Shown: piece after piece, positions 1 through 64,000 of the stretch | Position numbering within the stretch: position 1 is the first letter of the stretch | Layout: each line of letters starts with the position of its first letter | Assembly: GCA_013099195.1 (NCBI GenBank) | Contig: CP039999.1 | Location: 792,992-856,991, forward strand | From: Candidatus Saccharibacteria bacterium oral taxon 488 | Lineage (GTDB): Bacteria > Patescibacteriota > Saccharimonadia > Saccharimonadales > Saccharimonadaceae | Length of the DNA: 64,000 nt | Direction of reading: 5' to 3' | Translations under genes and position numbers: made by a program | Notes under the pieces: generated by a model | Seen by the model: the letters and a program-made list of their open reading frames with translations, nothing else | Database searches by the model: none | Told to the model about the DNA's origin: nothing

Positions 1-431
1 GCGGCCACCAACTGGGTAATCATTCGTGGTCGCACCCAGAGTTACCCAAGCTACCAGTTAACCAAATTGCCAGCGAAATCGACCGCACCAACGACGCCAT
101 TAAGCAAGCCACCGGCGTCACACCAACTGTTATGCGCCCGCCTTATGGTGCGGTCAACAGCGTCGTCTTGGAGCAGCTTCGCCTGCGCGGTATGTCGTCA
201 ATCTTATGGTCGGTCGACACCCGCGACTGGGCTGATCGCAATAGCAACATCGTCTGTTCGCGCGCCGTCGCTGGCGCCCACCCTGGAGCTATCATCTTGA
301 TGCACGACATTCACCAAACGTCAGTCGGTGCCGTGCCGTGTATCCTTAGCGCGCTGAAACAGCAGGGGTATTCGTTTGTGACGGTGCGGGGGCTACTTGG
401 CAATACCACACCGGGAGCTGGATATCCGTAG
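1..431 (+). CDS. Polysaccharide deacetylase (NodB domain), 3' part
   Basis: Only the last 142 codons are in the window; the reading frame is open from base 3 to the TAG at 429-431. The visible part has the NodB signature elements in order: a metal-binding HSWSHP segment (H-x3-H) a few residues in, RPPYG about residue 45, WSVDTRDW, and a C-terminal HDIH. These are the zinc ligands and active-site loops of carbohydrate esterase family 4, which remove N-acetyl groups from peptidoglycan or other amino-sugar polymers outside the cell. The N-terminal part, with the catalytic Asp and any signal peptide, lies outside the window. The family call is firm; the substrate is not known. Confidence 0.9.
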   Translation, partial: GHQLGNHSWSHPELPKLPVNQIASEIDRTNDAIKQATGVTPTVMRPPYGAVNSVVLEQLRLRGMSSILWSVDTRDWADRNSNIVCSRAVAGAHPGAIILMHDIHQTSVGAVPCILSALKQQGYSFVTVRGLLGNTTPGAGYP

Positions 432-473
432 AAAATTATAGCTGGGTGTTACGGCTGCTCGTTGCAGCGGCTA

Positions 474-701
474 TTATGCCTTATCTACCTCAAAAACCTT
501 ATATTTCGAAGTTGCGCCGCGCACTAATTTTACCTTTGACGACGCCACACCAAAATGCTTCGCCAGTAATTTTACCGCCGCCAGATTCGCCCGCCCTTCA
601 ATGGCTGGCGCCTTGGTGTAAATAGTCAGCGAACCATCATCACCAACCACGACTTCTTCGCGGTGACGAGAGTTGGGCTTGAGGTGGACGGAGATTTTCA
701 T
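474..701 (-). CDS. DUF167 (YggU / UPF0235) family protein
   Basis: A 75-residue protein with the DUF167 hallmarks: an N-terminal KISVHLKPNS strand, the central PAIEGRAN segment and the VRGATSKYK loop. The length is close to the usual 75-100 residues. Family members are small alpha/beta proteins of unknown biochemical role, often next to cell-division or YggT genes. Here it is convergent with the deacetylase and divergent from the XRE regulator. The ATG is preceded by a weak purine-rich site (GGTAGGA) about 8 bases away. No function can be assigned. Confidence 0.85.
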   Translation of the reverse strand: MKISVHLKPNSRHREEVVVGDDGSLTIYTKAPAIEGRANLAAVKLLAKHFGVASSKVKLVRGATSKYKVFEVDKA

Positions 702-872
702 GGTTAATATCCTACCGGCTTTATCATATTACCTTTCCTTTAGTCCTATTATACCTCCCTATGACAAACTTTGCGTATTGTATTACCCCATGATGCAATA
801 GGTAACGCAAAGTTGCTCGCCAAGACACTAAAATTACGCTATGCTATTAGAAAATAAATGAAAGGGCACCAA

Positions 873-1484
873 ATGATTTTTGCAAAAAAACTTAAACAAT
901 TACGTCAACAAGCCGATTGGTCACAAGAGCAACTAGCCGATCGACTCAACGTTACGCGACAAGCAGTTGCTAAATGGGAACGAGGTGCGGGCTTTCCAGA
1001 CATAGACAATATGCAAGCATTAGCAAAATTATTTAACACTAGCGTAGACGAGCTGCTCGACTACACACGAGCAGGATTAGCTTCGGCCATACGCGAACCA
1101 CTTGATCTTGATGCCTACCCGACAGATACGAAAGGATATTCAGCATCCGATCTGGCAGTTGCAGACAAATTTGCCGACGCCGATCACATTGAATCGCTAA
1201 ATCGCCACCGACGACTAACGTGGTGGCAAAAAATCATCGACTTTTTCGTAGGAGCTGGAACGCTTGATGTGGCTTTTTCCGGCGAGGCCATTGGACAACT
1301 TAAAGGCGATAGACGCTACTATCTGGTTGAAAAATCTGGTCGCTCATGGATCGTCGAAGTTACAAAGACATATATTGAACGACGAGAATTAGCCGAGACA
1401 TTCCCTCGCAAAGGATTGACGGTTGGTGATTATATGTATCGGCGAAGCGGGTTTGTTGTAGAGCCATCAAATAAACAACAATAG
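873..1484 (+). CDS. XRE-family transcriptional regulator
   Basis: The N-terminal 60 residues are a clear Cro/CI-type helix-turn-helix: KKLKQLRQQADWSQEQLADR, then VTRQAVAKWERG as the recognition region and a PDIDNMQALAKLFNTSVDELL tail. The remaining 140 residues form an unrecognised soluble domain with a Trp/Tyr-rich core. I prefer the ATG at 873 (203 aa) over the in-frame ATG at 858, because AAAGGG at 861-866 sits six bases before 873 and overlaps the first candidate. It faces the defence island across 12 bp (convergent with the res gene). It could be a local regulator or an orphan; its target is unknown. Confidence 0.85.
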   Translation: MIFAKKLKQLRQQADWSQEQLADRLNVTRQAVAKWERGAGFPDIDNMQALAKLFNTSVDELLDYTRAGLASAIREPLDLDAYPTDTKGYSASDLAVADKFADADHIESLNRHRRLTWWQKIIDFFVGAGTLDVAFSGEAIGQLKGDRRYYLVEKSGRSWIVEVTKTYIERRELAETFPRKGLTVGDYMYRRSGFVVEPSNKQQ

Positions 1485-1496
1485 ACATTCTCAGCA

Positions 1497-4244
1497 TTAG
1501 ATATCTCTGACCATAGTCAACGCTTGCCGCAAAATCCTCACTGGCGCCACGTATGGTACATCAATTTCCGCAAAATGCTGGCGGGCCGCAGTAATTTTAC
1601 CTCGTTCATTAGCGCTCAAGTGATTATCGTTAATATCATCCGACCCCTTCGTCTCGGCCACAAAGTAAATCCGCTCATCACCATCAAACGCCACTGCCCA
1701 ATCTGGATTATACTTGCCGACTGGCGTATCAATCTTAAACCAACCCGGTAGCTTGATATAAAACTTAACGTCAGCATTATCCTCTAGCGACTGCATGAAT
1801 TCTCGCTCAACTTCTGAATCAACCGCCACGTAATCGTAGATGGTTTTTGCCTGGTCTCCCACTGCAATTGCCCCGCTCTTCATCGCCGCATCATACAAGT
1901 ATGCCTGTAGCTCACCATTCTCAAACAACGTCATGTCATAATACTCGCCTGTCCTGTGATATTTAACGCCATCAACTACCAAACGCTGCTTCACCCGATT
2001 AATCGCCCGAGCTGTTTCATCAATCACCTGCTGTGGATTAATAGCTACCTGCGCAAACATCCCCGCTTGATCAAGCACTTCAAATATCACCCGGCGAGTC
2101 ATTTGTGTCTGACGCTGAATATCCGCTAATAAATTCGGCATCTTTACCTCAGCTTGGCGCACCGCATACGTGTTGAAACCAGTCTCGCGCACCATAAAGC
2201 CATTATCATTACCCATGGAATCAATCAGTGTTTTTGTCTCAGCGATATTGGGTTTACTAATAGTGACCTGCGCTAATTCACTGGCCGCCTCCGTCACTAA
2301 CTTGTCTGTATCAATCGCCACCCGATAAGTCGTTTTATGCTTAATCTTATCCCATAGCTCCTCAAATGCTGGGTCAAGCGCCCGTGATTTCTGAAACCTA
2401 ACAGGTCGCCGATCATCACGATTTTTGATTCGTCCACCGAAGCGAATGCCGGCCTCTTCCTCAATCTCCGTCTGAAGCTTGCGACTAAACTCTGCATAAC
2501 TTTCGTTAGCTACTACCGTTAGTATGTTGACGCTATCATCATACACTCGTTGCCCATCAATATTAACCGGCAGACGCAGTCCTCGCCCGATTTCTTGGCG
2601 CTTTTTCATCTGACTCGACGTTTCGTTAAGCGTGCAGATCTGAAATACATTAGGATTATCCCAGCCCTCGCGTAGTGCGGAGTGGCTAAAGATAAACCGT
2701 AGCGGCTCATTTATATCCAGCAGTCTTTCTTTATCCTTCATGATTAAGGTATATGCTGTATCATCGTCCTTCGTCCGTCCACCCTCACCCTTGGTGTCAC
2801 GAGAATCTTTCCATTGGCCATTCTTATCCGCCGCAAAATAGCCATCGTGCACCTCACTCGCCGACAAACCATCCATGACGCCAGCATATTTTGGTTTAGA
2901 CGCCACCTTGGCGTACGCCTCCTCAAACCATTTGGCAAATTTACCCTTACTGACACCATTCGTCGTATATTCACGATAGTTCATGACTTTATCAATAAAG
3001 AATAGGCTCAGCACTTTGACACTACTACCCAGTCGACGCTGTTTATCAAAATGATCATCAATTGTCAGTTCAATCTGCCGCTTGATAATATCATCATGCA
3101 GGCTTTCATCACGCTGACCAACATAAACTACCTTACCATTACTGAATTCGACGCAATCATCGCCGTGATTGATCGACTCGACATAGTAGCCGGCATAGGC
3201 TGAACGCCCCGTCTTCGCCTCTAAGTCATCGCCCGGAAAAGCCTTGATGATCTTGCGCTGCAAGCCATACTCATCACTCGCATCTACTTCAATTTTAGCA
3301 AACGAACGAGTCTTCGACTGGCGCTCTAGCGACAATACATTGATATACGCATCATTATAATTATCCTCACTCTGGACACTATGCACCTCGATCTTTTTGA
3401 CCAAGCCTTTATCATAGGCATCGACCGGAGTCAGCCGATATAGCAAATTATATAAGTGCTTGTGAGTAGCACTGTAGCGCAACGTGCACAGCGGATTAAG
3501 GCTAGTAATAGCATTCCGTCGTATGTCAGTCTCCATATTCTGCGGTTCGTCGAGAATAACTACCGGGTGGGTGGCTTTGATAAAGTCGAGCGGCCGACCA
3601 TAATCGCTCTGCCGATTCATCACATTCTGCGCCTTGGCGAAGCTATCAATAGTAATCACCATGATCTGCAAGGTATCGTTCGTCGCAAACTCACGAGCCT
3701 GACCGGTCTTCTTGCTGTCCCAGACGTAGTAGTCCATCTCTGGCTTGTTGTAGAGATCGGCGAAGTGCTCCCTGGTAATCGCTAAATTCTTCAGCACGCC
3801 TTCACGAATCGCCACGCTCGGCACCACGATTATAAACTTCTTCCAACCATAATGCTGGTGTAGCTCATGAATCGTCCGCAAGTACACATACGTTTTGCCC
3901 GTGCCGGTCTCCATCTCGATGGAGAAGTTCATGCCGTGTTTCAGAGATTTTTCGCCGATTTCTGGCGGAAAAGTCGCCGGAATGCTAAAGCCACCTTCTT
4001 TAGTCTCGCTTTTCTCGATACCATTCCTATCTTGGACTTTATGCATATTTTCGGCGATCTGCGTTGCATCCAACACCAAACTATTTCCCCTAGAAATCGT
4101 CGCTTCGAAGCTTGTCTGTCTACCCTGATCTATATGGTAATTCGCACCGTCACCACCTTTCGATTGCCCAGCGAAAATATCCACCACCGCCTGGATGGCG
4201 TCGAGTTGATACTGCTGATTAGAGTCAAATTTTAGTTTCATCAA
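1497..4244 (-). CDS. res: Type III restriction enzyme, Res subunit
   Basis: A 915-residue superfamily 2 helicase-nuclease. Walker A TGTGKT is at residues 113-118, a DEPQ motif II follows (VVILDEPQNM), then helicase motif VI (QEIGRGLRLP), and a C-terminal PD-(D/E)XK nuclease signature NPDWAV plus VAETKG. This is the ATP-dependent translocating and cleaving subunit of type III restriction, acting with Mod on unmethylated DNA. It is the last gene of a minus-strand group Fic-Mod-coiled coil-DUF3800-Res, whereas mod and res are usually adjacent. The first codon is TTG at 4244 or ATG at 4241; an AGGG lies 7-10 bases upstream. No interruption was seen, so it looks functional. Confidence 0.93.
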   Translation of the reverse strand: MMKLKFDSNQQYQLDAIQAVVDIFAGQSKGGDGANYHIDQGRQTSFEATISRGNSLVLDATQIAENMHKVQDRNGIEKSETKEGGFSIPATFPPEIGEKSLKHGMNFSIEMETGTGKTYVYLRTIHELHQHYGWKKFIIVVPSVAIREGVLKNLAITREHFADLYNKPEMDYYVWDSKKTGQAREFATNDTLQIMVITIDSFAKAQNVMNRQSDYGRPLDFIKATHPVVILDEPQNMETDIRRNAITSLNPLCTLRYSATHKHLYNLLYRLTPVDAYDKGLVKKIEVHSVQSEDNYNDAYINVLSLERQSKTRSFAKIEVDASDEYGLQRKIIKAFPGDDLEAKTGRSAYAGYYVESINHGDDCVEFSNGKVVYVGQRDESLHDDIIKRQIELTIDDHFDKQRRLGSSVKVLSLFFIDKVMNYREYTTNGVSKGKFAKWFEEAYAKVASKPKYAGVMDGLSASEVHDGYFAADKNGQWKDSRDTKGEGGRTKDDDTAYTLIMKDKERLLDINEPLRFIFSHSALREGWDNPNVFQICTLNETSSQMKKRQEIGRGLRLPVNIDGQRVYDDSVNILTVVANESYAEFSRKLQTEIEEEAGIRFGGRIKNRDDRRPVRFQKSRALDPAFEELWDKIKHKTTYRVAIDTDKLVTEAASELAQVTISKPNIAETKTLIDSMGNDNGFMVRETGFNTYAVRQAEVKMPNLLADIQRQTQMTRRVIFEVLDQAGMFAQVAINPQQVIDETARAINRVKQRLVVDGVKYHRTGEYYDMTLFENGELQAYLYDAAMKSGAIAVGDQAKTIYDYVAVDSEVEREFMQSLEDNADVKFYIKLPGWFKIDTPVGKYNPDWAVAFDGDERIYFVAETKGSDDINDNHLSANERGKITAARQHFAEIDVPYVAPVRILRQALTMVRDI

Positions 4245-4423
4245 TAAATAACCCTTTTGAATTAAGAATATTACATATGTTTGACAATAAACAATTCTTC
4301 AAAGTATAATTTACATAGGGACAATTTTGTTTCACGAAGACCTGTATCATTTGAAAGTTGGCTTCACGCCATCGAAGGGTATCCTTCTCAGAATGATATG
4401 GGTCTTTTTGAAATACAGAGCAC
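4245..4423. other. Intergenic stretch between DUF3800 and res
   Basis: AT-rich spacer of about 180 bp. A 95-codon minus-strand reading frame overlaps it (4225-4512), but it has no recognisable domain, starts inside the DUF3800 gene and runs into res. No hairpin with a T-run was seen, so res may be read from the upstream promoter or from an unrecognised one here. Confidence 0.4.
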
Positions 4424-5257
4424 CTAGTCATTATTAACCACCCTGTTCTGCTTTGTAAGAGGGTTTTTCGGTCCATAATAATTCTGATAGTTCTCATATT
4501 TTGTCGTGTCATACAAATCCAAAATTAACGGGATTCTATCTTTCACAGCATCATAAAAACGCGTTTCTCCTTTTTCAAAAACTCGCTGCACCGTCCATAA
4601 AATATAATCTGTTATTGCCAGCACTGGCTCACTACTATACCTCTGGACATTAAATTTTATATCGGCCCTGTACTTATATCGACGTGTCTTTGCATGACGT
4701 TCATGCGCCTGCGATAGAGCAATTTCTAGATTATTATTTTTCGTACTACTTCCACGCTCCGCAATGTTAATAACTAACTTTTCGTAATTTCCCTTATCTT
4801 TCAACAGATGAGAAAGCAAGTCAGCATAAAATTCTCTTTCCTGAGAGTGGTGTTTATTGACAAACCTCGTAAGCCGTTTACGCCCCACCACCATCTGTAC
4901 AGAGAAATCTATACTCTCAAGCAAGAACATAAGGAACTTATACCGAAGCTCTGGCGGATCATCCTTGGCGTGCAAATAAAAACCGCCTTGATCTATGCGC
5001 TTTTTCACGCTAGGTATTTCGTTAAAATACGGATCACTCTCTATTTCTTTGCAAAATACCCTAATAAAACCACACACCTGCTCTAAATCTTGTTTGATAT
5101 GCGCCATACCTAATATAAATGTTCTAGAAATACCGTTGCTACCCAAAGGAGCTGGTGCTTTCCCCTTCAAGAAAAACGTCATGTCGCCCGCCTCATCAAT
5201 GAAACGGTGATAGGTATATGGCTTTAGGTTGTTTCTCTTTTTGTTAGATTCAATCAT
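4424..5257 (-). CDS. DUF3800 protein, 277 aa
   Basis: The N-terminal FIDEAGD motif after a Tyr/His-rich strand, and a mid-protein RNase H-like pattern with acidic and Arg residues, match DUF3800, a family predicted to have an RNase H-like nuclease fold and found often in mobile or defence regions. Its position between the coiled-coil membrane protein and res makes it a possible accessory nuclease of the type III system; that role is inferred. About 180 bp separate its stop from res, and 140 bp separate it from the gene upstream. Base composition is more AT-rich than in mod and res, which hints that it was inserted between them. Confidence 0.8.
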   Translation of the reverse strand: MIESNKKRNNLKPYTYHRFIDEAGDMTFFLKGKAPAPLGSNGISRTFILGMAHIKQDLEQVCGFIRVFCKEIESDPYFNEIPSVKKRIDQGGFYLHAKDDPPELRYKFLMFLLESIDFSVQMVVGRKRLTRFVNKHHSQEREFYADLLSHLLKDKGNYEKLVINIAERGSSTKNNNLEIALSQAHERHAKTRRYKYRADIKFNVQRYSSEPVLAITDYILWTVQRVFEKGETRFYDAVKDRIPLILDLYDTTKYENYQNYYGPKNPLTKQNRVVNND

Positions 5258-5398
5258 AACACCACTTCCACAGAATTCGGAAATCCCGAATTTTCTACAT
5301 AGCTATTCGTAATTTCCGAACAACTGACTATTTCGTTAGTTGCCTGGTTTTTCCGGACAACTGAACAACTATCTCCATTTACAATAAACAACTTCATC

Positions 5399-6744
5399 CT
5401 ATTCACCTATTTCCTGTTTTGCAAGATCTTTTAAGTTATCAACCTCTTGGTGAATCTTTCCTACGGTTTGGTTTGTTTCGGCCGTTAATTTCAATATTTT
5501 ATTACCTACACCGAAAGACCATCGCTCCTTTTTAGTCTCTATTGGCTCTTGATATATAGAGTTAAATGTACAAATTGCAAAATCGGTAATCTTTTTATCT
5601 CTATTTTGGTCAGATAATCCTTCAGTAGAACGTAGAAGAGTATTTAGCGATGTCTCGATAGAGTAGGTGCTTATAGCTTTGAATGCGTATTTCTCATACA
5701 AACGCCTTTCCTGAGAGTATTGATTCAACGAATATATAAAAGCGAAGGTTGTAGGTGTCAATATACTGAAACGCAACAAAAGCGCACTTAGGTTTACATC
5801 AAGAGAATGTTTCATGTTGTATCCCATTGGCACAATGAAGCATACAGCTAAAATTACAGTCGCTATAAGGGATATCGAAGATATTATCATCCATACTACA
5901 AACATCTTTCTAATCTGATTACGCCTCTCAACAAAGTAGTTGGCATGCGCACCTTTAGTTCCTATGTCAAATATTTCTTGTATTTTCTTTTCAAGCTCAG
6001 CACTTTCATCATATTTATTCTGGATTTTTTGAGTTGTATTGTCCGCATTGCCTTTAAAATTCTCAATCTCCTTGATGTATTCGGCTGCATTATCACGAAA
6101 AATACGAATTTCTTTGTACACAGTTTCTGCATTAGATTTAACAGCGACAATGTCGGATTTTAATTTAGTTGCTTGATCCAATATCGCCTGAAGGCCTGTT
6201 TCCTCGTCTGTAATTTTATTGTTGAGTTCGGTAAACTCAGTATATGCGGTCTCCATTTCTTCAATGCTCGACCGAACACTATTTAGGGATTCAGTGATTT
6301 TTTGAAGTTGTGCATCGGCGTTCACTTTTGATGCACTAATATTACCTTCCAATTCTTGTGCGGACTCCAATATCGCCTGAAGGCCTGTTTCCTCGTCTGT
6401 AATTTTATTGTTGAGTTCGGTAAACTCAGTATATGCGGTCTCCATTTCTTCAATGCTCGACCGAACACTATTTAGGGATTCAGTGATTTTTTGAAGTTGT
6501 GCATCGGCGTTCACTTTTGATGCACTAATATTACCTTCCAATTCTTGTGCGGACTCCAATATCGCCTGAAGGCCTGTTTCCTCGTCTGTAATTTTATTGT
6601 TGAGTTCGGTAGTTTGCTTTAGATACTCTTCAATTTGGACTTTTATATTTTTATATCATCGTGAGCTTTCTGAATGACATCTATCTTTGCTCGAGACACC
6701 ATCAAAACCTCATTCAATTTTTTGCCGTAGTCACGTGTATTCAT
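5399..6744 (-). pseudogene. Coiled-coil two-TM membrane protein, frameshifted
   Basis: The gene starts at ATG 6744, overlapping the mod stop codon as ATGA. It reads MNTRDYGKKLNEVLMV and on to a TAA after codon 33. Reading resumes one frame over, YKNIKVQIEEYLKQTTELNN, to the stop at 5399. Adding one A to the A5 run at 6648-6652 would restore a single 448-residue protein; the span of 1346 bp is one base short of a whole number of codons. The product would be a long coiled coil with a perfect tandem 63-residue repeat, then two hydrophobic helices (FVVWMIISSISLIATVILAV and a second around LLLRFSILTPTTFAFIY), then a cytosolic tail. I do not recognise the family. It may be a phase-variable gene, a pseudogene or a single-base assembly error. 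Its place between mod and res suggests a membrane component of the defence operon. Confidence 0.75.
6181..6611. repeat. Tandem 189-bp coding repeat, two full copies plus part
   Basis: Unit starts at 6181, 6370 and 6559 give a period of exactly 189 bp (63 codons). The two complete units look identical base for base, and the third continues for about 53 bp. The repeat is in frame and codes for the coiled-coil segment starting TELNNKITDEETGLQAIL. Perfect identity points to a very recent duplication or ongoing copy-number change. Confidence 0.95.
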
Positions 6745-8564
6745 CACACCACCTCCACCTCAACACCTTGCCGTTCGGCTTGCAAGAGCAGGTTTACTTT
6801 TAGATTTATGTCGTCACCGAAGGATCGGTCGAGGAGGATGATGGATGAAGGTTTGGTGGCGAGGATGGCTGTAAATAGCTCCTCTGTTATGGAGTGCGCC
6901 AAACAAATAGCCAGCTTCTCGGAAGGGATAAAGCAGAAGTTATCGTGCTGCTCAATCTTCGCCAATGGTGAGATGCCTCGCTTGAGCAGGAGCTCGGTCA
7001 GCAGGTCATCATCAGTTGTACCCTCCTCTAGCGGGTCAAGGTTAGCAAGTGCCTGCTGGCGAATCTCCTCTGGGTCAGAAACTAGCTCGTTCCACTGCTT
7101 GAAGTTGCTATCATCCACCCGATATGCCCGAAAGCCAAGGTCAAGCGGAGTGTCACGAGAGGCGAGCTTGTCCGCCTGGTCAGTACTGATCTTGGCGCCC
7201 GCCCGACGGATGCGCTCACGAGCAATGTCTGCGATGGTGCGGTAGCCAGCTTTATACGCCTCCGACTTCTCGTCAGTCAGCTCAGGCAGCTGCACACAAA
7301 TCCAACGACGATTGCCACCGTCTTCGGCGTTAAGCTCAGCAACAGCATGAGCGGTTGTACCCGAGCCAGAGAAAAAGTCGAGGATGATATCGTTGTTTTT
7401 ACTCGATGTTGATAGTTTTAATAAGTGATTTATCAAAGAGACTGGTTTTGGGTTATCGAAAAATGAACCATCCATAATATTATCTACTTCAGCCTGTCCC
7501 GACTGGGTTGATCCGTGGTCCAGAAGTAAATTCGGATTGGCCGATGAAGTGTCCGTATCTTCGTGGGAATATATCTTTAGTTTTATTATTCCATCTTTAA
7601 GTATAAACCTATGGTTCGATTCAAGCTCACGCGCTTTCGCTTCACCAATCTGCCACCTCTTGCCTGGGCGGGGTGTTTGTCCTAGAATTTCAAACTTCAT
7701 AGTCTCACGGTCGTAACCACCGGTACTTTTCTTCTCTATTATGGCCGTTCTATAACTACCCTCGTCATCACTATACGGATAACTTCTGTTGTCTTTTGAG
7801 AATATGCGCTGATTAAGCTTTGCTACTTCACTTCTTGCATAAACCAGCATATATTCAGTCAGTGCACTTATTTGCGACCCTGAAACATTCGTTGAAGTTC
7901 CCTTTTTTCTCCAAATCAACTGCGCTACAAAATTCTCCTCCCCGAATATCTCATTCATCACCAGACGGAGGTTGTGGACTTCGTTGTCGTCGATCGAGAC
8001 GAAGATGACGCCGTCTTGGCGGAGCAGGTTACGTGCCAGGAAGAGGCGTGGATACATCATATTCAGCCAGTTGCTGTGCTTATGCCCGCCGGTATTGGTA
8101 CGCAGACCGTCATCCCGCACAACGTTACCCTCATCATCAGTGATGCCCGCCTCTGCCTCGTAGCTACGGCGTGTCTGCTTGAAGTCGTCATTGTAGATGA
8201 AATCATTGCCAGTGTTGTAGGGCGGATCGATATAGATCATCTTAACCTTGCCGTAATACGCCTTGTGCAAGATCTTCAGCGCCGCCAGATTGTCGCCCTC
8301 GATAAACATATTGCCCGTCGTATCCCAATCGACAGAATTCGCCCGGTCGGGGTGGAGCGTCTGGACGGTCTTCTCCTGGATAGTGGTGAAGACGTCGCTC
8401 TTACCCTTCCAGCCGAGCCCGTAGCGCTCACCCAAATCAACCGCCTCGCCCAGGGTCGCCTGGAGCTTCTGCCAGTCGATCTTGCCTTCGGTGACTACCT
8501 CGGGGAAGAGCTGCTGGAGTTTGTCAATTTGTTGTTGATGTATGTTATCGTTGTAGCCGTTCAT
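6744..8564 (-). CDS. mod: Type III modification methyltransferase, Mod subunit
   Basis: A 606-residue N6-adenine DNA methyltransferase of the beta class. It has DPPYNTGNDF (motif IV, catalytic DPPY) at residues 113-122 and the SAM-binding DFFSGSGTTAHAV near residue 395, with the variable target-recognition region between them, the order expected of type III Mod. The length is normal. Mod alone methylates one strand of its asymmetric site and guides Res. The gene follows the Fic gene by 12 bp, and its TGA overlaps the ATG of the coiled-coil gene, so those genes should be translated together. The recognition sequence cannot be read from the protein by eye. Confidence 0.95.
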   Translation of the reverse strand: MNGYNDNIHQQQIDKLQQLFPEVVTEGKIDWQKLQATLGEAVDLGERYGLGWKGKSDVFTTIQEKTVQTLHPDRANSVDWDTTGNMFIEGDNLAALKILHKAYYGKVKMIYIDPPYNTGNDFIYNDDFKQTRRSYEAEAGITDDEGNVVRDDGLRTNTGGHKHSNWLNMMYPRLFLARNLLRQDGVIFVSIDDNEVHNLRLVMNEIFGEENFVAQLIWRKKGTSTNVSGSQISALTEYMLVYARSEVAKLNQRIFSKDNRSYPYSDDEGSYRTAIIEKKSTGGYDRETMKFEILGQTPRPGKRWQIGEAKARELESNHRFILKDGIIKLKIYSHEDTDTSSANPNLLLDHGSTQSGQAEVDNIMDGSFFDNPKPVSLINHLLKLSTSSKNNDIILDFFSGSGTTAHAVAELNAEDGGNRRWICVQLPELTDEKSEAYKAGYRTIADIARERIRRAGAKISTDQADKLASRDTPLDLGFRAYRVDDSNFKQWNELVSDPEEIRQQALANLDPLEEGTTDDDLLTELLLKRGISPLAKIEQHDNFCFIPSEKLAICLAHSITEELFTAILATKPSSIILLDRSFGDDINLKVNLLLQAERQGVEVEVV

Positions 8565-8576
8565 CGTTTTTTCTCT

Positions 8577-9734
8577 TTATTCTGTTGCTTCATTTTTTAC
8601 TACTAATAAACCATTTCTATCCATAGCCAACAACACATCTCTTAATAAATAGTTATTAGCAAACCTCATAACGTACTTCTTTTGGTAGTCAGGATGAACC
8701 ATGAGCAATCCTTTGTCTCTCATATTCGTCAAAACACGAGACGTCTGCACCGCAGCAGAGGCGGTTGGTCCAAATAGGTGTCTTACGTCTTGTGCTTGAA
8801 TTAGGTCTTTTTGCATGGCTATCTTTAAAATCTCATGCTCTTCTGCAGATATAAATTGACTATCAAGGGCGCTTTTTAATGCTGGCTCTATTATATTTGG
8901 CACAGCATAATTACGATCTAATAGTTTATTCACCCTGACCATCTCACTAGCTATGCCCCGTGCGACATATAGACACCAATCCTCTAATGCTTCTTCCTTG
9001 CCAGAGTCTGCTGCAGCCAATTTATTATAGTATTCTTGACGATCCATACAAAAAATAGCCGAAGGATTTAAAATAGTCCGCATAGTTTTGTTGATAAATT
9101 TAGCCTTAATAAGCATCGCATACGTGACAAGCCTTGCCGTTCTACCGTTTCCATTATCAAATGGGTGTATTGCGGCTAGTCGATGGTGTGCAAGAGCAAT
9201 TTTGATAATATCCATTTTGTTATCATTATCATCAGCAATATAGTCGCATAACTCCTGAATAAGCCGGGGTATCTCTATATGATTTGGCGGCTCATGATCG
9301 CTTTTTTTAATATGTACTGAGCAACTTCGCCAATCTCCAGGCCACTTACTACCATCGTGCTTTAAATCAGTAACAACTATTTTCTGAACTTCACGAATAA
9401 AGGAAGGAGTAATTTGTTGACTGTCATCTCCATCAAAAGTCTCTTCAATAAAATCTATCGCCTTCCTGATGTTGCGAAGCTCTTGAAGGTTTTCGTCGCT
9501 GGGCTTTTCATCATTACTCAATGAATCCATGGCGGCACTAACCACCGTTGTACGATTACCTTCAATTCGAGCAGACGCGACACTTTCTAATATGTACATA
9601 ATCTCTCTCAAATCAAAGAATAGCCATGGCGGAGTCGTGCCCCCTAAATGGGTATAGCGAATTTTCTCCAAATTAAATAGTTCACTCACCAATTCTGAGT
9701 TAAATGATGGGTTGATAGATTTAAGAGGATTCAT
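8577..9734 (-). CDS. Fic-domain AMPylase-like protein
   Basis: A 385-residue protein with a complete Fic motif HPFDNGNGRTAR at residues 190-201, including the catalytic His. The N-terminal SARIEGN (residues 54-60) fits the inhibitory (S/T)-x3-E-(G/N) motif of class II Fic enzymes, in which an internal helix keeps the site closed. The C-terminal third (about residues 290-385) looks like a winged helix, common in regulatory Fic proteins. Fic enzymes transfer AMP or another nucleotide part to a target protein hydroxyl. It is the first gene of the type III operon, 12 bp ahead of mod. A TATAAT at 9741-9746 is six bases from the ATG, suggesting a leaderless mRNA. The target is unknown; restriction subunits or the translation machinery are possibilities. 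Confidence 0.92.
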   Translation of the reverse strand: MNPLKSINPSFNSELVSELFNLEKIRYTHLGGTTPPWLFFDLREIMYILESVASARIEGNRTTVVSAAMDSLSNDEKPSDENLQELRNIRKAIDFIEETFDGDDSQQITPSFIREVQKIVVTDLKHDGSKWPGDWRSCSVHIKKSDHEPPNHIEIPRLIQELCDYIADDNDNKMDIIKIALAHHRLAAIHPFDNGNGRTARLVTYAMLIKAKFINKTMRTILNPSAIFCMDRQEYYNKLAAADSGKEEALEDWCLYVARGIASEMVRVNKLLDRNYAVPNIIEPALKSALDSQFISAEEHEILKIAMQKDLIQAQDVRHLFGPTASAAVQTSRVLTNMRDKGLLMVHPDYQKKYVMRFANNYLLRDVLLAMDRNGLLVVKNEATE

Positions 9735-9740
9735 ACCTGC

Positions 9741-9746
9741 ATTATA
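9741..9746 (-). promoter_or_regulatory. -10 box of Fic-mod operon (leaderless type)
   Basis: TATAAT on the minus strand ends six bases before the ATG at 9734, so transcription should start at or next to the start codon. No Shine-Dalgarno site fits in the gap. Confidence 0.65.
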
Positions 9747-9854
9747 TATGTTTGTTAAATTTCAGTCAACACTTTTTAACATTTTTCTCTCATATTAATC
9801 TGTTATATTCCATAGTCTGTTAATTTATTTCTTAACATTTTGTTATATAGTTAG

Positions 9855-10517
9855 TTACTGCTCATCCTTTTTATAGATAATGCTTACATAGTCAGTTTTC
9901 GTAACAATAATATGATCATTAAGCGTAATACCGAGCAATTTTCCCGCTTCTGCTAGCCTATTCGTGACATCTTTATCAGCCTGACTCGCCTCCAAACTCC
10001 CGCTCGGATGATTATGCGCCACGATGATGCTGGCCGCGCGGTCGGCGATGGCGTCGGCGAAGACCTCGCGCGGGTGTACTAGGCTGGCAGTCAGTGTGCC
10101 GATAGTCACTACCCGCTTGGCGATCAAACGATTCGCACCATCCAGCGTCAGGCAAACAAAGTATTCCTGCTTTTTGTCGCGAATGTCGACCAGCAGCTCG
10201 ACGACTTTTTCTGGGCTGTCAATGATTGGCTGGTCGCTATCCAGCAAATACCGCCGCGCCAGCTCCAAACTCGCCAGAATCACCGGAATTTTCGCATCAC
10301 CCAAGCCAACTACGCCATGCAGATCATCATACGAAACATCGCCGCCTTTTTGACGCACAATTTTCAGCACCTCGCGCGCAATTTTACCGACATCCGCCCG
10401 AGCATTGCCGCTGCCGATAATCGCCATCAACAATTCCAAGTCGCTCAGCCGCGCCGTACCATAGCGCGCCAATTTCTCGCGGGGACGATCCAACGGATGA
10501 CGGTCAGAGATTCTCAT
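9855..10517 (-). CDS. radC: RadC / JAB-domain protein
   Basis: A 220-residue RadC family protein. The N-terminal third has helix-hairpin-helix character (LARYGTARLSDLELLMAI; GVVGLGDAKIPVILASLELA), and the C-terminal half is a JAB/MPN metalloprotease-like fold with the metal motif AHNHPSGSLEASQADKD and an upstream Glu in PREVFADA. RadC was named as a DNA repair protein, but its real role is unsettled; homologues cluster with anti-defence and mobile genes. It sits between the DUF262 nuclease and Fic genes. TATACT six bases before the ATG indicates its own leaderless transcript. Confidence 0.93.
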   Translation of the reverse strand: MRISDRHPLDRPREKLARYGTARLSDLELLMAIIGSGNARADVGKIAREVLKIVRQKGGDVSYDDLHGVVGLGDAKIPVILASLELARRYLLDSDQPIIDSPEKVVELLVDIRDKKQEYFVCLTLDGANRLIAKRVVTIGTLTASLVHPREVFADAIADRAASIIVAHNHPSGSLEASQADKDVTNRLAEAGKLLGITLNDHIIVTKTDYVSIIYKKDEQ

Positions 10518-10523
10518 ATAGAC

Positions 10524-10529
10524 AGTATA
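10524..10529 (-). promoter_or_regulatory. -10 box of radC (leaderless type)
   Basis: TATACT, preceded by TGC (an extended -10), lies six bases before the radC ATG at 10517. Confidence 0.65.
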
Positions 10530-10572
10530 GCAAGCACCCCAACTAAGCTAAAGTGTCAGACCGCACACATAC

Positions 10573-12678
10573 CTACTGTTCAATCGGCTTTGTCAATTCA
10601 ACATTGATAGAGATTTTATCAACATTAAACATCTCCGCCAGTTCGCGCATGAGCCGTATTTTTTGATTCGTATTTGTTGCTACGTCAACCACAAGCCCTG
10701 TGTCGTGAATCTTTACGGAATTAAAAAATCTTTTAGAATCATTACTAATCCAATTTTTCGTCTTTTCGCTATTCATAATCTGATCAGTAAAATCAGGGTT
10801 CTCGTCGTACAGATACTCACAATAGACGCCAAGAATTTGCGACCAGCTCGTTACTGGATAAGAATCGTCACCGATATAGAATATTTTTACCGCTGCGCCT
10901 GTAAAATCAATATCGTCGAAAATATTAACTTTCGTGTCAAGTATTGGCGGTTCAAACGTACTTGTTGGCAGCGGCCAAATTTTAATTATTTTATCAATCC
11001 ACCACTGCTGACGTTCCAGTATAGTCTTCTCATTCCAGGTACTATATTTAGCAACAGTCCTATTAATCTTAAGCGGGCTATCAGCAAACCCGTCTGGCAT
11101 ATCACGCTTTTCCCGGAAACTCTTGTTTGAATATTCAGAGTTATATCCCGTCAATGTCAAATTCGCTAGCCCATGCAAATATATGCCATGAATTTCATCG
11201 GCACGGTCACCGAGCTCATCCCGCCAAGTATTGGTCATGGTTTGCGGCATAATATGTTCAATCGTTAGGTGTAGCTCTTTGTTATTAATCTGTTTCAGCA
11301 ATGACACGTCCTTAGACTCATCGTCAACCGCAGTTAACAAATACATGACATTGGAAGAGCGCTGATTATAGGTAAAGTTTGCTTTTATCGCTGTTTCTAT
11401 TTCATTATCTCGGGGCAATCGGATCTGCCTGTTTTTCGAAAGTACGGTATATTTCAGCACTTCAAGATATACGGCATTGTCCTGCTCAGCAATTGACAAT
11501 ATACTTCTGTGTAATCCGGCGAAATATTTACCTAAGCCTGTTGTCGATAAGTTGATAACGATACGCCGCGAAAAGTAGACGCGTAACACATCAAACACCT
11601 CAGCAATTTCATCATCAGACAAATGTCCATCTTGCCAATATTTCATGACTGATACAGCATACGGAAAGAATGCTTCAATTCTCAGATAGCGCATTGTAAA
11701 TGCCACCGAACTAAGTCTTGCAAATTCATTATTTTCGTCTATGCCAAACTTTAGAAAGCGATAATATTTTAGTATTCTCAAAATCTCGCCGTAAAATTCG
11801 TCAAGCGATTCATATGACTGATCATCAGAAATATTATTAGAAAAAGCTTTTTTAAACTCTGGATACACCTTATCAGTATTCACGACCGATTGGTTCTTGG
11901 CAATCAAATAGACACGGAAGAAGTCGGTGATGTCATCACGCTGCGGATCGGTTAGGTACGTTTCAATATACTGCCAATAACTAGTCAAAACATAATCTTG
12001 TTTTTCTGAAGTGCGCAACATTAACGAGAAGTTTCGGATTTTGTCGCCATCTGTCAATGGCTTGCCAGTTGAGTTAATACTTTCAAAAACTTTTTGTGGA
12101 TTATCGTCATCTTTGTCTAGAACAATCGTGACAATCTCGAAGTCATCAAGCGTATCAATATATTGTTCTAAATGATCACGATTTCTAAAGTAGTCGTAGA
12201 ATTGGAGGTAGGATTTATACAAATTACTTTTCTTCTCATATTCTGTCAGTTCTGCCTGGCTAAATATTTTCTCAAATATTTTATTGTCGGTAGTTACCGC
12301 CCGAAGCTTAATCCGATTTTCCTCCGAATCATATTGTTTTGCATATCTGTTATATAAATATTCGTCCTTGATTTGCTCGGCTACCAGTCTAAGCTTTTCA
12401 GGTGACTCTAACGCTAAATGGTAAATTGCAGTGATCATCAGCAAAACTGTCGTCGCACGCTGCTGGCCATCGATAATAACGCTTCGGTTACCATCGTTTA
12501 TATATACGATACTGCCAAAATAGTGTTTCTTATCTCCACGCTTCACCTCTTCAAGGTCGTCTAAAAACATTTGGACATTATCGGCTGTCCAAGAATAAGG
12601 GCGTTGAAAATTAGGTATCTCAAAGAATTTGTTTGGCGTATATAAGAATAATTTAATGTTAGTTTGCAGCGCTTTCAT
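10573..12678 (-). CDS. DUF262/DUF1524 GmrSD-like nuclease
   Basis: A 701-residue protein with an N-terminal DUF262 (ParB/sulfiredoxin-like) domain: NFQRPYSWT near residue 25 and IIDGQQRATT near residue 70. A helical middle follows, then a DUF1524 HNH-type nuclease with LTIEHIMPQT and HGLANLTLTGYN. This is the domain order of single-chain GmrSD/type IV restriction enzymes, which use NTP to cut modified phage DNA. An extra C-terminal segment of about 120 residues is unassigned. It begins the defence island upstream of radC. TATAAT (12686-12691) lies seven bases from the ATG. Function is by family; the modified base it may detect is unknown. Confidence 0.9.
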   Translation of the reverse strand: MKALQTNIKLFLYTPNKFFEIPNFQRPYSWTADNVQMFLDDLEEVKRGDKKHYFGSIVYINDGNRSVIIDGQQRATTVLLMITAIYHLALESPEKLRLVAEQIKDEYLYNRYAKQYDSEENRIKLRAVTTDNKIFEKIFSQAELTEYEKKSNLYKSYLQFYDYFRNRDHLEQYIDTLDDFEIVTIVLDKDDDNPQKVFESINSTGKPLTDGDKIRNFSLMLRTSEKQDYVLTSYWQYIETYLTDPQRDDITDFFRVYLIAKNQSVVNTDKVYPEFKKAFSNNISDDQSYESLDEFYGEILRILKYYRFLKFGIDENNEFARLSSVAFTMRYLRIEAFFPYAVSVMKYWQDGHLSDDEIAEVFDVLRVYFSRRIVINLSTTGLGKYFAGLHRSILSIAEQDNAVYLEVLKYTVLSKNRQIRLPRDNEIETAIKANFTYNQRSSNVMYLLTAVDDESKDVSLLKQINNKELHLTIEHIMPQTMTNTWRDELGDRADEIHGIYLHGLANLTLTGYNSEYSNKSFREKRDMPDGFADSPLKINRTVAKYSTWNEKTILERQQWWIDKIIKIWPLPTSTFEPPILDTKVNIFDDIDFTGAAVKIFYIGDDSYPVTSWSQILGVYCEYLYDENPDFTDQIMNSEKTKNWISNDSKRFFNSVKIHDTGLVVDVATNTNQKIRLMRELAEMFNVDKISINVELTKPIEQ

Positions 12679-12685
12679 ATATCTA

Positions 12686-12691
12686 ATTATA
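12686..12691 (-). promoter_or_regulatory. -10 box of DUF262 gene (leaderless type)
   Basis: TATAAT on the minus strand, seven bases before the ATG at 12678. Confidence 0.6.
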
Positions 12692-12726
12692 CTACTTCAT
12701 TGCTGCTTCTTTAGGCGATGTGTTTA

Positions 12727-15069
12727 CTAAACTTTCACTGACTGTCGGCCGCGCACCACGCACATCGCCACTACAAACATGCCAACCAGCCGCGATACTA
12801 ATGAGCTGTCGTCTGCACTTGATTGAGTTGTTGTCGTGAATTCTTCCTCCGGATTGAGCTGGCTGTCGTCCGGCCATAGGCCAGGGGATTGACAGCTTTT
12901 TACGACCAAAACATTGTCACTCACGGCACTCGTTTCGCTATTATAACCGTAACTGTCAACCGCGCTGTCAACCGCCAAATCATTCTGTTCGTCCACTTCA
13001 GATTCTACCGCCTCAGACACTTCAGTAGCAGTAAGTTCTTCTTGCTCTTCAGACAAATCGACGACTGATTCTATGCTGCTAGTATCCATAGTTATAGTTT
13101 CAACTTCAGCATCCAGGCGCAACAAATCACTTTTTTCCGATGTTTTTACAGTCATATTGTCACGCTCCTCGCGAGGCATGATGCGCTCCTCTAAAATTTC
13201 CACTGCTGGCTCATCCAGCTCGAAATCAGGTATTAGCTCAATAGCCGGCGAGGCAGGAATAACTATCTGCCCCTCTGGCTCATAATCATTGGTGATTTTA
13301 GGAACTGATACCGCCTTAGAATTGTCCAATTGCCCCGCGGAATCCATATCAACACCAATCTCGTCGTCTACAGAGAGTTTCAAATCATCGACTTCTTCAC
13401 GCACCGTAGTTGCCTCCATTGGCAGCGCAATCGTCACCACTTCAGCCGAAGATACTCCCGGCTCTACTACTGGCGCTTGTTGTTCGACAAAAAACACCAT
13501 ATCCTCCTCAGCCCAAGCTTCGTTGTCCTCGCCATATTCAACGATATCTTGAGCTGATAATGACACAATCACCGGCTGATCAGGCTGCTCTTTCGCTGGA
13601 ATTAATGCGGCCGCATTAACCATCTTTTCAGTAGATGTCTCGTTTGTTTCGTATTCCGCCGACACATTAACGGCGTCCTCTTGCTCCTGATATGGCGACA
13701 CATTAGATGCGGTTGGAATTACATGCTTGGGCTGTTCGACATCAACGCCATCGGTCGATTCGACAAAATTATTATAATCCGGCGCCGCATCTATACTAAT
13801 CTCGCTAGGTTGAGCGTCTGTTGATGCTTTCGTGCCAGAATTATCAATTGGTCCCGTGGTCGCAGATTCATCCACCTTTACCGCCTCAAACTGCGCTGCC
13901 AAGTGCTGCTGCTCGGAAACTGGCGTAGTACTTTCATCATTTTCTGCTGCTCGGCTCGGCTCAGAATTGGCCGATTCTGACCCTGTTATAACAAAAACTT
14001 TTTCTTTTTGGCGTTCAATTGATGGTGTTTTTACGCTTGACGGCGCAGTAGTTTCATCGCCATCATATGTATTTTCCACAACACTAGCAGCAACCTTATC
14101 CTCACTAGCCGTAGGGTAAACAGTTTCATTTTCCAGCGGATTGCAACTCTCATCACCAGTTTGAGTATCCTCGCTTACCCCCGGCGATGACGGCACAGTT
14201 TTCGTTTGCGTTTGGGTTGGTATGTCTGGAGATTGGAATACCGGCTGCTGGTTTTCTTTGTCTACTGCGTCAGAGATAATAGCAGAAGTCTGCTGTTTTA
14301 TTTCTATCGACGGACGATTTTCCTCTGTTGGTTCGGTAAACTGTTCCTTGCCAGATGTATTGACAGGCACTTCGCTAGCACTTTCTGGCCGAGATTCCCC
14401 GACATCTTTAATATCGTCAGCGATAGTTTCTGGAGCCATTTTTAATCCAAAGAATGGCGCTTCTGCCGCTTCAGTATCCATATCTTCGCCCGAAACTTCG
14501 ACTGGCTTGCTAGTCGAAGCTTTACTTTCTTGTTCCTGCGGCGTGATCTTCTCAGTTGGCCCATCTGGCTTGTCGGCGCTAGTTTCAACCACTCTTGGAC
14601 CATCAGCAACTGGCAGTTCCTCACCATCAAAGTCGTCAGGTAAGGGCTGTGCCCAGACAATCTCGCCCGGCGCGTCGTCTTCTCGGAGTAATTGCTCTAG
14701 GGTGCTTAGCTGTTCCCCGGATTGAAGTTCAGTATTGCCTGCCATCATTGCGGCTTGACGCTCTTCACAAAATTGTCTGAGACCGCAGCCAATACAAGCA
14801 ATCGTCCCATACTTTTGACACTGCTCGGGATTGACTGGTGCTGATGTTTCTTTTGATTCGGGTTTGCTGTTTGTAACAGTATTGAGTTCTGCCTCACCGC
14901 TGGCCACCGCTACCAAATCAAACTGCTCAACACTATCAGCCACCGTTTCGCCAATGCCAGACGAAAAATCCTCACTGCTAGCACCGTCTCTTAGCGACGA
15001 AAATACGTCAAAATTATCACCGTCAATTCCTGTCGGTGATACTTCTGCTGTACTCGTCGCCCCAATCAT
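12727..15069 (-). CDS. Acidic protein with Cys4 cluster and C-terminal hydrophobic segment
   Basis: A 780-residue protein very rich in Glu, Asp, Ser, Thr and Val, so probably largely disordered. Two features break this. Cys84, Cys92, Cys95 and Cys101 form a C-x7-C-x2-C-x5-C cluster that could hold zinc or an iron-sulfur centre. A final hydrophobic stretch, LVGMFVVAMCVV followed by RGRQSVKV, looks like a C-terminal membrane anchor with a basic tail. I recognise no family. Its ATG overlaps the stop of the FNR-like reductase by four bases (ATGA), making it the last gene of the nrdD-nrdG-reductase operon. A role in electron delivery or membrane tethering is only inferred from context and the cysteines. 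Confidence 0.75.
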   Translation of the reverse strand: MIGATSTAEVSPTGIDGDNFDVFSSLRDGASSEDFSSGIGETVADSVEQFDLVAVASGEAELNTVTNSKPESKETSAPVNPEQCQKYGTIACIGCGLRQFCEERQAAMMAGNTELQSGEQLSTLEQLLREDDAPGEIVWAQPLPDDFDGEELPVADGPRVVETSADKPDGPTEKITPQEQESKASTSKPVEVSGEDMDTEAAEAPFFGLKMAPETIADDIKDVGESRPESASEVPVNTSGKEQFTEPTEENRPSIEIKQQTSAIISDAVDKENQQPVFQSPDIPTQTQTKTVPSSPGVSEDTQTGDESCNPLENETVYPTASEDKVAASVVENTYDGDETTAPSSVKTPSIERQKEKVFVITGSESANSEPSRAAENDESTTPVSEQQHLAAQFEAVKVDESATTGPIDNSGTKASTDAQPSEISIDAAPDYNNFVESTDGVDVEQPKHVIPTASNVSPYQEQEDAVNVSAEYETNETSTEKMVNAAALIPAKEQPDQPVIVSLSAQDIVEYGEDNEAWAEEDMVFFVEQQAPVVEPGVSSAEVVTIALPMEATTVREEVDDLKLSVDDEIGVDMDSAGQLDNSKAVSVPKITNDYEPEGQIVIPASPAIELIPDFELDEPAVEILEERIMPREERDNMTVKTSEKSDLLRLDAEVETITMDTSSIESVVDLSEEQEELTATEVSEAVESEVDEQNDLAVDSAVDSYGYNSETSAVSDNVLVVKSCQSPGLWPDDSQLNPEEEFTTTTQSSADDSSLVSRLVGMFVVAMCVVRGRQSVKV

Positions 15070-15728
15070 TGCTCAAAAAATGTCTCCGTTGAAATATGTG
15101 ATTCATCGACGCCAGCGGCGGTTAGCTTTTGCCAAACATCGCGTACAAATGGCAAGCTGCCACAAACCAGAAAGTGCGCCTCACTCGGCACTTCACTCAC
15201 AATCTTCGCCACCTCAAACCGCCCGTTATGCCAGCCGTCTCGTTCCTCAACCTGCTGACGAGTACTGAATTTTTTGACCGTAATATTCGACGCTGCTAAT
15301 TCTTCCGAGAACACCATGTATTCTGGCGATTTTTGACTCAAATAGAGGAAAGTCGGCTGCTTGGCATCCGCCAAAATACTCCAAATCGGGCTGAGGCCGC
15401 AACCCGCCGCAATGCCAACCAATGGCCGCTCGGTTTGCGGATTAAAATCGCCATAAGCAGGACTGATTTGCAGCTTGTCGCCAACTTGCCGCGAGCAAAG
15501 ATAACTCGAAAATTCGCCGCCAACATCCTTGACGGTAATCGACATCAACTCTTCATGTGGCCGCGAAGAAATACTATAAGCCTTACCTTCACGCACCTGA
15601 CTGCCTTCAATGAACACCGTAATATATTGCCCCGCCATAAAATCAAACGGCCGCACAAAATACAGTGTCGTCACCTCGGGGTTTTCCTGGCGCACCCGCA
15701 CAATTTCGACAGCTAGTGAATCACGCAT
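15066..15728 (-). CDS. FNR-like FAD/NAD(P)H oxidoreductase
   Basis: A 220-residue reductase of the ferredoxin-NADP+ reductase superfamily. The FAD-binding barrel has AGQYITVFI and KAYSISSRP (flavin-binding YS motif, about residue 50), the NAD(P) half has VGIAAGCGLSPIWSIL and LVCGSLPFVRDV, and the C-terminus is TETFFEQ. There is no [2Fe-2S] domain, so it needs a separate electron acceptor. It overlaps nrdG by 16 bases and the acidic Cys4 gene by four. It is a candidate reductase feeding electrons to the NrdG iron-sulfur cluster or to NrdD; that link is inferred from the operon. Confidence 0.88.
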   Translation of the reverse strand: MRDSLAVEIVRVRQENPEVTTLYFVRPFDFMAGQYITVFIEGSQVREGKAYSISSRPHEELMSITVKDVGGEFSSYLCSRQVGDKLQISPAYGDFNPQTERPLVGIAAGCGLSPIWSILADAKQPTFLYLSQKSPEYMVFSEELAASNITVKKFSTRQQVEERDGWHNGRFEVAKIVSEVPSEAHFLVCGSLPFVRDVWQKLTAAGVDESHISTETFFEQ

Positions 15729-16456
15729 TCGTCAACGTACCTTTCCATTATTTTTTGGGCAGCTCTGAATTCTTCGTCGGTAAAGGTGTGGTAATTGGCA
15801 AATTTCGGACTAATCGTCGTGCCAGTGCGAAAATGCTGCAAAGCAAAGCGCTTGGCTCCCTTGACCAACTGACCAATCTTTTCAAAATCCGCGACTTCCA
15901 GCTGCTCGCGAACGATCGTCGTCCGAAACTCATGGCCAATTCCCGAATCAATCATCAGCCGCACATTCTCCTTGATGGCTTCCAGATCAATCGGCCGCGC
16001 CGCAATCTCCACATATTTTTCCAGCGGACCCTTGACATCCATGGCGATGAAATCAATCGTCCCCTCCTCGACCATGCCGCGCACCATATCTGGGTGTGTG
16101 CCGTTGGTGTCTAGCTTGACATCAAAACCAAGGCTCTTGATCATCCGACACAACACCGGCAAATCTTCGTTGACCGTCGGCTCGCCGCCAGAAATCACCA
16201 CACCGTCTAACTTGCCAACACGTGATTTTAGAAAAATCATCGCCTCCTCAACTGGAATGCTCGGCGCCAACCGCTCGGGCAGTACCAGTTCAGGATTATG
16301 GCAATAACCGCAGCGCATATTACAGCCCGAGAGAAACAGCGCTGCCGCCACGTGCCCTGGATAATCCACCAGCGACAGCTTCTGAATCCCGCCGATCGCT
16401 ACCTTAAGCTGGGACAGCGACGGCGTTGGCTCGCTGATGTTCGGCGGCATCGTCAT
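15713..16456 (-). CDS. nrdG: Anaerobic RNR-activating radical SAM protein
   Basis: A 247-residue radical SAM enzyme with the C-x3-C-x2-C cluster motif CNMRCGYC (Cys45, Cys49, Cys52), the GGE motif in SGGEPTVNEDLP, and KLDTNGT further on. It belongs to the longer NrdG/PFL-activase-like group common in anaerobes (IGGIQKLSLVDYPG at the N-terminus). It makes the glycyl radical on NrdD, using SAM and an electron donor. The start lies 53 bases inside the 3' end of nrdD, so translation is probably coupled. Confidence 0.93.
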   Translation of the reverse strand: MTMPPNISEPTPSLSQLKVAIGGIQKLSLVDYPGHVAAALFLSGCNMRCGYCHNPELVLPERLAPSIPVEEAMIFLKSRVGKLDGVVISGGEPTVNEDLPVLCRMIKSLGFDVKLDTNGTHPDMVRGMVEEGTIDFIAMDVKGPLEKYVEIAARPIDLEAIKENVRLMIDSGIGHEFRTTIVREQLEVADFEKIGQLVKGAKRFALQHFRTGTTISPKFANYHTFTDEEFRAAQKIMERYVDECVIH

Positions 16457-18539
16457 AATGCTCCCTCATGTCAAATTCAGCCTGCTTACCGTTATTCCAC
16501 TGGGAAACTGGGCGCAAGAAACCAACCACCCGCGAGTACACCTCAGTGCTTTCGCCGCAATTCGGGCAAGCCGGGTGCTCGCCGACGATATAACCGTGAT
16601 TGGCGCAAATCGAGAAGCTCGGCGTAAAGGTAAAGTACGGCAATTTGTAGTTTTCGCAAATTGTCTTGACCAATTTCTTGAGCGTTTGTGGATCATCCAT
16701 GCGCTCGCCGAGGAAGAAGTGAATCACCGTGCCGCCCGTGTATTTGGTTTGCAAATTATCCTGCAAATCCATCAACTCGAACAGGTCGTCAGTATAGTTG
16801 ACCGGCAAGTGGCTGGAATTGGTATAGAACGGATGTTTGACCGCCGCGCCCAATCCATTGGCAAAGTGCGCTCGGTCGGGGAAGCTGGCCTTATCAATCT
16901 GTGCCAAGCGGTAGGTCGTGCCCTCGGCTGGCGTCGCCTCCAGGTTATAATTATTGCCCGTTTCTTTCTGGTATTCCACCAGCCGATCGCGCATAAAATC
17001 AAGTGTCTTTTCAGCAAAAGCCTTGCCCTTTTCGGTACCAATGTCGACGCCCAGCAAATTCAGCGCTGCCTCATTCGTACCGATCAAGCCAATCGTCGAG
17101 AAGTGATTCTTCCAATACTCATTGAAACGCTTTTTGATATCGCGCAGGTAAAACTTGGTGTACGGATACAGGCTGATGTCCGAATCGGTCAGCTTCTCCA
17201 GCACCTTACGCTTGGTCTCCAGACTGTCGCGTGCCATGTCCATCAATTCGCCCAGGCCTTTGAAAAACTCTTTCTCGTTCTTTGATTTCAGCGCCAAGCG
17301 CGGTAAGTTAATCGTCACTACGCCGATCGAGCCAGTCATCGGATTACTGCCAAACAAGCCGCCGCCGCGATACTCCAGCTGGCGATTATCAATCCGCAGG
17401 CGGCAGCACATCGAGCGCGCATCTTCTGGATCCATGTCGGAATTGATGAAGTTTGAGAAGTACGGAATACCATATTTGGCGCTAGCTTCCCAAAGATTTT
17501 CAATGACCGGATTATCCCAGTTGAAATCTTTGGTGATGTTGACTGTCGGAATCGGGAAGGTAAAGACCCGGCCGTTGGCGTCGCCCTCAGACAATACCTC
17601 CAGCAGCGCCTTATTAAGCATATTCATCTCTTCCTGATAATCGCCGTAGTTAGTATCCTGCATCTCGCCGCCGATGATCACCGGGTTGCCAGCCATGTGC
17701 TTCGGGCATTCCAGATCGAGCGTAATGTTGGTAAACGGCGTCTGGAAGCCAACCCGCGTTGGCACATTGACGTTAAAGACAAATTCTTGCAGCGCTTGCT
17801 TAACCTCGTCATAACTCAGCTTATCAGCGCGAATGAACGGCGCCAAGAGCGTATCAAAGTCAGAGAATGCCTGAGCACCAGCCGCCTCGCCCTGCAAAGT
17901 GTAAAAGAAATTGACCACCTGTCCAAGAGCTGAACGGAAATGCTTAGCCGGTTTGGAGGCAACCTTGTTTTTGACGCCAGTGAAACCTTGGCGCAGTAAA
18001 TCCATCAGATCCCAACCGACGCAGTAGACACTCAATAGGTTCAGGTCGTGAATATGCAAATCACCCTCTTTGTGCGCCCGGCCGATTTTCGGCGAATAAA
18101 TCTTATCCAGCCAGTAGGTCTTGGTAATTTCCGCCGAAACGTAATTATTCAGTCCCTGCAAACTATAGCCCATGTTGGAATTTTCTTTGACTTTCCAATC
18201 CAAGTTGTTGACGTATTTATCAATCAAATCGACGTGCGCATTGGATGTAATTTCACGCAGTTTTTTATGCTGGTCGCGGTAAATGATGTAGGCCTTGGCG
18301 GTTTTCTTAAACTTGGAATCAATCAAAATATCCTCGACGACGTCCTGGATGTCTTCGACACCTGGCAAGCGTTTTTGGTTGCGAGTTTCCAGTACCGCCA
18401 ACACCTTGTCAGTCAATTTAACGGCCTGTTTGGCGTCAAACTCGCCGGTCTCCAGGCCCGCCTTCTCAATGGCCTTCTCGATTTTTTTGCGGTCAAATTT
18501 GACTGTGCGACCGTCGCGTTTTTTGATTGATTTATACAT
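16404..18539 (-). CDS. nrdD: Anaerobic ribonucleoside-triphosphate reductase
   Basis: A 711-residue class III ribonucleotide reductase. Residues 1-95 are an ATP-cone regulatory domain (KRDGRTVKFDRKKIEKAI). Cys173 in VYCVGWDL is a candidate for the thiyl-radical Cys. The C-terminus has the metal site CANHG/CPNCG (Cys645, Cys658, Cys661) and the glycyl radical loop RVVGFLRP (Gly673). It makes dNTPs without oxygen. A strong Shine-Dalgarno site (AAGGAGGGG) precedes the ATG, unlike the leaderless genes nearby. Two NrdR-like boxes sit 85-135 bp upstream. It is the first gene of a four-gene overlapping operon. Confidence 0.96.
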   Translation of the reverse strand: MYKSIKKRDGRTVKFDRKKIEKAIEKAGLETGEFDAKQAVKLTDKVLAVLETRNQKRLPGVEDIQDVVEDILIDSKFKKTAKAYIIYRDQHKKLREITSNAHVDLIDKYVNNLDWKVKENSNMGYSLQGLNNYVSAEITKTYWLDKIYSPKIGRAHKEGDLHIHDLNLLSVYCVGWDLMDLLRQGFTGVKNKVASKPAKHFRSALGQVVNFFYTLQGEAAGAQAFSDFDTLLAPFIRADKLSYDEVKQALQEFVFNVNVPTRVGFQTPFTNITLDLECPKHMAGNPVIIGGEMQDTNYGDYQEEMNMLNKALLEVLSEGDANGRVFTFPIPTVNITKDFNWDNPVIENLWEASAKYGIPYFSNFINSDMDPEDARSMCCRLRIDNRQLEYRGGGLFGSNPMTGSIGVVTINLPRLALKSKNEKEFFKGLGELMDMARDSLETKRKVLEKLTDSDISLYPYTKFYLRDIKKRFNEYWKNHFSTIGLIGTNEAALNLLGVDIGTEKGKAFAEKTLDFMRDRLVEYQKETGNNYNLEATPAEGTTYRLAQIDKASFPDRAHFANGLGAAVKHPFYTNSSHLPVNYTDDLFELMDLQDNLQTKYTGGTVIHFFLGERMDDPQTLKKLVKTICENYKLPYFTFTPSFSICANHGYIVGEHPACPNCGESTEVYSRVVGFLRPVSQWNNGKQAEFDMREHYDDAAEHQRANAVAVPA

Positions 18540-18572
18540 ACCCCTCCTTATTCTGGCAACAACAAACCAGCC

Positions 18573-18592
18573 CCAACCTCCCCGAGGGGCTC
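18573..18592 (-). promoter_or_regulatory. GC-rich hairpin in the nrdD leader
   Basis: AGCCCC and GGGGCT arms (plus nested CCCC/GGGG pairing) form a hairpin between the NrdR-like boxes and the nrdD ribosome-binding site. No T-run follows it in the direction of transcription, so it is more likely a leader structure than a terminator. Confidence 0.4.
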
Positions 18593-18624
18593 GTGTTGCA
18601 AAAAACGTTATTTATTTTCTAAAA

Positions 18625-18640
18625 CACCATATCTAGTGCT
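18625..18640. promoter_or_regulatory. NrdR-like box 1
   Basis: ACACCATATCTAGTGC closely matches the known NrdR palindrome (ACACTATATCTAGTGT-like). It lies about 85 bp upstream of nrdD. Confidence 0.75.
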
Positions 18641-18656
18641 TAATATAGAATATACA

Positions 18657-18672
18657 CGCGATATATAGCGTT
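18657..18672. promoter_or_regulatory. NrdR-like box 2
   Basis: ACGCGATATATAGCGT is a weaker imperfect palindrome starting exactly 32 bp after box 1. Three helical turns is the usual spacing of paired NrdR boxes, which supports both. The nrdR gene itself is not in the window. Confidence 0.65.
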
Positions 18673-18697
18673 TGTCAACGAAAATACATTGTATTAT

Positions 18698-19237
18698 TTA
18701 CATATGAGAGGCGGAAGTATTTGTTCCCTCTGGTAACGCCAAAATGTCGCGGTAAATCATATCAACAATTTCTGCCTGAGCCAACTTCTCGCCAATTCGC
18801 TGCTCGCCTGGCACGTCCAAAACGTCCTGATCTTTCCACCACTGGCGCATCTCCGATTCGCCAAATTCATGAGCGTTTGGCTTAGTGGCGTGGCGGCGCA
18901 CCGTTTCCTCAAATGATATGTCAAAATAATAAATCAATTTTTCGCCCTGAAAATCATTCAGCAGCCGATGCAGCATCGCGCCGTATTTTTTACGACTCAA
19001 AATACCTTCCAAAATCACCGTATAACCAACGTTATTGCCGTACATGCACAGATCATAAATCAGCTGAATCGCCGGGTTGCTTTCACTGTCTTTCACGCGA
19101 AGCATTTCTCGCCGCACCATATCCTGCGACACCAGCATCGTGCCGTAGCCTAGCTGACACTGGAGCAGGCGCGCCGTGCTGGTTTTACCGCAACCAGAAT
19201 TACCACGAAGAATTATCAGCGGATGAGAGTTCGTCAT
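18698..19237 (-). CDS. Zeta-toxin/kinase-like P-loop ATPase
   Basis: A 179-residue AAA/zeta-toxin-like kinase: Walker A GNSGCGKT at residues 12-19, VSQDMVRREMLR as a substrate-binding region (the Asp of QDMVRRE fits zeta-type kinases), and FDISFEETVRRHATK near residue 130, resembling a lid. Homologues phosphorylate small molecules or RNA ends, or act as toxins; no antitoxin partner is seen here. It carries a Shine-Dalgarno site (TTGGAG) and a TATAAT at 19259-19264. It is downstream of the ABC exporter genes but appears to have its own promoter. Substrate unknown. Confidence 0.75.
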   Translation of the reverse strand: MTNSHPLIILRGNSGCGKTSTARLLQCQLGYGTMLVSQDMVRREMLRVKDSESNPAIQLIYDLCMYGNNVGYTVILEGILSRKKYGAMLHRLLNDFQGEKLIYYFDISFEETVRRHATKPNAHEFGESEMRQWWKDQDVLDVPGEQRIGEKLAQAEIVDMIYRDILALPEGTNTSASHM

Positions 19238-19279
19238 GTACGCTCCAACAAATCATAGATTATAACGACAGTCTCCGTA

Positions 19280-20059
19280 TTACACCCCCGTGTCTCGCCG
19301 ACAAAATCCGATCACCGCCACGCCGAGTGCCACCAAACTCACACAAACTAAAACGACCAATTTTCCTAAGTCCAATCCGTCCATCAAAGTACCCGGAATA
19401 TTGTAATAATGGATCAGCGACCAGACATCGTAGTCTTTCCAACTTTCGATCAGCTTGGCGGTAATTGACAGGGCATACATTCCTAGAAAAATTAGACTAC
19501 CAACGCCGACAGCCAGCCCGCGCCTACCCGTCACTGCCTGAGTGACAAAGGTGAGGCTACCAAAACTAAGCCCCAAAAACCACAAACTCACACAAGCCCC
19601 GGCAACGTGCGTGAGGTTTGGGTGAAAATCAAACAGCGGACCGATGAACGCAATGGTCATACACAGTAGCACGGGAGGAATCACCAACAATCCTGCCATC
19701 GCCGCATATTTTTGCAGCACAATCGTCACGCGAGTCCGTCGACTAGCAAGCAACAACTCCAATGTCCCCAAATCTTCTTCCCGGCCAATTACCCCAGCGC
19801 CCAAAACAATCGCCGTAATCACCACCCCGACCATCGCCACCAGCGGAAACAGCTCAATACTCAGCCAGCCTTCTGGCGTAGTACCGATCGCCAAATCGCC
19901 AACCACTGCTTTCATACCAGCCGGCATCATGTCGATGAACGGACTTAGTTGATCGCTAAATTTATTGAACAGCGCCGAAAACAACACCGCCACAACGCTA
20001 ATGCCAACACCCAAAAACAGCGGCAACTTGTAATTTTGCCGTACCGTCTGCCACATCAT
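19280..20059 (-). CDS. ABC-2 type transporter permease
   Basis: A 259-residue membrane protein with about six hydrophobic helices (for example LPLFLGVGISVVAVLFSALF at the N-terminus and LVVLVCVSLVALGVAVIGF at the C-terminus) and a soluble loop after helix 1, typical of ABC-2 permeases. Its start overlaps the ATPase stop by four bases, so the pair forms one transporter. Substrate unknown. The nearby damaged two-component system may once have controlled it, as in antimicrobial-peptide efflux modules; that is inferred from position. Confidence 0.85.
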   Translation of the reverse strand: MMWQTVRQNYKLPLFLGVGISVVAVLFSALFNKFSDQLSPFIDMMPAGMKAVVGDLAIGTTPEGWLSIELFPLVAMVGVVITAIVLGAGVIGREEDLGTLELLLASRRTRVTIVLQKYAAMAGLLVIPPVLLCMTIAFIGPLFDFHPNLTHVAGACVSLWFLGLSFGSLTFVTQAVTGRRGLAVGVGSLIFLGMYALSITAKLIESWKDYDVWSLIHYYNIPGTLMDGLDLGKLVVLVCVSLVALGVAVIGFCRRDTGV

Positions 20060-20961
20060 CGCTTTGCCTCCTCGCCTTCATAATACCGCATGAATAATTC
20101 TTCCAATTCTAGTTCTGATTCGCGCAGGACTTTTGGTTTATGTTCGGCGATGAATGAAACAAACTCTTCCGCGTCACCTTTGACAGTGAATTCGTATTCG
20201 TCGCAGCGGCGTTGAACATCGGTGATGGATGGCAGTTTTCTGGCTGCCACTAGGGACGGTTTTTTAGTAAATACCACAATGTAACGGTGTGTCGACAGGT
20301 GTTTCATGGTCGCGATAGGTTCAATAGCAATCAATTTTCCATCGCGAATAAAGCCAGCGCGGTGACAAATTTTTTGCACTTCAGCCAGATCGTGACTACT
20401 GACAAACACCGTAGCGCCTTGATCAGAAACTTCGCGCACCAAATCGTAAAATACTTGCTTCATCAGCGGATCCAGCCCGCTAGTCGGCTCGTCCAAAATT
20501 AGCAATTTCGGACGGTGCATAAAAGCTTGAATCAGGCCAATCTTCTGACGATTACCCTTGGAAAGTTGACGAATCGGTCGATCCAGCGGCACCTCAAAAC
20601 GCCCAGCCAATTCATCAACATAGCGCCAATCAACCTTTCGACCCATTTGCGTCAAAAACTTCAGCAATTTCCGACCAGTCATAGTTTCATACAGCGCGAT
20701 GTCGCCCGCTAGATACCCAACCTGATCATGAAGCGCCGTTCGCTCCTCAACGCTCTGTCCGCCCAGCAACTCTACCCAGCCATCCGTCGGCCTCAAGAAA
20801 TCCATCACCGACCGAATCGTCGTGCTTTTACCCGCACCATTTGGACCAAGAAACCCAAACACCTCACCTTCACGCAGCTCCAGCGACACATTGTCGACTG
20901 CTAGTTTATAACCAAAGCGCTTGGTCAGCCCGTGTAATATCATCGGTGAAGTATCACTCAT
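20056..20961 (-). CDS. ABC transporter ATP-binding protein
   Basis: A 301-residue ABC ATPase with GPNGAGKST (Walker A), LSKGNRQKIGL (signature), LLILDEPTSGLD (Walker B) and SSHD (switch His). It is closest in layout to DRA/Nod-type export ATPases with an extra C-terminal domain of about 80 residues. The start is chosen at ATG 20961 because AAAGGAG lies five bases upstream; the in-frame ATG eight codons earlier has no such site. A TATAGC-like -10 precedes it. It pairs with the downstream permease. Confidence 0.92.
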   Translation of the reverse strand: MSDTSPMILHGLTKRFGYKLAVDNVSLELREGEVFGFLGPNGAGKSTTIRSVMDFLRPTDGWVELLGGQSVEERTALHDQVGYLAGDIALYETMTGRKLLKFLTQMGRKVDWRYVDELAGRFEVPLDRPIRQLSKGNRQKIGLIQAFMHRPKLLILDEPTSGLDPLMKQVFYDLVREVSDQGATVFVSSHDLAEVQKICHRAGFIRDGKLIAIEPIATMKHLSTHRYIVVFTKKPSLVAARKLPSITDVQRRCDEYEFTVKGDAEEFVSFIAEHKPKVLRESELELEELFMRYYEGEEAKR

Positions 20962-21078
20962 AACGACTCCTTTTATAGTCATCATTTGCTATAGTTTCAG
21001 TATATAACATGGTAGGTGTTTACGCCACCAGACCAAAACGTAACTTTATTTAATTGTAAGCGATTAACTGGTCAGCTA

Positions 21079-22047
21079 TCAGAAATGTAAGCTGAAGGTA
21101 GAACCCTGGCCTGGTTCACTCTTGACGCTCAATTGATAGCCATTTTTGTCAGCCACCGCCTTAGCGATAGCCAACCCTAGTCCATAGCCCGAACTGTGCC
21201 CACGCGTACGCGCTTCATCACTACGATAAAATCTGTCGAAAATTTTCGCCTGGTCTTTTTTGGCAATGCCAATGCCTTGGTCGACGACTGATAGCGTTTG
21301 TCCGTCCAGCCGAATCACTACCGTACTGCCTAGCGCCGAATATTTGATGGCGTTATCGATCAGCGTACCCAAAATTTGCGTCACCGCCGCGACTGCGACC
21401 ACATGAGTTACTGATGGCACTTGCATATCCAGCACTACTTATTTTTTGTCAGCTACTGGCTGATAGCGATCAACCGTGTCGCGGACAAGTTTCGCCATAT
21501 CAACCGCCTGTTTTTCAATCTGCTGATTATCGACCTGGGTAAGTTGCAATAAATTGTCCGTCAGCTCACGCAATTTTTCAACCTCGTCAATATTGCGCTG
21601 AAACACCGCTCTCGCCTTTTTCTCATCCAGCGTTTTTTTGCGTAGTGCCACTTCGTTGGTGGTCATCAATGCCGTCAGTGGCGTCCGCAGCTCGTGACTA
21701 GCATCCGACACAAATTGCACCTGGGCCCGCATTGCCCGCTCAATCGGCGCCAACGTCCGCCGCGCCAATAACAGACTGAGCCAATAGCCAACCAGTAGCA
21801 TCACCCCGTTCAGTGCCGCCAGTGATATGATCACCGACCCACGCGTCTCGCTGTTGCGCTGCTCCAGACGGCGATTGAATTGACGCTCAATAAGCTCTGG
21901 CGGCTGCTGAGTGTGTTCGCCTGGCGGCAGCGGCCGATTCAGTTGCACCGAGGTGATGGCAAAAATAATCACACTAAACAACAGCGACAACGTCATAATC
22001 ACCGCCAAATAACTCAACGCCAACCGCCTGACACGCCGTCGTTTCAT
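21079..22047 (-). pseudogene. Sensor histidine kinase with in-frame TAA
   Basis: The two halves lie in the same frame, separated only by a TAA at 21439-21441. The first half (22047-21442) has two membrane helices and the HisKA phospho-acceptor SHELRTPLTAL. The second (21438-21079) has the HATPase N-box DNAIKYSA and G-boxes DQGIGIAKKD and GYGLGLAIAKA. The segment reads PVADKK-stop-VVLDMQVPS where related kinases read through, so one base change (for example GAA or CAA to TAA) explains it. A GTG at 21435 could restart the ATPase half. As it stands, the kinase would lose its catalytic domain. The stop is TAA, so UGA recoding, known in some other CPR lineages, cannot rescue it. Confidence 0.85.
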
Positions 22048-22062
22048 GATTTATCCTCCAGT

Positions 22063-22695
22063 TTATAACCAAAGCCCGGGACGGTGTGAATCAATTTTGC
22101 GCCGCAAAAACATGATGAATAGTTCAACGTTGTTCGGCAAGACATCAGCATCAAAGTCCCACACGTGCGAGATGATCTGCTCTTTGGACAAAACCTTGCC
22201 AGCGTTGCGCATCAGATATTCCAAAACGCCATATTCTTTGGCAGTCAGGCTAATTTCCTGATTCGCCCGCGTTACTTTTTTCAAACTCGGATCAAGCGTC
22301 AAATCGCCAACCCGCAAAACTTCTTCCAGCTTCTCATTCGGACGACGCAGCAAAGCGCGAAGACGTGCCAACAACACCTCAAAACTAAACGGCTTCGCCA
22401 GATAATCATCAGCGCCCATATCCAGACCTTCGACAATATCCCGCTCGGCATCACGCGCTGTCAACATCAAAATCGGCGTCTGATTACCGTCTTTACGTAG
22501 CGCCCGACAAACTTCATAGCCATTCATTTCCGGCAGCATCACATCAAGAATAATCACGTCATAGTCATCCGCCGTCGCCGTCCGATACCCCTCGTCGCCA
22601 TCATAGACTACATCAACCGCATAGGCTCCATCTTCCAAGCCTTCCTTCAGCGACCGGGCAATCGCCACGTCATCTTCTACTAGTAAAATTCTCAT
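22063..22695 (-). CDS. OmpR/PhoB response regulator with lost C-terminus
   Basis: Receiver domain at residues 1-115 (VEDD, phospho-acceptor Asp in VIILDVMLPEMNG, Lys in DYLAKPFSFEVLL), then a winged-helix domain whose end is abnormal: FLRRKIDSHRPGLWL and stop. In another frame the DNA continues KLIHTVPGFGYKLEDKS and stops at 22044, overlapping the kinase ATG. The normal wing strand (the HTVPGFGYKL type) is therefore present in the DNA but out of frame. The junction holds a single AAATTGAT; loss of a few codons between two such repeats would give exactly this. DNA binding is probably impaired. Confidence 0.85.
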   Translation of the reverse strand: MRILLVEDDVAIARSLKEGLEDGAYAVDVVYDGDEGYRTATADDYDVIILDVMLPEMNGYEVCRALRKDGNQTPILMLTARDAERDIVEGLDMGADDYLAKPFSFEVLLARLRALLRRPNEKLEEVLRVGDLTLDPSLKKVTRANQEISLTAKEYGVLEYLMRNAGKVLSKEQIISHVWDFDADVLPNNVELFIMFLRRKIDSHRPGLWL

Positions 22696-22770
22696 TAGCT
22701 AACTATCCTCTTTTTCAACTTTAGCACAGACATCTGAAAAATTGCTGAAAGCTCCTCGCTCAAAAGTCGC

Positions 22771-23763
22771 TTAGTCGTCGCAACGAATGACAATTCTAGT
22801 ACCATCTCCCGCTACAATCCTACACTTGCCACCGACAGGATACGTGAACTTCGGGTCGGTGTGACCAAAATCGAGATTGACCAACACCGGAATCGTGGGA
22901 TCAATATTTTTCGAAAGGATGATATCATTAATCATATTCGTCGGTCGCCCGAGATTCAGATTGGAAACGCCCAACCAAAATTGCTTTTACCTGACGAAAA
23001 AATGGCTGTTGCATCAACGCCTGCACGTAGCGCTCAAACGTTTCGGGAATTGAATCATAGCTATCGTCTTCAATACACAAAATAATATCGCCTTCAATTT
23101 TCGGAAATATTCCGTACCATTCAACAAGTTTAGACTACACAAATTGCCACCAATCATTACTCCTTCAGCCGACCCACTCTGCACGACTCGCGGTCCATTA
23201 TTTTCCAAAGCTTGGCGCGGCGAAGCTTCGTCATAATTCCACGGAAGATCGTAAAATGTTTCCGATTGCTGAACGACCAATTCTGCCGGCTGATCTGCAA
23301 ACAAACACCACCGAAAATACTCCAACGAATAATCGGCTTCTGGCGGCAAACCAAAACAATAGAAATTCGGCATCGCATAGGTCACCAACCCAGTTTTTGC
23401 CAAAATCGCGTGATTAAGAACGGTAATATCAGAAAAACCACCAAAGATCTTCGGATTGTCTTTAATAATTTGCCAGTCAATTTTACCAAGCAACTGATTG
23501 GAATTAAACCCGCCAATCGCCGCCAAAATGCACTTCACATTTTCGTCCATAAATGCTTCCTGTAGATCCTCAACCTTCTCGTCGTCCGTCGGACAGCCTT
23601 GCTGATTCCGAGAAAAAGCATTTTTACTAAACGTAACCGTTAGCCCCAGTGACTCTAACGCCGCTTTCGCCCGATCTAAAACTCTTTCGTCAATATCGCT
23701 CGCAGAACGCGCCGGCGCAACTACCCTGACTTCATCGCCTGGCTGTAATCTATCTGGTATCAT
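22771..23763 (-). pseudogene. S66 LD-carboxypeptidase-like gene, two frameshifts
   Basis: Homology to the LdcA/MccF peptidase family runs along three segments. Segment 1 (23763-23104) holds the Ser nucleophile loop GGFSDITVLN and ends NLCSLNLLNGTEYF. Segment 2 is one frame over (KIEGDIILCIEDDSYD to VGRFQSESRATDE). Segment 3 returns to the first frame (NMINDIILSKNIDPTIPVLV, then DFGHTDPKFTYPVGG with the catalytic His). A lost C at about 23103 and a lost AA at about 22938 would explain both shifts. Intact, it would be about 332 residues. The family trims peptidoglycan tetrapeptides or cleaves microcin-like adducts. As read, the enzyme stops after 249 residues and lacks the catalytic His. Confidence 0.85.
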
Positions 23764-23792
23764 ATATTTCCTTTCCTAAAAATTAATCAAGC

Positions 23793-23812
23793 AAAAAACC
23801 TCCCGCAGGAGG
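23793..23812 (-). terminator. Rho-independent terminator after the ASCH gene
   Basis: CCTCC and GGAGG arms with a CGC loop are followed on the minus strand by TTTTTT. It separates the ASCH gene from the S66 peptidase gene. Confidence 0.8.
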
Positions 23813-23912
23813 CAAAACGCAACAGTAAATACCTCCTGCTTATGCGTGGAGATGGTAATAGATTGAGAGTAAATTCGTCATGGTTTCGGTATATTATAGC
23901 CATACTGAAAGA

Positions 23913-24287
23913 TTAAAGCAATGAGCGAACTTCCACTGCTAGCACGCCATAATGTTTTTGGTCAGCAGCAGAATAATATTTGTTGTATTCGGCAGCAGCA
24001 GCTTCGGCACTGGTGGCGTGCGGAATAACACGGTGGTAACCCTCGGCCTGCACCATTTCTAAAAAGGAATTGTAGTGGCGGATAGCGATAATCTCCACGC
24101 GTGCTTGATCTGGTTCGCCGTCGTGTAGTATTCCTTCGGCATCGCGAACATCGCGGCGCAGGTGAATCTTATCGCCGACTCGGTACTCGGCAAACTTTCC
24201 GCGATTCAATCGACCTTCAACCGTCTTCCGCCCGGCGATAATATCGTCGAGTAATTTTGATTCTCGTCCTGAGTGCCAGATTTTCAT
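23913..24287 (-). CDS. ASCH-domain protein
   Basis: A 124-residue ASCH (PUA-like) protein. It starts with KIWHSGRESKLLDDIIAGRK, has the family GRKTVEGRLNRGKF segment and a basic VGDKIHLRRD strand. ASCH domains bind RNA or nucleosides; some hydrolyse N4-acetylcytidine. The ATG has a GTAGGA site nearby. It is a single gene between two terminator-like regions. Function not assigned beyond the fold. Confidence 0.85.
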   Translation of the reverse strand: MKIWHSGRESKLLDDIIAGRKTVEGRLNRGKFAEYRVGDKIHLRRDVRDAEGILHDGEPDQARVEIIAIRHYNSFLEMVQAEGYHRVIPHATSAEAAAAEYNKYYSAADQKHYGVLAVEVRSLL

Positions 24288-24434
24288 AATTCCTACAGTG
24301 TTGTATCTTTTTTATAGTTTTTCTTAACTTCTAGACAGCAGCAGTGTCATAGTAAAATTATAGCACAGCCTATAAAAGTGTTTCTACTGGGCATGCCTAC
24401 CAAACTACAATAAAATCTTTAGATTAGGCAAACC

Positions 24435-24560
24435 TTAAACGGCCATCGCCTGTGCCTCTGGCCAAATTCGCTGCACCAGCCGTTTACCGCGCGTGGTCAG
24501 TCGCACCCAGGCGTCACCGTACACCCGGTTGATTGCCATCAGTCCTTGGACATCACGAAT
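24435..24560 (-). pseudogene. C-terminal fragment of a winged-helix gene
   Basis: Reading the minus strand from a TAG at about 24560 gives IRDVQGLMAINRVYGD, then AWVRLTTRGKRLVQRIWPEA and a TAA at 24435. This matches the C-terminal 40 residues of the intact gene at 26048-26320, with roughly 85 percent DNA identity by eye. The N-terminal half is gone. Together the fragment and the intact copy flank the TetR-reductase pair. Confidence 0.85.
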
Positions 24561-24589
24561 CTACCAACAGCCACTCAGCCACTCTTCTA

Positions 24590-24618
24590 TTGACACAATA
24601 ATCATAATTCGATACGAT
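24590..24618 (+). promoter_or_regulatory. Sigma-70 type promoter of tetR-reductase operon
   Basis: TTGACA (24590-24595), a 17-base spacer, then TACGAT (24613-24618). It is one of few promoters here with a consensus -35. The operator overlaps its -10 end. Confidence 0.8.
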
Positions 24619-24650
24619 ATGAATGAATATAAAAAATTATTCATTCATAT
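24617..24650. promoter_or_regulatory. Palindromic operator for the TetR regulator, copy 1
   Basis: Perfect 13-base arms ATATGAATGAATA and TATTCATTCATAT with an eight-base spacer. It overlaps the -10 and the likely start of transcription of the tetR-reductase operon, so autorepression is expected. Confidence 0.85.
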
Positions 24651-24676
24651 TATTAACATGAAGGAGGTCACCAGCG

Positions 24677-25243
24677 TTGGATAAAAGACAAGCATTAAAA
24701 ATAGCTGCCTATGATGTCTTCTCAAAAAAGGGATATAAAGATACCGGTATCTCAGAAATTGCTAAACGTGCTGGGGTAGCAGTCGGTTCTTTCTACAACT
24801 ACTACGACGGCAAAGAAACTATCTTTCTGGATGTGTACATTGAAGAAAACAATCGCATTCGCCAAGCGATGATGGACGACATTGATTGGCAGCAAGATTT
24901 GGTTGAACTCGTGAGGCAGATTTTTGAACAGTCACGTAGCCTCGTTTCGTCCAATAAAATCCTGGTGGAATGGCATAATCCAGCCGTCTCTCGCACACTA
25001 CGTGGTTATTATTCTTCGGGTAAGGGTAAAGCTACGAATACCTTCCATCAATTTTTGGTCGAGACCTTTACTGGTCGCATGGTAGCAGAAGGATATTCAG
25101 AGGAGAATATTCAGGATATTTTACAGGTTTATAATTTGTTTTACTACATGGATATACATATCACTGAAGGCGATTTTCCAGGTATCAGTAGGACGCTGGA
25201 AATACTTGCCACTAACTTTGTTAAAGGGATTTTTACATCATGA
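24677..25243 (+). CDS. TetR-family repressor 1
   Basis: A 188-residue TetR regulator. The N-terminal helix-turn-helix reads ALKIAAYDVFSKKGYKDTGI then SEIAKRAGVAVGSFYNYY; the rest is an all-helical ligand domain. The start is TTG at 24677, nine bases after a strong AAGGAGG; no ATG fits better. It overlaps the reductase gene by four bases (ATGA). Its recognition helix resembles that of the second TetR at 29716-30279, and both proteins contain an NKIL-(V/A)-EW motif, so they are paralogues. The inducer is unknown. Confidence 0.9.
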   Translation: MDKRQALKIAAYDVFSKKGYKDTGISEIAKRAGVAVGSFYNYYDGKETIFLDVYIEENNRIRQAMMDDIDWQQDLVELVRQIFEQSRSLVSSNKILVEWHNPAVSRTLRGYYSSGKGKATNTFHQFLVETFTGRMVAEGYSEENIQDILQVYNLFYYMDIHITEGDFPGISRTLEILATNFVKGIFTS

Positions 25244-26013
25244 AAAGGAGTAAAAAAATGGTAATCATCGTTATATCTATTCTTACAGTTATAGGCCTTG
25301 CCACTTGGGGTGTCATCGCCTACTTAGGGAGAGGCCAAACGTTATCGGTCAAATCTATCGAAAACCCTAGCGGAGACCTTCATGTCATTCGCCTCGCAAA
25401 GCCTGATACTATGACATGGAAGGCAGGCTCTAATGCCAAGATCACGCTACCTAGTACGGCATCGGGTGGCGAAAAGAATGATCATAAGGGCGAACAGACA
25501 AGCCGTTGGCTGAGTATCGCCTCTAGTCCTGAGGATAATGAAATTATTATCCTAACCCACAATAGCGGTAGTCCTTATAAAAAAGCTTTGACTAGCCTAC
25601 CAGCAGGTAGTCAGGTCAAGATGAGTTGGCTGGAATCTTCTTTGTCAGTTACAGACGGTAGCGAGCCGCTGGTTTGCTTCGCCTCTGATGTCGGTATCTC
25701 AGCAATGCGACCAATTGTCAGGCAGTGGGCCGGTAAACGTCCTATCATGCTCTATCACCTAGACAAGGGGGTAAAGGTCTTTGACAAGGAACTCTCAGAG
25801 CTAGCAAACAAAACAGCCAATATGACTTATGAGACCATTGCTAGCCTTTCTCAAAGCCAAGAACGCTTCAAGCAGGCGATTGATAGATATGGCAACAAGG
25901 CTCAATATCTTGTAGCAGGACAGCCCGACGATGTGAAAACGATGAAGAAACTCCTTGGAGACAACGCGATGCATGATAACGTCAAATCAAGTACTTTTCG
26001 GGGGTTGAAGTAG
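25240..26013 (+). CDS. Membrane-anchored FNR-like flavin reductase
   Basis: A 257-residue protein with one N-terminal membrane helix (residues 8-30, VIIVISILTVIGLATWGVI), then an FNR-type fold: a flavin barrel with RWLSIASSPEDNEI near residue 88, and an NAD(P)-binding half with LVCFASDVGISAMRPIVRQW and QYLVAGQPDDVKTMKKLL. No iron-sulfur domain is present. The charge pattern (KRSKK before the helix) would place the catalytic domain outside the membrane; that orientation is a prediction only. It is co-transcribed with TetR 1. A physical partner may be the cytochrome b5-like protein at 30282, whose promoter has the same operator half-site. Confidence 0.82.
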   Translation: MKRSKKMVIIVISILTVIGLATWGVIAYLGRGQTLSVKSIENPSGDLHVIRLAKPDTMTWKAGSNAKITLPSTASGGEKNDHKGEQTSRWLSIASSPEDNEIIILTHNSGSPYKKALTSLPAGSQVKMSWLESSLSVTDGSEPLVCFASDVGISAMRPIVRQWAGKRPIMLYHLDKGVKVFDKELSELANKTANMTYETIASLSQSQERFKQAIDRYGNKAQYLVAGQPDDVKTMKKLLGDNAMHDNVKSSTFRGLK

Positions 26014-26047
26014 TCAATATGACTGCATGGTTGCCGATAGGTAATAC

Positions 26048-26320
26048 TTAGGCAGCTATCGCCTGAGCTTCCGGCCAAATTCGCTGCACCAGCCGTTTGC
26101 CACGTGTGGTTAGTCGCACCCAGGCGTCACCATAGGCCTGGTCGATTGCCATCAAACCTTTATGCCGCAAGTCCGCCAGCACATTCATCGCCGTTCGACG
26201 CGGCAGGCCCATTTGTACTGCCAGCATGGCCGCATCGTCACCGCCGTCTTCGTAGACTTGCTGGAGTATCAGCGCCTCGTTGGTAGTTAAGTTGATTTCG
26301 TTTGCTTGCACCTTGTTCAT
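26048..26320 (-). CDS. Small winged-helix DNA-binding protein
   Basis: A 90-residue protein with a MarR/winged-helix pattern: NEALILQQVYEDGGDDAAML, GLPRRTAMNVLADLRHKGLM as the recognition helix, and a wing AWVRLTTRGKRLVQRI. I choose ATG 26320, since AAAGG sits six bases before it while the in-frame ATG at 26326 touches the site. A truncated relative lies at 24435-24560. Role unknown; it may be a regulator. Confidence 0.75.
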   Translation of the reverse strand: MNKVQANEINLTTNEALILQQVYEDGGDDAAMLAVQMGLPRRTAMNVLADLRHKGLMAIDQAYGDAWVRLTTRGKRLVQRIWPEAQAIAA

Positions 26321-26428
26321 GATCATCCTTTCTGTTAGTGATGAGTATATGATAGCTAAACAATCTGTAATTTCGCTGTAAGATTTTTTGGGGTGGGTGT
26401 TGGTTATTGGTGCGAGAATTACCGCATG

Positions 26429-26464
26429 AAAAAGCAGCGCCCGAGGAGGCAGACGCTGCTTTTT
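26429..26464. terminator. Bidirectional terminator
   Basis: Perfect 11-base arms AAAAAGCAGCG and CGCTGCTTTTT with a 14-base loop. It can end both the minus-strand GT39 operon and any plus-strand transcript. Confidence 0.85.
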
Positions 26465-26480
26465 GCTGATTCACCGCTGG

Positions 26481-26927
26481 TTAATCGGTCTGCGGCGCGG
26501 TGCTGGTGGTTGGCGGCTGTGCTGAGCCAGTCTGTGACGACGGGGTAGTTTGGTTATTTTGCGCTGCGCCGTTACTACTCTGCGTCACTGGCGTTTGGGG
26601 GCTTTGACCAGTCTGGTTCTGGCTACCACCAGGTATGCCGCCCGTTTGTCCACCCGGCCTGCCTTGCTGGCTATTCTGGCTTCGGCTCATACCCGGCGGG
26701 CCACCAGCCTGATTATTCATGCCACCATTTTGCGAGCCACCGACCTGCATACCGATGACAAAGCTGAGCGCGCAGGCCACGACGCCACCGACCGCCATGC
26801 CGGTAATCGCCCCGGCGCTTAACCCATTCTTGCCAGAGTTTGTACCATTCGGGCGCGGTGCGGACGGCTGATCATAGGCCGCTTCTGGCGTGGTGAGCTG
26901 TGCTTGTTTGGTTTGTGAAATTGCCAT
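26481..26927 (-). CDS. Single-TM protein with Gly/Gln/Ser/Thr-rich tail
   Basis: A 148-residue protein with one central hydrophobic segment (AGAITGMAVGGVVACALSFVIG, about residues 38-60) and a low-complexity tail rich in Gly, Gln, Ser, Thr and Pro. The N-terminal part is polar. It is 19 bp downstream of the GT2-GT39 fusion, which itself carries a Gly-rich loop, and ends just before a strong terminator. A GGAG-type site precedes the ATG. No family recognised; it could be a glycosylation substrate or partner of the upstream enzyme. Confidence 0.7.
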   Translation of the reverse strand: MAISQTKQAQLTTPEAAYDQPSAPRPNGTNSGKNGLSAGAITGMAVGGVVACALSFVIGMQVGGSQNGGMNNQAGGPPGMSRSQNSQQGRPGGQTGGIPGGSQNQTGQSPQTPVTQSSNGAAQNNQTTPSSQTGSAQPPTTSTAPQTD

Positions 26928-26946
26928 AATTTCTCCTTTCGTTAGT

Positions 26947-29679
26947 TTACGTTGCGGACAGCTTGTATAGTGTTACATCGCTACCTCCATAATTAACGAC
27001 GGTGCCAGTCTGTTTGACCCACGCCGTGATTTCATTATTACCGCCGCCTGGGCCACCACCACGACCATGTGAGCTGATGGCGTAATAGTTGACCTTGCCG
27101 GCCTTCACTAATTGCTTAAATTGCTCCAGCGTCAGCGGTGTATCGCTACCGTTAAATCCACCGACCGCCATCACCGGCTGGCCGCTGGTCAGCTGAATCG
27201 CCGCCGACTCGTTGGCGCTAGCTACTGCTACCAGCCAGGTTGCGCCATGTTGATGCCGCAAAAGATACTGCACCAATTGACTGTCCGCCTGTGATGTTTC
27301 ATTATTACTACCCTGCATCGCCGTCGAACTCGGCCCGGCCGTCGGGATGCTACCAGTGTGTGCGACGTTGACTGTCGCTAGGGTATAGACCGTCGGAGCG
27401 AGCGTGCAGGCAGCTAGGGCAGTGATGATTGCTAAGTTTTGCAGCCACCGCCGCGGTGTGTAAAGGTTGATTAATAATCCAATCATCCCCACAATACCCA
27501 ATAGCCCAACCGTCCACATCAGCCACGTCATCGTCCCAGCGTAACCGAGGATAATCACCGCAATTATTGCCGTCATACCGACCAGCACCGGCAGGAGCCA
27601 CGCATATGGTTTGCGCCTGACATAGGCGCCCCACAGAAACGGCAGACTGATACCGACGAGTGCCGCCACCGCTGGCGCCATTACCACTACGTAGTACGGA
27701 TGAATCACGCCGCTGGTCATGCTGAAAATCACGACGTGAATCAGCAGCCACAGCATCCAGAACATTACTGCTGCCCGACCACGATTCGTCCGGGGTGTTT
27801 TGCGTAGAATCCACAGTAATAATCCACCGCCCGCCAGGGCTAGGACTAGCAACCAAGCAATATTTGGCCCAAAATCATTGTTAAAGATCCTGAAAATTCC
27901 CGTCTGCCCACCGAAACCCGTACCACCTGGGCCATGTCCGCCACCGGGGCCACCCGGGCCGCCGCCCATGCCGATGCCGTCTGTTGCAGTTTGCGCGGCG
28001 ATAGTTTGCGACGCTACGTTTGTACCGCTACCCGCCGTGTTCATCGCGGTACCGCCCATGCCACCACTTGGTGGCGTACCACCTGGGCCACCGCCTCCAC
28101 CACGCCCGCCAAGCAGTCGACCAAAGCCGTTATAGCCAAATATTAAACTCCAAATGTTGTTATCATTGGTGCTGCCCACCCACGGCCGACTACCAGCTGG
28201 TGTCAGCCAAACCAACACACTCCACCACAGCGTCGACATCATGGCGATGACGCCGGCAAACATCACGTGTAGAAACCGCGTGACGATCGGCGGCTTGGCA
28301 AACACCACATAGACTAGCACCATCGCCGGTAGCACCATCAACCCTTGCAGCATCTTGGTATTAAACGCCAGTCCCGTGAATAACCCCGCCAGACCCAGCC
28401 ACAACAGTGGTCGTTTACCTTCCAGCGAGCGTAAAAATGCGTAGCCACTGGCAGTCAGCATCAGTGTCAAAATCGCATCAGGATTATTAAAGCCAAACAT
28501 CAGCGCCGCCACTGGTGTCAGCATCAGCGTTGCTCCAGCAATCACGGCACTGGTGAAACCAAACTGCCGCTTCACCGCCGCATAGACTAGCCACACTGAA
28601 CCAACGCCCGCTAGCACACTTGGCAGCAACATCGAAAAGCTTGAAAAGCCAAACAACCGCGCGCTCAGCCCCATCACCATCGTCGCCAGTGGAGGCTTAT
28701 CAACCGATACATAATTGGCCGCGTCCAGACCGCCAAATAACCACGCCGTCCAATCCCGGCTGGCCGCCTGCACCGCCGCTGCATAGTAACTATTCGCCAT
28801 GCCATTATGGAGCGCGCCAAACAAATACAGCGCACCAGTCAGCGCCAACAGCACCGGTAGTGTCCACTTCTCCAACCATGATCGTTTGTCCAGTTCCCTG
28901 TTGACGCGGTACAGTCCTTTCAGATCATCGACAGCCGTTTTCACAATTTTCACGCGGCTATCCGTATCTTCAATCCAGGTGACTGGTTGCTCGTGAATCG
29001 GCACACCGGCTCGCTCGGTTTTGATCAGCAATTCGGTGTCAAAAAACCATTCATTGTCTTTGATTTTCGGCAAGAATTTTGCAGCGACATCCCGGCGGAT
29101 CGCCTTGAAACCACACTGCGCATCGCTAAACTTAGTACCTGACGTCCATTTGATAATATTGTTATAGCACCGCGAGATGAACTCCCGCTTCACACCACGA
29201 CTGGTTCTAGAATCTTTCATCAGCCGCGAACCAATCGCTACACCAGCTTCGCCCGCCACTAGCGGCTGAATCATCGGCAGAAAATCATCCAAGCTGGTCG
29301 ACAGATCAACGTCCATATAGGTCAAGATGTCGGCTGGGCTATTCTGCCAGACTTGTTTGAGCGCTCGCCCCCGACCACGCTCCACCAGACTTACTACCCG
29401 CACCGATTGGTGCTTTTTTGCTAAGTTATTGGCAATTTCCAGGGTCTTGTCCTGGCTGCCGTTATCCGCGATGGTGATTTGGTAGCGATACGGCAAGTGT
29501 TTCGCCATATATTCATCAAGCGTCGTGATACTTTTTTGAAGAATCTTCTCCTCATTCAACACCGGCACGACGATGTCAATGAGCGGACGGGCAATTGCCC
29601 GAAACGACGGCTGGTTCTGAGCGGCGAAGTGCCGCGACCGAGCCAGTGGTTGGGATATGGTTGCTGCTTTCGTATTCAT
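26947..29679 (-). CDS. GT2-GT39 fusion glycosyltransferase, membrane-bound
   Basis: A 910-residue fusion. Residues 1-260 are a GT2 domain like dolichyl-phosphate glucosyl/mannosyltransferases (VVPVLNEEKILQ, then DNGSQDKTLEIANNL, then MDVDLSTSLDDF with a DxD-like motif). The rest is a GT39/ArnT-type enzyme with about ten helices and the loop SVDKPPLATMVMGLSARLFG. An extracellular insert near residues 530-600 is almost pure Gly/Pro/Thr/Ala. This resembles YkcB/YkcC-type systems in which a GT2 charges a lipid carrier and a GT39 transfers the sugar outside. ATG 29679 is preferred because TATAGT lies seven bases upstream. Confidence 0.9.
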   Translation of the reverse strand: MNTKAATISQPLARSRHFAAQNQPSFRAIARPLIDIVVPVLNEEKILQKSITTLDEYMAKHLPYRYQITIADNGSQDKTLEIANNLAKKHQSVRVVSLVERGRGRALKQVWQNSPADILTYMDVDLSTSLDDFLPMIQPLVAGEAGVAIGSRLMKDSRTSRGVKREFISRCYNNIIKWTSGTKFSDAQCGFKAIRRDVAAKFLPKIKDNEWFFDTELLIKTERAGVPIHEQPVTWIEDTDSRVKIVKTAVDDLKGLYRVNRELDKRSWLEKWTLPVLLALTGALYLFGALHNGMANSYYAAAVQAASRDWTAWLFGGLDAANYVSVDKPPLATMVMGLSARLFGFSSFSMLLPSVLAGVGSVWLVYAAVKRQFGFTSAVIAGATLMLTPVAALMFGFNNPDAILTLMLTASGYAFLRSLEGKRPLLWLGLAGLFTGLAFNTKMLQGLMVLPAMVLVYVVFAKPPIVTRFLHVMFAGVIAMMSTLWWSVLVWLTPAGSRPWVGSTNDNNIWSLIFGYNGFGRLLGGRGGGGGPGGTPPSGGMGGTAMNTAGSGTNVASQTIAAQTATDGIGMGGGPGGPGGGHGPGGTGFGGQTGIFRIFNNDFGPNIAWLLVLALAGGGLLLWILRKTPRTNRGRAAVMFWMLWLLIHVVIFSMTSGVIHPYYVVVMAPAVAALVGISLPFLWGAYVRRKPYAWLLPVLVGMTAIIAVIILGYAGTMTWLMWTVGLLGIVGMIGLLINLYTPRRWLQNLAIITALAACTLAPTVYTLATVNVAHTGSIPTAGPSSTAMQGSNNETSQADSQLVQYLLRHQHGATWLVAVASANESAAIQLTSGQPVMAVGGFNGSDTPLTLEQFKQLVKAGKVNYYAISSHGRGGGPGGGNNEITAWVKQTGTVVNYGGSDVTLYKLSAT

Positions 29680-29686
29680 GCAAGCA

Positions 29687-29692
29687 ACTATA
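29687..29692 (-). promoter_or_regulatory. -10 box of GT2-GT39 gene (leaderless type)
   Basis: TATAGT on the minus strand, seven bases before the ATG at 29679, inside the gap after the second tetR gene. Confidence 0.55.
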
Positions 29693-29715
29693 ACCAAGGG
29701 GTCTGTAATTTTGCT

Positions 29716-30279
29716 TTAGGCGTCTATGAACAACTTATCCAGCACCGCCTCGATCAAAAACTGCATCATTTCTGGGCTGACTTTACCCGACGTATCTTTG
29801 ATGGTCAATACAGTAAATAATTCACTAAGTAATTGATCGGTAGCGACCGGCCTCAACTGACCACTGGCACGCCACTCCGACACTTTTTCAGCAAGAGATT
29901 CACCCAGAAAACAACCGGATAGCTTCGACTGAGTTTCTAGATGTGTCCTACGCAATACTTCACCTGGAACTTGGCTATACCATTCGGCAAGGATTTTATT
30001 ATGCCGGATAGCTTCTATATTCGCCCGAATATATTGCTGTAGAGCAGGCTTAGGATGTGACCAATCGATTGCCGCGACAATTTTCTGCTTTGAACTGGTA
30101 TTCTCTGTTTCGTATACCGCTTGAAACAGCTCCAGCTTCGACGGATACAGTGCATACACGCTACCGACCGCTATGCCAGCTCGTTTCGCAATATCAGCTA
30201 TCGATGTTGCTTTATAGCCGTGACGCAAAAATATACACCGTGCTGCCTTGAGTAGTCCAGCCCGACTACTAGTCGCCAT
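29716..30279 (-). CDS. TetR-family repressor 2
   Basis: A 187-residue TetR protein. The helix-turn-helix reads LLKAARCIFLRHGYKATSIA then DIAKRAGIAVGSVYALYPSK. It has the NKILAEWYSQ motif, close to NKILVEWHNP in TetR 1. It is two bases downstream of the cytochrome b5-like gene with a GGAGG ribosome-binding site. The operon promoter at about 31040 has a palindrome with the same TGAATGAATA half-site as TetR 1, so the two repressors may bind each other's sites. Ligand unknown. Confidence 0.9.
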   Translation of the reverse strand: MATSSRAGLLKAARCIFLRHGYKATSIADIAKRAGIAVGSVYALYPSKLELFQAVYETENTSSKQKIVAAIDWSHPKPALQQYIRANIEAIRHNKILAEWYSQVPGEVLRRTHLETQSKLSGCFLGESLAEKVSEWRASGQLRPVATDQLLSELFTVLTIKDTSGKVSPEMMQFLIEAVLDKLFIDA

Positions 30280-30281
30280 AG

Positions 30282-30659
30282 CTACTTTAATCCTCCGATG
30301 ACTGGTAGTTTCTGCAAAATTGATCGACCATGCCCCGACTTCACAAACTTATCAGTGGCGTCAGCTCCTGCTCGAACACCGTGATGCTGACCGTTTTTCC
30401 ATGATTGAATACTCGACAAATCATAAACAACACCATTCACTGCCACATATGGTTTATTATCACCCTGTCCGTTAAACTTGGCTAATTCTTCATATGATAT
30501 TTTGTTGGTATCAATCAACCGCTGCTCCTCAGTAGTAAAGGTACGCTCTAACTTGCTACGATTATTTGCATCGGAGCTTGCCGGCAACAATTTAATAGCG
30601 ACATAGCTAATGATAATAACACCAGCAACAATGAGCGATATAAGCAATGGTTTATTCAT
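30282..30659 (-). CDS. Membrane-anchored cytochrome b5-like heme protein
   Basis: A 125-residue protein with one N-terminal membrane helix (residues 5-25) and a cytochrome b5-like heme/steroid-binding domain: KISYEELAKFNGQGDNKPYV, VVYDLSS, then WKNGQHHGVRAGADATDKFV and SGHGRSILQKLPVIGGL. His92/His93 and His110 are candidates for heme ligands, as in prokaryotic family members. It would carry electrons at the membrane surface. It is co-transcribed with the small membrane protein before it and TetR 2 after it. Confidence 0.87.
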   Translation of the reverse strand: MNKPLLISLIVAGVIIISYVAIKLLPASSDANNRSKLERTFTTEEQRLIDTNKISYEELAKFNGQGDNKPYVAVNGVVYDLSSIQSWKNGQHHGVRAGADATDKFVKSGHGRSILQKLPVIGGLK

Positions 30660-30672
30660 AATATACCTTTCA

Positions 30673-30984
30673 TTATAACAGTTTTGTGGTTATCCAGGCA
30701 GCTAGCCCAAACACGACAACAGCACTGATTAATTTGATCGGCAAATCCATATCCATCCCCCACGTATATACAACCGCCGCCAGCGCAGATAGCCAAACTG
30801 CCGTCACCTTACCGTAAGTTGGTATTTCTGATATAACACAAATGCCAATCGTTGCTAGGATGATACCACTAAGTAAAAACGACATAAAGTCACTATTCAT
30901 TGGGTTAATTGTATGCGTTTCTATAATACCCAGTCCAGCTGTAATAATTCCGATAATGATGAGACAAATTCCTAAAATTGTCAT
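30673..30984 (-). CDS. Small four-helix membrane protein
   Basis: A 103-residue integral membrane protein with four hydrophobic segments (TILGICLIIIGIITAGLGII; FLLSGIILATIGICVI; VTAVWLSALAAVVYTW; ISAVVVFGLAAWIT). The ATG at 30984 is preferred: GGAAAGGA lies upstream, whereas the earlier in-frame ATG at 31035 lies in the operator region, upstream of the expected transcript start. First gene of the TetR 2 operon. No family recognised; a quinone or heme partner role is speculation. Confidence 0.65.
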   Translation of the reverse strand: MTILGICLIIIGIITAGLGIIETHTINPMNSDFMSFLLSGIILATIGICVISEIPTYGKVTAVWLSALAAVVYTWGMDMDLPIKLISAVVVFGLAAWITTKLL

Positions 30985-31008
30985 AGTAGTTCCTTTCCAT
31001 TTTATCTT

Positions 31009-31041
31009 ATTTGAATGAATATTTTTTATATTCATTCAAAT
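31009..31041. promoter_or_regulatory. Palindromic operator, copy 2
   Basis: Perfect 14-base arms ATTTGAATGAATAT and ATATTCATTCAAAT with a five-base spacer. The core TGAATGAATA half-site is identical to operator copy 1 at 24617-24650. It overlaps the -10 of the minus-strand promoter. Confidence 0.88.
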
Positions 31042-31069
31042 TATAGCATACCGTATCTCTATAGGACAA
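31040..31069 (-). promoter_or_regulatory. Promoter of the membrane/cyt b5/TetR 2 operon
   Basis: TTGTCC (-35), an 18-base spacer and TATAAT (-10) on the minus strand. The operator covers the expected start of transcription. Confidence 0.75.
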
Positions 31070-31149
31070 TACTTTTAGCATTCGGAGTCCGCCGATCGGA
31101 GGAGATTTTTACAGGAACAGTCCTTATGATCTACATATATGATGGCAAA

Positions 31150-31173
31150 GAAAAAACACCTCCATAGAAGTGT
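31150..31173 (-). terminator. Terminator after tRNA-Asn
   Basis: ACACTTC and GAGGTGT arms (one G-T pair) with a TATG loop, followed by TTTTTT on the minus strand. Confidence 0.75.
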
Positions 31174-31180
31174 CTCTTCT

Positions 31181-31255
31181 TGGCTCCGGGGGCGGGGTTC
31201 GAACCCGCGGCCTATTGGTTAACAGCCAACCGCTCTACCGCTGAGCTACCCCGGA
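31181..31255 (-). tRNA. tRNA-Asn (GTT), CCA encoded
   Basis: The 75-base minus-strand sequence folds as a cloverleaf: acceptor TCCGGGG/CCCCGGA, D arm GCTC...GAGC, anticodon loop CTGTTAA with GTT, T arm GCGGG/CCCGC around TTCGAAC, discriminator G and encoded CCA. A TATAAT lies 11 bases upstream (31267-31272), and a terminator follows. Confidence 0.95.
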
Positions 31256-31296
31256 ATACCTGTCGTATTATAGCGAGTTTTATGGCGGTTGTAAAG

Positions 31297-31629
31297 TTAC
31301 CGGCGGACGATTGCCAGGGCTTTTTTCAAGATTGCTGCCTCCAGGCGTGATTTCTCATCATCCACCGCTTCCCGCTGCTTAATCTCCTTCACCAAGTTTT
31401 GCCACCACGCCTCTTTTTCCGACAGGCACAGCGCCAGTGACCGCACCTCACCATCACGCTTATCGAGCATGCCGGCTGCCACCAAATTATCGACATGCTT
31501 GGCCACCGTTGAGACCGACTTATACCCCAGCGCCCGCATAATTTCCCGTAGCGTCGGGCTATAGCCATTGCCCTTGATAAATCCATCGATGAAATCCAGC
31601 AGTATTTTTTGCTTTTTCGTTGGTTGCAT
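31297..31629 (-). CDS. LexA-like DNA-binding domain protein
   Basis: A 110-residue protein whose first 65 residues match the LexA winged-helix domain (KKQKILLDFIDGFIKGNGYS, PTLREIMRALGYKSVSTVAK, HVDNLVAAGMLDKRDGEVRS). The S24 peptidase domain is absent; a charged helix replaces it, so it cannot self-cleave like LexA. A TATACT six bases from the ATG indicates a leaderless transcript, divergent from the polymerase gene. It may be a stand-alone regulator of that gene or of others. Confidence 0.85.
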   Translation of the reverse strand: MQPTKKQKILLDFIDGFIKGNGYSPTLREIMRALGYKSVSTVAKHVDNLVAAGMLDKRDGEVRSLALCLSEKEAWWQNLVKEIKQREAVDDEKSRLEAAILKKALAIVRR

Positions 31630-31635
31630 GCTTTT

Positions 31636-31641
31636 AGTATA
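31636..31641 (-). promoter_or_regulatory. -10 box of LexA-like gene (leaderless type)
   Basis: TATACT on the minus strand, six bases before the ATG at 31629. The divergent plus-strand -10 lies only 22 bases away. Confidence 0.65.
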
Positions 31642-31662
31642 ACCCGCCCGAGTTATTTGCGC

Positions 31663-31668
31663 TATACT
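31663..31668 (+). promoter_or_regulatory. -10 box of polymerase gene (leaderless type)
   Basis: TATACT followed by AAAGAG, then GTG at 31675: a six-base gap. Confidence 0.6.
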
Positions 31669-31674
31669 AAAGAG

Positions 31675-33171
31675 GTGAAGCGAGTATCATCGACGATATA
31701 TGTGTGGCTACTGGCCATTGTGCTGTTTGGCGGCGCACTGTCCTTGCAGCCGAGCATCAGCCTGGCAATGCTCGATTTTCCATCATTCCGCATTGGACTA
31801 TATCAAGTGGCGGTGATCGGCGTGGTTGGCTGCGGTCTTGGCATAATGGTGCGCCAGCGACTGTGGCCTCGGGGGCGATGGTGGTGGCTGAGCGTTGGTA
31901 TGCTGGCTGTCACCAGTATCGTTGGGCTGTTATTATCCTATGTCCGAGCGCGTACCGCATTATATACGGCATCGCTCTTGCTGCTACTGCTGACCGCGGC
32001 GTGTGCTGCCCTGATGTACCGGGCGTTATCAACGAGTGATCGGCGGCGCCTCATGACAATTGGCTTGTGGAGCGGCATCGTGTTTGGTGTGTTAGCGGTG
32101 CTGCAGCTCATCTTTGCTCACGTTGAGCCAACGGCGTTCGGTACGCTCTGCTCGGGCTGTCATGCTGGCGTGTTTGGCTTTGTCAGGATCAATCTGTTTG
32201 CCGCTGAGCCGCAATTTTTAGCAAGCAGCTTACTGCCAGCCCTGTTCGTTGGACTATGCTGGCGAGAGCGACGGCGGCTGGCTGGCTGGAGCGTTTTTGG
32301 TAGCAGCGTGGCGATCAGCCTCACGTTTTCGCGCGGCGCGTTTATCGCAATCGTCGGTGCGGGCATCGTGTATGGTATCGTCCGCTGGTGGCAGCGGTGT
32401 AGAAGCGGGTCTCGTTCTATTGACACCGTGGAGCCTATTCGTCGTGACGCATGGCGTCAACTCGGCATCATCACGGCCGGATTCGTGATTGGATGCACTC
32501 TACTGCTGGTATCAGCGGTGGTTCGCTATCACAACACACCGCACATTGCCTATAATACTGCAGTGAGCATGCTTGACCAGTTGTCGCTCGGCCGCATTAA
32601 ATTACCGCAGAAAAATACTACCACTATGCCAGACAACCCACCCGCCACGCAAGCACCACCAACCAACGAGACCACGGCACCGCAATCATCACCGTCACCG
32701 CCCACCACCCAGCCAAACCCGCTCGCACCATCAGCCAATTTCCAGCCATCGGGTTTCGTCGTCGCTTCGGCTGATGATCGACTCAATGCCGCCCAGCTGG
32801 CACTCCGAGCCTGGGCGTCAAGTCCGCGCACCATACTCTTTGGGACTGGCCTTGGCAATCTCGGCAGTTTTATCCAACATCAGCTGCATCAACCGGTGTC
32901 GACCGACCATACAGTGTATATTTTCTACGTGTTGCTGCTGAGTAATATCGGCGTTGTCGGCATGATACCGCTACTAGCGCTGCTCGTCGTCACGCTATGG
33001 CGCAGCGGCCAATGGCTACTAAAGCCGTGGGGGCGATTTGCCTTACTGTTAACGACGGCTATCGCTATCCACTTTTGGTTTTTTGGCAGCTTGATCAACT
33101 CGGTACATTGCCTTGCATGGATTGGTATTTTCTTGTATAATCACCCCAAAGGTCATGAAGAAGAACTCTGA
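31675..33171 (+). CDS. O-antigen ligase/polymerase-like membrane protein
   Basis: About 498 residues with ten or more membrane helices and a Wzy_C-type central region (GLCWRERRRLAGWSVFGSSV, then TFSRGAFIAIVGAGIVYG). A long outside loop near residues 310-360 is rich in Pro, Thr and Gln. This fits polymerases or ligases that join glycan repeat units on the outer face of the membrane. The start is GTG 31675, six bases after a TATACT. It overlaps the sugar transferase gene by 17 bases. Which polymer it builds is unknown. Confidence 0.82.
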   Translation: MKRVSSTIYVWLLAIVLFGGALSLQPSISLAMLDFPSFRIGLYQVAVIGVVGCGLGIMVRQRLWPRGRWWWLSVGMLAVTSIVGLLLSYVRARTALYTASLLLLLLTAACAALMYRALSTSDRRRLMTIGLWSGIVFGVLAVLQLIFAHVEPTAFGTLCSGCHAGVFGFVRINLFAAEPQFLASSLLPALFVGLCWRERRRLAGWSVFGSSVAISLTFSRGAFIAIVGAGIVYGIVRWWQRCRSGSRSIDTVEPIRRDAWRQLGIITAGFVIGCTLLLVSAVVRYHNTPHIAYNTAVSMLDQLSLGRIKLPQKNTTTMPDNPPATQAPPTNETTAPQSSPSPPTTQPNPLAPSANFQPSGFVVASADDRLNAAQLALRAWASSPRTILFGTGLGNLGSFIQHQLHQPVSTDHTVYIFYVLLLSNIGVVGMIPLLALLVVTLWRSGQWLLKPWGRFALLLTTAIAIHFWFFGSLINSVHCLAWIGIFLYNHPKGHEEEL

Positions 33172-34579
33172 TTTTTACTTCAAATTGGTGTTGATCGGGC
33201 TGGACGTACTGGCGCTAGTTGGTGCGTTCACGGCGGCATACATCATGCGCGTATCACTCGACACGCGACCCTTCCATGTGCAAATCGGGGCACTGGAGTT
33301 TATCACGTCGATTGTGCTAATGCTGCCGCTGTGGGTTGTCTTGTTCTCATTTTTTGGGCTATACGACCGTGAGCACTACATTCATCCGCTGCGCGAGTTT
33401 TGGCGGCTGGGCATGGCGGCAGTTTGCGGCATTATGATGATGATTTCCTTTAGCTTCTTTAGCAACACACCGCTATTTCCGGCCAAGATGGTGGTGATTT
33501 ATGCGCTGATCATCAGCTTTATTATCTTGCTCATTCTGCGTAGCGCTGCCAATATCGTCAGGCTACATCTGCTGCGCAAAAACATCGGCATCAAGCGCGT
33601 GGCGCTGGTTGGCAACGCCGAATCGACGCGGACGCTAGCTGAATTTATCAGTGCCCACCCCTCAACCGGCTTTCACCTCAGTGCTATTGTATCCAAAGAC
33701 GAGCTCATCCCGCCACGACTCAAGGGTTTGCGGCGTTCGACACTGGCATCGGCGCTGACTCGCGATAAAATTGACGCCATTATCCAGACCGACACCACCC
33801 GCAGCGAAGCGCACTATAACTTGGCCGAGCAGCACTATCTCGATTTTTATCAAGCGCCAGCCCTCGACGGCCTGATGACGGCGCGCCATACAGTCGAGAT
33901 TATCAATTCCGTGCCGCTGGCATACATTCACCCAACGCCGCTAGCTACCGGCTACGGACGCGTGGTCAAACGACTGATGGATCTCATCGGTGCGACCATC
34001 GGCATTATTATCACCTCGCCAATTATGCTACTGGTGGCCATCGCCGTTAAGCTCGGCGACCCGCGCGGCCCCGTACTGATGCATGGGCAGCAGCGGCGAC
34101 GTTTGACCCAGTTTAATCGCCCTTTCAAAGTGTATAAGTTTCGCTCGCACTACGCCAAGTTTGACGGCAAGACTGACGAGGAGGTATTCACAATGATTGG
34201 CAAGCCAGAGCTGATCGACGAATATCGCCAGAACGGTGATAGGCTCAATCACGACTTTCGCGTCACGCCGGTTGGTCGTTTCATTCGCCGGTTTAGCCTC
34301 GACGAGCTGCCGCAGTTATTTAATGTTATCAAGGGTGATATTAGCCTCGTTGGGCCGCGGGCGCTGGTGCCGCACGAGCTGAGTAACTACGAGAAAAAGC
34401 ACACGCTGCTGACGGTCAAATCTGGCCTGACTGGCCTGGCCGTTGTGTCGGGGCGACGTAGTATCGGCTTTGAAGAGCGGCGGCGACTGGATCTCTATTA
34501 TGTGCAAAACTGGAGTTTGTGGCTGGATATCACCATTCTCCTCAAGACCTGCCTGGTCATCTTTAAGAAGGAGTCGTGA
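33155..34579 (+). CDS. Undecaprenyl-phosphate sugar transferase (WbaP/WcaJ-like)
   Basis: A 474-residue polyprenyl-phosphate hexose-1-phosphate transferase. The N-terminus has four or five membrane helices, a Rossmann-like middle follows ([18 protein letters not shown]), then the C-terminal catalytic domain [20 protein letters not shown], with [20 protein letters not shown]. It starts glycan chains by loading the first sugar phosphate on the lipid carrier. ATG 33155 with AAAGG upstream is chosen; it overlaps the end of the polymerase gene. Confidence 0.93.
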
Positions 34580-35721
34580 TGCGCGCCCAGCCGACCATCG
34601 CGATCGTTCACGACTGGTTGTATGGTGGTGGCGCCGAGCAGGTTGTCCTGGCGCTACACCGGCTCTATCCTGACGCCCCGATTTATACCTCGTACTGCTC
34701 GAGAACGTGGCGAGAGAAGCTTGATAACAAGGTGGTGACCGGGTATTTGCAGCATTGGCCATTCGCTCAGCTCAGGCGACTGCTGCCGGTACTCAGGCAG
34801 CGGTGGTTTACGCGGCTGGATCTCGGGCAATTTGATATTATTATTTCCAGCTCTGGTAATGGTGAGGCCAAGTTTATCCAAACCCGCCCCGATCAACGAC
34901 ATATCTGCTATTGTCATACGCCGACGCATTTTTATTGGCGGCACTACCAAGAATACCTGCGTCGGCCGAGCTTTCGACCGCGGTGGCTGGCGCGACTGGG
35001 CCTGCGGCTACTGGTCCGACCTCTCAGGCGGCGTGATTATCAGGCGGCGCAGCACGTTGATGTCTTTTTGGCCAATTCCACCGCCATTCAGGCTGATATC
35101 AAGCAGTTTTATGACCGAGACAGTATCGTCGTCTTTCCGCCGGTACAAACAACCAGCTTTATGGCGCTCGCAAAAACCAGGCCACGCTCCGTCACACTAC
35201 CCACCCGGCCGCGCTGCCTGGTGTGGGGGCGACTGGTGCCGATGAAGCGGCTGGATTTGGTGATTGAGGCCTGTCAGCAACTTGGTTGGCCGCTCGACAT
35301 CATGGGCGATGGGCCTGATCGCGAGCAGCTAGAGAAGCTGGCGGGCGAATCAACGCGCTTTCTTGGCTACGTCAGTGACGAGGACCGGGCTGCCGCCATC
35401 CAACAAGCTGACTTGTTCATCTTTACCGCCCACGAAGATTTTGGCGTCGCACCAGTTGAAGCCTTGGCCGCTGGACTGCCGGTGGTAGCGTATCAGGCCG
35501 GTGGCGCGCTGGATTATATCAGCCCCGGTAAGAATGGCTGGTTTTTCGCTGAACAAACAGTTGAGAGCTTGGTAGCAACGCTTCAAACACTGCCCGACCA
35601 GCAAGTCTCGCCGCGGGCCATCGCCGCCTCCGCTCAACCATTTGCTGAACATGCCTTTACACTCGCCATCAAGAAAATTGTGACCAACGAAAGGAGGGGT
35701 GCTCATGCGCATCGCCATTGA
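34579..35721 (+). CDS. Glycosyltransferase family 4 protein
   Basis: A 380-residue GT-B enzyme. The donor-binding C-terminal half has RCLVWGRLVPMKRLDLVIEA and the E-x7-E region AHEDFGVAPVEALAAGLPVV. The N-terminus is GT4-like (TIAIVHDWLYGGGAEQV). ATG 34579 overlaps the previous TGA and lies five bases after AAGGAG. It adds a sugar to the lipid-linked chain in the cytoplasm; donor and acceptor unknown. Confidence 0.92.
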   Translation: MRAQPTIAIVHDWLYGGGAEQVVLALHRLYPDAPIYTSYCSRTWREKLDNKVVTGYLQHWPFAQLRRLLPVLRQRWFTRLDLGQFDIIISSSGNGEAKFIQTRPDQRHICYCHTPTHFYWRHYQEYLRRPSFRPRWLARLGLRLLVRPLRRRDYQAAQHVDVFLANSTAIQADIKQFYDRDSIVVFPPVQTTSFMALAKTRPRSVTLPTRPRCLVWGRLVPMKRLDLVIEACQQLGWPLDIMGDGPDREQLEKLAGESTRFLGYVSDEDRAAAIQQADLFIFTAHEDFGVAPVEALAAGLPVVAYQAGGALDYISPGKNGWFFAEQTVESLVATLQTLPDQQVSPRAIAASAQPFAEHAFTLAIKKIVTNERRGAHAHRH

Positions 35722-36811
35722 TGCTCGGACACTACGGACGAGCACTGGCCGTTACGTCGAACGGCTGATTCACTACTTACAAAAAATTGACGACAGGAAT
35801 GACTATATTATCTTGCTCAAACCAAAGGACATGGACAGCTGGCAGGCTGATAACCCACGCTTTCAAAAAGTCGCCTGTCCATTTGCTGAATTCTCATTTG
35901 CCGAGCAACGGGGTTTTAAGAAACAACTGGAGGAGCTGTACCCAGATCTCGTGCACTTTGCAATGGTTCAGCAGCCCGTGTGGTACCGGGCCAGCCCGGT
36001 CGTTACCACCATGCAAGACCTGACCACCGTTCGATTCAGCAACCCCGACAAGAACCCGGTGGTCTTTTGGGTGAAGCAGCAAATTTATAAATGGGTCAAT
36101 AAAAAAGTCGCCAGAAAGTCGGCTCATATCATCACTATTTCTGAATTTGTGAAGCGTGACTTGGTGGATTTTACCGGGGTCAGTCCAGACAAGATTACCG
36201 TGACACTTGAGTCCGCCGACGAGCTACCAAAGGGCAATGATCCGGTCAAAGAGCTGGTTGGAAAAAAGTTCATCATGTATATTGGCCGGCCGACACCGCA
36301 TAAAAATCTGCGGCGGCTGATCGATGCATTTGCACTGTTACAGCAGAAACATCCTGAGTTGACATTGGCACTGGCTGGCAAAAAGGACGGTAACTACGCT
36401 CGCCATGAGGCATACGTTACTGAACGCGGTATCACAAATGTCGTCTTCACCGGTTTTGTGTCGGACGAGCAAATGCGCTGGATGTACGAGCATGCAGCCG
36501 TGTATTGCTTCCCGTCGCTGAGCGAGGGCTTTGGCCTGCCGGGCCTCGAAGCCATGCTACACGGCGCACCGGTCGCCTCGAGCACCGCCACTTGCCTACC
36601 AGAAACGCATGGCGAGGCGGCGCATTATTTTGATCCATATAGCGTCGAGGACATGGCGCGGGCAATTGACGAACTTCTGACTGACGAGAAACGACGCCGT
36701 GACCTCATCAAGAAGGGTAAACAGCATGTCAAAACCTTCTCGTGGCAGCGAATGGCCGAGCAGACGCTGGCGGTGTACGAACAGTATGGCCGCCAGAGTG
36801 CCAACTCATAG
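35705..36811 (+). CDS. Glycosyltransferase family 4 protein (mannosyltransferase-like)
   Basis: A 368-residue GT4 enzyme: RIAIDARTLRTSTGRYVERL at the start, GRPTPHKNLRRLIDAFALLQ in the donor domain, and SLSEGFGLPGLEAMLHGAPV as the E-x7-E region. This subgroup often transfers mannose, which would fit the mannose-1-phosphate guanylyltransferase gene next to it; that is inferred. AAGGAGG lies seven bases before ATG 35705. It overlaps the previous gene. Confidence 0.92.
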   Translation: MRIAIDARTLRTSTGRYVERLIHYLQKIDDRNDYIILLKPKDMDSWQADNPRFQKVACPFAEFSFAEQRGFKKQLEELYPDLVHFAMVQQPVWYRASPVVTTMQDLTTVRFSNPDKNPVVFWVKQQIYKWVNKKVARKSAHIITISEFVKRDLVDFTGVSPDKITVTLESADELPKGNDPVKELVGKKFIMYIGRPTPHKNLRRLIDAFALLQQKHPELTLALAGKKDGNYARHEAYVTERGITNVVFTGFVSDEQMRWMYEHAAVYCFPSLSEGFGLPGLEAMLHGAPVASSTATCLPETHGEAAHYFDPYSVEDMARAIDELLTDEKRRRDLIKKGKQHVKTFSWQRMAEQTLAVYEQYGRQSANS

Positions 36812-36890
36812 AGGACGATCCTGGCTCATCCACACACGAGGCACTTACGTCTGCAACCATAACTTTTTAGACTGCGGCTCGGCTACTGGG

Positions 36891-37934
36891 CTATTTTTGC
36901 AATTTCTTCGCGATGTCGCCACACTTGGCGGCCACATCCCGCCGTGCCACCAACACACCGTCTGGTGTGTTGACCACCACCACATTATCAAGGCCGATGA
37001 CTGCTACTGGCTTATCCGGCCGCTCGTTGCGAATATAGGTACTAGCGACGTCAATGGTATGAATGTTGTCACCGTATGCGTAATTACCCGACTCATCCTT
37101 GGCGACCGCGTCGTGTAGATCCTTAAAATTACCGATGTCCATCCAGTCAAAGCTAGCCGATACCATAGCCAGCTGATGAGCTTTTTCGATCAGGGCGATG
37201 TCGATGACTTGATTGTCCAGTGCCAGGTACGCGTGATTGTAGGCCTCGCTACCAAAGTCAGCAATTGACGCCAGCGTCTGATAGTTCGACCACAAATCTG
37301 GAGCGCTCTGCTGCATTTCACGCATAAACACCTCGACTGAGCCAACAAAGTAGCCACAATTCCACAGATAATTTCCCGACTCAACATACTGCTTCGCTGT
37401 CTCGTAATCAGGCTTTTCCTTGAAGGACTCGACATTATAGACGCCCGCTTGAGCATCAATCACCCCATCGCGCTGAATATAACCAAAGCCAGTCGACGGG
37501 AAGGTCGGCTCAATGCCAATAAGCGTAATACAACCACGCTCGTGAGAAACGCGCGCTGCTGTATCGAACGAGTGGGCAAACCCTTGGGTGTCACGCACAT
37601 TATGATCAGAGTGAATAAAAGCAATCGGCTCAGTCCGGTCATGGTGGCGATTGATATAATCCAGGGCCAATACGATACAGTGCGCCGTCCCCCGCCGTCC
37701 CGGCTCGATCAAGAAGGCCTCGTCCGGCAGCTCCGGCAGCTGCGCCCGAAGCGCCCCGGCGTGGCTGGCCTCGGTCACCACATAAATGGCATCACCGAGC
37801 TTTCTGGCCCGGTCATAGGCTTGCTGGACCATGGTGCGTTCACTAGTTAACGCCAAAAGTTGTTTTGGTTGAGTGGAGGTTGAGAGTGGCCAGAGACGCG
37901 TGCCTGAACCACCGGCAATAATTACAGCTATCAT
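36891..37934 (-). CDS. manC: Mannose-1-phosphate guanylyltransferase
   Basis: A 347-residue nucleotidyltransferase with IIAGGSGTRLWPLSTSTQPK (the pyrophosphorylase signature) at residues 5-24 and KEKPD in the active site. It lacks the C-terminal isomerase domain of bifunctional enzymes. It makes GDP-mannose from GTP and mannose-1-phosphate and supplies the neighbouring GT4 enzymes. A TATACT lies eight bases before the ATG. Convergent with the GT4 gene across about 80 bp. Confidence 0.92.
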   Translation of the reverse strand: MIAVIIAGGSGTRLWPLSTSTQPKQLLALTSERTMVQQAYDRARKLGDAIYVVTEASHAGALRAQLPELPDEAFLIEPGRRGTAHCIVLALDYINRHHDRTEPIAFIHSDHNVRDTQGFAHSFDTAARVSHERGCITLIGIEPTFPSTGFGYIQRDGVIDAQAGVYNVESFKEKPDYETAKQYVESGNYLWNCGYFVGSVEVFMREMQQSAPDLWSNYQTLASIADFGSEAYNHAYLALDNQVIDIALIEKAHQLAMVSASFDWMDIGNFKDLHDAVAKDESGNYAYGDNIHTIDVASTYIRNERPDKPVAVIGLDNVVVVNTPDGVLVARRDVAAKCGDIAKKLQK

Positions 37935-37942
37935 ATTAATAT

Positions 37943-37948
37943 AGTATA
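37943..37948 (-). promoter_or_regulatory. -10 box of manC (near-leaderless type)
   Basis: TATACT on the minus strand, eight bases before the ATG at 37934. Confidence 0.5.
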
Positions 37949-38009
37949 CCGAGTTAGGCGCACAAACGCCAACTATTCTTTGGCGAACTCCGTGTACACT
38001 TAATAATAT

Positions 38010-38924
38010 TTATAAACTGAGGTACTGTGTATCCTTGTTGTTCTTCTTATAGCCAAAGCCCCTCGCCTTGGCTTCTAGTGTATTAAAGAATTCTTTTATT
38101 TCCTTATCCGTTGGCCGTTCTGACATTAGTGCAAGCCTCCCTAGCACCATATTGCGCAAGTCATCAGCTGGCTGTTTGATCTCAGGCCTTCTCAGCAAAT
38201 AGTTAAGCTGGAGTGCAAACTGTTCATACCGCTTCCTATCGAAAGTAGGGTTGTCAGTTTCCTGCTCAACCTGCGATTCTGGATATATCAGGTCAACCTC
38301 AATTGCGCCAACACGCTCTCCATTAGCCCTTGCTGCTAGAGGATTATCGTACATATAAATCCAGTTATTCATCCCCGGTCTATCTGATGGGTATCTCAGC
38401 AGATGCTGTATTCCTTGACGACTATAACCTCGTGGACCAGCGAGCGCATCCGGCGGCAAACCTAGCGTACGCTCAAGCACCCAGCCAGCCAATTCTTCGG
38501 TACGCCGCTGGAACGGCGGCATTGATTCTTTCGAAGCCTCCGTCCGTCCGATAACAACGACTGAAAACTTATTCAGCATCCTGCTAATCTCTTCTGCAAA
38601 CTCTGGCATCGACGGCTTTTCTGGCTCGGAGGTAATGATTTTATTTCCACCTTGATCTATGACATATCGTGCACCTTCCTGTCGCTGACTGGCAATTCCT
38701 AACGCACAGGCAGTTAGTACAGTAGCCCCACGTGCGCGTAAGGCACCTGCCACTTTACTATCTGGCGATCCATCGACCACAACAAATGGTAGCCCCCACT
38801 TGTTCCACTCCGCTGCCGTATCAAGTGCAATTTCAAAGCGAACATCGTCAAGATCAGTATAATACGTCCCCGTTACTCCAACGACTGGTGCTCCATCTAT
38901 AGAATGGCCCTTAAATCGATTCAT
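38010..38924 (-). CDS. Protein of unknown function, possible GT-A fold
   Basis: A 304-residue soluble protein. The N-terminal part alternates hydrophobic strands and loops in a way that recalls GT-A glycosyltransferases (LPFVVVDGSPDSKVAGALRA, then GIASQRQEGARYVI), but a clear DxD is missing, and I do not recognise the family with confidence. The C-terminal 90 residues are helical and charged. Nothing suggests a membrane location. It lies between manC and a DUF3800 gene. TAAAAT six bases before the ATG suggests a leaderless mRNA. Confidence 0.55.
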   Translation of the reverse strand: MNRFKGHSIDGAPVVGVTGTYYTDLDDVRFEIALDTAAEWNKWGLPFVVVDGSPDSKVAGALRARGATVLTACALGIASQRQEGARYVIDQGGNKIITSEPEKPSMPEFAEEISRMLNKFSVVVIGRTEASKESMPPFQRRTEELAGWVLERTLGLPPDALAGPRGYSRQGIQHLLRYPSDRPGMNNWIYMYDNPLAARANGERVGAIEVDLIYPESQVEQETDNPTFDRKRYEQFALQLNYLLRRPEIKQPADDLRNMVLGRLALMSERPTDKEIKEFFNTLEAKARGFGYKKNNKDTQYLSL

Positions 38925-38930
38925 GCTCTC

Positions 38931-38936
38931 ATTTTA
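38931..38936 (-). promoter_or_regulatory. -10 box of unknown gene (leaderless type)
   Basis: TAAAAT on the minus strand, six bases before the ATG at 38924. Confidence 0.5.
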
Positions 38937-39215
38937 GCACATAAGTCTAATTTGTCAATGATCTTGTCCTAACGGGTTCGGTCAACAAATCTAGAAATAA
39001 CAAATCTTAAATAAAAATTAGATACGATACAACTAACAAGAGTAGCTTCTCATCTAAAATAAGTTGGTGCAAAAATAACCCTTCTGAATCAGAAGGGTTA
39101 TCCCAACCAGGCGACGTATTTACAATACGCTTAATCAGTTTGATCGCTTGTGGCTGTGCAACAGTACTTACGTCTGTACCACCATACTACCATGCTAAGC
39201 ACAATGGCGCAAGCA
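38937..39215. other. Intergenic stretch with a terminator
   Basis: About 280 bp without a gene. It holds the hairpin at 39077-39099 and a small inverted repeat (CGTATT/AATACG, near 39115-39130). Nothing else was recognised. Confidence 0.6.
39071..39099 (-). terminator. Terminator after the DUF3800 gene
   Basis: Perfect 11-base arms AACCCTTCTGA and TCAGAAGGGTT around one base, followed on the minus strand by ATTTTT. Confidence 0.82.
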
Positions 39216-39932
39216 TTATGGCAATAAAATATCATTATGGTATGGGATATTAGTATAGAGCTTCGGACGATTGAAATTCCTGCCGTACCATAAGCGATTA
39301 GCTAGAATATCACTTGCCTGAACCAGATAATCTAGGGATGAATCGCAAAACTTTATACTAATTTTGAAGTCAGCAAACAGTATCGGAGGATAAAACATAC
39401 CGTAATCAAAATTACGAATTCCATGTATTAGCTCCTCTCGAATACTATCTGAGAGTTTATAATATCCGTTGGTTGATGTGTGTTGCTGGTCAATGTAGAC
39501 TCGCAGAGAAACCGGCTTGTCTGCATCAATCTTGCCAGACACAATTAGCTTCTCTAGCTTGGACTTTATCATTCTCTTTAGGGCGTAGTCTTTGTAGCGA
39601 TGAATCGATAGCTTGTTTGCCATAATAGATTCATTGACGTCAGACAGCTTTACCGTAGCACTAAGACTATTGAATGACTTGACGCAATTATACAGACTTC
39701 TCTTGTATTTAATCTCTAAGCCAGCCGCTTTTAACTCCGACCCCATCGACATGCCGAGACTGGATTTTATCTCTCGAGACATCGTTTTGAACCGCTCTCT
39801 TGCTGCGATACGCTCGTGGTTATCCAAGAACAGATATCCAGCGTATATAAAATAATCATGCCCAGAATTAAGAGAGAAAACACCAGAATCATCTAGGTAT
39901 ATCGATATCTCTTGATACTCTTTATCACTCAT
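39216..39932 (-). CDS. DUF3800 protein, 238 aa
   Basis: Start motif ISIYLDDSGVF, a central LRVYIDQQHT and the C-terminal QASDILANRLWYGRNF are characteristic of DUF3800, with the Asp residues of an RNase H-like active site. The second DUF3800 gene of the window (other at 4424-5257), but different in sequence. ATG 39932 is preferred over 39986, since a TATAAT lies ten bases before it. The gene is AT-rich compared with the glycan genes, stands alone and ends at a good terminator, so it looks like a recent arrival. Function unknown. Confidence 0.78.
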   Translation of the reverse strand: MSDKEYQEISIYLDDSGVFSLNSGHDYFIYAGYLFLDNHERIAARERFKTMSREIKSSLGMSMGSELKAAGLEIKYKRSLYNCVKSFNSLSATVKLSDVNESIMANKLSIHRYKDYALKRMIKSKLEKLIVSGKIDADKPVSLRVYIDQQHTSTNGYYKLSDSIREELIHGIRNFDYGMFYPPILFADFKISIKFCDSSLDYLVQASDILANRLWYGRNFNRPKLYTNIPYHNDILLP

Positions 39933-40018
39933 ATTGGTAATAATTATAACATTTTTCGTAAAAACGCCTGAGCGTTCACTAACCAAATCCGAAAACTCCC
40001 CAGTTTTTAAGTAGCTAC

Positions 40019-40837
40019 CTACCCTTCAAAAAAGCTTTGTACGAACGACACCGCGTCTGCTACACGCTTCACGTTTTCACCCTGCTCACCCGGACGCATT
40101 TCGATTGATACAACGCCCTCATAGCCAATGTGTTTTAGTGCATCAGCTGCAGCGCGATAGTCAACGTCGTCGCGATCATAAACTCGATCAAGCATCGGAG
40201 CGCTGACATGAAAATGCTTCAAGATATCGCCATTATTTCGTATCGACTCACCGATGTCATCGCCAGCCAGCGCCATACACGCCGTATCAAGATGTAGGCC
40301 AATCCCCTCCGAGTTAATCGTACGAACCAGCCGTGCGCCTTCATCCGCCGTTGTCACGTAGTCACAATTGTATTGGGGGGCGTTTGGTTCGATACAGAGC
40401 ATGGTATTATGCCGTTTGGCAACATCACCGAGTTCGGCGAAGAAGCGGCTTGCGATACTGTCCGCCTCTTCTACTGACATCGCACCGCGCTGTCGATTCT
40501 TTGGCGAACCAAACACCAACCGACCAGCACCCATATCCCCAGCCAATCGCAAAAAGTCAGCCAAATATTGCCGCATCTCGTCGCAAAGTTCGCTTGATTC
40601 AAACATCTTCAGGTCAGGGCGCGCAAACAGCATCGACTGAAAGGCCACGATCTCAATACCATACCCCCTCCACCACTCGACATATTCGTTAATTTGCTCG
40701 GGAGTTGCCTTGGTCGGATCGTCCCAGCGCTTTGTCGGTGCAATCTCGACGTAGCGCACGCCAAGCTCCCGCAGCTTTGCGGCAACGTCCACTTCTTCTT
40801 CATTTGTCCATGCGATATTCGATATAGCTAGTTTCAT
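40019..40837 (-). CDS. TIM-barrel sugar isomerase/epimerase-like protein A
   Basis: A 272-residue xylose isomerase-like TIM barrel: MKLAISNIAW at the start, CIEPNAPQYNCDYV with a Glu metal ligand, GLHLDTACMAL with His/Asp ligands, FHVSAP and VVSIEMRPG (last Glu ligand). It would interconvert a ketose or epimerise a sugar with a divalent metal. It is followed upstream by a paralogue with the same N-terminus. A TATAAT six bases before the ATG suggests a leaderless mRNA. The substrate, possibly a rare sugar of the surface glycan, is unknown. Confidence 0.85.
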   Translation of the reverse strand: MKLAISNIAWTNEEEVDVAAKLRELGVRYVEIAPTKRWDDPTKATPEQINEYVEWWRGYGIEIVAFQSMLFARPDLKMFESSELCDEMRQYLADFLRLAGDMGAGRLVFGSPKNRQRGAMSVEEADSIASRFFAELGDVAKRHNTMLCIEPNAPQYNCDYVTTADEGARLVRTINSEGIGLHLDTACMALAGDDIGESIRNNGDILKHFHVSAPMLDRVYDRDDVDYRAAADALKHIGYEGVVSIEMRPGEQGENVKRVADAVSFVQSFFEG

Positions 40838-40843
40838 ATGGTA

Positions 40844-40849
40844 ATTATA
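40844..40849 (-). promoter_or_regulatory. -10 box of TIM-barrel gene A (leaderless type)
   Basis: TATAAT preceded by TGG (an extended -10), six bases before the ATG at 40837. Confidence 0.7.
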
Positions 40850-40868
40850 CCACTATTTATCCTATGGG

Positions 40869-41768
40869 CTATGCCGCGAGACCACACTGCTTTTTGAAGA
40901 TTTCGATTTCCTCCTTAAGAACCTTCGGGTTCAAAGGACCCCTCATTTCGATTGATACCCAGCCATCGTAAGTAGCCCCTCTGAGGGCATCCATATAGCC
41001 TCCCTGGGGAACCTCCGGTGCAGCTGAAAGCCGCTTTAGCTCCGGAGCACTGGCATCAATACCCCGCACACGGTCTCTGTGGTCACGAACCAGCGAAGCC
41101 AAATCCCCCGGCGCGTCCCCAGCACCATGCATCGCTGCCGTATCAGGATGAATTCCAAACCCCAAACGGTTCTCCGTCTCGAGCCCATCAGCAATGCGAC
41201 AAGTCAGATCCTCAGCCTGCTCTAGTGTGATACCAAACTCATTGCCATAGCCACACAACGGCTCAATTGCTAGCTGTGTATTATTACGAGCGGCCGTACG
41301 AGCAACCCTAGTAAATAACCCGATCGCCTCCTCCATGGCCTGTTCATAGCTACGACCCCCCAGTTTACGCAGCGCCGGCGAGCCAAATGACATCGAATCT
41401 GCACCGAGCTCACCGGCGAGTATAGCTTGAACTTCTAGATGTTTCGCTAGACGTTCGCGTTCATAGTCACTGCCAAAAAGTGCCATATCCTTGGTGGCAT
41501 ACGTCAAAGACTGCAACCCAACGACCGTTAGACCGAGACCTCCGAGACGCTCACGGTATTCTCTGGCCTTCCGCTCCATAGTCTTGAGGCGGTCTTTGCG
41601 CTCCCGCTCAGAGAAATTAGTGATTTCCGGTAGATCCGACCAGATTATCGGCGGCGCAATCACCAGCCCCTCAACACCACTCTGCGACACACACTTCAGT
41701 GCTGCTTGTTGATCTTCACCAAAGGCAATATTCGAGATGGCAAGCTTCATTGATTCATTTGACTTCAT
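40869..41768 (-). CDS. TIM-barrel sugar isomerase/epimerase-like protein B
   Basis: A 299-residue relative of the previous gene: MKLAISNIAFG after a six-residue lead, LAIEPLCGYGNEFGITLEQA, GFGIHPDTAAMHGAGDAP, GIDASAPEL and WVSIEMRGPL keep the barrel metal ligands. The two are clearly paralogues but far apart in sequence, so they probably act on different substrates or steps. TATAAT lies six bases before ATG 41768, which supports the longer start over the internal ATG at 41750. Confidence 0.85.
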   Translation of the reverse strand: MKSNESMKLAISNIAFGEDQQAALKCVSQSGVEGLVIAPPIIWSDLPEITNFSERERKDRLKTMERKAREYRERLGGLGLTVVGLQSLTYATKDMALFGSDYERERLAKHLEVQAILAGELGADSMSFGSPALRKLGGRSYEQAMEEAIGLFTRVARTAARNNTQLAIEPLCGYGNEFGITLEQAEDLTCRIADGLETENRLGFGIHPDTAAMHGAGDAPGDLASLVRDHRDRVRGIDASAPELKRLSAAPEVPQGGYMDALRGATYDGWVSIEMRGPLNPKVLKEEIEIFKKQCGLAA

Positions 41769-41774
41769 GCCAGC

Positions 41775-41780
41775 ATTATA
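41775..41780 (-). promoter_or_regulatory. -10 box of TIM-barrel gene B (leaderless type)
   Basis: TATAAT preceded by TGG (an extended -10), six bases before the ATG at 41768. Confidence 0.7.
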
Positions 41781-41786
41781 CCATGA

Positions 41787-42548
41787 TTACTTATTTTTTG
41801 CAACAAACTCCTTGATGCCAGCTAGCTCCTCTGCCTTTGTATATAGATAATTGCCCTCGCCGCCATACACCTCAGCGTATTTACTGTGCATATCCCAGTA
41901 GGCCGGTGTTACTCCTTCTAGTGTGTTGGTAAACTCTATACCAAAGGCAACCTTGGCGACTTCCCGCGTGCTGACTGGCGGCGTCGCAAAATTAACCAGC
42001 GGCAGATTATTCTCGAGAGCAATGGTGATATCACGCCAAATATTGGCGAGATTGTAGTACTGATACATACCATCAGCATGAATTTTCTCAACCATGTTAT
42101 TATTCATCAGATCATAGATAACATTCTTCTTCAGCCCGTCGCCAAATAGCCCCGGCAGGCGAACAATTGTTGTGTCAAAGTTCTCACGACAGAATTGCTC
42201 AAGATAGTACCTATTAACTCCGTATGGCAAAAGCCCTTCGGTGTCAATAGGCGTATCTTCATTAGCACCATTTGGGTTTTTATAAACACCGACTGTTGAG
42301 ATCAACACGAGTTTCTTGATCTTTGCCTTTTTGATATGAGAGATAAAGCCTTCGATCTCCGCGCGGTCAACTTCTGGCTCCTGATTGATCCGCCACATCT
42401 CAGCACGATTTGCAGCGCTCACCACCAGGTCGTACTCTTGACCTTCAATGTCAGCTATATTTTTGCTGTTATAATAATCGTCAAACTCGTGTTGACTCTT
42501 TATATTTCCACCGACAAATCCGGTGTACCCAATTAATGCAGTCTTCAT
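41787..42548 (-). CDS. NAD-dependent epimerase/dehydratase-like protein
   Basis: A 253-residue short-chain dehydrogenase of the extended type. GYTGFVGG is the nucleotide-binding loop at residues 7-14, VLISTVGVYKNPNG holds the catalytic Ser/Thr region, and YGVNRYYLE replaces the usual Y-x3-K by Y-x3-R, so either activity is altered or the Arg takes over. It likely modifies a nucleotide sugar. A strong AGGAGG precedes the ATG, unlike the two TIM-barrel genes downstream. Confidence 0.85.
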   Translation of the reverse strand: MKTALIGYTGFVGGNIKSQHEFDDYYNSKNIADIEGQEYDLVVSAANRAEMWRINQEPEVDRAEIEGFISHIKKAKIKKLVLISTVGVYKNPNGANEDTPIDTEGLLPYGVNRYYLEQFCRENFDTTIVRLPGLFGDGLKKNVIYDLMNNNMVEKIHADGMYQYYNLANIWRDITIALENNLPLVNFATPPVSTREVAKVAFGIEFTNTLEGVTPAYWDMHSKYAEVYGGEGNYLYTKAEELAGIKEFVAKNK

Positions 42549-42650
42549 AGTATATTCCTCCTGGCTACAATTATGTCAGATTTTATATAAAACTCAACGA
42601 TAGCCAGTATGGACATGCGACAACATCAATTATAGAATGGTTTAGGTGCT

Positions 42651-44768
42651 ATGAAAAAACCTAAAATTTTAGACAACATAACTCTTAAACAAGCACTGCT
42701 TTTTACCGCGGTATTTGTAGGTATTGCCCACTTATTGGTCTTCGTAGGCTACGCTGTATTCGCAGCTCTCGGGAATGGCCTGGCGATGGATTCCTATGCG
42801 GCCAATGGGACATTCCAGCTATATAACCCTCTCCGGCGACTGCTTGATGGTGAAATTTTGGCACGAGATTTTCCCTTCTTTCACGGAGTGGGAGTTCCCC
42901 TGCTTCATTTCCCCTTGTTTTACATCATGGGGCACAATTTGTTTGCCGTAGAGGTCGCAAAGTTACTAGTATCACCACTCATATTCCTCATCTCGTCTTT
43001 CTTGCTATTTTGGGCCTACTTCAGAAACGTAAAGAAAGCAGTCTTTACGACAAGTATATTTACCGTCATTTCACTACTGTGTATTGACGCTATTTGGGCA
43101 GGCAATTCCCTTCTAGGTCTTAGAACAGCGTTTCCATTCATTGCAGCAGCATTTATACTATGGCACCCAGACTGGCATGTTAGTGTTGGTAAACATAAAA
43201 CAAAGATTAACCTTTACTACCCTATCCTATACATTCTCATGGGGATTTCCGTCGCGTGCGGAACCGAACAAGGCCTTGCATTTATTCTTGCTTATGTGCT
43301 CATCAGAGCAATTCAATATATTCGCTCTAAGGAAACGATGAAAAAGCGGGTGCTGACGTTTGTTGGCGAGTTATTTGGTATAGCAGTGGCCGCCTATGTC
43401 GTGCTTTCAATTATGACGCTCGGTCACGCACATGAGGCGCTTTACTATGCACTCGTCGAAGTCTCAGGCGACCAAGGGTGGTACTTTGGTGCTCCGCCGA
43501 ACAGTTTTTTGCAATTAAGCAATCTTGATCAGTTATTTACCAACAGGATGCTATTCTACATGCTGCCCATCATTATCGGCGGTGTTGTTGCCTATATCGT
43601 TGGTGTAAAGAAAGCTCTACTGTCCAAAAAAGAAACGTTCGTTTTCTCCGTCTTGCTACTATATGGCCCGGTGGTGTTTGCTGTTTCTGCCACTGGTTAC
43701 TGGGCACCCAGTGCGCAGCTCATACCACTGGAGCGAGCAGCAGGAGTTATTCTTGTGGCGATAGTAACGCGTGTGATATATAACCTGATCCGAGCAAAAA
43801 AATCGACTCCTAACGCTAAAAGTAAGGGCTTCTCGGTCTTAGCATTCGGGTTGTTGCTTGGTAGCATCATCGCCCTAGGATATAACACTGCGGTATTTCT
43901 ACAAAAAATTGATTGGATGCCGCTAAGACACATTATTACCGAGTCAAAAAAGGCCAGGCATTCTACTGATGATGCTGAATATATCAGCACCGCCTGGAGG
44001 AAGCGCCTCGAGGCCTTTGCTCCACATATTGAAAAGGGGGCACGTGTCTGGTCTACCTACACCAGTATTTATGATTCGATTCGCCAACAGAAGAATGGAT
44101 CTTCAGGGGGTGAAGACTATATTATACACGCCCTAGGCCCCGCCAGAAGAAATCACTACACTCAAGATTTTATAACACAAAAGCCTGATTACGTCATAAC
44201 CCTAAATCCCTCATATTTTAAATATGAGGAGTGGCTGTGGACTCGTCACTGGGCATTTTATAAGGATCTTCAGGATAACTACACTATCATTGCTACAAAT
44301 GATTCTCATGTTTTGTGGAAACGCCGGGCGGGTACTGCGGCACAGAAAAAGACGAGCTATCCGAAACACCACGTACAAAAAGACGCAAACGGAGATTATG
44401 TCATTACCACTGGCACTGCAAGCAACATACGCGTGTTTGAAGTATCAGTTCGCTACAGTGCTAGAAGTGTTCTACCCATGACCACTAAACTACCGAGATA
44501 CCTCCTAGAATTATCTGGATCATCACTACAAAAACATCCTGTGTCGCTACCACAATACGACACGAGCTGGAGCTTCCCTGTGGCACTGGCATCAAATGAT
44601 TCATCCATACGAATTTCGCCAAAAGTTTATAGTTTGATACCGGGGGCTTCCCTGGAAATACAAGACGTATCTTACCGCGAGGTCACCACCCAAAACAACC
44701 TGTACATCTATCAAAGTAACTTTTGCCTACATAACGCTAATAAATGCGAAGGGATTAATAAACGCTAG
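42651..44768 (+). CDS. Large membrane protein, GT-C-like
   Basis: A 705-residue protein with roughly ten membrane helices in the first 430 residues, then a soluble domain of about 270 residues, expected outside. An early loop holds AMDSYAANGTFQLYNPLRRL and LARDFPFFHGVG, in the place where GT-C enzymes carry their acidic catalytic residues. No family recognised with certainty. Its stop codon abuts the stop of the next, convergent gene with no gap. It probably adds sugars to the lipid-linked chain on the outside. Confidence 0.65.
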   Translation: MKKPKILDNITLKQALLFTAVFVGIAHLLVFVGYAVFAALGNGLAMDSYAANGTFQLYNPLRRLLDGEILARDFPFFHGVGVPLLHFPLFYIMGHNLFAVEVAKLLVSPLIFLISSFLLFWAYFRNVKKAVFTTSIFTVISLLCIDAIWAGNSLLGLRTAFPFIAAAFILWHPDWHVSVGKHKTKINLYYPILYILMGISVACGTEQGLAFILAYVLIRAIQYIRSKETMKKRVLTFVGELFGIAVAAYVVLSIMTLGHAHEALYYALVEVSGDQGWYFGAPPNSFLQLSNLDQLFTNRMLFYMLPIIIGGVVAYIVGVKKALLSKKETFVFSVLLLYGPVVFAVSATGYWAPSAQLIPLERAAGVILVAIVTRVIYNLIRAKKSTPNAKSKGFSVLAFGLLLGSIIALGYNTAVFLQKIDWMPLRHIITESKKARHSTDDAEYISTAWRKRLEAFAPHIEKGARVWSTYTSIYDSIRQQKNGSSGGEDYIIHALGPARRNHYTQDFITQKPDYVITLNPSYFKYEEWLWTRHWAFYKDLQDNYTIIATNDSHVLWKRRAGTAAQKKTSYPKHHVQKDANGDYVITTGTASNIRVFEVSVRYSARSVLPMTTKLPRYLLELSGSSLQKHPVSLPQYDTSWSFPVALASNDSSIRISPKVYSLIPGASLEIQDVSYREVTTQNNLYIYQSNFCLHNANKCEGINKR

Positions 44769-46133
44769 CTACGAGCGGCGGCCTTCTTTCTTCGATCGGC
44801 TTAATATTATCGTGAATAATCCGGACACCATTGTCGCAAAAACCGACCAATAAATATACCGATAATCAACCGCCACGGCCACAGGAAAGTATGCCACGAT
44901 ATATATAAGACCCGACAAAGCCACCGCGCGGATAAAGTGTCGCCGTACCTGTTCTCGTATTCTTCTGCTCGTATAGTAAATAAATACAAGGACAGCAACA
45001 TACAACCACGGCTGAAAAATCAGAGGGATATTCGCCTGAGCGCCGCCTTTAACATATGCTGCTAGGCCACTAACGGCATATTCATTCTTTACCGCGGCGC
45101 CGACCTGGTTTTGCTCAATTCCAGGCTGAAAAATATACATACGCTCTGGTTGCGGAAAGATAAATATCGAAAAAGTCGCCAACCGATATGATACATATTT
45201 TATTGGATGTCTTATGATCGTCGATAGCCAATCATTAAATACACCTTGATGTTCGTTTTTGAGTGCTTCTCGCTGGGCGGCCGTTGTACATATGATATAA
45301 GAATTCATAATATCTTTTGTTTTATCGCGACAGGTGTCATGAATTTTTTTATACATAGACCACCTGCTGTGATGTTCTCCTTCAAGATTAGCGACGTGAA
45401 CTATATCGTCAAGCTGCACAGCGGTAATTGGATGAGTTTTTTCACTAGGCTGATTAATGACAATGGTAGCACCAATTGTTACCACTAAACCAATTATTAC
45501 ACTAGCAAGACCGCTCCATGCGTGAAGTCGCTTGGTTAACAAGCTCGGCAATACAAACAGAATGGGCAGCACCGCAAACAATGCATTATGCCGTAAGATG
45601 CCAGCATAGAGAATCAATAGCAGCGCCAGTCCGACGATACCACACATAGCAATGCGTCCTAGTGATTTTTTACTAGTTATGATGAACCATATGAGGAGTA
45701 TCGCCAATGTTAAACTGAATGCCATCTGAACATCTTTCCATATCACGCCAGCAATATTCATTATATTAGGCAGTAGTACAATCACGTAGACAGAAAGAGC
45801 CCATGCTCGGTTACGAGTGTGCCGATATACGAGAATCGACAGCATAAACATAGCCGCGACAAGCAGCACTAGCTGAAAAATCAGCATAGATGAAATATGG
45901 CCAGTTACCCCAATCAAAAGCCCCCATAGTCGCGTCATCACTGGCGGATGCCAATCAGTGAGGCGAGCTACGCCCGTGGCTTGCTCAAGGTGGCTAATGG
46001 AGTCGGGCGACATATATCCAGGATAGAAAACGATGACGAGCAGCATTAGCATACCTGCTGCTACCAACGCAGACTGGATGTGAAATTTTGAGAGGCTATT
46101 TTTTATGTTTGCGATATTTTCCGGCAACCGCAT
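44769..46133 (-). CDS. Membrane protein, GT-C/DUF6020-like
   Basis: A 454-residue protein with about ten helices. The loop after helix 1, MSPDSISHLEQATG followed by DWHPPVMTRLWG, matches the acidic loop seen in GT-C proteins of Gram-positive capsule loci. Its start lies 38 bases inside the next upstream gene, a GT2, so the two are coupled and may act as donor-maker and transferase. Substrate unknown. Confidence 0.7.
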   Translation of the reverse strand: MRLPENIANIKNSLSKFHIQSALVAAGMLMLLVIVFYPGYMSPDSISHLEQATGVARLTDWHPPVMTRLWGLLIGVTGHISSMLIFQLVLLVAAMFMLSILVYRHTRNRAWALSVYVIVLLPNIMNIAGVIWKDVQMAFSLTLAILLIWFIITSKKSLGRIAMCGIVGLALLLILYAGILRHNALFAVLPILFVLPSLLTKRLHAWSGLASVIIGLVVTIGATIVINQPSEKTHPITAVQLDDIVHVANLEGEHHSRWSMYKKIHDTCRDKTKDIMNSYIICTTAAQREALKNEHQGVFNDWLSTIIRHPIKYVSYRLATFSIFIFPQPERMYIFQPGIEQNQVGAAVKNEYAVSGLAAYVKGGAQANIPLIFQPWLYVAVLVFIYYTSRRIREQVRRHFIRAVALSGLIYIVAYFPVAVAVDYRYIYWSVFATMVSGLFTIILSRSKKEGRRS

Positions 46134-46932
46134 AGAACAACACCTTCAGAACGTGCATATTTCCCTTAATGGGGCTAATTTTTGTTGGTGTTTTACCTTT
46201 CTTCGGATACGTTCGTACCACTGGCGTTTCGGCCGTTTTATATTGTTTGCGGCGGCTACTCTCGATAGCAAGATAGTAATGAAGCTCATAGGTTTGAAAT
46301 ATATCACGGAATACAGCAATATCTGGGTCTTTAAGTAGCTTTGCACTGTAGGCGCGGAATCCATTTGTGGTATCGGTATGCCTCTTACCAGCCGCAAGAC
46401 TTATCAGCGGCGCATGGATCAGGTGAAGACCTATCTCTCTAGAAAGCGGCGTATTTACCGCCTTGCCGCCCGGTATAAACCGTGAACCCTGAATATGGTC
46501 ATATCCCTGATCAAGCAGCTTAATAAAATCAGGAATTCTCTCTATACTATCCTTGCCATTACCGTCAACAACAACCACTCCTTCATAACCCTCAGAAAGA
46601 GCCCAGGCAAACGCCATTCTCATCTGTGCGCTTAATTTGCCCTTGCCTTTTTTCGTTAATAAAGCGCGCACATCTTGAGATTTCAAAAAGTCAGTTTCAA
46701 GCGAACCATCAGTACTGCCGCCATCGGCTACCACAATGTCAATTTGCTTTGCTAGCGGCTTCATTTTTTGCAGCTGCTTCTGAATTCGCTCTCCTTCATT
46801 GATTACGAAAACACACACGCAATACCTGTGCTTTTTTTTGTTTATCTCATTAACTTCAAAGTCTGGAAACTCCCACTCCGGATGGTCTTGACGAATATGA
46901 TCTTGTTTATTGACTATAGGGGTTTTTGTCAT
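46096..46932 (-). CDS. Glycosyltransferase family 2 (DPM1-like)
   Basis: A 278-residue GT2 enzyme: CVFVINEGERIQKQLQKMKP, DIVVADGGSTDGSLE and GVVVVDGNGKDSIERI hold the nucleotide and metal-binding acidic residues. No C-terminal membrane helices, so it is like single-domain dolichyl-phosphate mannose synthases. It overlaps the GtrB-like gene upstream by four bases and the GT-C gene downstream by 38. Confidence 0.88.
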   Translation of the reverse strand: MTKTPIVNKQDHIRQDHPEWEFPDFEVNEINKKKHRYCVCVFVINEGERIQKQLQKMKPLAKQIDIVVADGGSTDGSLETDFLKSQDVRALLTKKGKGKLSAQMRMAFAWALSEGYEGVVVVDGNGKDSIERIPDFIKLLDQGYDHIQGSRFIPGGKAVNTPLSREIGLHLIHAPLISLAAGKRHTDTTNGFRAYSAKLLKDPDIAVFRDIFQTYELHYYLAIESSRRKQYKTAETPVVRTYPKKGKTPTKISPIKGNMHVLKVLFYAVAGKYRKHKK

Positions 46933-47933
46933 GATGTAATATTCTTCCTTTCTGCATTTGCTAGTGACGTTGTACTACTTAGCTCATCAAGCACATAATA
47001 CCGAGCATCCCGCCGTGATTCCACTAATATCTTGCCAATATATTCGGACAGAATCACCATAAATAAAAATAGGATGAAAAACATTCCCGACAATTCAAGT
47101 GACGTCGATACCCAGCCCTCCGCAACATTCTTTTTCGTAAAGGCTATGACCACGACATAAATAGCATACGCCATATTCACGACACTGGCGAAGAACCCAA
47201 CCCATGACATAAAGCGAAGTGGCTGAGTGGAGTGGCTGGTAATAATATCAAGCGCCTCTAATGTTCCTCGTCCAAAACCATGCTTTTTCATAGGATCGAC
47301 TAGGGGTGAATATTTATATTCAGCATATGAATAACCAATGCTTCTTATCATGTGCCTGATATGACTGTCGTGTCTGGTCGATAGGGTTATCGCTCGTATG
47401 GCGCGACGATTGAGAGATATAAGATATGTTGCTTGTAGTGGAATATCTATATTGATGTATTTGCGATTATACCAATAAAACAACCTGCGACCGATACCAG
47501 ATTTTGACAGAAGGCGCTTTGTGGTTATGTCGGCAACACCCTGTACAATATCGTGTTTTTTATTCGCCTCAACAATGTTCACTACATCCTCTATGCCGTC
47601 AATAGCGGGATTAGTTACTACCGCATAATCGCCAATCGCCCCTTCGAGACCAGCAATAATGGCGATGTCATATGTGTATTGTCGAGAGAGGCGGATAAGC
47701 CGCATACATGGCAGTTCATCGAGAAGCCCGCTGACAGCAATCACACTATTTTGACTCAAATCATTATCGACAATTATAATCTCATAATTTGTGTAGCTAC
47801 CCATTAATCTCTGTGAGAGCCTGCGACAATAGTCGGGAAAATCATCAAAGTCGCGCGCTACAACAATAACCGATACAAAGATATCTTGTTTGTTCGATTT
47901 TTCATTTGTCTTAGTTGAACTATTTTTTGCCAT
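46929..47933 (-). CDS. GtrB-like polyprenyl glycosyltransferase
   Basis: A 334-residue GT2 protein with VSVIVVARDFDDFPDY, EIIIVDNDLSQNSV and a reduced third motif (VVTNPAIDGIEDV), followed by two C-terminal membrane helices (VGFFASVVNMAYAIYVVVIA and GMFFILFLFMVILSEYIG). This is the layout of GtrB/PglTr-type enzymes that charge undecaprenyl phosphate with a sugar. DNDLS in place of the usual DDxS motif is unusual and may lower activity. It overlaps the genes on both sides. Confidence 0.87.
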   Translation of the reverse strand: MAKNSSTKTNEKSNKQDIFVSVIVVARDFDDFPDYCRRLSQRLMGSYTNYEIIIVDNDLSQNSVIAVSGLLDELPCMRLIRLSRQYTYDIAIIAGLEGAIGDYAVVTNPAIDGIEDVVNIVEANKKHDIVQGVADITTKRLLSKSGIGRRLFYWYNRKYINIDIPLQATYLISLNRRAIRAITLSTRHDSHIRHMIRSIGYSYAEYKYSPLVDPMKKHGFGRGTLEALDIITSHSTQPLRFMSWVGFFASVVNMAYAIYVVVIAFTKKNVAEGWVSTSLELSGMFFILFLFMVILSEYIGKILVESRRDARYYVLDELSSTTSLANAERKNITS

Positions 47934-49035
47934 ATAGCTTGTCTAACTCCTCGTACACATCGTAAATATTATCTAGCTTACCGCCCATTATACAAACATA
48001 CCCATCATAGCCCAAATTGGCCTTAAACAAAATGGGACGGCTATCATCATCTTCGCTCTTAACGAGCACTGTTTTTACCTCAACGATCGACTCCTCATAT
48101 TTCATATCCTTGAGGGCAGGGATAAAGCGCACCACGTCGTTATACATTTGCTTGTAATTGCTCTGGAAAGAACTTTTGTCAAGATACGCATGTGTGTCAA
48201 TTTTCTCAGCCGGCGTATCCTCGTTGTCGATCCATGACTCGTGCGGCGTATACCTGACATGAGAGAGTGTATATAATCCCCTGGAAGGAAATGGCATAAT
48301 GGAAAAAAATGGACCATCCATCACCGTAATACTAAAGTCCTTTAGGTGCTCTGGCAAGCTCACCAAACACATTTCTGTAACTTCATGTTTCAGTCCAACA
48401 AGTGGTATATTTGATGCACGATGGAGCGTGTTGATGTTAGCATACGTGCAATTTAGCACAAAGTCACCCCTGAATTCGCCACCATCAGTGACAACGCACA
48501 GCCCATCTGGCATTTCATCAATCATCGTAACGCGACAGCCCGTGTGAAGCGTTATCCCCGGACGATCGTTAATTTGCCGTAGTAAGTCATCCCTCAGGGC
48601 GTGGGCATTAAAGGCATATTCTTTAACCTTAAAGACTTCTTCAATGAGATTTTTATTAAACATTTTTTGAATGTTTAGCGGAGCTACCGCTATATCTGCC
48701 TCAATCTTATCCGCAAAATTCTTGAATTGATGTGCATTAACCTTGGATAGATGCTTGGCAACAGCATAATATTTATTAAAATCTGAATGAATTGCCGCCC
48801 CAAACTGTTTCGTAAAGCGTGGAAAATTAACCGCTGAACGATATCCCGTTAGAATACTTCTCGGGTAATGATAGCCATTGTGTACCCTGGCTTGGTTAAC
48901 ATATGACGCCCGAGTCATTGTCTGTTTTTCTTTTTCTAAAATATCGATATTCTTGACGCCCAGGGTGTCGTACAGGTACAGCGCTACACTCAATCCATAA
49001 AAACCACCGCCAATTATCACCGTTTTGTTACGCAC
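47920..49035 (-). CDS. FAD-dependent oxidoreductase (DAO family)
   Basis: A 371-residue flavoprotein. The N-terminus has the dinucleotide motif VIIGGGFYGLSVALYL, then EKEKQ as the ribose-binding acidic residue, and the RASYVNQARVHNGYHYPRS segment seen in family members next to glycan loci. A C-terminal KANLGYDGYVCIMGGKLDN stretch closes the FAD site. Members oxidise amino acids or amino sugars. Within a run of overlapping glycosyltransferase genes, it may tailor a sugar; this is inferred. Confidence 0.85.
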   Translation of the reverse strand: MRNKTVIIGGGFYGLSVALYLYDTLGVKNIDILEKEKQTMTRASYVNQARVHNGYHYPRSILTGYRSAVNFPRFTKQFGAAIHSDFNKYYAVAKHLSKVNAHQFKNFADKIEADIAVAPLNIQKMFNKNLIEEVFKVKEYAFNAHALRDDLLRQINDRPGITLHTGCRVTMIDEMPDGLCVVTDGGEFRGDFVLNCTYANINTLHRASNIPLVGLKHEVTEMCLVSLPEHLKDFSITVMDGPFFSIMPFPSRGLYTLSHVRYTPHESWIDNEDTPAEKIDTHAYLDKSSFQSNYKQMYNDVVRFIPALKDMKYEESIVEVKTVLVKSEDDDSRPILFKANLGYDGYVCIMGGKLDNIYDVYEELDKLYGKK

Positions 49036-50392
49036 GTTTTCTCCGTTTTTTAACTATGTTACCAATATACAAGCCAACTACCATATAGACAAACAGAAGC
49101 AGCGGCATATAGAATACGATACCGTTAATGTGGGCGTGAGGCAAAGCATGTCCAGGCATAAGAATTAACCAACTCAGTGCCCCAGCTAATGAAATGTGTA
49201 ACGACCATAGGAATGAACGATAATACTTGAAAGACGGGTGTCGCCTCTTAAGATAGAATAACACTAAATACCCCACAAGTACCCAAACAAGTACTGATTG
49301 AACGATCTCACCAACCATACCCTTGAGTAACAGCGGCAAGCTCAGTGCCGGCAATAGTACATAGTTACCTGCGTTTATTGCTAGATACTGATATGTTGAG
49401 CCTCTATCTTTCGCTAGCTCCTCCATGTTAATAAATCGATTGGCAAATTCATATGATTCAGGTAGAAGCGTCTTTAAGTTACCAACAGCATGTGTTCGCA
49501 TCTTTCTAATTCCCGAAAGCCCTCTCTCCGATGCCCGCTCATTAATCATCTTGAGAGCGGTGTCTGAGGAGTGATAGTAATCAGAGAGTGCCATAAAGTT
49601 GGTTGCGTACGCACCAACAAAGGCCACGACAACCACGACACATGTCATGACGGCGTGCTTCCACAGGCTGATAACTTTTTGTTTATTATTGACGAGTTCA
49701 AAGAATATGATTGGTACAAGTACAGATATAGCAATTGTTGATATATACTCATAGCCGCCCAAAAGTTTTAAGAATAGCAATATGGTTTCACCGAGGTAGA
49801 ATAGCCACATTTTCTTCGATGACTTACAGTATGAGTAACTCAGAAAGGCAAAGGCAAACGGAGCAAACATGAGTGGCTCTATCCAATACATATTTTGCGC
49901 ATAGCCGACAACCCACGGACTAAATGCAACCAGTGTCGCGAATACTGCTGCGGCAACAAGGCCAAACAACTTCCTGACTCTAAGGGTTACAAGTGCCATA
50001 AGGGCCGCCATGGCTGCAGATAGAACTACATTAACCTTCTTAAAATATGACGGTAGTTTTGCATTGTCCTTTGGTGCTAGCGCGGTAATTATTCTCGCCT
50101 GTAGACCATATTGTGAAGCATAAGGTTTGAGCAGACTGGCGTCGCAATCTTCAGCCATCATGACTGAATTATAATCTTCATTTTTAGCAACGATTAGCGG
50201 CCCGCTATAACCAGATTTTTCCTTGCAACGAGCCGTCTTTTCTACTATAGCCGATGAGTCACGCTGAAAGCCATCAAACCATTCGCGCCACAAACCGACT
50301 CCAAAAACATTGCCAAAGAAAGATAAAAACAAAACCACCCAAACAACGCTAAAAAACAGTATGCTCTTTTTTCTCTCCATAATACTTACCAT
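49028..50392 (-). CDS. Membrane protein, GT-C-like
   Basis: A 454-residue protein with nine or ten helices. A large outside loop after helix 1 (residues 35-110) holds Asp/Glu residues; a second follows helix 6 (YYHSSDTALKMINERASERG). No firm family. It starts the minus-strand overlapping set 50392-44769. A TATGAT five bases before the ATG suggests a near-leaderless start, only 33 bases from the plus-strand -10 of the next gene. Possibly a transferase or flippase for the surface glycan. Confidence 0.6.
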   Translation of the reverse strand: MVSIMERKKSILFFSVVWVVLFLSFFGNVFGVGLWREWFDGFQRDSSAIVEKTARCKEKSGYSGPLIVAKNEDYNSVMMAEDCDASLLKPYASQYGLQARIITALAPKDNAKLPSYFKKVNVVLSAAMAALMALVTLRVRKLFGLVAAAVFATLVAFSPWVVGYAQNMYWIEPLMFAPFAFAFLSYSYCKSSKKMWLFYLGETILLFLKLLGGYEYISTIAISVLVPIIFFELVNNKQKVISLWKHAVMTCVVVVVAFVGAYATNFMALSDYYHSSDTALKMINERASERGLSGIRKMRTHAVGNLKTLLPESYEFANRFINMEELAKDRGSTYQYLAINAGNYVLLPALSLPLLLKGMVGEIVQSVLVWVLVGYLVLFYLKRRHPSFKYYRSFLWSLHISLAGALSWLILMPGHALPHAHINGIVFYMPLLLFVYMVVGLYIGNIVKKRRKRA

Positions 50393-50397
50393 ATAGT

Positions 50398-50403
50398 ATC
50401 ATA
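50398..50403 (-). promoter_or_regulatory. -10 box of membrane gene (near-leaderless type)
   Basis: TATGAT on the minus strand, five bases before the ATG at 50392. Confidence 0.45.
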
Positions 50404-50435
50404 ATTTAACGATAGACTAAAGCAATCACCTAAAC

Positions 50436-50441
50436 TATAAT
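50436..50441 (+). promoter_or_regulatory. -10 box of GT2-GT4 gene (leaderless type)
   Basis: TATAAT followed by AGCGTC, then ATG at 50448: a six-base gap. Confidence 0.68.
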
Positions 50442-50447
50442 AGCGTC

Positions 50448-52586
50448 ATGAAACCACTTTTATCCATCATCGTCACCGCCCACCACGAAGGCCTCGTTGC
50501 CCACAAAACTATGCGCTCCATTGAGCGTGCTGTTAGTCTGCTTTGTGATAGCGATATTTCCTACGAAATAATTGTATCAATCGACCGCGGTGATGAAGAA
50601 ACTATTCGCTACTTCAGTAATTATACCGCCCTGCCGATAGATATACACCAATGGAATCATGGCGACCTTGCTAAGTCTCGTAACAGTGCCATCACCAAAG
50701 TACGTGGCCGTTTTATTGCGTTTATCGACGCCGATGATTTGATGAGTGCCAACTGGTTACGCGATAGTGTGCAATTTTTAACGGCCCACCCCTATGGTAA
50801 ATATGTTGCTCATAGCGCATACACTATTGAGTTTGAAGGAGCAAATGCCATCGTTGAAAAAGTTGGCCACACCAATAAAGATCGTGATACGCTACTGAGC
50901 GTACTCTCGGGACGATGGAACTCGGTCATTATTGCGCCAAGTACTTTACTTCGCCAATTCCCATATACACCAAATAGCCCCGGATATGGCTACGAGGATT
51001 GGTTTATGAGCTGTCAGTTCATCCAGCACGGTATCAAAAATGTCCTCATCCCGGAAACCGCTATCTTTGTTCGCCGTAAGGCCACTGGCTCGGAATGGGC
51101 ACGCCAAAAAACTAGCCGCTCAGTGCTCCGCGCCCACGCCCTCTTTAGTCCATCGCACTTTCGTACCATCAAGCTTGACTCGGTTGCCACGCCTGCCTCA
51201 GAGCAGCGGCGCCAAACGAAAAATACCATCAAAGAACTGCTGATTCGTTCTCGCATTCCACTAGGATTGGTTAAGCGCCCGCTGGCAATTATCCGACGCG
51301 GACGCAATGCGTTCAAAAAGAAGAAATCGACACCGGCGACCGAGGTGCTACCAGCGTGGCTTGATGCTGAATGGCGAGCATTACATCATATTGAGAAACT
51401 AATTTTTCCACCACATCCATTACCGACAGTATACCACACAATTACCGATGATCATTATCGTGTTGGCTTGGCGTACTGGCAAATGTGTCGTGATTTACGA
51501 AACGATAGGTATGATTATGTGTTGTTCGTACCGTGGCTCAAGCGTGGCGGTGCTGATCTATTTGCTCTTAACTACGCCAACACCGCTGCGTCACTCGGCA
51601 AGAAAGTTTTGGTTATTGCCACAAATGAAGTTGACGCTAATTACTCAGAGTGGCGACCACGACTTAACATCGACGTAGATTTCGTGCCGTTTGGGACAAT
51701 TACTCGATTTTTCCCGATAGAACAAAAATATAGACTGCTAGAACAATTAATCGAGAATATTCATGCGCCCATACTCCATATTCTCAACTCAGAGCTAGCC
51801 TATGATTTTGTGCGAGATCACGCAGTGTATATCAAGGCCACCGGCAAAAAAGTTATTGCTACGTCCTATAGCCAAAGCACCGATGAAACTGGACGAATAT
51901 TTGGTTTTTCGCACAGTCACCTGCCGCAAGTTTATCACCTGCTGGCCGAGATAACCACCGACAACGAGGCCGTCAAGTCAATGTGGGTTAACGAATATGC
52001 TTATGACGCGGATGCAATCACTGTTCATCATCAACCACTTGATAGCAGTATGTATACACCAATAGCAAAGTTGGCTGGTCAAAGGCGTATTCTTTGGGCG
52101 TCCCGCCTATCACCAGAGAAATTACCTCAATTAGTCGCAGCCATTGCTGATTTGTTGCCGGGTGATGTCCACGTTGATATGTACGGTGACGCATCGAGCG
52201 AGTTTCCCACCCATAAACTACCGTCACATCCACGGGTTCATTACCGCGGCGGCTTTAACGGTATACCGTCACTACCTGTTGATAACTATGACGTCTTTCT
52301 CTATACATCGCTCTTTGACGGCATGCCAAATACGCCAATTGAGATAGCTCTGCGCGGATTGCCCCTAGTAGCAGCACGCGTTGGTGGAGTAGCAGACTTT
52401 GTTGGTACATATGGACAGATTGTTGACGATATCACCAATCCAAAAGCCTACGCTGATGCGTTAACTGTTGTTCTGGACAATCCCAAGACAGCGTTTGCCA
52501 ACGCCCAATCTCTACGAAAGCAGGCGCTACGTGATTTTTCACAAAAAAGGTTTTTGACAGAAGTTAGGCGTATGCTTAAGCGATAA
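50448..52586 (+). CDS. Two-domain glycosyltransferase, GT2 + GT4
   Basis: A 712-residue protein. Residues 1-240 are a GT2 domain (PLLSIIVTAHHEGLVAHKTM, SIDRGDEETIRYF, IAFIDADDLMSANWL with the DxD). A linker follows, and residues about 370-712 are a GT4 domain: WASRLSPEKLPQLVAAIADL and TSLFDGMPNTPIEIALRGLP. Two transferases in one chain could add two sugars in sequence. Donor sugars unknown. Tightly convergent with the large surface protein gene (nine bases). Confidence 0.92.
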   Translation: MKPLLSIIVTAHHEGLVAHKTMRSIERAVSLLCDSDISYEIIVSIDRGDEETIRYFSNYTALPIDIHQWNHGDLAKSRNSAITKVRGRFIAFIDADDLMSANWLRDSVQFLTAHPYGKYVAHSAYTIEFEGANAIVEKVGHTNKDRDTLLSVLSGRWNSVIIAPSTLLRQFPYTPNSPGYGYEDWFMSCQFIQHGIKNVLIPETAIFVRRKATGSEWARQKTSRSVLRAHALFSPSHFRTIKLDSVATPASEQRRQTKNTIKELLIRSRIPLGLVKRPLAIIRRGRNAFKKKKSTPATEVLPAWLDAEWRALHHIEKLIFPPHPLPTVYHTITDDHYRVGLAYWQMCRDLRNDRYDYVLFVPWLKRGGADLFALNYANTAASLGKKVLVIATNEVDANYSEWRPRLNIDVDFVPFGTITRFFPIEQKYRLLEQLIENIHAPILHILNSELAYDFVRDHAVYIKATGKKVIATSYSQSTDETGRIFGFSHSHLPQVYHLLAEITTDNEAVKSMWVNEYAYDADAITVHHQPLDSSMYTPIAKLAGQRRILWASRLSPEKLPQLVAAIADLLPGDVHVDMYGDASSEFPTHKLPSHPRVHYRGGFNGIPSLPVDNYDVFLYTSLFDGMPNTPIEIALRGLPLVAARVGGVADFVGTYGQIVDDITNPKAYADALTVVLDNPKTAFANAQSLRKQALRDFSQKRFLTEVRRMLKR

Positions 52587-52595
52587 TTGTCCGTC

Positions 52596-55259
52596 CTACT
52601 CGCGCACCCTCATCTCTCCCTTCACCGCCTCATTACCAGTCTCAAGCGGTGGAGCAGCATATTCGTGCCAAGTACGGCCGTCAAAGGTGGAGAAGTAGGC
52701 GCGGTAGACACCAACTGGGAAGGAACGAGTGGTCTTGAATTCTTGTTCTTGACCAGGTTGAATGGTGGTTGGTTGGAGGCAGCCGAGATCATAGTTTGCT
52801 CCATGTTGGTTGCGCATAATGAGACAGGTGCGGTTAGTGGTAGTGATGGGTTGGCTGGCAAAGTTCTTGATCTTAAAGGTGGTAGTGACTGGCTCACCGG
52901 CACGTGGAGAGGGGTTGGAGAAAGTGATACCCTGGGTGAGAGTGGGATTGGGGAGGATGGTGAACGATAAGCTGGTTACCTCCTTGCCAGTCACCCCCGG
53001 CAGTGCTGCCCCCTCATGCCAACGGCTACCGTCGTATAGTGCAAAGAAGGCTCTATACGTGCCCGGTTTGTCAAAAGGACGACTGAGCGAAAACTGCACA
53101 CTACCATGTGGGGCAATTCCCTTTGTTGACTGACAACCAAGGTCATGATTTTCGCCACGTGGACCCCGAATAATGTAGCACAAGCGCTGATCAGTCTGCG
53201 ACACCGCCGAACTAAGATTACGCAGAGTGAATGAGCCGGTCAGCTTGTCACCAGCACGCGCTCGCGCTGGCGTTATCGATAATCCCTGCGACATAACGAC
53301 ATCTTGCAGCACCCTCATCTCTCCCTTCACCGCCTCATTACCAGTCTCAAGCGGTGGAGCAGCATATTCGTGCCAAGTACGGCCGTCAAAGGTGGAGAAG
53401 TAGGCGCGGTAGACACCAACTGGGAAGGAACGAGTGGTCTTGAATTCTTGTTCTTGACCAGGTTGAATGGTGGTTGGTTGGAGGCAGCCGAGATCATAGT
53501 TTGCTCCATGTTGGTTGCGCATAATGAGACAGGTGCGGTTAGTGGTAGTGATGGGTTGGCTGGCAAAGTTCTTGATCTTAAAGGTGGTAGTGACTGGCTC
53601 ACCGGCACGTGGAGAGGGGTTGGAGAAAGTGATACCCTGGGTGAGAGTGGGATTGGGGAGGATGGTGAACTGCGCCCGGTTACCAGCACTAGCCGGCGTT
53701 GGCACCGGATACTGCGCCTCGGTCCAGGTCGTCCCCTTGTCGAGAGTGCCGCTAATTCGCACCTTGTATATACCGCTTTCCCGCGGAATAAACTCCCGGT
53801 CATAGGCATAGGTTGCACCCGGCGCAAGGCTGTTGACTGTATCAAAACTAGCGTCAGCATTTCGTCCACTCGGACTAGTAATTGCCGCGCCAAAATAACC
53901 GAGGTCAACTGGCTTCGGACTATTGTTTTTAACCGTGAAGCGAATCCGCGTTGATTGCCCGACGTGGGTTCGTTGGTTCTGAATAGTTACTGGAGAAGTT
54001 ACTGTTGGCGCCGTCTGCACGAACGTTGACACTTCACGACTATAGCCCGGAGCTGATTCTGGATAATTGTTACTCCAACCGTTGCCCTCACGGTAATTTG
54101 TGATCCAGAACTTATAATCCTCCTCTTTCGTTAACTTAGTTGTCACTCGGTAGGTATATGTCTGCCATGGCTCAAGAACAACCCGCTGACTGCCAAAATC
54201 GTGGTTATTCCACTTACTGTCGCGGGCAGCTATCGCCATAGTGCCTAGATCGCGACGCTGATTTGTAGCATTACGGATAGTGAATGATGCCGTGATTGTC
54301 ATGTCTGTAAATAGTTTTGACCCGGTCCCCTCCGTTCTCACTGACAACGGCGATTCAATTCGCACAGATTTCAGCGGCGAACCAAACCATTCATTAAAGA
54401 AGCGCCAGAAATTACGATTGCCATATGCTCCACAGTGGGCCGTCCCTGGATAGGCGTTGAGCGCACCTTGATTTGGTTGATATGGGGTGTAGTTATACAA
54501 ATTAGCTGTTGCTTGATTCTCGATATATACCCATGAGCCGCCGCAGGCTGCGTTTGTGTTATACTGGATATAATTTGACCGACCAGCCTTGTAGCGATAT
54601 TCACCCGGCCGATTAGTATATAGCCGGAATTGGCGCGCCGCCATCCGCAATTGATTGTACATGCCAGCATACTCATTTGAACAATTCGCTGTATTACCTG
54701 GTCCGCTGTCCGGACAAGCAAAGCCCATAGCATACTTGTACTGACTCTTGAGTGGCCAGACATCAGTAAATAACGACCCCTGTTCTTTCTTTAGTGTCAC
54801 CAGCATTACTTGTGGATTAATGCCGAATTCTTTTGATACATTCCAAATAATATTGGCCACCGACAGGCCGCCAGCAAACCAGCCGCCTCCTTTTTCAAAT
54901 GAGGTTTCTTTCGTGCTTGGATTTTCATGATAATCACGCAGGCAGGCATACGGTGGCCCATGCCAACCGCGTTTGGCTGCATATTGCGCTCGCGTACCTC
55001 CGCCATACTCGGACGGCCCAGTTCCCCACGTATCGCAGGCTGGCGTATGACTGTTGATAAAGTTTTGGATGTCTTGAACACTTGAAAATGTATTGGTGTC
55101 ATAAAAAACATTGTCATCAATAATTCGCCCAGGGCTCCATGGCGACAACGCCCCTGTTTTTGGCCAGAAGACAACCCCTAGGCCAACAACACCAAGGACG
55201 GCCAGTGTATATCCGACACGCTTTAGCCAGGACGGTTTCATATTCTGTAACTGAATCAT
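52596..55259 (-). CDS. Surface protein: lysozyme-like domain plus Ig-like repeats
   Basis: An 887-residue exported protein. A membrane helix at residues 14-32 anchors it. Residues 45-300 match the domain of actinobacterial hemagglutinin-like secreted proteins, with GINPQVMLVTLKKEQGSLFT (Glu159 as candidate catalytic residue), then YAMGFACPDSG and NPQ-type folds, and ATANLYNYTPYQPNQGALNA. It probably binds or cuts peptidoglycan. The rest is about five CARDB/Ig-like domains; the same 120-residue domain occurs twice, identical, with a different domain between (period 235 residues). It overlaps the preceding 197-residue gene by four bases. A host-contact role is plausible for an epibiont but is inferred. 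Confidence 0.85.
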   Translation of the reverse strand: MIQLQNMKPSWLKRVGYTLAVLGVVGLGVVFWPKTGALSPWSPGRIIDDNVFYDTNTFSSVQDIQNFINSHTPACDTWGTGPSEYGGGTRAQYAAKRGWHGPPYACLRDYHENPSTKETSFEKGGGWFAGGLSVANIIWNVSKEFGINPQVMLVTLKKEQGSLFTDVWPLKSQYKYAMGFACPDSGPGNTANCSNEYAGMYNQLRMAARQFRLYTNRPGEYRYKAGRSNYIQYNTNAACGGSWVYIENQATANLYNYTPYQPNQGALNAYPGTAHCGAYGNRNFWRFFNEWFGSPLKSVRIESPLSVRTEGTGSKLFTDMTITASFTIRNATNQRRDLGTMAIAARDSKWNNHDFGSQRVVLEPWQTYTYRVTTKLTKEEDYKFWITNYREGNGWSNNYPESAPGYSREVSTFVQTAPTVTSPVTIQNQRTHVGQSTRIRFTVKNNSPKPVDLGYFGAAITSPSGRNADASFDTVNSLAPGATYAYDREFIPRESGIYKVRISGTLDKGTTWTEAQYPVPTPASAGNRAQFTILPNPTLTQGITFSNPSPRAGEPVTTTFKIKNFASQPITTTNRTCLIMRNQHGANYDLGCLQPTTIQPGQEQEFKTTRSFPVGVYRAYFSTFDGRTWHEYAAPPLETGNEAVKGEMRVLQDVVMSQGLSITPARARAGDKLTGSFTLRNLSSAVSQTDQRLCYIIRGPRGENHDLGCQSTKGIAPHGSVQFSLSRPFDKPGTYRAFFALYDGSRWHEGAALPGVTGKEVTSLSFTILPNPTLTQGITFSNPSPRAGEPVTTTFKIKNFASQPITTTNRTCLIMRNQHGANYDLGCLQPTTIQPGQEQEFKTTRSFPVGVYRAYFSTFDGRTWHEYAAPPLETGNEAVKGEMRVRE
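52604..53670. repeat. 362-bp identical repeat, period 705 bp
   Basis: Bases 52604-52965 recur at 53309-53670 with no difference seen by eye. The repeat codes for one Ig-like domain of the surface protein. The offset of 705 bp is a whole number of codons (235). Confidence 0.95.
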
Positions 55260-55849
55260 CGTAACCCCTCCTTGCGGAACGACGGCCCATTTGTAGATTC
55301 TCCAACATATGCACTCGATGAGTAAGTAACTTTAATTGACATGTCAGTGCCCGATGGTAATTCTGACAGTGGAATCTCGGCCATCCGACAATTCGTCGAG
55401 CTCGGACCAGCGTATGCGCCAGTTTGGCGCGAAACTTGACCACCAGACCAGTAGACCGTGAAGGTACAGCTGCCACCATTTTCGACAATAGCGTTAACGC
55501 CGCCATCAATCTGTAGATGCTGGCGATCACCACTCAGACCGTAACCACTTACGATTGGCGTCACTGCTCGTTTTGAACCGCGTTGCTCGCCAGGACCGGC
55601 TGGCTTATCGGAGCTGCGACCATCGCGCTCTTCTGGCTTCGTCTTACTGTCGTCAACTTTCTTATTGCCGTCTTTGTTGCTGTTATTTTCCTTTGCTCGG
55701 GACGAATTAGCATCATCCTTGGCCCGCTCTGTTTGTTGTGGCCGCGTTACCACATAAACAACCGCCGCAATAGCAATCACGAGGACCACGCTCACTAAAC
55801 TAATGATTATAGCCCTGGTCTTCTTTGACGGTGTTTGTTTAACTCGCAT
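55256..55849 (-). CDS. Membrane-anchored protein with a charged stalk
   Basis: A 197-residue protein: a basic N-terminus, one membrane helix (residues 13-34, IIISLVSVVLVIAIAAVVYV), a 60-residue stalk rich in Lys, Asp, Asn and Ser, and a C-terminal domain of about 95 residues with two Cys residues that may form a disulfide. It ends four bases inside the surface protein gene, so the two are made together and may form one surface complex. A GGGGA site lies 9 bases before the ATG. Family not recognised. Confidence 0.72.
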   Translation of the reverse strand: MRVKQTPSKKTRAIIISLVSVVLVIAIAAVVYVVTRPQQTERAKDDANSSRAKENNSNKDGNKKVDDSKTKPEERDGRSSDKPAGPGEQRGSKRAVTPIVSGYGLSGDRQHLQIDGGVNAIVENGGSCTFTVYWSGGQVSRQTGAYAGPSSTNCRMAEIPLSELPSGTDMSIKVTYSSSAYVGESTNGPSFRKEGLR

Positions 55850-55933
55850 AGTGTTGTTTCCCCTGTTTTATCCTATCAGCTTAAGCATAACAGTTAATCG
55901 TTGGGTTTTCAATATTTTTGCCAATAAAGATGC

Positions 55934-55939
55934 TATAAT
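55934..55939 (+). promoter_or_regulatory. -10 box of GT2 gene (leaderless type)
   Basis: TATAAT preceded by TGC (an extended -10), seven bases before ATG 55947. Confidence 0.65.
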
Positions 55940-55946
55940 ATCCCGT

Positions 55947-56951
55947 ATGAAAGCACAGAAATCCCAAGTTAAACCACCATTGGTGTCAATTATTACCGCT
56001 ACCTATAATGACGAAACATATATTGAGTCCTCAATTCGCTCCGTGCTGTCACAAGATTTTACCGATTTTGAGTACCTCATTATTAATGATGGATCGACCG
56101 ATAATACAAAAAAAATTGTTCAGCGCCTCCAAAAGGAAGATGACCGCATCCGCCTCATTAATCAAAAAAACAGCGGCCTCGTGGCTTCACTCAACCACGG
56201 CATTACCGAAGCGCGTGGTACCTACATTGCCCGTATTGATGGCGACGATGAGTGGCTACCGCACAAGCTCAGGACTCAAGTCGCTATGCTTGAAGCAAAT
56301 AAAAACCTAGTTCTGGTTGGCGGTGGCGCAGAGATCATGAATCAAGATAGCGTGCCGACTGGTTTTATTTTTAATGTTGCTCGCAATGAAGATATTAGAC
56401 TCGGTCTTTGCATTTTTAATCAATTCTGCCATTCATCGGTCATTTATCGCCGTCAGACAGCACTTGATGCTGGTCTTTACCCTGACACCTGTCCAGCCGA
56501 GGATTATGACCTGTTTAGTAAATTTGCCGAACATGGTGAACTTGCCAACGTACCTTACCCTATTTTTCGCTATCGCATCAGTGACGGCAGTATTTCGGCA
56601 AGAAGGCGCGATGAGCAAAACAATCTTGCTAAGAAATTTTCTCATCGTAATTGGGACAATATTCAACCGACGGTCACCAGCCGTGCCGATATTAAACGCG
56701 CCTTCGCCTATTATCTCAAAAATCCAATCAACCATGATTTTGGAATTAGCCACAAGCACGCCTACACCTTTGTGCTCATGCGCATTGGCTATCGCATGCT
56801 TCAAAAGGGAAAGATCAGCAAGGGACTTCATCAACTCTGGAACGTAGCATCAACTGGTCGCACTGCCGCCAAGATCGTTGTTAAGTGGGGACTTGATATT
56901 ATTAAGATTAAACTACAACCATCACGTCGAAAAGCAAAAACAGCGGTTTAA
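55947..56951 (+). CDS. Glycosyltransferase family 2 protein
   Basis: A 334-residue GT2 enzyme: VSIITATYNDETYIESSIRS, LIINDGSTDNTKKIVQRL, ARIDGDDEWLPHKL (DxD) and CPAEDYDLFSKFA (catalytic-base ED). The start is ATG 55947, seven bases after TATAAT; an in-frame TTG-like start 48 codons earlier would place nonsense sequence in front. Cytoplasmic, transferring a sugar onto the growing glycan. It is convergent with the Wzt gene. Confidence 0.92.
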   Translation: MKAQKSQVKPPLVSIITATYNDETYIESSIRSVLSQDFTDFEYLIINDGSTDNTKKIVQRLQKEDDRIRLINQKNSGLVASLNHGITEARGTYIARIDGDDEWLPHKLRTQVAMLEANKNLVLVGGGAEIMNQDSVPTGFIFNVARNEDIRLGLCIFNQFCHSSVIYRRQTALDAGLYPDTCPAEDYDLFSKFAEHGELANVPYPIFRYRISDGSISARRRDEQNNLAKKFSHRNWDNIQPTVTSRADIKRAFAYYLKNPINHDFGISHKHAYTFVLMRIGYRMLQKGKISKGLHQLWNVASTGRTAAKIVVKWGLDIIKIKLQPSRRKAKTAV

Positions 56952-57003
56952 TAGTGCAGGATATTAAATTTGTTATTAAACCGCTAGACGGGCTATGCTT
57001 TGT

Positions 57004-58185
57004 CTATTTATGGTCATGGTGCCACTGCCGCGGGATCAGTGTGAGTCCACCAAATGACTGTCCAACCGCTGAAAAATCCTTCGTAATTGTGAACTCCTCG
57101 GCACGATACGCAACATCGTATTTTACTGATCCATCGTGATTGAGGAGATTAACATCAACATAGTACGACCCCGGACCCAAGTTTGCTTCGATATCGAGTG
57201 TCAGTTTTTTGTCTTTCGGTAGCTCAGCGAATCCCTCACGATTAGTAATAAAATTCGATATTAAATCACTGTCCTTCCGATACAAATCAACCATGATTGC
57301 TCGCGTCTTATCGTGACGCCAAGCAATATCAAACGAGATAGTCTCGCCAACTTTAAAGCTGCGCTGTTTTTTACCTGTCGCGCCGCGGATCGTAACATCA
57401 ACATTTTCACCAGTATATTGCCGATTTCTATCAATACTTGCGTCAATCACTGCTTGATTGAGCCGACTATACTCGTCAGCCACCTGCACTGGGTCTCCCT
57501 CTTTGATAATTGTGCCGTCTTGGATTAGTACGGCACGATTACAAAACTTCTTGACTGTTTCCATATCATGGGTAACCAGAACAACCGTCTGGCCACTTGC
57601 CTTGTACTGCTCAAATATATCAATACACTTGCGCTGAAACGCCTCATCACCGACAGCCAACACTTCATCAAAAATCATAATATCATTACGCGCCTTAATT
57701 GCTACCGAAAACGCCAATCGTACCTGCATACCCGACGAATAATTTTTTAGCTTCTGATCCATGAACGGTTCAAGTTCAGCAAAGGCAACGATCTCATCAT
57801 ACATTGCTTCCATCTCTTTACGAGTGAACCCAAGTAGCGCTCCATTCAAAAAAACGTTGTCTCGGCCAGACAGCTCCGGGTTGAAGCCAACACCCAGTTC
57901 AATAAATGGTGTCAGCTTACCATGTAGCTGAATACTACCGCTCGTCGGTTGATATACACCGGCGAGAATTTTAAGCATGGTACTTTTTCCCGAGCCATTC
58001 CGACCAACAACGCCGAAAAAATCGCCCTGATTAACAGTAAAACTAACCCCGTCTAGTACTTTCTGGACGGTCTTTTTGTTTCGCTTGATAATGTTAACGA
58101 AGGCATGTTTAATGCTTGAGTTTTTAGTCTGCGGCAGTACAAACTCTTTGTGTATATCCTTGACTACAATAGCCGGTCTTGTCAT
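57004..58185 (-). CDS. wzt: Polysaccharide ABC exporter ATPase, Wzt-like
   Basis: A 393-residue protein. Residues 1-245 are an ABC ATPase with GRNGSGKST, YSSGMQVRLAFSVA, IMIFDEVLAVGDEAFQ and VTHD. Residues about 265-393 are a beta-rich Wzt-type carbohydrate-binding domain (FKVGETISFDIAWRHDKTRA, LTLDIEANLGPGSYYVDVNL), which recognises the end of the finished chain before export. It follows the permease gene directly (stop at 58186, start at 58185). Confidence 0.94.
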   Translation of the reverse strand: MTRPAIVVKDIHKEFVLPQTKNSSIKHAFVNIIKRNKKTVQKVLDGVSFTVNQGDFFGVVGRNGSGKSTMLKILAGVYQPTSGSIQLHGKLTPFIELGVGFNPELSGRDNVFLNGALLGFTRKEMEAMYDEIVAFAELEPFMDQKLKNYSSGMQVRLAFSVAIKARNDIMIFDEVLAVGDEAFQRKCIDIFEQYKASGQTVVLVTHDMETVKKFCNRAVLIQDGTIIKEGDPVQVADEYSRLNQAVIDASIDRNRQYTGENVDVTIRGATGKKQRSFKVGETISFDIAWRHDKTRAIMVDLYRKDSDLISNFITNREGFAELPKDKKLTLDIEANLGPGSYYVDVNLLNHDGSVKYDVAYRAEEFTITKDFSAVGQSFGGLTLIPRQWHHDHK

Positions 58186-58995
58186 CTAAATATCCTCCGC
58201 AAATGAACGTTGCTTACGCTGGAAATACCACCACCCCAGCCCAAACAGCCCAAGGGTTATCGCGATCGGGATGAACCATAGTAACGGGTTGTGAAACGTC
58301 TGCCAAATCGTTTGAGAGGCTGAATTATTGGGCATGAGTACATGCCGAGCATCCTGAATAATTTGTGTGACTGGGTTTAAAAACGCCACCTTCTGGATAA
58401 CTGCAGGCATATAGATGATGGCAAAGATGATACCACTGGCATAGAACCCAGCCTGCAACAAAATCTCCCAGATATACGCGATATCACGAAACGTTACGTA
58501 GAGTGCCGAGAGTAGCAGAGATAGGCCAATTGATAGCAAAAATAACTGGGCAATTATTGGGATTAACAACAACCATAACAAGGTTGGCATCAAACCACTC
58601 AGTAGCGCAAAAATTATCACCACAACCATCCCGAGACCAAGGTTGATCAGCGCCGAGACAGAACTAGCAACCACCAGGAGGTGTCTCGGGATTGCTACTT
58701 TACGAATTAGTTGCCCATTTTCCACTACCGAACGAGTACCTACCATCGTTGCCTCAGAGAAAAAATTCCATAGCACGACGCCAACTAATAACCAGACGCC
58801 AAAATATTCAATCCCTTTACTGCCCTGTGGGAACGCATAGGTAAACAATACATATAAAATGCCGAATATGAACAGCGGCTTCAGGAGTGACCACACGTAC
58901 CCGAGGGCAGAGTTTTGGTAGCGAACTTTAAAGTCCGTGCTGACCATCGCGCGCAAAATTGCCCGATTTTTTTCATTACCAAAGAGATGTTTCAC
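58186..58995 (-). CDS. wzm: Polysaccharide ABC exporter permease, Wzm-like
   Basis: A 269-residue ABC-2 permease with six helices, and the N-terminal RYQNSALGYVWSLLKPLFIF segment typical of TagG/Wzm. It exports the lipid-linked polymer with Wzt. GTG 58995 is the likely start: TATAAT lies six bases before it, and no Shine-Dalgarno site is present. The window thus has both an ABC-type route and a polymerase/ligase gene for surface glycan. Confidence 0.92.
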   Translation of the reverse strand: MKHLFGNEKNRAILRAMVSTDFKVRYQNSALGYVWSLLKPLFIFGILYVLFTYAFPQGSKGIEYFGVWLLVGVVLWNFFSEATMVGTRSVVENGQLIRKVAIPRHLLVVASSVSALINLGLGMVVVIIFALLSGLMPTLLWLLLIPIIAQLFLLSIGLSLLLSALYVTFRDIAYIWEILLQAGFYASGIIFAIIYMPAVIQKVAFLNPVTQIIQDARHVLMPNNSASQTIWQTFHNPLLWFIPIAITLGLFGLGWWYFQRKQRSFAEDI

Positions 58996-59001
58996 TCCCT
59001 G

Positions 59002-59007
59002 ATTATA
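59002..59007 (-). promoter_or_regulatory. -10 box of wzm-wzt (leaderless type)
   Basis: TATAAT preceded by TGG (an extended -10), six bases before GTG 58995. Confidence 0.7.
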
Positions 59008-59028
59008 CCAAATTACACCAAAAAGATA

Positions 59029-59034
59029 TATACT
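59029..59034 (+). promoter_or_regulatory. -10 box of GT4 gene (leaderless type)
   Basis: TATACT followed by TGTAAA, then ATG 59041: a six-base gap. It diverges from the wzm promoter 22 bases away. Confidence 0.65.
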
Positions 59035-59040
59035 TGTAAA

Positions 59041-60186
59041 ATGAATCGGTTACGAGTTGTTATCGTACGAAATGCCGCACCTCATGATTTTGGTGGTGGC
59101 GAGCGATTTCCAGTGTTCTTAGCTCAGGAGCTACGAGAGCTGGGCCATTTGCCGGTTATTTTTAGTCACCACATGACACTCTGTGACTACGCTAAGCACG
59201 AACGGTTGACTTATCGCCGCTCTTGGTGGTGGTCTCAACAAAACTGGAGCGGCCGGCGAGTTGTATTAACACCACTATATATACTCTGGCAGCTGCTACT
59301 CACTTTGTATTATATTATCCAATTTCATCGCTACAAAGCTGACGTTGTTCACCTGCAGAGTAAGGATGATTTTATTGCCGGGTCAATCGCTGGTAAGCTT
59401 ATCGGTGCTCGCGTTATCTGGACCGACCACGCTGACCTCAAGCATGTCTGGAAACAGCTCGGCGTATGGTATAAAAACCCGACTGGTAAGCTGGTTGCTT
59501 GGGCGGCACGCTTTGCCGACGCAATTACCCTCGTTAGCCAGAGTGAATGCCGCCTTGTCTCTGATAATCTGCCGTCAACCTCACCAATTCATCACAAATT
59601 AACCGTTATCTATAATGGTGTCAACGACCAGAAGCCACCACACGCACCCATCAAAAGCCGCCTGTTCACGTTCTGTATTGCCGGCCGTCTGGTTGTTGAT
59701 AAGGGAATTAGTGAAGCAATCGCTGCATTCAAACGACTTCACGCTACACATCACAACACGCGCCTCATTCTGATCGGTGACGGACCAGATCGTTCACGGT
59801 TTGAGAAACAGACCACAGGGTTACCGGTTACTTTTCGCGGCCACCAAACAGACCCCCTCCCTGAAGTTGCCGCCGCTGACGTATATCTTCATCCAACATA
59901 CCACGAGGGGTTTAGTGTTTCACTCGTTGAGGCCAGCATGCTACAGCTACCAATTATCGCCACTGACGTTGGTGGCAATCCGGAGATTATTCATCATAAT
60001 AAGACCGGCCTCCTCGTCCCCTCAAAGAACTCAGTGGCGCTACATGATGCCATGGAGCAGCTATATTCTAATTCCAGGCTTCGCGCACATCTAGCCACCG
60101 CTGCCCGCCGTCAATATCTCGCCTCGTTTGTTTTTCATACCATCGTCAAAACGCAATTTATTCCTTTATATGAAAACGGGTTATAA
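59041..60186 (+). CDS. Glycosyltransferase family 4 protein
   Basis: A 381-residue GT-B enzyme: LRVVIVRNAAPHDFGGGERF at the N-terminus, IAGRLVVDKGISEAIAAFKR in the donor domain, and YHEGFSVSLVEASMLQLPII as the E-x7-E region. The ATG at 59041 is chosen from a TATACT six bases upstream. It transfers a sugar to the glycan chain. The -10 box of the next gene is made from its last codons (stop at 60184-60186). Confidence 0.92.
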   Translation: MNRLRVVIVRNAAPHDFGGGERFPVFLAQELRELGHLPVIFSHHMTLCDYAKHERLTYRRSWWWSQQNWSGRRVVLTPLYILWQLLLTLYYIIQFHRYKADVVHLQSKDDFIAGSIAGKLIGARVIWTDHADLKHVWKQLGVWYKNPTGKLVAWAARFADAITLVSQSECRLVSDNLPSTSPIHHKLTVIYNGVNDQKPPHAPIKSRLFTFCIAGRLVVDKGISEAIAAFKRLHATHHNTRLILIGDGPDRSRFEKQTTGLPVTFRGHQTDPLPEVAAADVYLHPTYHEGFSVSLVEASMLQLPIIATDVGGNPEIIHHNKTGLLVPSKNSVALHDAMEQLYSNSRLRAHLATAARRQYLASFVFHTIVKTQFIPLYENGL

Positions 60187-60187
60187 T
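60182..60187 (+). promoter_or_regulatory. -10 box of GT4 gene (leaderless type)
   Basis: TATAAT overlaps the TAA stop of the previous gene and lies six bases before ATG 60194. Confidence 0.65.
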
Positions 60188-60193
60188 ATGCCT

Positions 60194-61351
60194 ATGAAGA
60201 TTCGTGTTGAAACTGCTGCCCTCACCGCTCCCAATATATCCGGCGTTGGTCATTACATCCGCATGTTAACCAATAGCCTGGCTCGTTACTCGCCGCCGGG
60301 GACTGAAGTTTCAGCGTTTTATTTTAATTTTCTAAGCAAGCACCGAGATCCCGTCCTAGACGACCAGGTTAAGCACGAAAAACATACGCTCATGCCGCAG
60401 CGGCTATTTGCTAAGCTCCAGAGTTACGGTCTACCGTTACCGTACGACCTGCTGTCTTCACCTGTTGATGTCGCGATTTTTCCGAATTTCGACCGCTGGA
60501 CAACCAGTAAGGCAGCTATTACTGCCGTTGTCATTCACGACCTTGGCTATCTTTATTTTCCTGAAACGATTGAACAGCGTAATTTAGCCCATTTACGCCG
60601 CCGCGTCGCTCATGCGGCCCGAATAGCAGACCTTATCATTACTGTCTCGGAGTCGGTCAAGGCGGAAATCATCGCTGAATACGGTGTGCCAGCCTCAAAA
60701 ATTATCGTCACACCAATACCAGCCGACTCAATTTATTCTCAACCGGGTACAATCGACGTTGCCGCCAAATATAACTTACCAACCAAGCGGTATATCTTTT
60801 CAATCGGCAATCTCGAACCGCGTAAAGATTTGCCGACGATGATCGCCGCCTTTCGTGCCCTGCCGGAAAAGGTCCGCAAGCAGTATTCATTAGTTTTAGC
60901 TGGCGGTAAGGGCTGGAAGACCGACGCGACTGAGCGTGCCATTGCTGAAGCCCAGGCCGCGGGTGAACACGTCATCCGTCCGGGCTACATCCCCCAAGAA
61001 GACGTGCCTGCATTTTATCAGCAAGCAGACCTTTTTTGCATGAGCTCCATTTACGAAGGGTTCGGCATGCCGGTTGCTGAGGCGCTAACTAGCGGTACGC
61101 CGGTTGTTGCCTCCGATATTCCTGTGCTCCGCGAGGCTGGTGGAAATGCGGTTCTTTACGCTCAGTCTAAAAATCCCGACGACTTCATGAAAAAAATACT
61201 CTCTATCATCGCTGACCCACAAAAAGCACGCCTTGATATGAAAACTGCGGCTCAAGCTCATCTCAATGCTATTTCCTGGCAGAATAATACTGATCGCCTC
61301 ATCGCTGCTTTCAAGGAGGCCATTGCCGCTAAAAAACATCGCACCAACTAG
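60194..61351 (+). CDS. Glycosyltransferase family 4 protein
   Basis: A 385-residue GT-B enzyme: MKIRVETAALTAPNISGVGH at the start, FSIGNLEPRKDLPTMIAAFR in the donor domain and SIYEGFGMPVAEALTSGTPV as the E-x7-E region. It resembles the mannosyltransferase-type GT4 at 35705 (ETAALTAPNISGVGHYIRML against DARTLRTSTGRYVERLIHYL). ATG 60194 is chosen from TATAAT six bases upstream. Cytoplasmic. Confidence 0.92.
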   Translation: MKIRVETAALTAPNISGVGHYIRMLTNSLARYSPPGTEVSAFYFNFLSKHRDPVLDDQVKHEKHTLMPQRLFAKLQSYGLPLPYDLLSSPVDVAIFPNFDRWTTSKAAITAVVIHDLGYLYFPETIEQRNLAHLRRRVAHAARIADLIITVSESVKAEIIAEYGVPASKIIVTPIPADSIYSQPGTIDVAAKYNLPTKRYIFSIGNLEPRKDLPTMIAAFRALPEKVRKQYSLVLAGGKGWKTDATERAIAEAQAAGEHVIRPGYIPQEDVPAFYQQADLFCMSSIYEGFGMPVAEALTSGTPVVASDIPVLREAGGNAVLYAQSKNPDDFMKKILSIIADPQKARLDMKTAAQAHLNAISWQNNTDRLIAAFKEAIAAKKHRTN

Positions 61352-61362
61352 GGTTTATGGGT

Positions 61363-61368
61363 TATACT
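61363..61368 (+). promoter_or_regulatory. -10 box of gtrA-like gene (leaderless type)
   Basis: TATACT, seven bases before ATG 61376. Confidence 0.6.
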
Positions 61369-61375
61369 TATCATT

Positions 61376-61801
61376 ATGGCTCGTTTCAAACACTACATCA
61401 CCAAACACGCCACCAAGCTCCGCTACCTCCTCATCGGCACCATCAACACCGCCATTGATTTTGGTGTGTTGTTTATGTTGACCTGGTTTATCAGCACGCC
61501 GAAAGAATTAGCCAACATTATCTCGACAACCATCGCCTTTAGTTTCAGCTTTGTCGCCAATCGATCATTCACCTTTCGCTCACGCACCGGCAACGTTCGC
61601 CAACAACTACTCCTCTTTGCCCTCGTCACCCTGTTTGGTCTCTGGGTAATTCAGACGATCATTATTGCGCTACTCGCGCCAATTTTCATTAGCTTTAATT
61701 TCAGTCAGCCGACAGCACTATTCGCCAGTAAGCTCATCGCCACGGTCGCCAGCCTCATCTGGAACTACCTGCTCTACACCAATGTTGTCTTCAAAGATTA
61801 A
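61376..61801 (+). CDS. GtrA-like membrane protein
   Basis: A 141-residue protein with four helices and the GtrA signature: LRYLLIGTINTAIDFGVLFM and TIAFSFSFVANRSFTFRSRT. GtrA proteins are thought to flip lipid-linked sugars (as in the GtrB-GtrA pair) to the outside. A GtrB-like gene lies at 46929. Its stop overlaps the stop of jag (TTAA shared). Confidence 0.93.
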   Translation: MARFKHYITKHATKLRYLLIGTINTAIDFGVLFMLTWFISTPKELANIISTTIAFSFSFVANRSFTFRSRTGNVRQQLLLFALVTLFGLWVIQTIIIALLAPIFISFNFSQPTALFASKLIATVASLIWNYLLYTNVVFKD

Positions 61802-62259
61802 GAGCTCTTCTGCGAAATCACCAGGTGCCGTGCACGGCCCTCGCCCTCAGAGTGCGTCTCAATATCGCTATAGTCATTCGCCACATGGTGCACTACCCAG
61901 CGATCAGCCGAATTCAATTCAACAATCTTCGTCTCGCCCGTCCGCCGCACCTCTTCGATCCAGCCGCGCGCCTTGTCGGCGATCTTTTCGGCGTGTTGCT
62001 TTTTATAATCAGCAATATCAATATTCACCCGCACCAGCGCCGCCTGACGGTTACGCAAAATTGCTGACACCACCGTCTGTAGACTCCGTAACGTCTCAGC
62101 ATTCCGCCCAATCAGCAAGCTATTGCGCTCACTCGATGGCACAACAGCCTTGATAACATCGTCTTCAACGCTAACATCGACATCCAGATTGAGATCAAAG
62201 AACGCCAAAAAGTCCTCTAGGTATTTCTTGACAAATTCAATGGTCGCGATTTGATCCAT
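61798..62259 (-). CDS. jag: Jag / KhpB-like KH-R3H RNA-binding protein
   Basis: A 153-residue protein with a KH domain (LLIGRNAETLRSLQTVVSAI) and a C-terminal R3H domain (LNSADRWVVHHVANDYSDIE). The Jag_N domain of longer homologues is missing. It binds RNA and affects cell elongation and division in Gram-positive bacteria. It lies nine bases after yidC with an AGGAGGA site, so it is translated from the yidC mRNA. Confidence 0.93.
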   Translation of the reverse strand: MDQIATIEFVKKYLEDFLAFFDLNLDVDVSVEDDVIKAVVPSSERNSLLIGRNAETLRSLQTVVSAILRNRQAALVRVNIDIADYKKQHAEKIADKARGWIEEVRRTGETKIVELNSADRWVVHHVANDYSDIETHSEGEGRARHLVISQKSS

Positions 62260-62268
62260 ATATCCTCC

Positions 62269-63219
62269 TTAGTCTTTCGCTTTTATCCGCGTGATGTTCG
62301 CCTCAGTCGCTGTGGCCGCTCGTTGCGAAGCGGCTTTTGATTTTTTTGCTGATGCGGCAGACTTGCTCGTAGATTTTGGCGAACGCTTTTCGCTGGCAAT
62401 TTGCTGCATTTCTGTCCCGTCTTGCTTGAGAATAATGGCGTTTTGGATATAAGCAGCGATATTTGAGGTTGCCATGTAGAGCGCCAGCGCTCCTGGCAGA
62501 CTGATCATAATAAGGAACATAAACGCCGGCATAACCTTCATCATTTTGCGTGTAACAATGGCGTTAACCTCAGTTTGGTCAGCGTTCTTACCCTCGCCCG
62601 CCTCCATCAGCACATCACGCAGCCGCTTCTTGTTGTCCGAACTTGGTGACATCTGCTTTGATAATAAATATTGCAAAACGGCAGCTACCAGAGCGAGGAT
62701 GAGCAACCCAATTGATACACCACTTGATGATAACGCCTGCTTCGTCAGGTCCATCAGCCCCAAGAAATTCTGGTTAAAGTGATCTGGATTGGCGATCAAG
62801 TGCCTGACCGGCTCCCACTGCTCCATTACGTCGTATGTGTACTTAGCGAGCTCTGAGCGCTGCAATACGAATATCTGCACCACACGGTAAATCGCGATCA
62901 GTACCGGCAGCTGGATAAGAAGTACCAGGATAGAACTCATCGGCTTGATGTTATGCTTTTTATACACATCCATCATCGCCATCGCCCGCATCTGTGGATT
63001 GCTCTTATATTTTTTGTTCAGCTTGGCAAGTTCGGGCTGTATCTTGCGCATCGCTTTGGCTTGATGGAGCTGCTTCTTAACCAGCGGCCACAAGAGAAAA
63101 CGCACAATTATTGTAAATAATACAACGCTAACCCCAAAGTCGCCGCCTGGAATTAGCGCATAAATTGCCATCAGCAAGTTAAAAATTGGTTGCACAATAA
63201 CCACATCAAACATGTTCAT
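62269..63219 (-). CDS. yidC: Membrane protein insertase YidC/OxaI
   Basis: A 316-residue YidC without the large extracytoplasmic domain, as in Gram-positive homologues. VVLFTIIVRFLLWPLVKKQL carries the conserved groove Arg (Arg41) in the first core helix, followed by a coiled loop (LAKLNKKYKSNP), then four more helices. The C-terminus is Lys/Ser/Ala-rich, likely for ribosome binding. It inserts proteins into the inner membrane. TATAAT lies six bases before the ATG: a leaderless start. Confidence 0.95.
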   Translation of the reverse strand: MNMFDVVIVQPIFNLLMAIYALIPGGDFGVSVVLFTIIVRFLLWPLVKKQLHQAKAMRKIQPELAKLNKKYKSNPQMRAMAMMDVYKKHNIKPMSSILVLLIQLPVLIAIYRVVQIFVLQRSELAKYTYDVMEQWEPVRHLIANPDHFNQNFLGLMDLTKQALSSSGVSIGLLILALVAAVLQYLLSKQMSPSSDNKKRLRDVLMEAGEGKNADQTEVNAIVTRKMMKVMPAFMFLIMISLPGALALYMATSNIAAYIQNAIILKQDGTEMQQIASEKRSPKSTSKSAASAKKSKAASQRAATATEANITRIKAKD

Positions 63220-63225
63220 GTCCTC

Positions 63226-63231
63226 ATTATA
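63226..63231 (-). promoter_or_regulatory. -10 box of yidC (leaderless type)
   Basis: TATAAT preceded by TGG (an extended -10), six bases before the ATG at 63219. Confidence 0.68.
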
Positions 63232-63243
63232 CCAGAGGTGGCG

Positions 63244-63591
63244 CTATTTATACAGCCCCGCCTGTGAAAAGAGTTGTTTTACTGCCGTCCTTAGGTCGCT
63301 ATGTGGCATCACCAGCACCTCCGGCGAAAACACCATAATAACAACATCAAACCCACCCCGAATATGTGGCAATTCTAGTCGGATAATTTCGTAAATTCGG
63401 CGGCGAACACGATTGCGCTTAACGGCGGATTTGAGCACCTTTTTACTAATCACTACCGAAAACCGACCATGGCGACGGCGCGGATTGGCGATATATTTCA
63501 TGGTGAGCTGCGATGAGCGAATTGCCCGCCCGCGCGCATAGACATAGCGCAGGCTACCATGACCATGAAATCGGTTGACGTGACGTAACAT
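63244..63591 (-). CDS. rnpA: Ribonuclease P protein component
   Basis: A 115-residue RnpA with the family AVKRNRVRRRIYE RNA-binding motif and NPRRRHGRFSVVISKKVLKS before it. It assists the RNase P RNA in tRNA 5' processing. TATACT six bases before the ATG sits right after a terminator hairpin that ends rpmH, so it has its own transcript. Confidence 0.95.
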   Translation of the reverse strand: MLRHVNRFHGHGSLRYVYARGRAIRSSQLTMKYIANPRRRHGRFSVVISKKVLKSAVKRNRVRRRIYEIIRLELPHIRGGFDVVIMVFSPEVLVMPHSDLRTAVKQLFSQAGLYK

Positions 63592-63597
63592 AGGTCC

Positions 63598-63603
63598 AGT
63601 ATA
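63598..63603 (-). promoter_or_regulatory. -10 box of rnpA (leaderless type)
   Basis: TATACT preceded by TGC (an extended -10), six bases before the ATG at 63591. Confidence 0.68.
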
Positions 63604-63610
63604 GCAAAAT

Positions 63611-63633
63611 CCCGCCCTGTTAGGCGAGGCGGG
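63611..63633 (-). terminator. Terminator between rpmH and rnpA
   Basis: CCCGCC and GGCGGG arms with an 11-base loop, followed by ATTTT on the minus strand. It is unusual to see a terminator here, as rpmH and rnpA are commonly cotranscribed. Confidence 0.65.
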
Positions 63634-63642
63634 AGTTTACAG

Positions 63643-63780
63643 TTAGATAGCGATTTTAGCGCGACCCTTGAGGCGACGACGCTTCAGGACAGCGCGGCCA
63701 GCCTTGGTCGAAACACGAGCTCGAAAACCGTGCGTCTTGGCGCGATGTCGCTTGTGTGGTTGAAATGTTCGCTTTGGCAT
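63643..63780 (-). CDS. rpmH: 50S ribosomal protein L34
   Basis: A 45-codon gene, found by translating the minus strand: [20 protein letters not shown], then [20 protein letters not shown] and AKIAI with a TAA stop. This is L34, with the usual basic composition and length. A TACACT lies ten bases before the ATG. It is the gene next to the probable origin. Confidence 0.96.
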
Positions 63781-63852
63781 ATCGTCATTTAGTGTAGCCT
63801 TTTTTGATATTTTTTGCAAGCCATGGATAAACTTTCCACTGCTTCCGCTGCT

Positions 63853-63945
63853 TTTTCCACATATTTAACAGAGGTGGCTCATCGTTGTGGAAAAATCACC
63901 TCGAGAGGCCCTAGATTTTATGATGGCGCCTGTGCTTGTGGAAAA
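63853..63945. promoter_or_regulatory. DnaA-box cluster, probable oriC part
   Basis: Three TTTTCCACA-type boxes, at 63853-63861 (plus), 63886-63894 and 63937-63945 (both minus). They match the degenerate DnaA consensus TTWTNCACA. They lie between rpmH and the start of a plus-strand gene, the standard dnaA-side origin position. Confidence 0.8.
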
Positions 63946-63964
63946 GTCTGATTTTTTGCTATAG
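63936..63964 (+). promoter_or_regulatory. dnaA: Probable dnaA promoter
   Basis: TTGTGG at 63936-63941 and TATAGT near 63959 with an 18-base spacer; an extended TGC precedes the -10. A GGGGGAAGG site follows at about 63987. The start of dnaA should be just past the end of the window. The -35 overlaps the third DnaA box, which would allow autoregulation. Confidence 0.65.
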
Positions 63965-64000
63965 TAAAGTCATCAAGCTAGTTCCGAGGGGGAAGGTATT

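Follow-up and report, generated by a model that had tools for sequence, protein, structure and literature searches.

The window analysed here is a 64,000-nt stretch of the genome of Candidatus Saccharibacteria bacterium oral taxon 488 (GCA_013099195.1, CP039999.1 positions 792,992-856,991). Its minus strand carries five genes in the order Fic, Mod, CC (coiled-coil gene), DUF3800 and Res; this order and the positions had been given in the original prediction and agree with the ORF positions, the Pfam matches and PADLOC. We additionally found a structured RNA at the DUF3800 3' end, which the earlier reading of the five genes overlooked and which, among the partners of DUF3800, tells us most. The features are, in the direction of the genes:

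8577..9734, minus strand: Fic, 385 aa (PF02661, 2.9e-18), 12 bp before mod, as originally predicted
6744..8564, minus strand: mod, type III methyltransferase, 606 aa (PF01555, 2.1e-35; PADLOC MTase_III, 1.7e-202)
5399..6744, minus strand: CC, coiled-coil membrane protein gene (main ORF 5399-6559), start overlapping the mod stop, 92 relatives
6177..6611, minus strand: 189-bp repeat in CC, 2.3 perfect copies, with a unit of 63 codons or nine heptads
5258..5363, minus strand: stretch preceding DUF3800, common to the window and locus L039, including a RhuM-like scrap
4424..5257, minus strand: DUF3800, 277 aa, predicted RNase H-fold nuclease (PF12686, 21.5 bits vs a cut-off of 21)
4324..4419, minus strand: structured RNA starting 5 bases past the DUF3800 stop, two outer helices around two hairpins
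1497..4241, minus strand: res, type III restriction subunit, 914 aa (PADLOC REase_III, 1.5e-283; PF19778, 1.4e-33)

By sequence and motifs Mod and Res qualify as the two subunits of a type III restriction-modification (R-M) enzyme. Mod matches EcoP15I Mod (E 5e-64) and has the DPPY and FSGSG (FxGxG type) motifs of a type III Mod, while Res matches EcoP15I Res (E 4.9e-53) and combines helicase motifs with PD-ExK, as type III Res subunits do. The locus differs from the EcoP15I type in that cargo genes and an RNA part mod from res, and in the presence of Fic upstream. CC and DUF3800 do not overlap and are 141 bp apart, and a further 182 bp, containing the RNA, lie between DUF3800 and res. The accessory genes are AT-rich, as had been noted earlier, with a G+C content of 39.1% in Fic, 36.9% in CC and 39.1% in DUF3800 vs 50.0% in Mod and 47.0% in Res.

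Class II Fic AMP transferases have an inhibitory [ST]xxxE[GN] motif and an HPFx[DE]GNGR active site with a usual Asp or Glu. The Fic of the window, which matches a solved structure (7xux) with E 1.8e-79, carries SARIEG at residue 54 in agreement with the inhibitory motif, and its active site reads HPFDNGNGR and thereby departs from the pattern. Nucleotidyl transfer by this Fic, the role originally assigned to it, is uncertain because an Asn stands where Asp or Glu is usual. The same Asn is present in the active site of the Fic of L043.

The start codon of CC does overlap the mod stop, as originally described, but this frame closes after 33 codons and the coil is encoded in another frame, in ORF 5399-6559. 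Since intact relatives beginning with the same residues exist (P0124), the copy in the window is broken or misassembled. Of the two transmembrane segments proposed for CC, the first is strong in P0124 (mean hydropathy 2.79) but the second is marginal (1.72). No relatives of CC were found in viral contigs.

For DUF3800 the RNase H-like fold proposed from the sequence is supported by a fold search: with a structure model of pLDDT 91 the best solved match is RNase HII (E 1.5e-5, modest TM-scores of 0.38-0.44). PADLOC labels the protein DUF3800_VII (E 8e-13), which we take to denote retron type VII; a type VII retron was rejected, with no reverse transcriptase gene among the ten proteins scanned in 474-15069. 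DUF3800 has no relatives in plasmids; among viral contigs it has a single, partial one (L060).

The original prediction assumed that mod and res are normally adjacent, which fails among relatives of the window Mod. We surveyed 295 genomes of the family, 27 of which have a Mod relative, giving 28 loci (20 scorable). Genes are present between mod and res in 16 of the 20 scorable Saccharibacteria loci and absent in 4, and in 14 of 15 Bacteroidota loci genes other than mod or res fill this space. The slot is filled by different genes in the relatives, namely AAA_15, RhuM, DUF4145, HEPN_RiboL-PSP, DUF6119, SLFN_AlbA_2, Bro-N, KilA-N and Shedu SduA_C. Across at least two phyla, type III operons of this branch thus carry interchangeable genes that are antiviral candidates.

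Relatives of CC, DUF3800 and Fic do occur beside type III systems elsewhere (operons L001, L039, L043 and L173). The original proposal treated the five genes as a single dedicated system, with joint action of Fic, the membrane coil and DUF3800. It is consistent with the closeness of the five genes and the AT-richness of the accessory genes in the window, and we consider it very improbable: no other locus examined combines CC and DUF3800, CC being found without DUF3800 in L001 and DUF3800 without CC in L039 and L173, the window-type Fic adjoins the window-type Mod in only 1 of the 16 family genomes carrying that Fic, and CC is out of frame in the window. The Bacteroidota locus L173 has the order mod, DUF3800, RNA, res of the window with diverged genes. 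The gene following CC in L001 was considered as a HEPN gene on account of the letters RHLLVH, which we presumed to resemble a HEPN motif; this identity was dropped, with no Pfam support at E up to 10.

We give an even chance to a combined reading, of the DUF3800-RNA mechanism set out below and of a type III operon with a mod-res slot for exchangeable second-line genes, occupied in the window by CC and by DUF3800 with its RNA, with Fic placed upstream of mod. The space between mod and res could instead be just a site in a defence island where insertions are tolerated, and the cargo would consist of independent systems that use the transcription of the operon and are unlinked to restriction. The highly mixed cargo is compatible with this, as are an apparent transposase in the slot of a Bacteroidota locus (L103) and the occurrence of both the DUF3800-RNA module and the window-type Fic without a window-type Mod. 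Such an unlinked cargo is nevertheless rather unlikely in view of the tight spacing: in 13 of 14 measured loci at most 5 bp separate mod from the first cargo gene, counting overlaps, and in 12 of 14 the same holds between the cargo and res; nuclease and ATPase genes are moreover used repeatedly, and the slot is filled in two phyla. The G+C content of the cargo is lower than that of both mod and res in 13 of the 14 measured loci.

The structured RNA lies outside the Rfam 15 families: a search of 1-15000 gave nothing at E of 1 or lower, and over 4200-4460 the only hit was RsaH on the opposite strand with 14.9 bits vs 50. A covariance model built from four loci (R1) and run on 62 sources found seven further RNAs, all in DUF3800 loci. 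In a blind test on 168 Bacteroidota genomes model R2 matched six, five of which have the RNA at the DUF3800 3' end (E-values of the covariance models are rough owing to short calibration). Altogether the RNA follows the DUF3800 3' end on the same strand in 15 of 19 places; this agrees with RNA-controlled toxin (RNA antitoxin) systems as far as an RNA gene lies adjacent to, and is conserved with, the presumed toxin gene. Over the 19 places 90.7% of cells are paired and both partners vary in 17 of the 20 base pairs, against none of 500 shuffles as high and 32-43% for slid versions. Alignments A6 and A8 were adjusted to this structure, which biases them in its favour; A5 was not. The invariant unpaired and loop letters read GGC-nnGnn-GCC, then UUC. 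A strict two-hairpin pattern also occurs in 27 stretches of viral contigs, which have different flanks, no DUF3800 by profile and no relevant Rfam match; because these matches appear unrelated, the proof lies in the structure model and not in the two-hairpin pattern alone.

The window and L039 differ at 6 of 182 positions in the spacer 3' of DUF3800, a low divergence that alone is no proof of constraint because the differences are uneven, as after recombination; the case for the RNA therefore rests on distant loci. A 68-codon ORF (4225-4431) has three database relatives with 90, 78 and 61% identity, and the six window-L039 spacer differences read as amino-acid changes in it. It could be a sixth gene, but the RNA lies inside the ORF, and it is over the RNA that conservation among the relatives is highest. 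We now think that the RNA rather than a small protein explains this ORF, with the small protein as the less likely alternative. An RNA upstream of DUF3800 was rejected. The leader folds slightly better than its shuffled versions do (z -2.17; 2 of 200 equal it), yet it includes the RhuM-like scrap, and the comparison is of two sequences only, with differences distributed unevenly along the block, as after recombination. The stretch 5258..5363 differs from L039 at 6 of 106 positions; it has a 36-nt match to L042 (E 4e-6) and, with E 0.002, one of 27 nt to RhuM in L041.

Mod and Res flank the RNA at the DUF3800 end in 3 of the 15 places (the window, L039 and L173), and in L061 the DUF3800-RNA pair follows a type IIG enzyme, so the module is not specific to type III systems. 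In L165 the RNA is upstream of the DUF3800 gene, whereas L110, L163 and L170 have an RNA match without DUF3800 in the flank examined; in L110 the RNA is situated between Abi_2 genes. L068 and the distant DUF3800 of L048 gave no RNA match, and no blastn match to the RNA was found in phages or plasmids. A link of this conserved RNA structure with the DUF3800 3' end is well supported across two phyla, with or without R-M.

The RNA might also act in cis, for instance by shielding the end of the mRNA or by holding back translation of the gene that follows (res in the window operon), and not together with the DUF3800 protein. Its position directly before res in the window and L173 fits this idea, and a passage of PMC12707154 notes that, in a newly entered cell, EcoP15I res is translated with a delay. 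We regard this as unlikely: 12 of the 15 places with the RNA after DUF3800 have no Mod or Res match in the flank (about 1.5 kb or less on each side), the RNA of L165 precedes DUF3800, and the invariant letters exceed a plain terminator.

The best explanation is that DUF3800 and the RNA form a protein-RNA module able to occupy the mod-res slot as second-line defence, by a mechanism that we infer. This module is probably a nuclease of RNase H fold under the control of its own RNA. The RNA would bind the DUF3800 protein and restrain or aim the predicted nuclease; phage infection that defeats restriction or stops host transcription would free the nuclease, which would then cut nucleic acid as a second line. 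CC would be an optional element of its own, a tether or sensor with a coil that shifts in length by nine-heptad steps; in the window it is out of frame. In its most specific form, put forward tentatively, the proposal is that DUF3800-RNA may be an RNA-gated nuclease, one interchangeable slot module made together with restriction and freed upon restriction failure, and that CC may be a membrane tether with a reach reset by nine-heptad blocks. DUF3800, a widespread nuclease family of unclear role, hereby gains a defined RNA partner whose structure is supported by covariance.

AbiF with its ncRNA is an RNA-controlled toxin, and the present loci resemble it in that a predicted RNase gene adjoins a structured RNA, and in the RNA between Abi_2 genes of L110; they differ in that DUF3800 is the main partner here. 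Weinberg and colleagues reportedly described Rfam-type DUF3800 RNA motifs. A literature search, which preceded the discovery of the downstream RNA, yielded no description of the structured RNA or of its placement between mod and res. There is precedent both for toxins in R-M operons and for ncRNAs close to DUF3800. The coupling of toxins to R-M operons is a published idea, with sections of PMC3710099 treating PrrC embedded with EcoPrrI in a type Ic locus and HEPN-centred R-M neighbourhoods, and R-M loci with HEPN, DOC and RhuM genes appear in parts of PMC3710099 and PMC12707154. As far as these sections go, the likeness is in predicted second-line genes within an R-M operon and the difference in the window having DUF3800 and an RNA in the mod-res slot of a type III operon. 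Parts of PMC10910872 report DUF3800 together with putative ncRNAs, and portions of PMC10910872 and PMC12669027 describe DUF3800 proteins both at CRISPR-Cas loci and close to putative ncRNAs. The common element with these accounts is an RNase H-fold DUF3800 protein near an RNA, but the window locus is without a CRISPR-Cas effector and its RNA, at the DUF3800 3' end, is without an Rfam 15 match.

Type I specificity subunits, e.g. that of EcoR124, have length-variable coils. The CC repeat shows a heptad period, and its coil, likewise in an R-M locus, alters length by whole repeat units. A coil that changes by nine heptads at a time lends itself to testing how length is tuned in a defence locus. 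CC differs from EcoR124 in being a membrane protein and not a specificity subunit, and in its step of 63 residues.

The original prediction named five minus-strand genes, which were found as stated and in the predicted order; a structured RNA lies between the last two (L-numbers below denote loci elsewhere, G-numbers genomes and P-numbers relatives of the coiled-coil protein):

8577-9734, minus strand, Fic
6744-8564, minus strand, Mod
5399-6744, minus strand, coiled-coil membrane protein (CC)
4424-5257, minus strand, DUF3800
4324-4419, minus strand, structured RNA
1497-4241, minus strand, Res

Mod and Res match the EcoP15I subunits, and both contain the expected motifs. The Fic protein has an inhibitory-type motif (SARIEG) and the active site HPFDNGNGR, with Asn where the usual Fic motif carries an acid; the Fic of L043 gives the same reading, and the solved relative 7xux likewise has Asn at the acid position. 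That the five genes form one dedicated unit was not borne out. Among 295 Saccharibacteria relatives (family genomes), window-type Fic is present in 16, of which only one (G090, the genome of L043) has it beside this Mod; in G161 it lies ~27 kb off, and the remaining 14 have no Mod match. CC was found in one (E up to 1e-8) and DUF3800 of the window kind in two of the 295. L039 represents a different set (Fic of another subfamily, Mod, AAA_15, DUF3800, Res), and L001 comprises Mod, CC, another gene and Res without Fic. Other Fic genes directly precede mod in L039 and L041, one is located three genes upstream of mod in L047, and in L055 another is recognised by its motif, read by eye. In L001 (4816-11083) the frame is broken in Mod, in CC, in the gene after CC and in Res, and the operon is therefore decaying there.

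We examined the space between mod and res (the slot) in relatives of this Mod, which matches 27 of the 295 family genomes (E up to 1e-30) at 28 loci (L001 plus sets of 20 and 7 regions). Eight were unscorable (L052, and L119-L125 with a distant Mod and no Res match). In the other 20, Mod and Res share one strand in mod-to-res order, and the slot is filled in 16, including L001 and L057 with a broken mod, and empty in four (L050, L051, L054, L055; mod-res gaps 2-5 bp). Spacing was ≤5 bp, overlaps counted, between mod and the first slot (cargo) gene in 13 and between the last cargo gene and res in 12 of 14 loci measured, and cargo G+C is lower than that of mod and res in 13 of 14 loci (exception L056). 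The Pfam scan covered 20 proteins, 17 from the slot and 3 upstream of mod, and gave no family for three; the slot families are AAA_15, Virulence_RhuM, DUF4145, DUF6119, SLFN_AlbA_2, Bro-N, HEPN_RiboL-PSP, SduA_C and KilA-N, with a PDDEXK_9 match under its cut-off in L049. The SduA_C case, L046:5729-6715, is a Shedu nuclease gene. In Bacteroidota, this Mod matches 59 of 247 genomes, and 20 of the best 21 Mod matches were taken, omitting the second in G774. Mod-to-res order was seen in 15 of these 20 loci, the slot being filled in 14 and empty in one (L113); res precedes mod in L115 and L117, and three were unscorable. Ten cargo proteins scanned yielded SLFN_AlbA_2, AAA_21 and AAA_15, DUF4276, Fic, SoFic-like and YhcG, and no family in three. 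Because the sample consists of relatives of this Mod, the slot counts say nothing on type III systems at large.

The nearest matches of CC and the nearest genome matches are from Saccharibacteria, and the window comes from a relative of these. The frame opening at the mod stop runs for 33 codons before it closes, and a different frame encodes the coil. P0124, a whole relative, has the same start residues as the window protein; three of 92 relatives (P0146, P0169, P0175) begin at the inner codon of the window ORF and may be broken genes or lie at contig ends. Hydrophobicity over residues 1-200 of P0124 repeats with a sharp period of 3.5; the power at 3.5 of the window's 63-residue repeat unit, which is nine heptads long, was reached by none of 5000 shuffles of that unit. 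The 92 relatives form three length groups, 322-323 (8), 385-387 (57) and 445-450 (12), with 15 outside them. Eight contain two adjacent units by pattern, identical within the protein in six (P0121, P0122, P0123, P0136, P0178, P0201) and 51 and 57 percent identical in P0194 and P0197. Unit identity across lineages is 46 to 87 percent in the pairs printed, and 95-98 percent among P0121 to P0123, which are one lineage. The simplest reading of these sequences is separate recent duplication of the unit in four lineages and the window; assembly error is possible behind single cases. A distant CC relative adjoins a type I specificity-like gene in L003, and in L004 the scanned neighbours of another included no R-M family.

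With the 182 bp DUF3800-res spacer, blastn gave short matches in L110 and just 3' of the DUF3800 gene of L061, a distant DUF3800 locus. A plain MAFFT alignment of the window, L039, L061 and L110 fits a fold of two hairpins inside two outer helices; with the structure picked by eye from the same four sequences as were scored, 91.3 percent of cells pair (0/500 shuffles; slid versions 28-54 percent) and both-side changes occur in 7 of 20 pairs, a value reached by 3 of 500 shuffles. The covariance model R1, run over 62 sources, matched the four seeds and seven more loci (L063, L066, L065, L064, L067, L062, L059; E 1.5e-10 to 0.004), and beyond these only L103 (E 1.1). All seven had been fetched for their DUF3800, and in each the match lies at its 3' end on the same strand; in ten loci its start falls between 31 bases upstream and 5 bases downstream of the stop codon's last base. 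On 16 hand-chosen genomes R1 matched nine of the ten having DUF3800 (exception G543, L068), plus G852 (L110). No RNA match goes with L048:12264-12977, a distant DUF3800 gene that precedes a type III mod by two genes.

A second model, R2, built from 12 sequences and run with tighter filtering at the cost of weak matches, matched 6 of 168 previously unused Bacteroidota genomes (E up to 0.001), five of them at a DUF3800 3' end (L167, L168, L169, L171, L172). The sixth, L170, lies 3' of a gene resembling the PemK/MazF-like gene that precedes the RNA of L110. In L165, a second place in G466, the RNA is upstream of another DUF3800 gene. Over 19 places, the RNA is thus at the 3' end of DUF3800 in 15 and upstream in one, with no DUF3800 in the flank searched in three (L110, L163, L170). 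At L163:1501-1596 the match is strong (75.5 bits), and the 1.5 kb on each side contain no DUF3800; in L110:10530-13306 the RNA follows the PemK-like gene between two Abi_2 loci, and L170 is similar. The 19-place alignment, which was fitted to the structure, has 90.7 percent paired cells (slid versions 32-43 percent) and both-side changes in 17 of 20 pairs, the three invariant pairs being the GGC/GCC hairpin; the covariation score was 0.702 versus 0.167 in shuffles (0/500 as high). Rfam 15 gave no useful match.

A Mod/Res operon surrounds the RNA in 3 of the 15 DUF3800 3'-end places: the window, L039 and L173. The last is the region of L171 in G721, a Bacteroidota genome that also matches this Mod, and contains, in order, Mod (E 1.7e-51), a DUF3800 gene with a 1-base overlap with mod, the RNA (4201-4309) and a Res-like helicase from 4338 (best E 5.9e-17). 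The window order mod, DUF3800, RNA, res therefore recurs in a second phylum, where the genes have diverged strongly. In L061 DUF3800 comes after a type IIG restriction enzyme (5.2e-157); in the remaining places the search was confined to Mod, Res and the other window proteins in short flanks, and gave no Mod or Res match.

PMC3710099 places HEPN, DOC and RhuM genes in R-M neighbourhoods and proposes that R-M restrains RNases, which R-M failure releases; PMC12707154 gives the PrrC case again. PMC10910872 describes an RNase H-fold DUF3800 protein of Cas12a2 loci and states that putative ncRNAs had earlier been found with DUF3800, and DUF3800 is listed for VI-F and V-A2 loci in PMC12669027. R-M/RNase and DUF3800/ncRNA associations are therefore kinds of thing already known. 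Searches of Rfam, and of the literature with queries not aimed at the downstream RNA, found no description of this RNA, its place at the DUF3800 3' end or its module with DUF3800 in the mod-res slot. The predicted DUF3800 nuclease may be controlled by its RNA and could serve as a second line.

Directly upstream of Fic are RadC and a type IV restriction gene of the GmrSD type (window 10573-12678), which places the operon in a defence island. Several of the operons have DUF167 and RadC genes at their flanks (window 474-701 and 9855-10517; L001, L038, L042, L043, L047, L048, L057), an indication that they share one chromosomal address. Near the operons of the window and of L042 lie long acidic proteins (window 12727-15069 and L042:11302-13125) that match no Pfam family, and their cysteine-rich starts look alike by eye.
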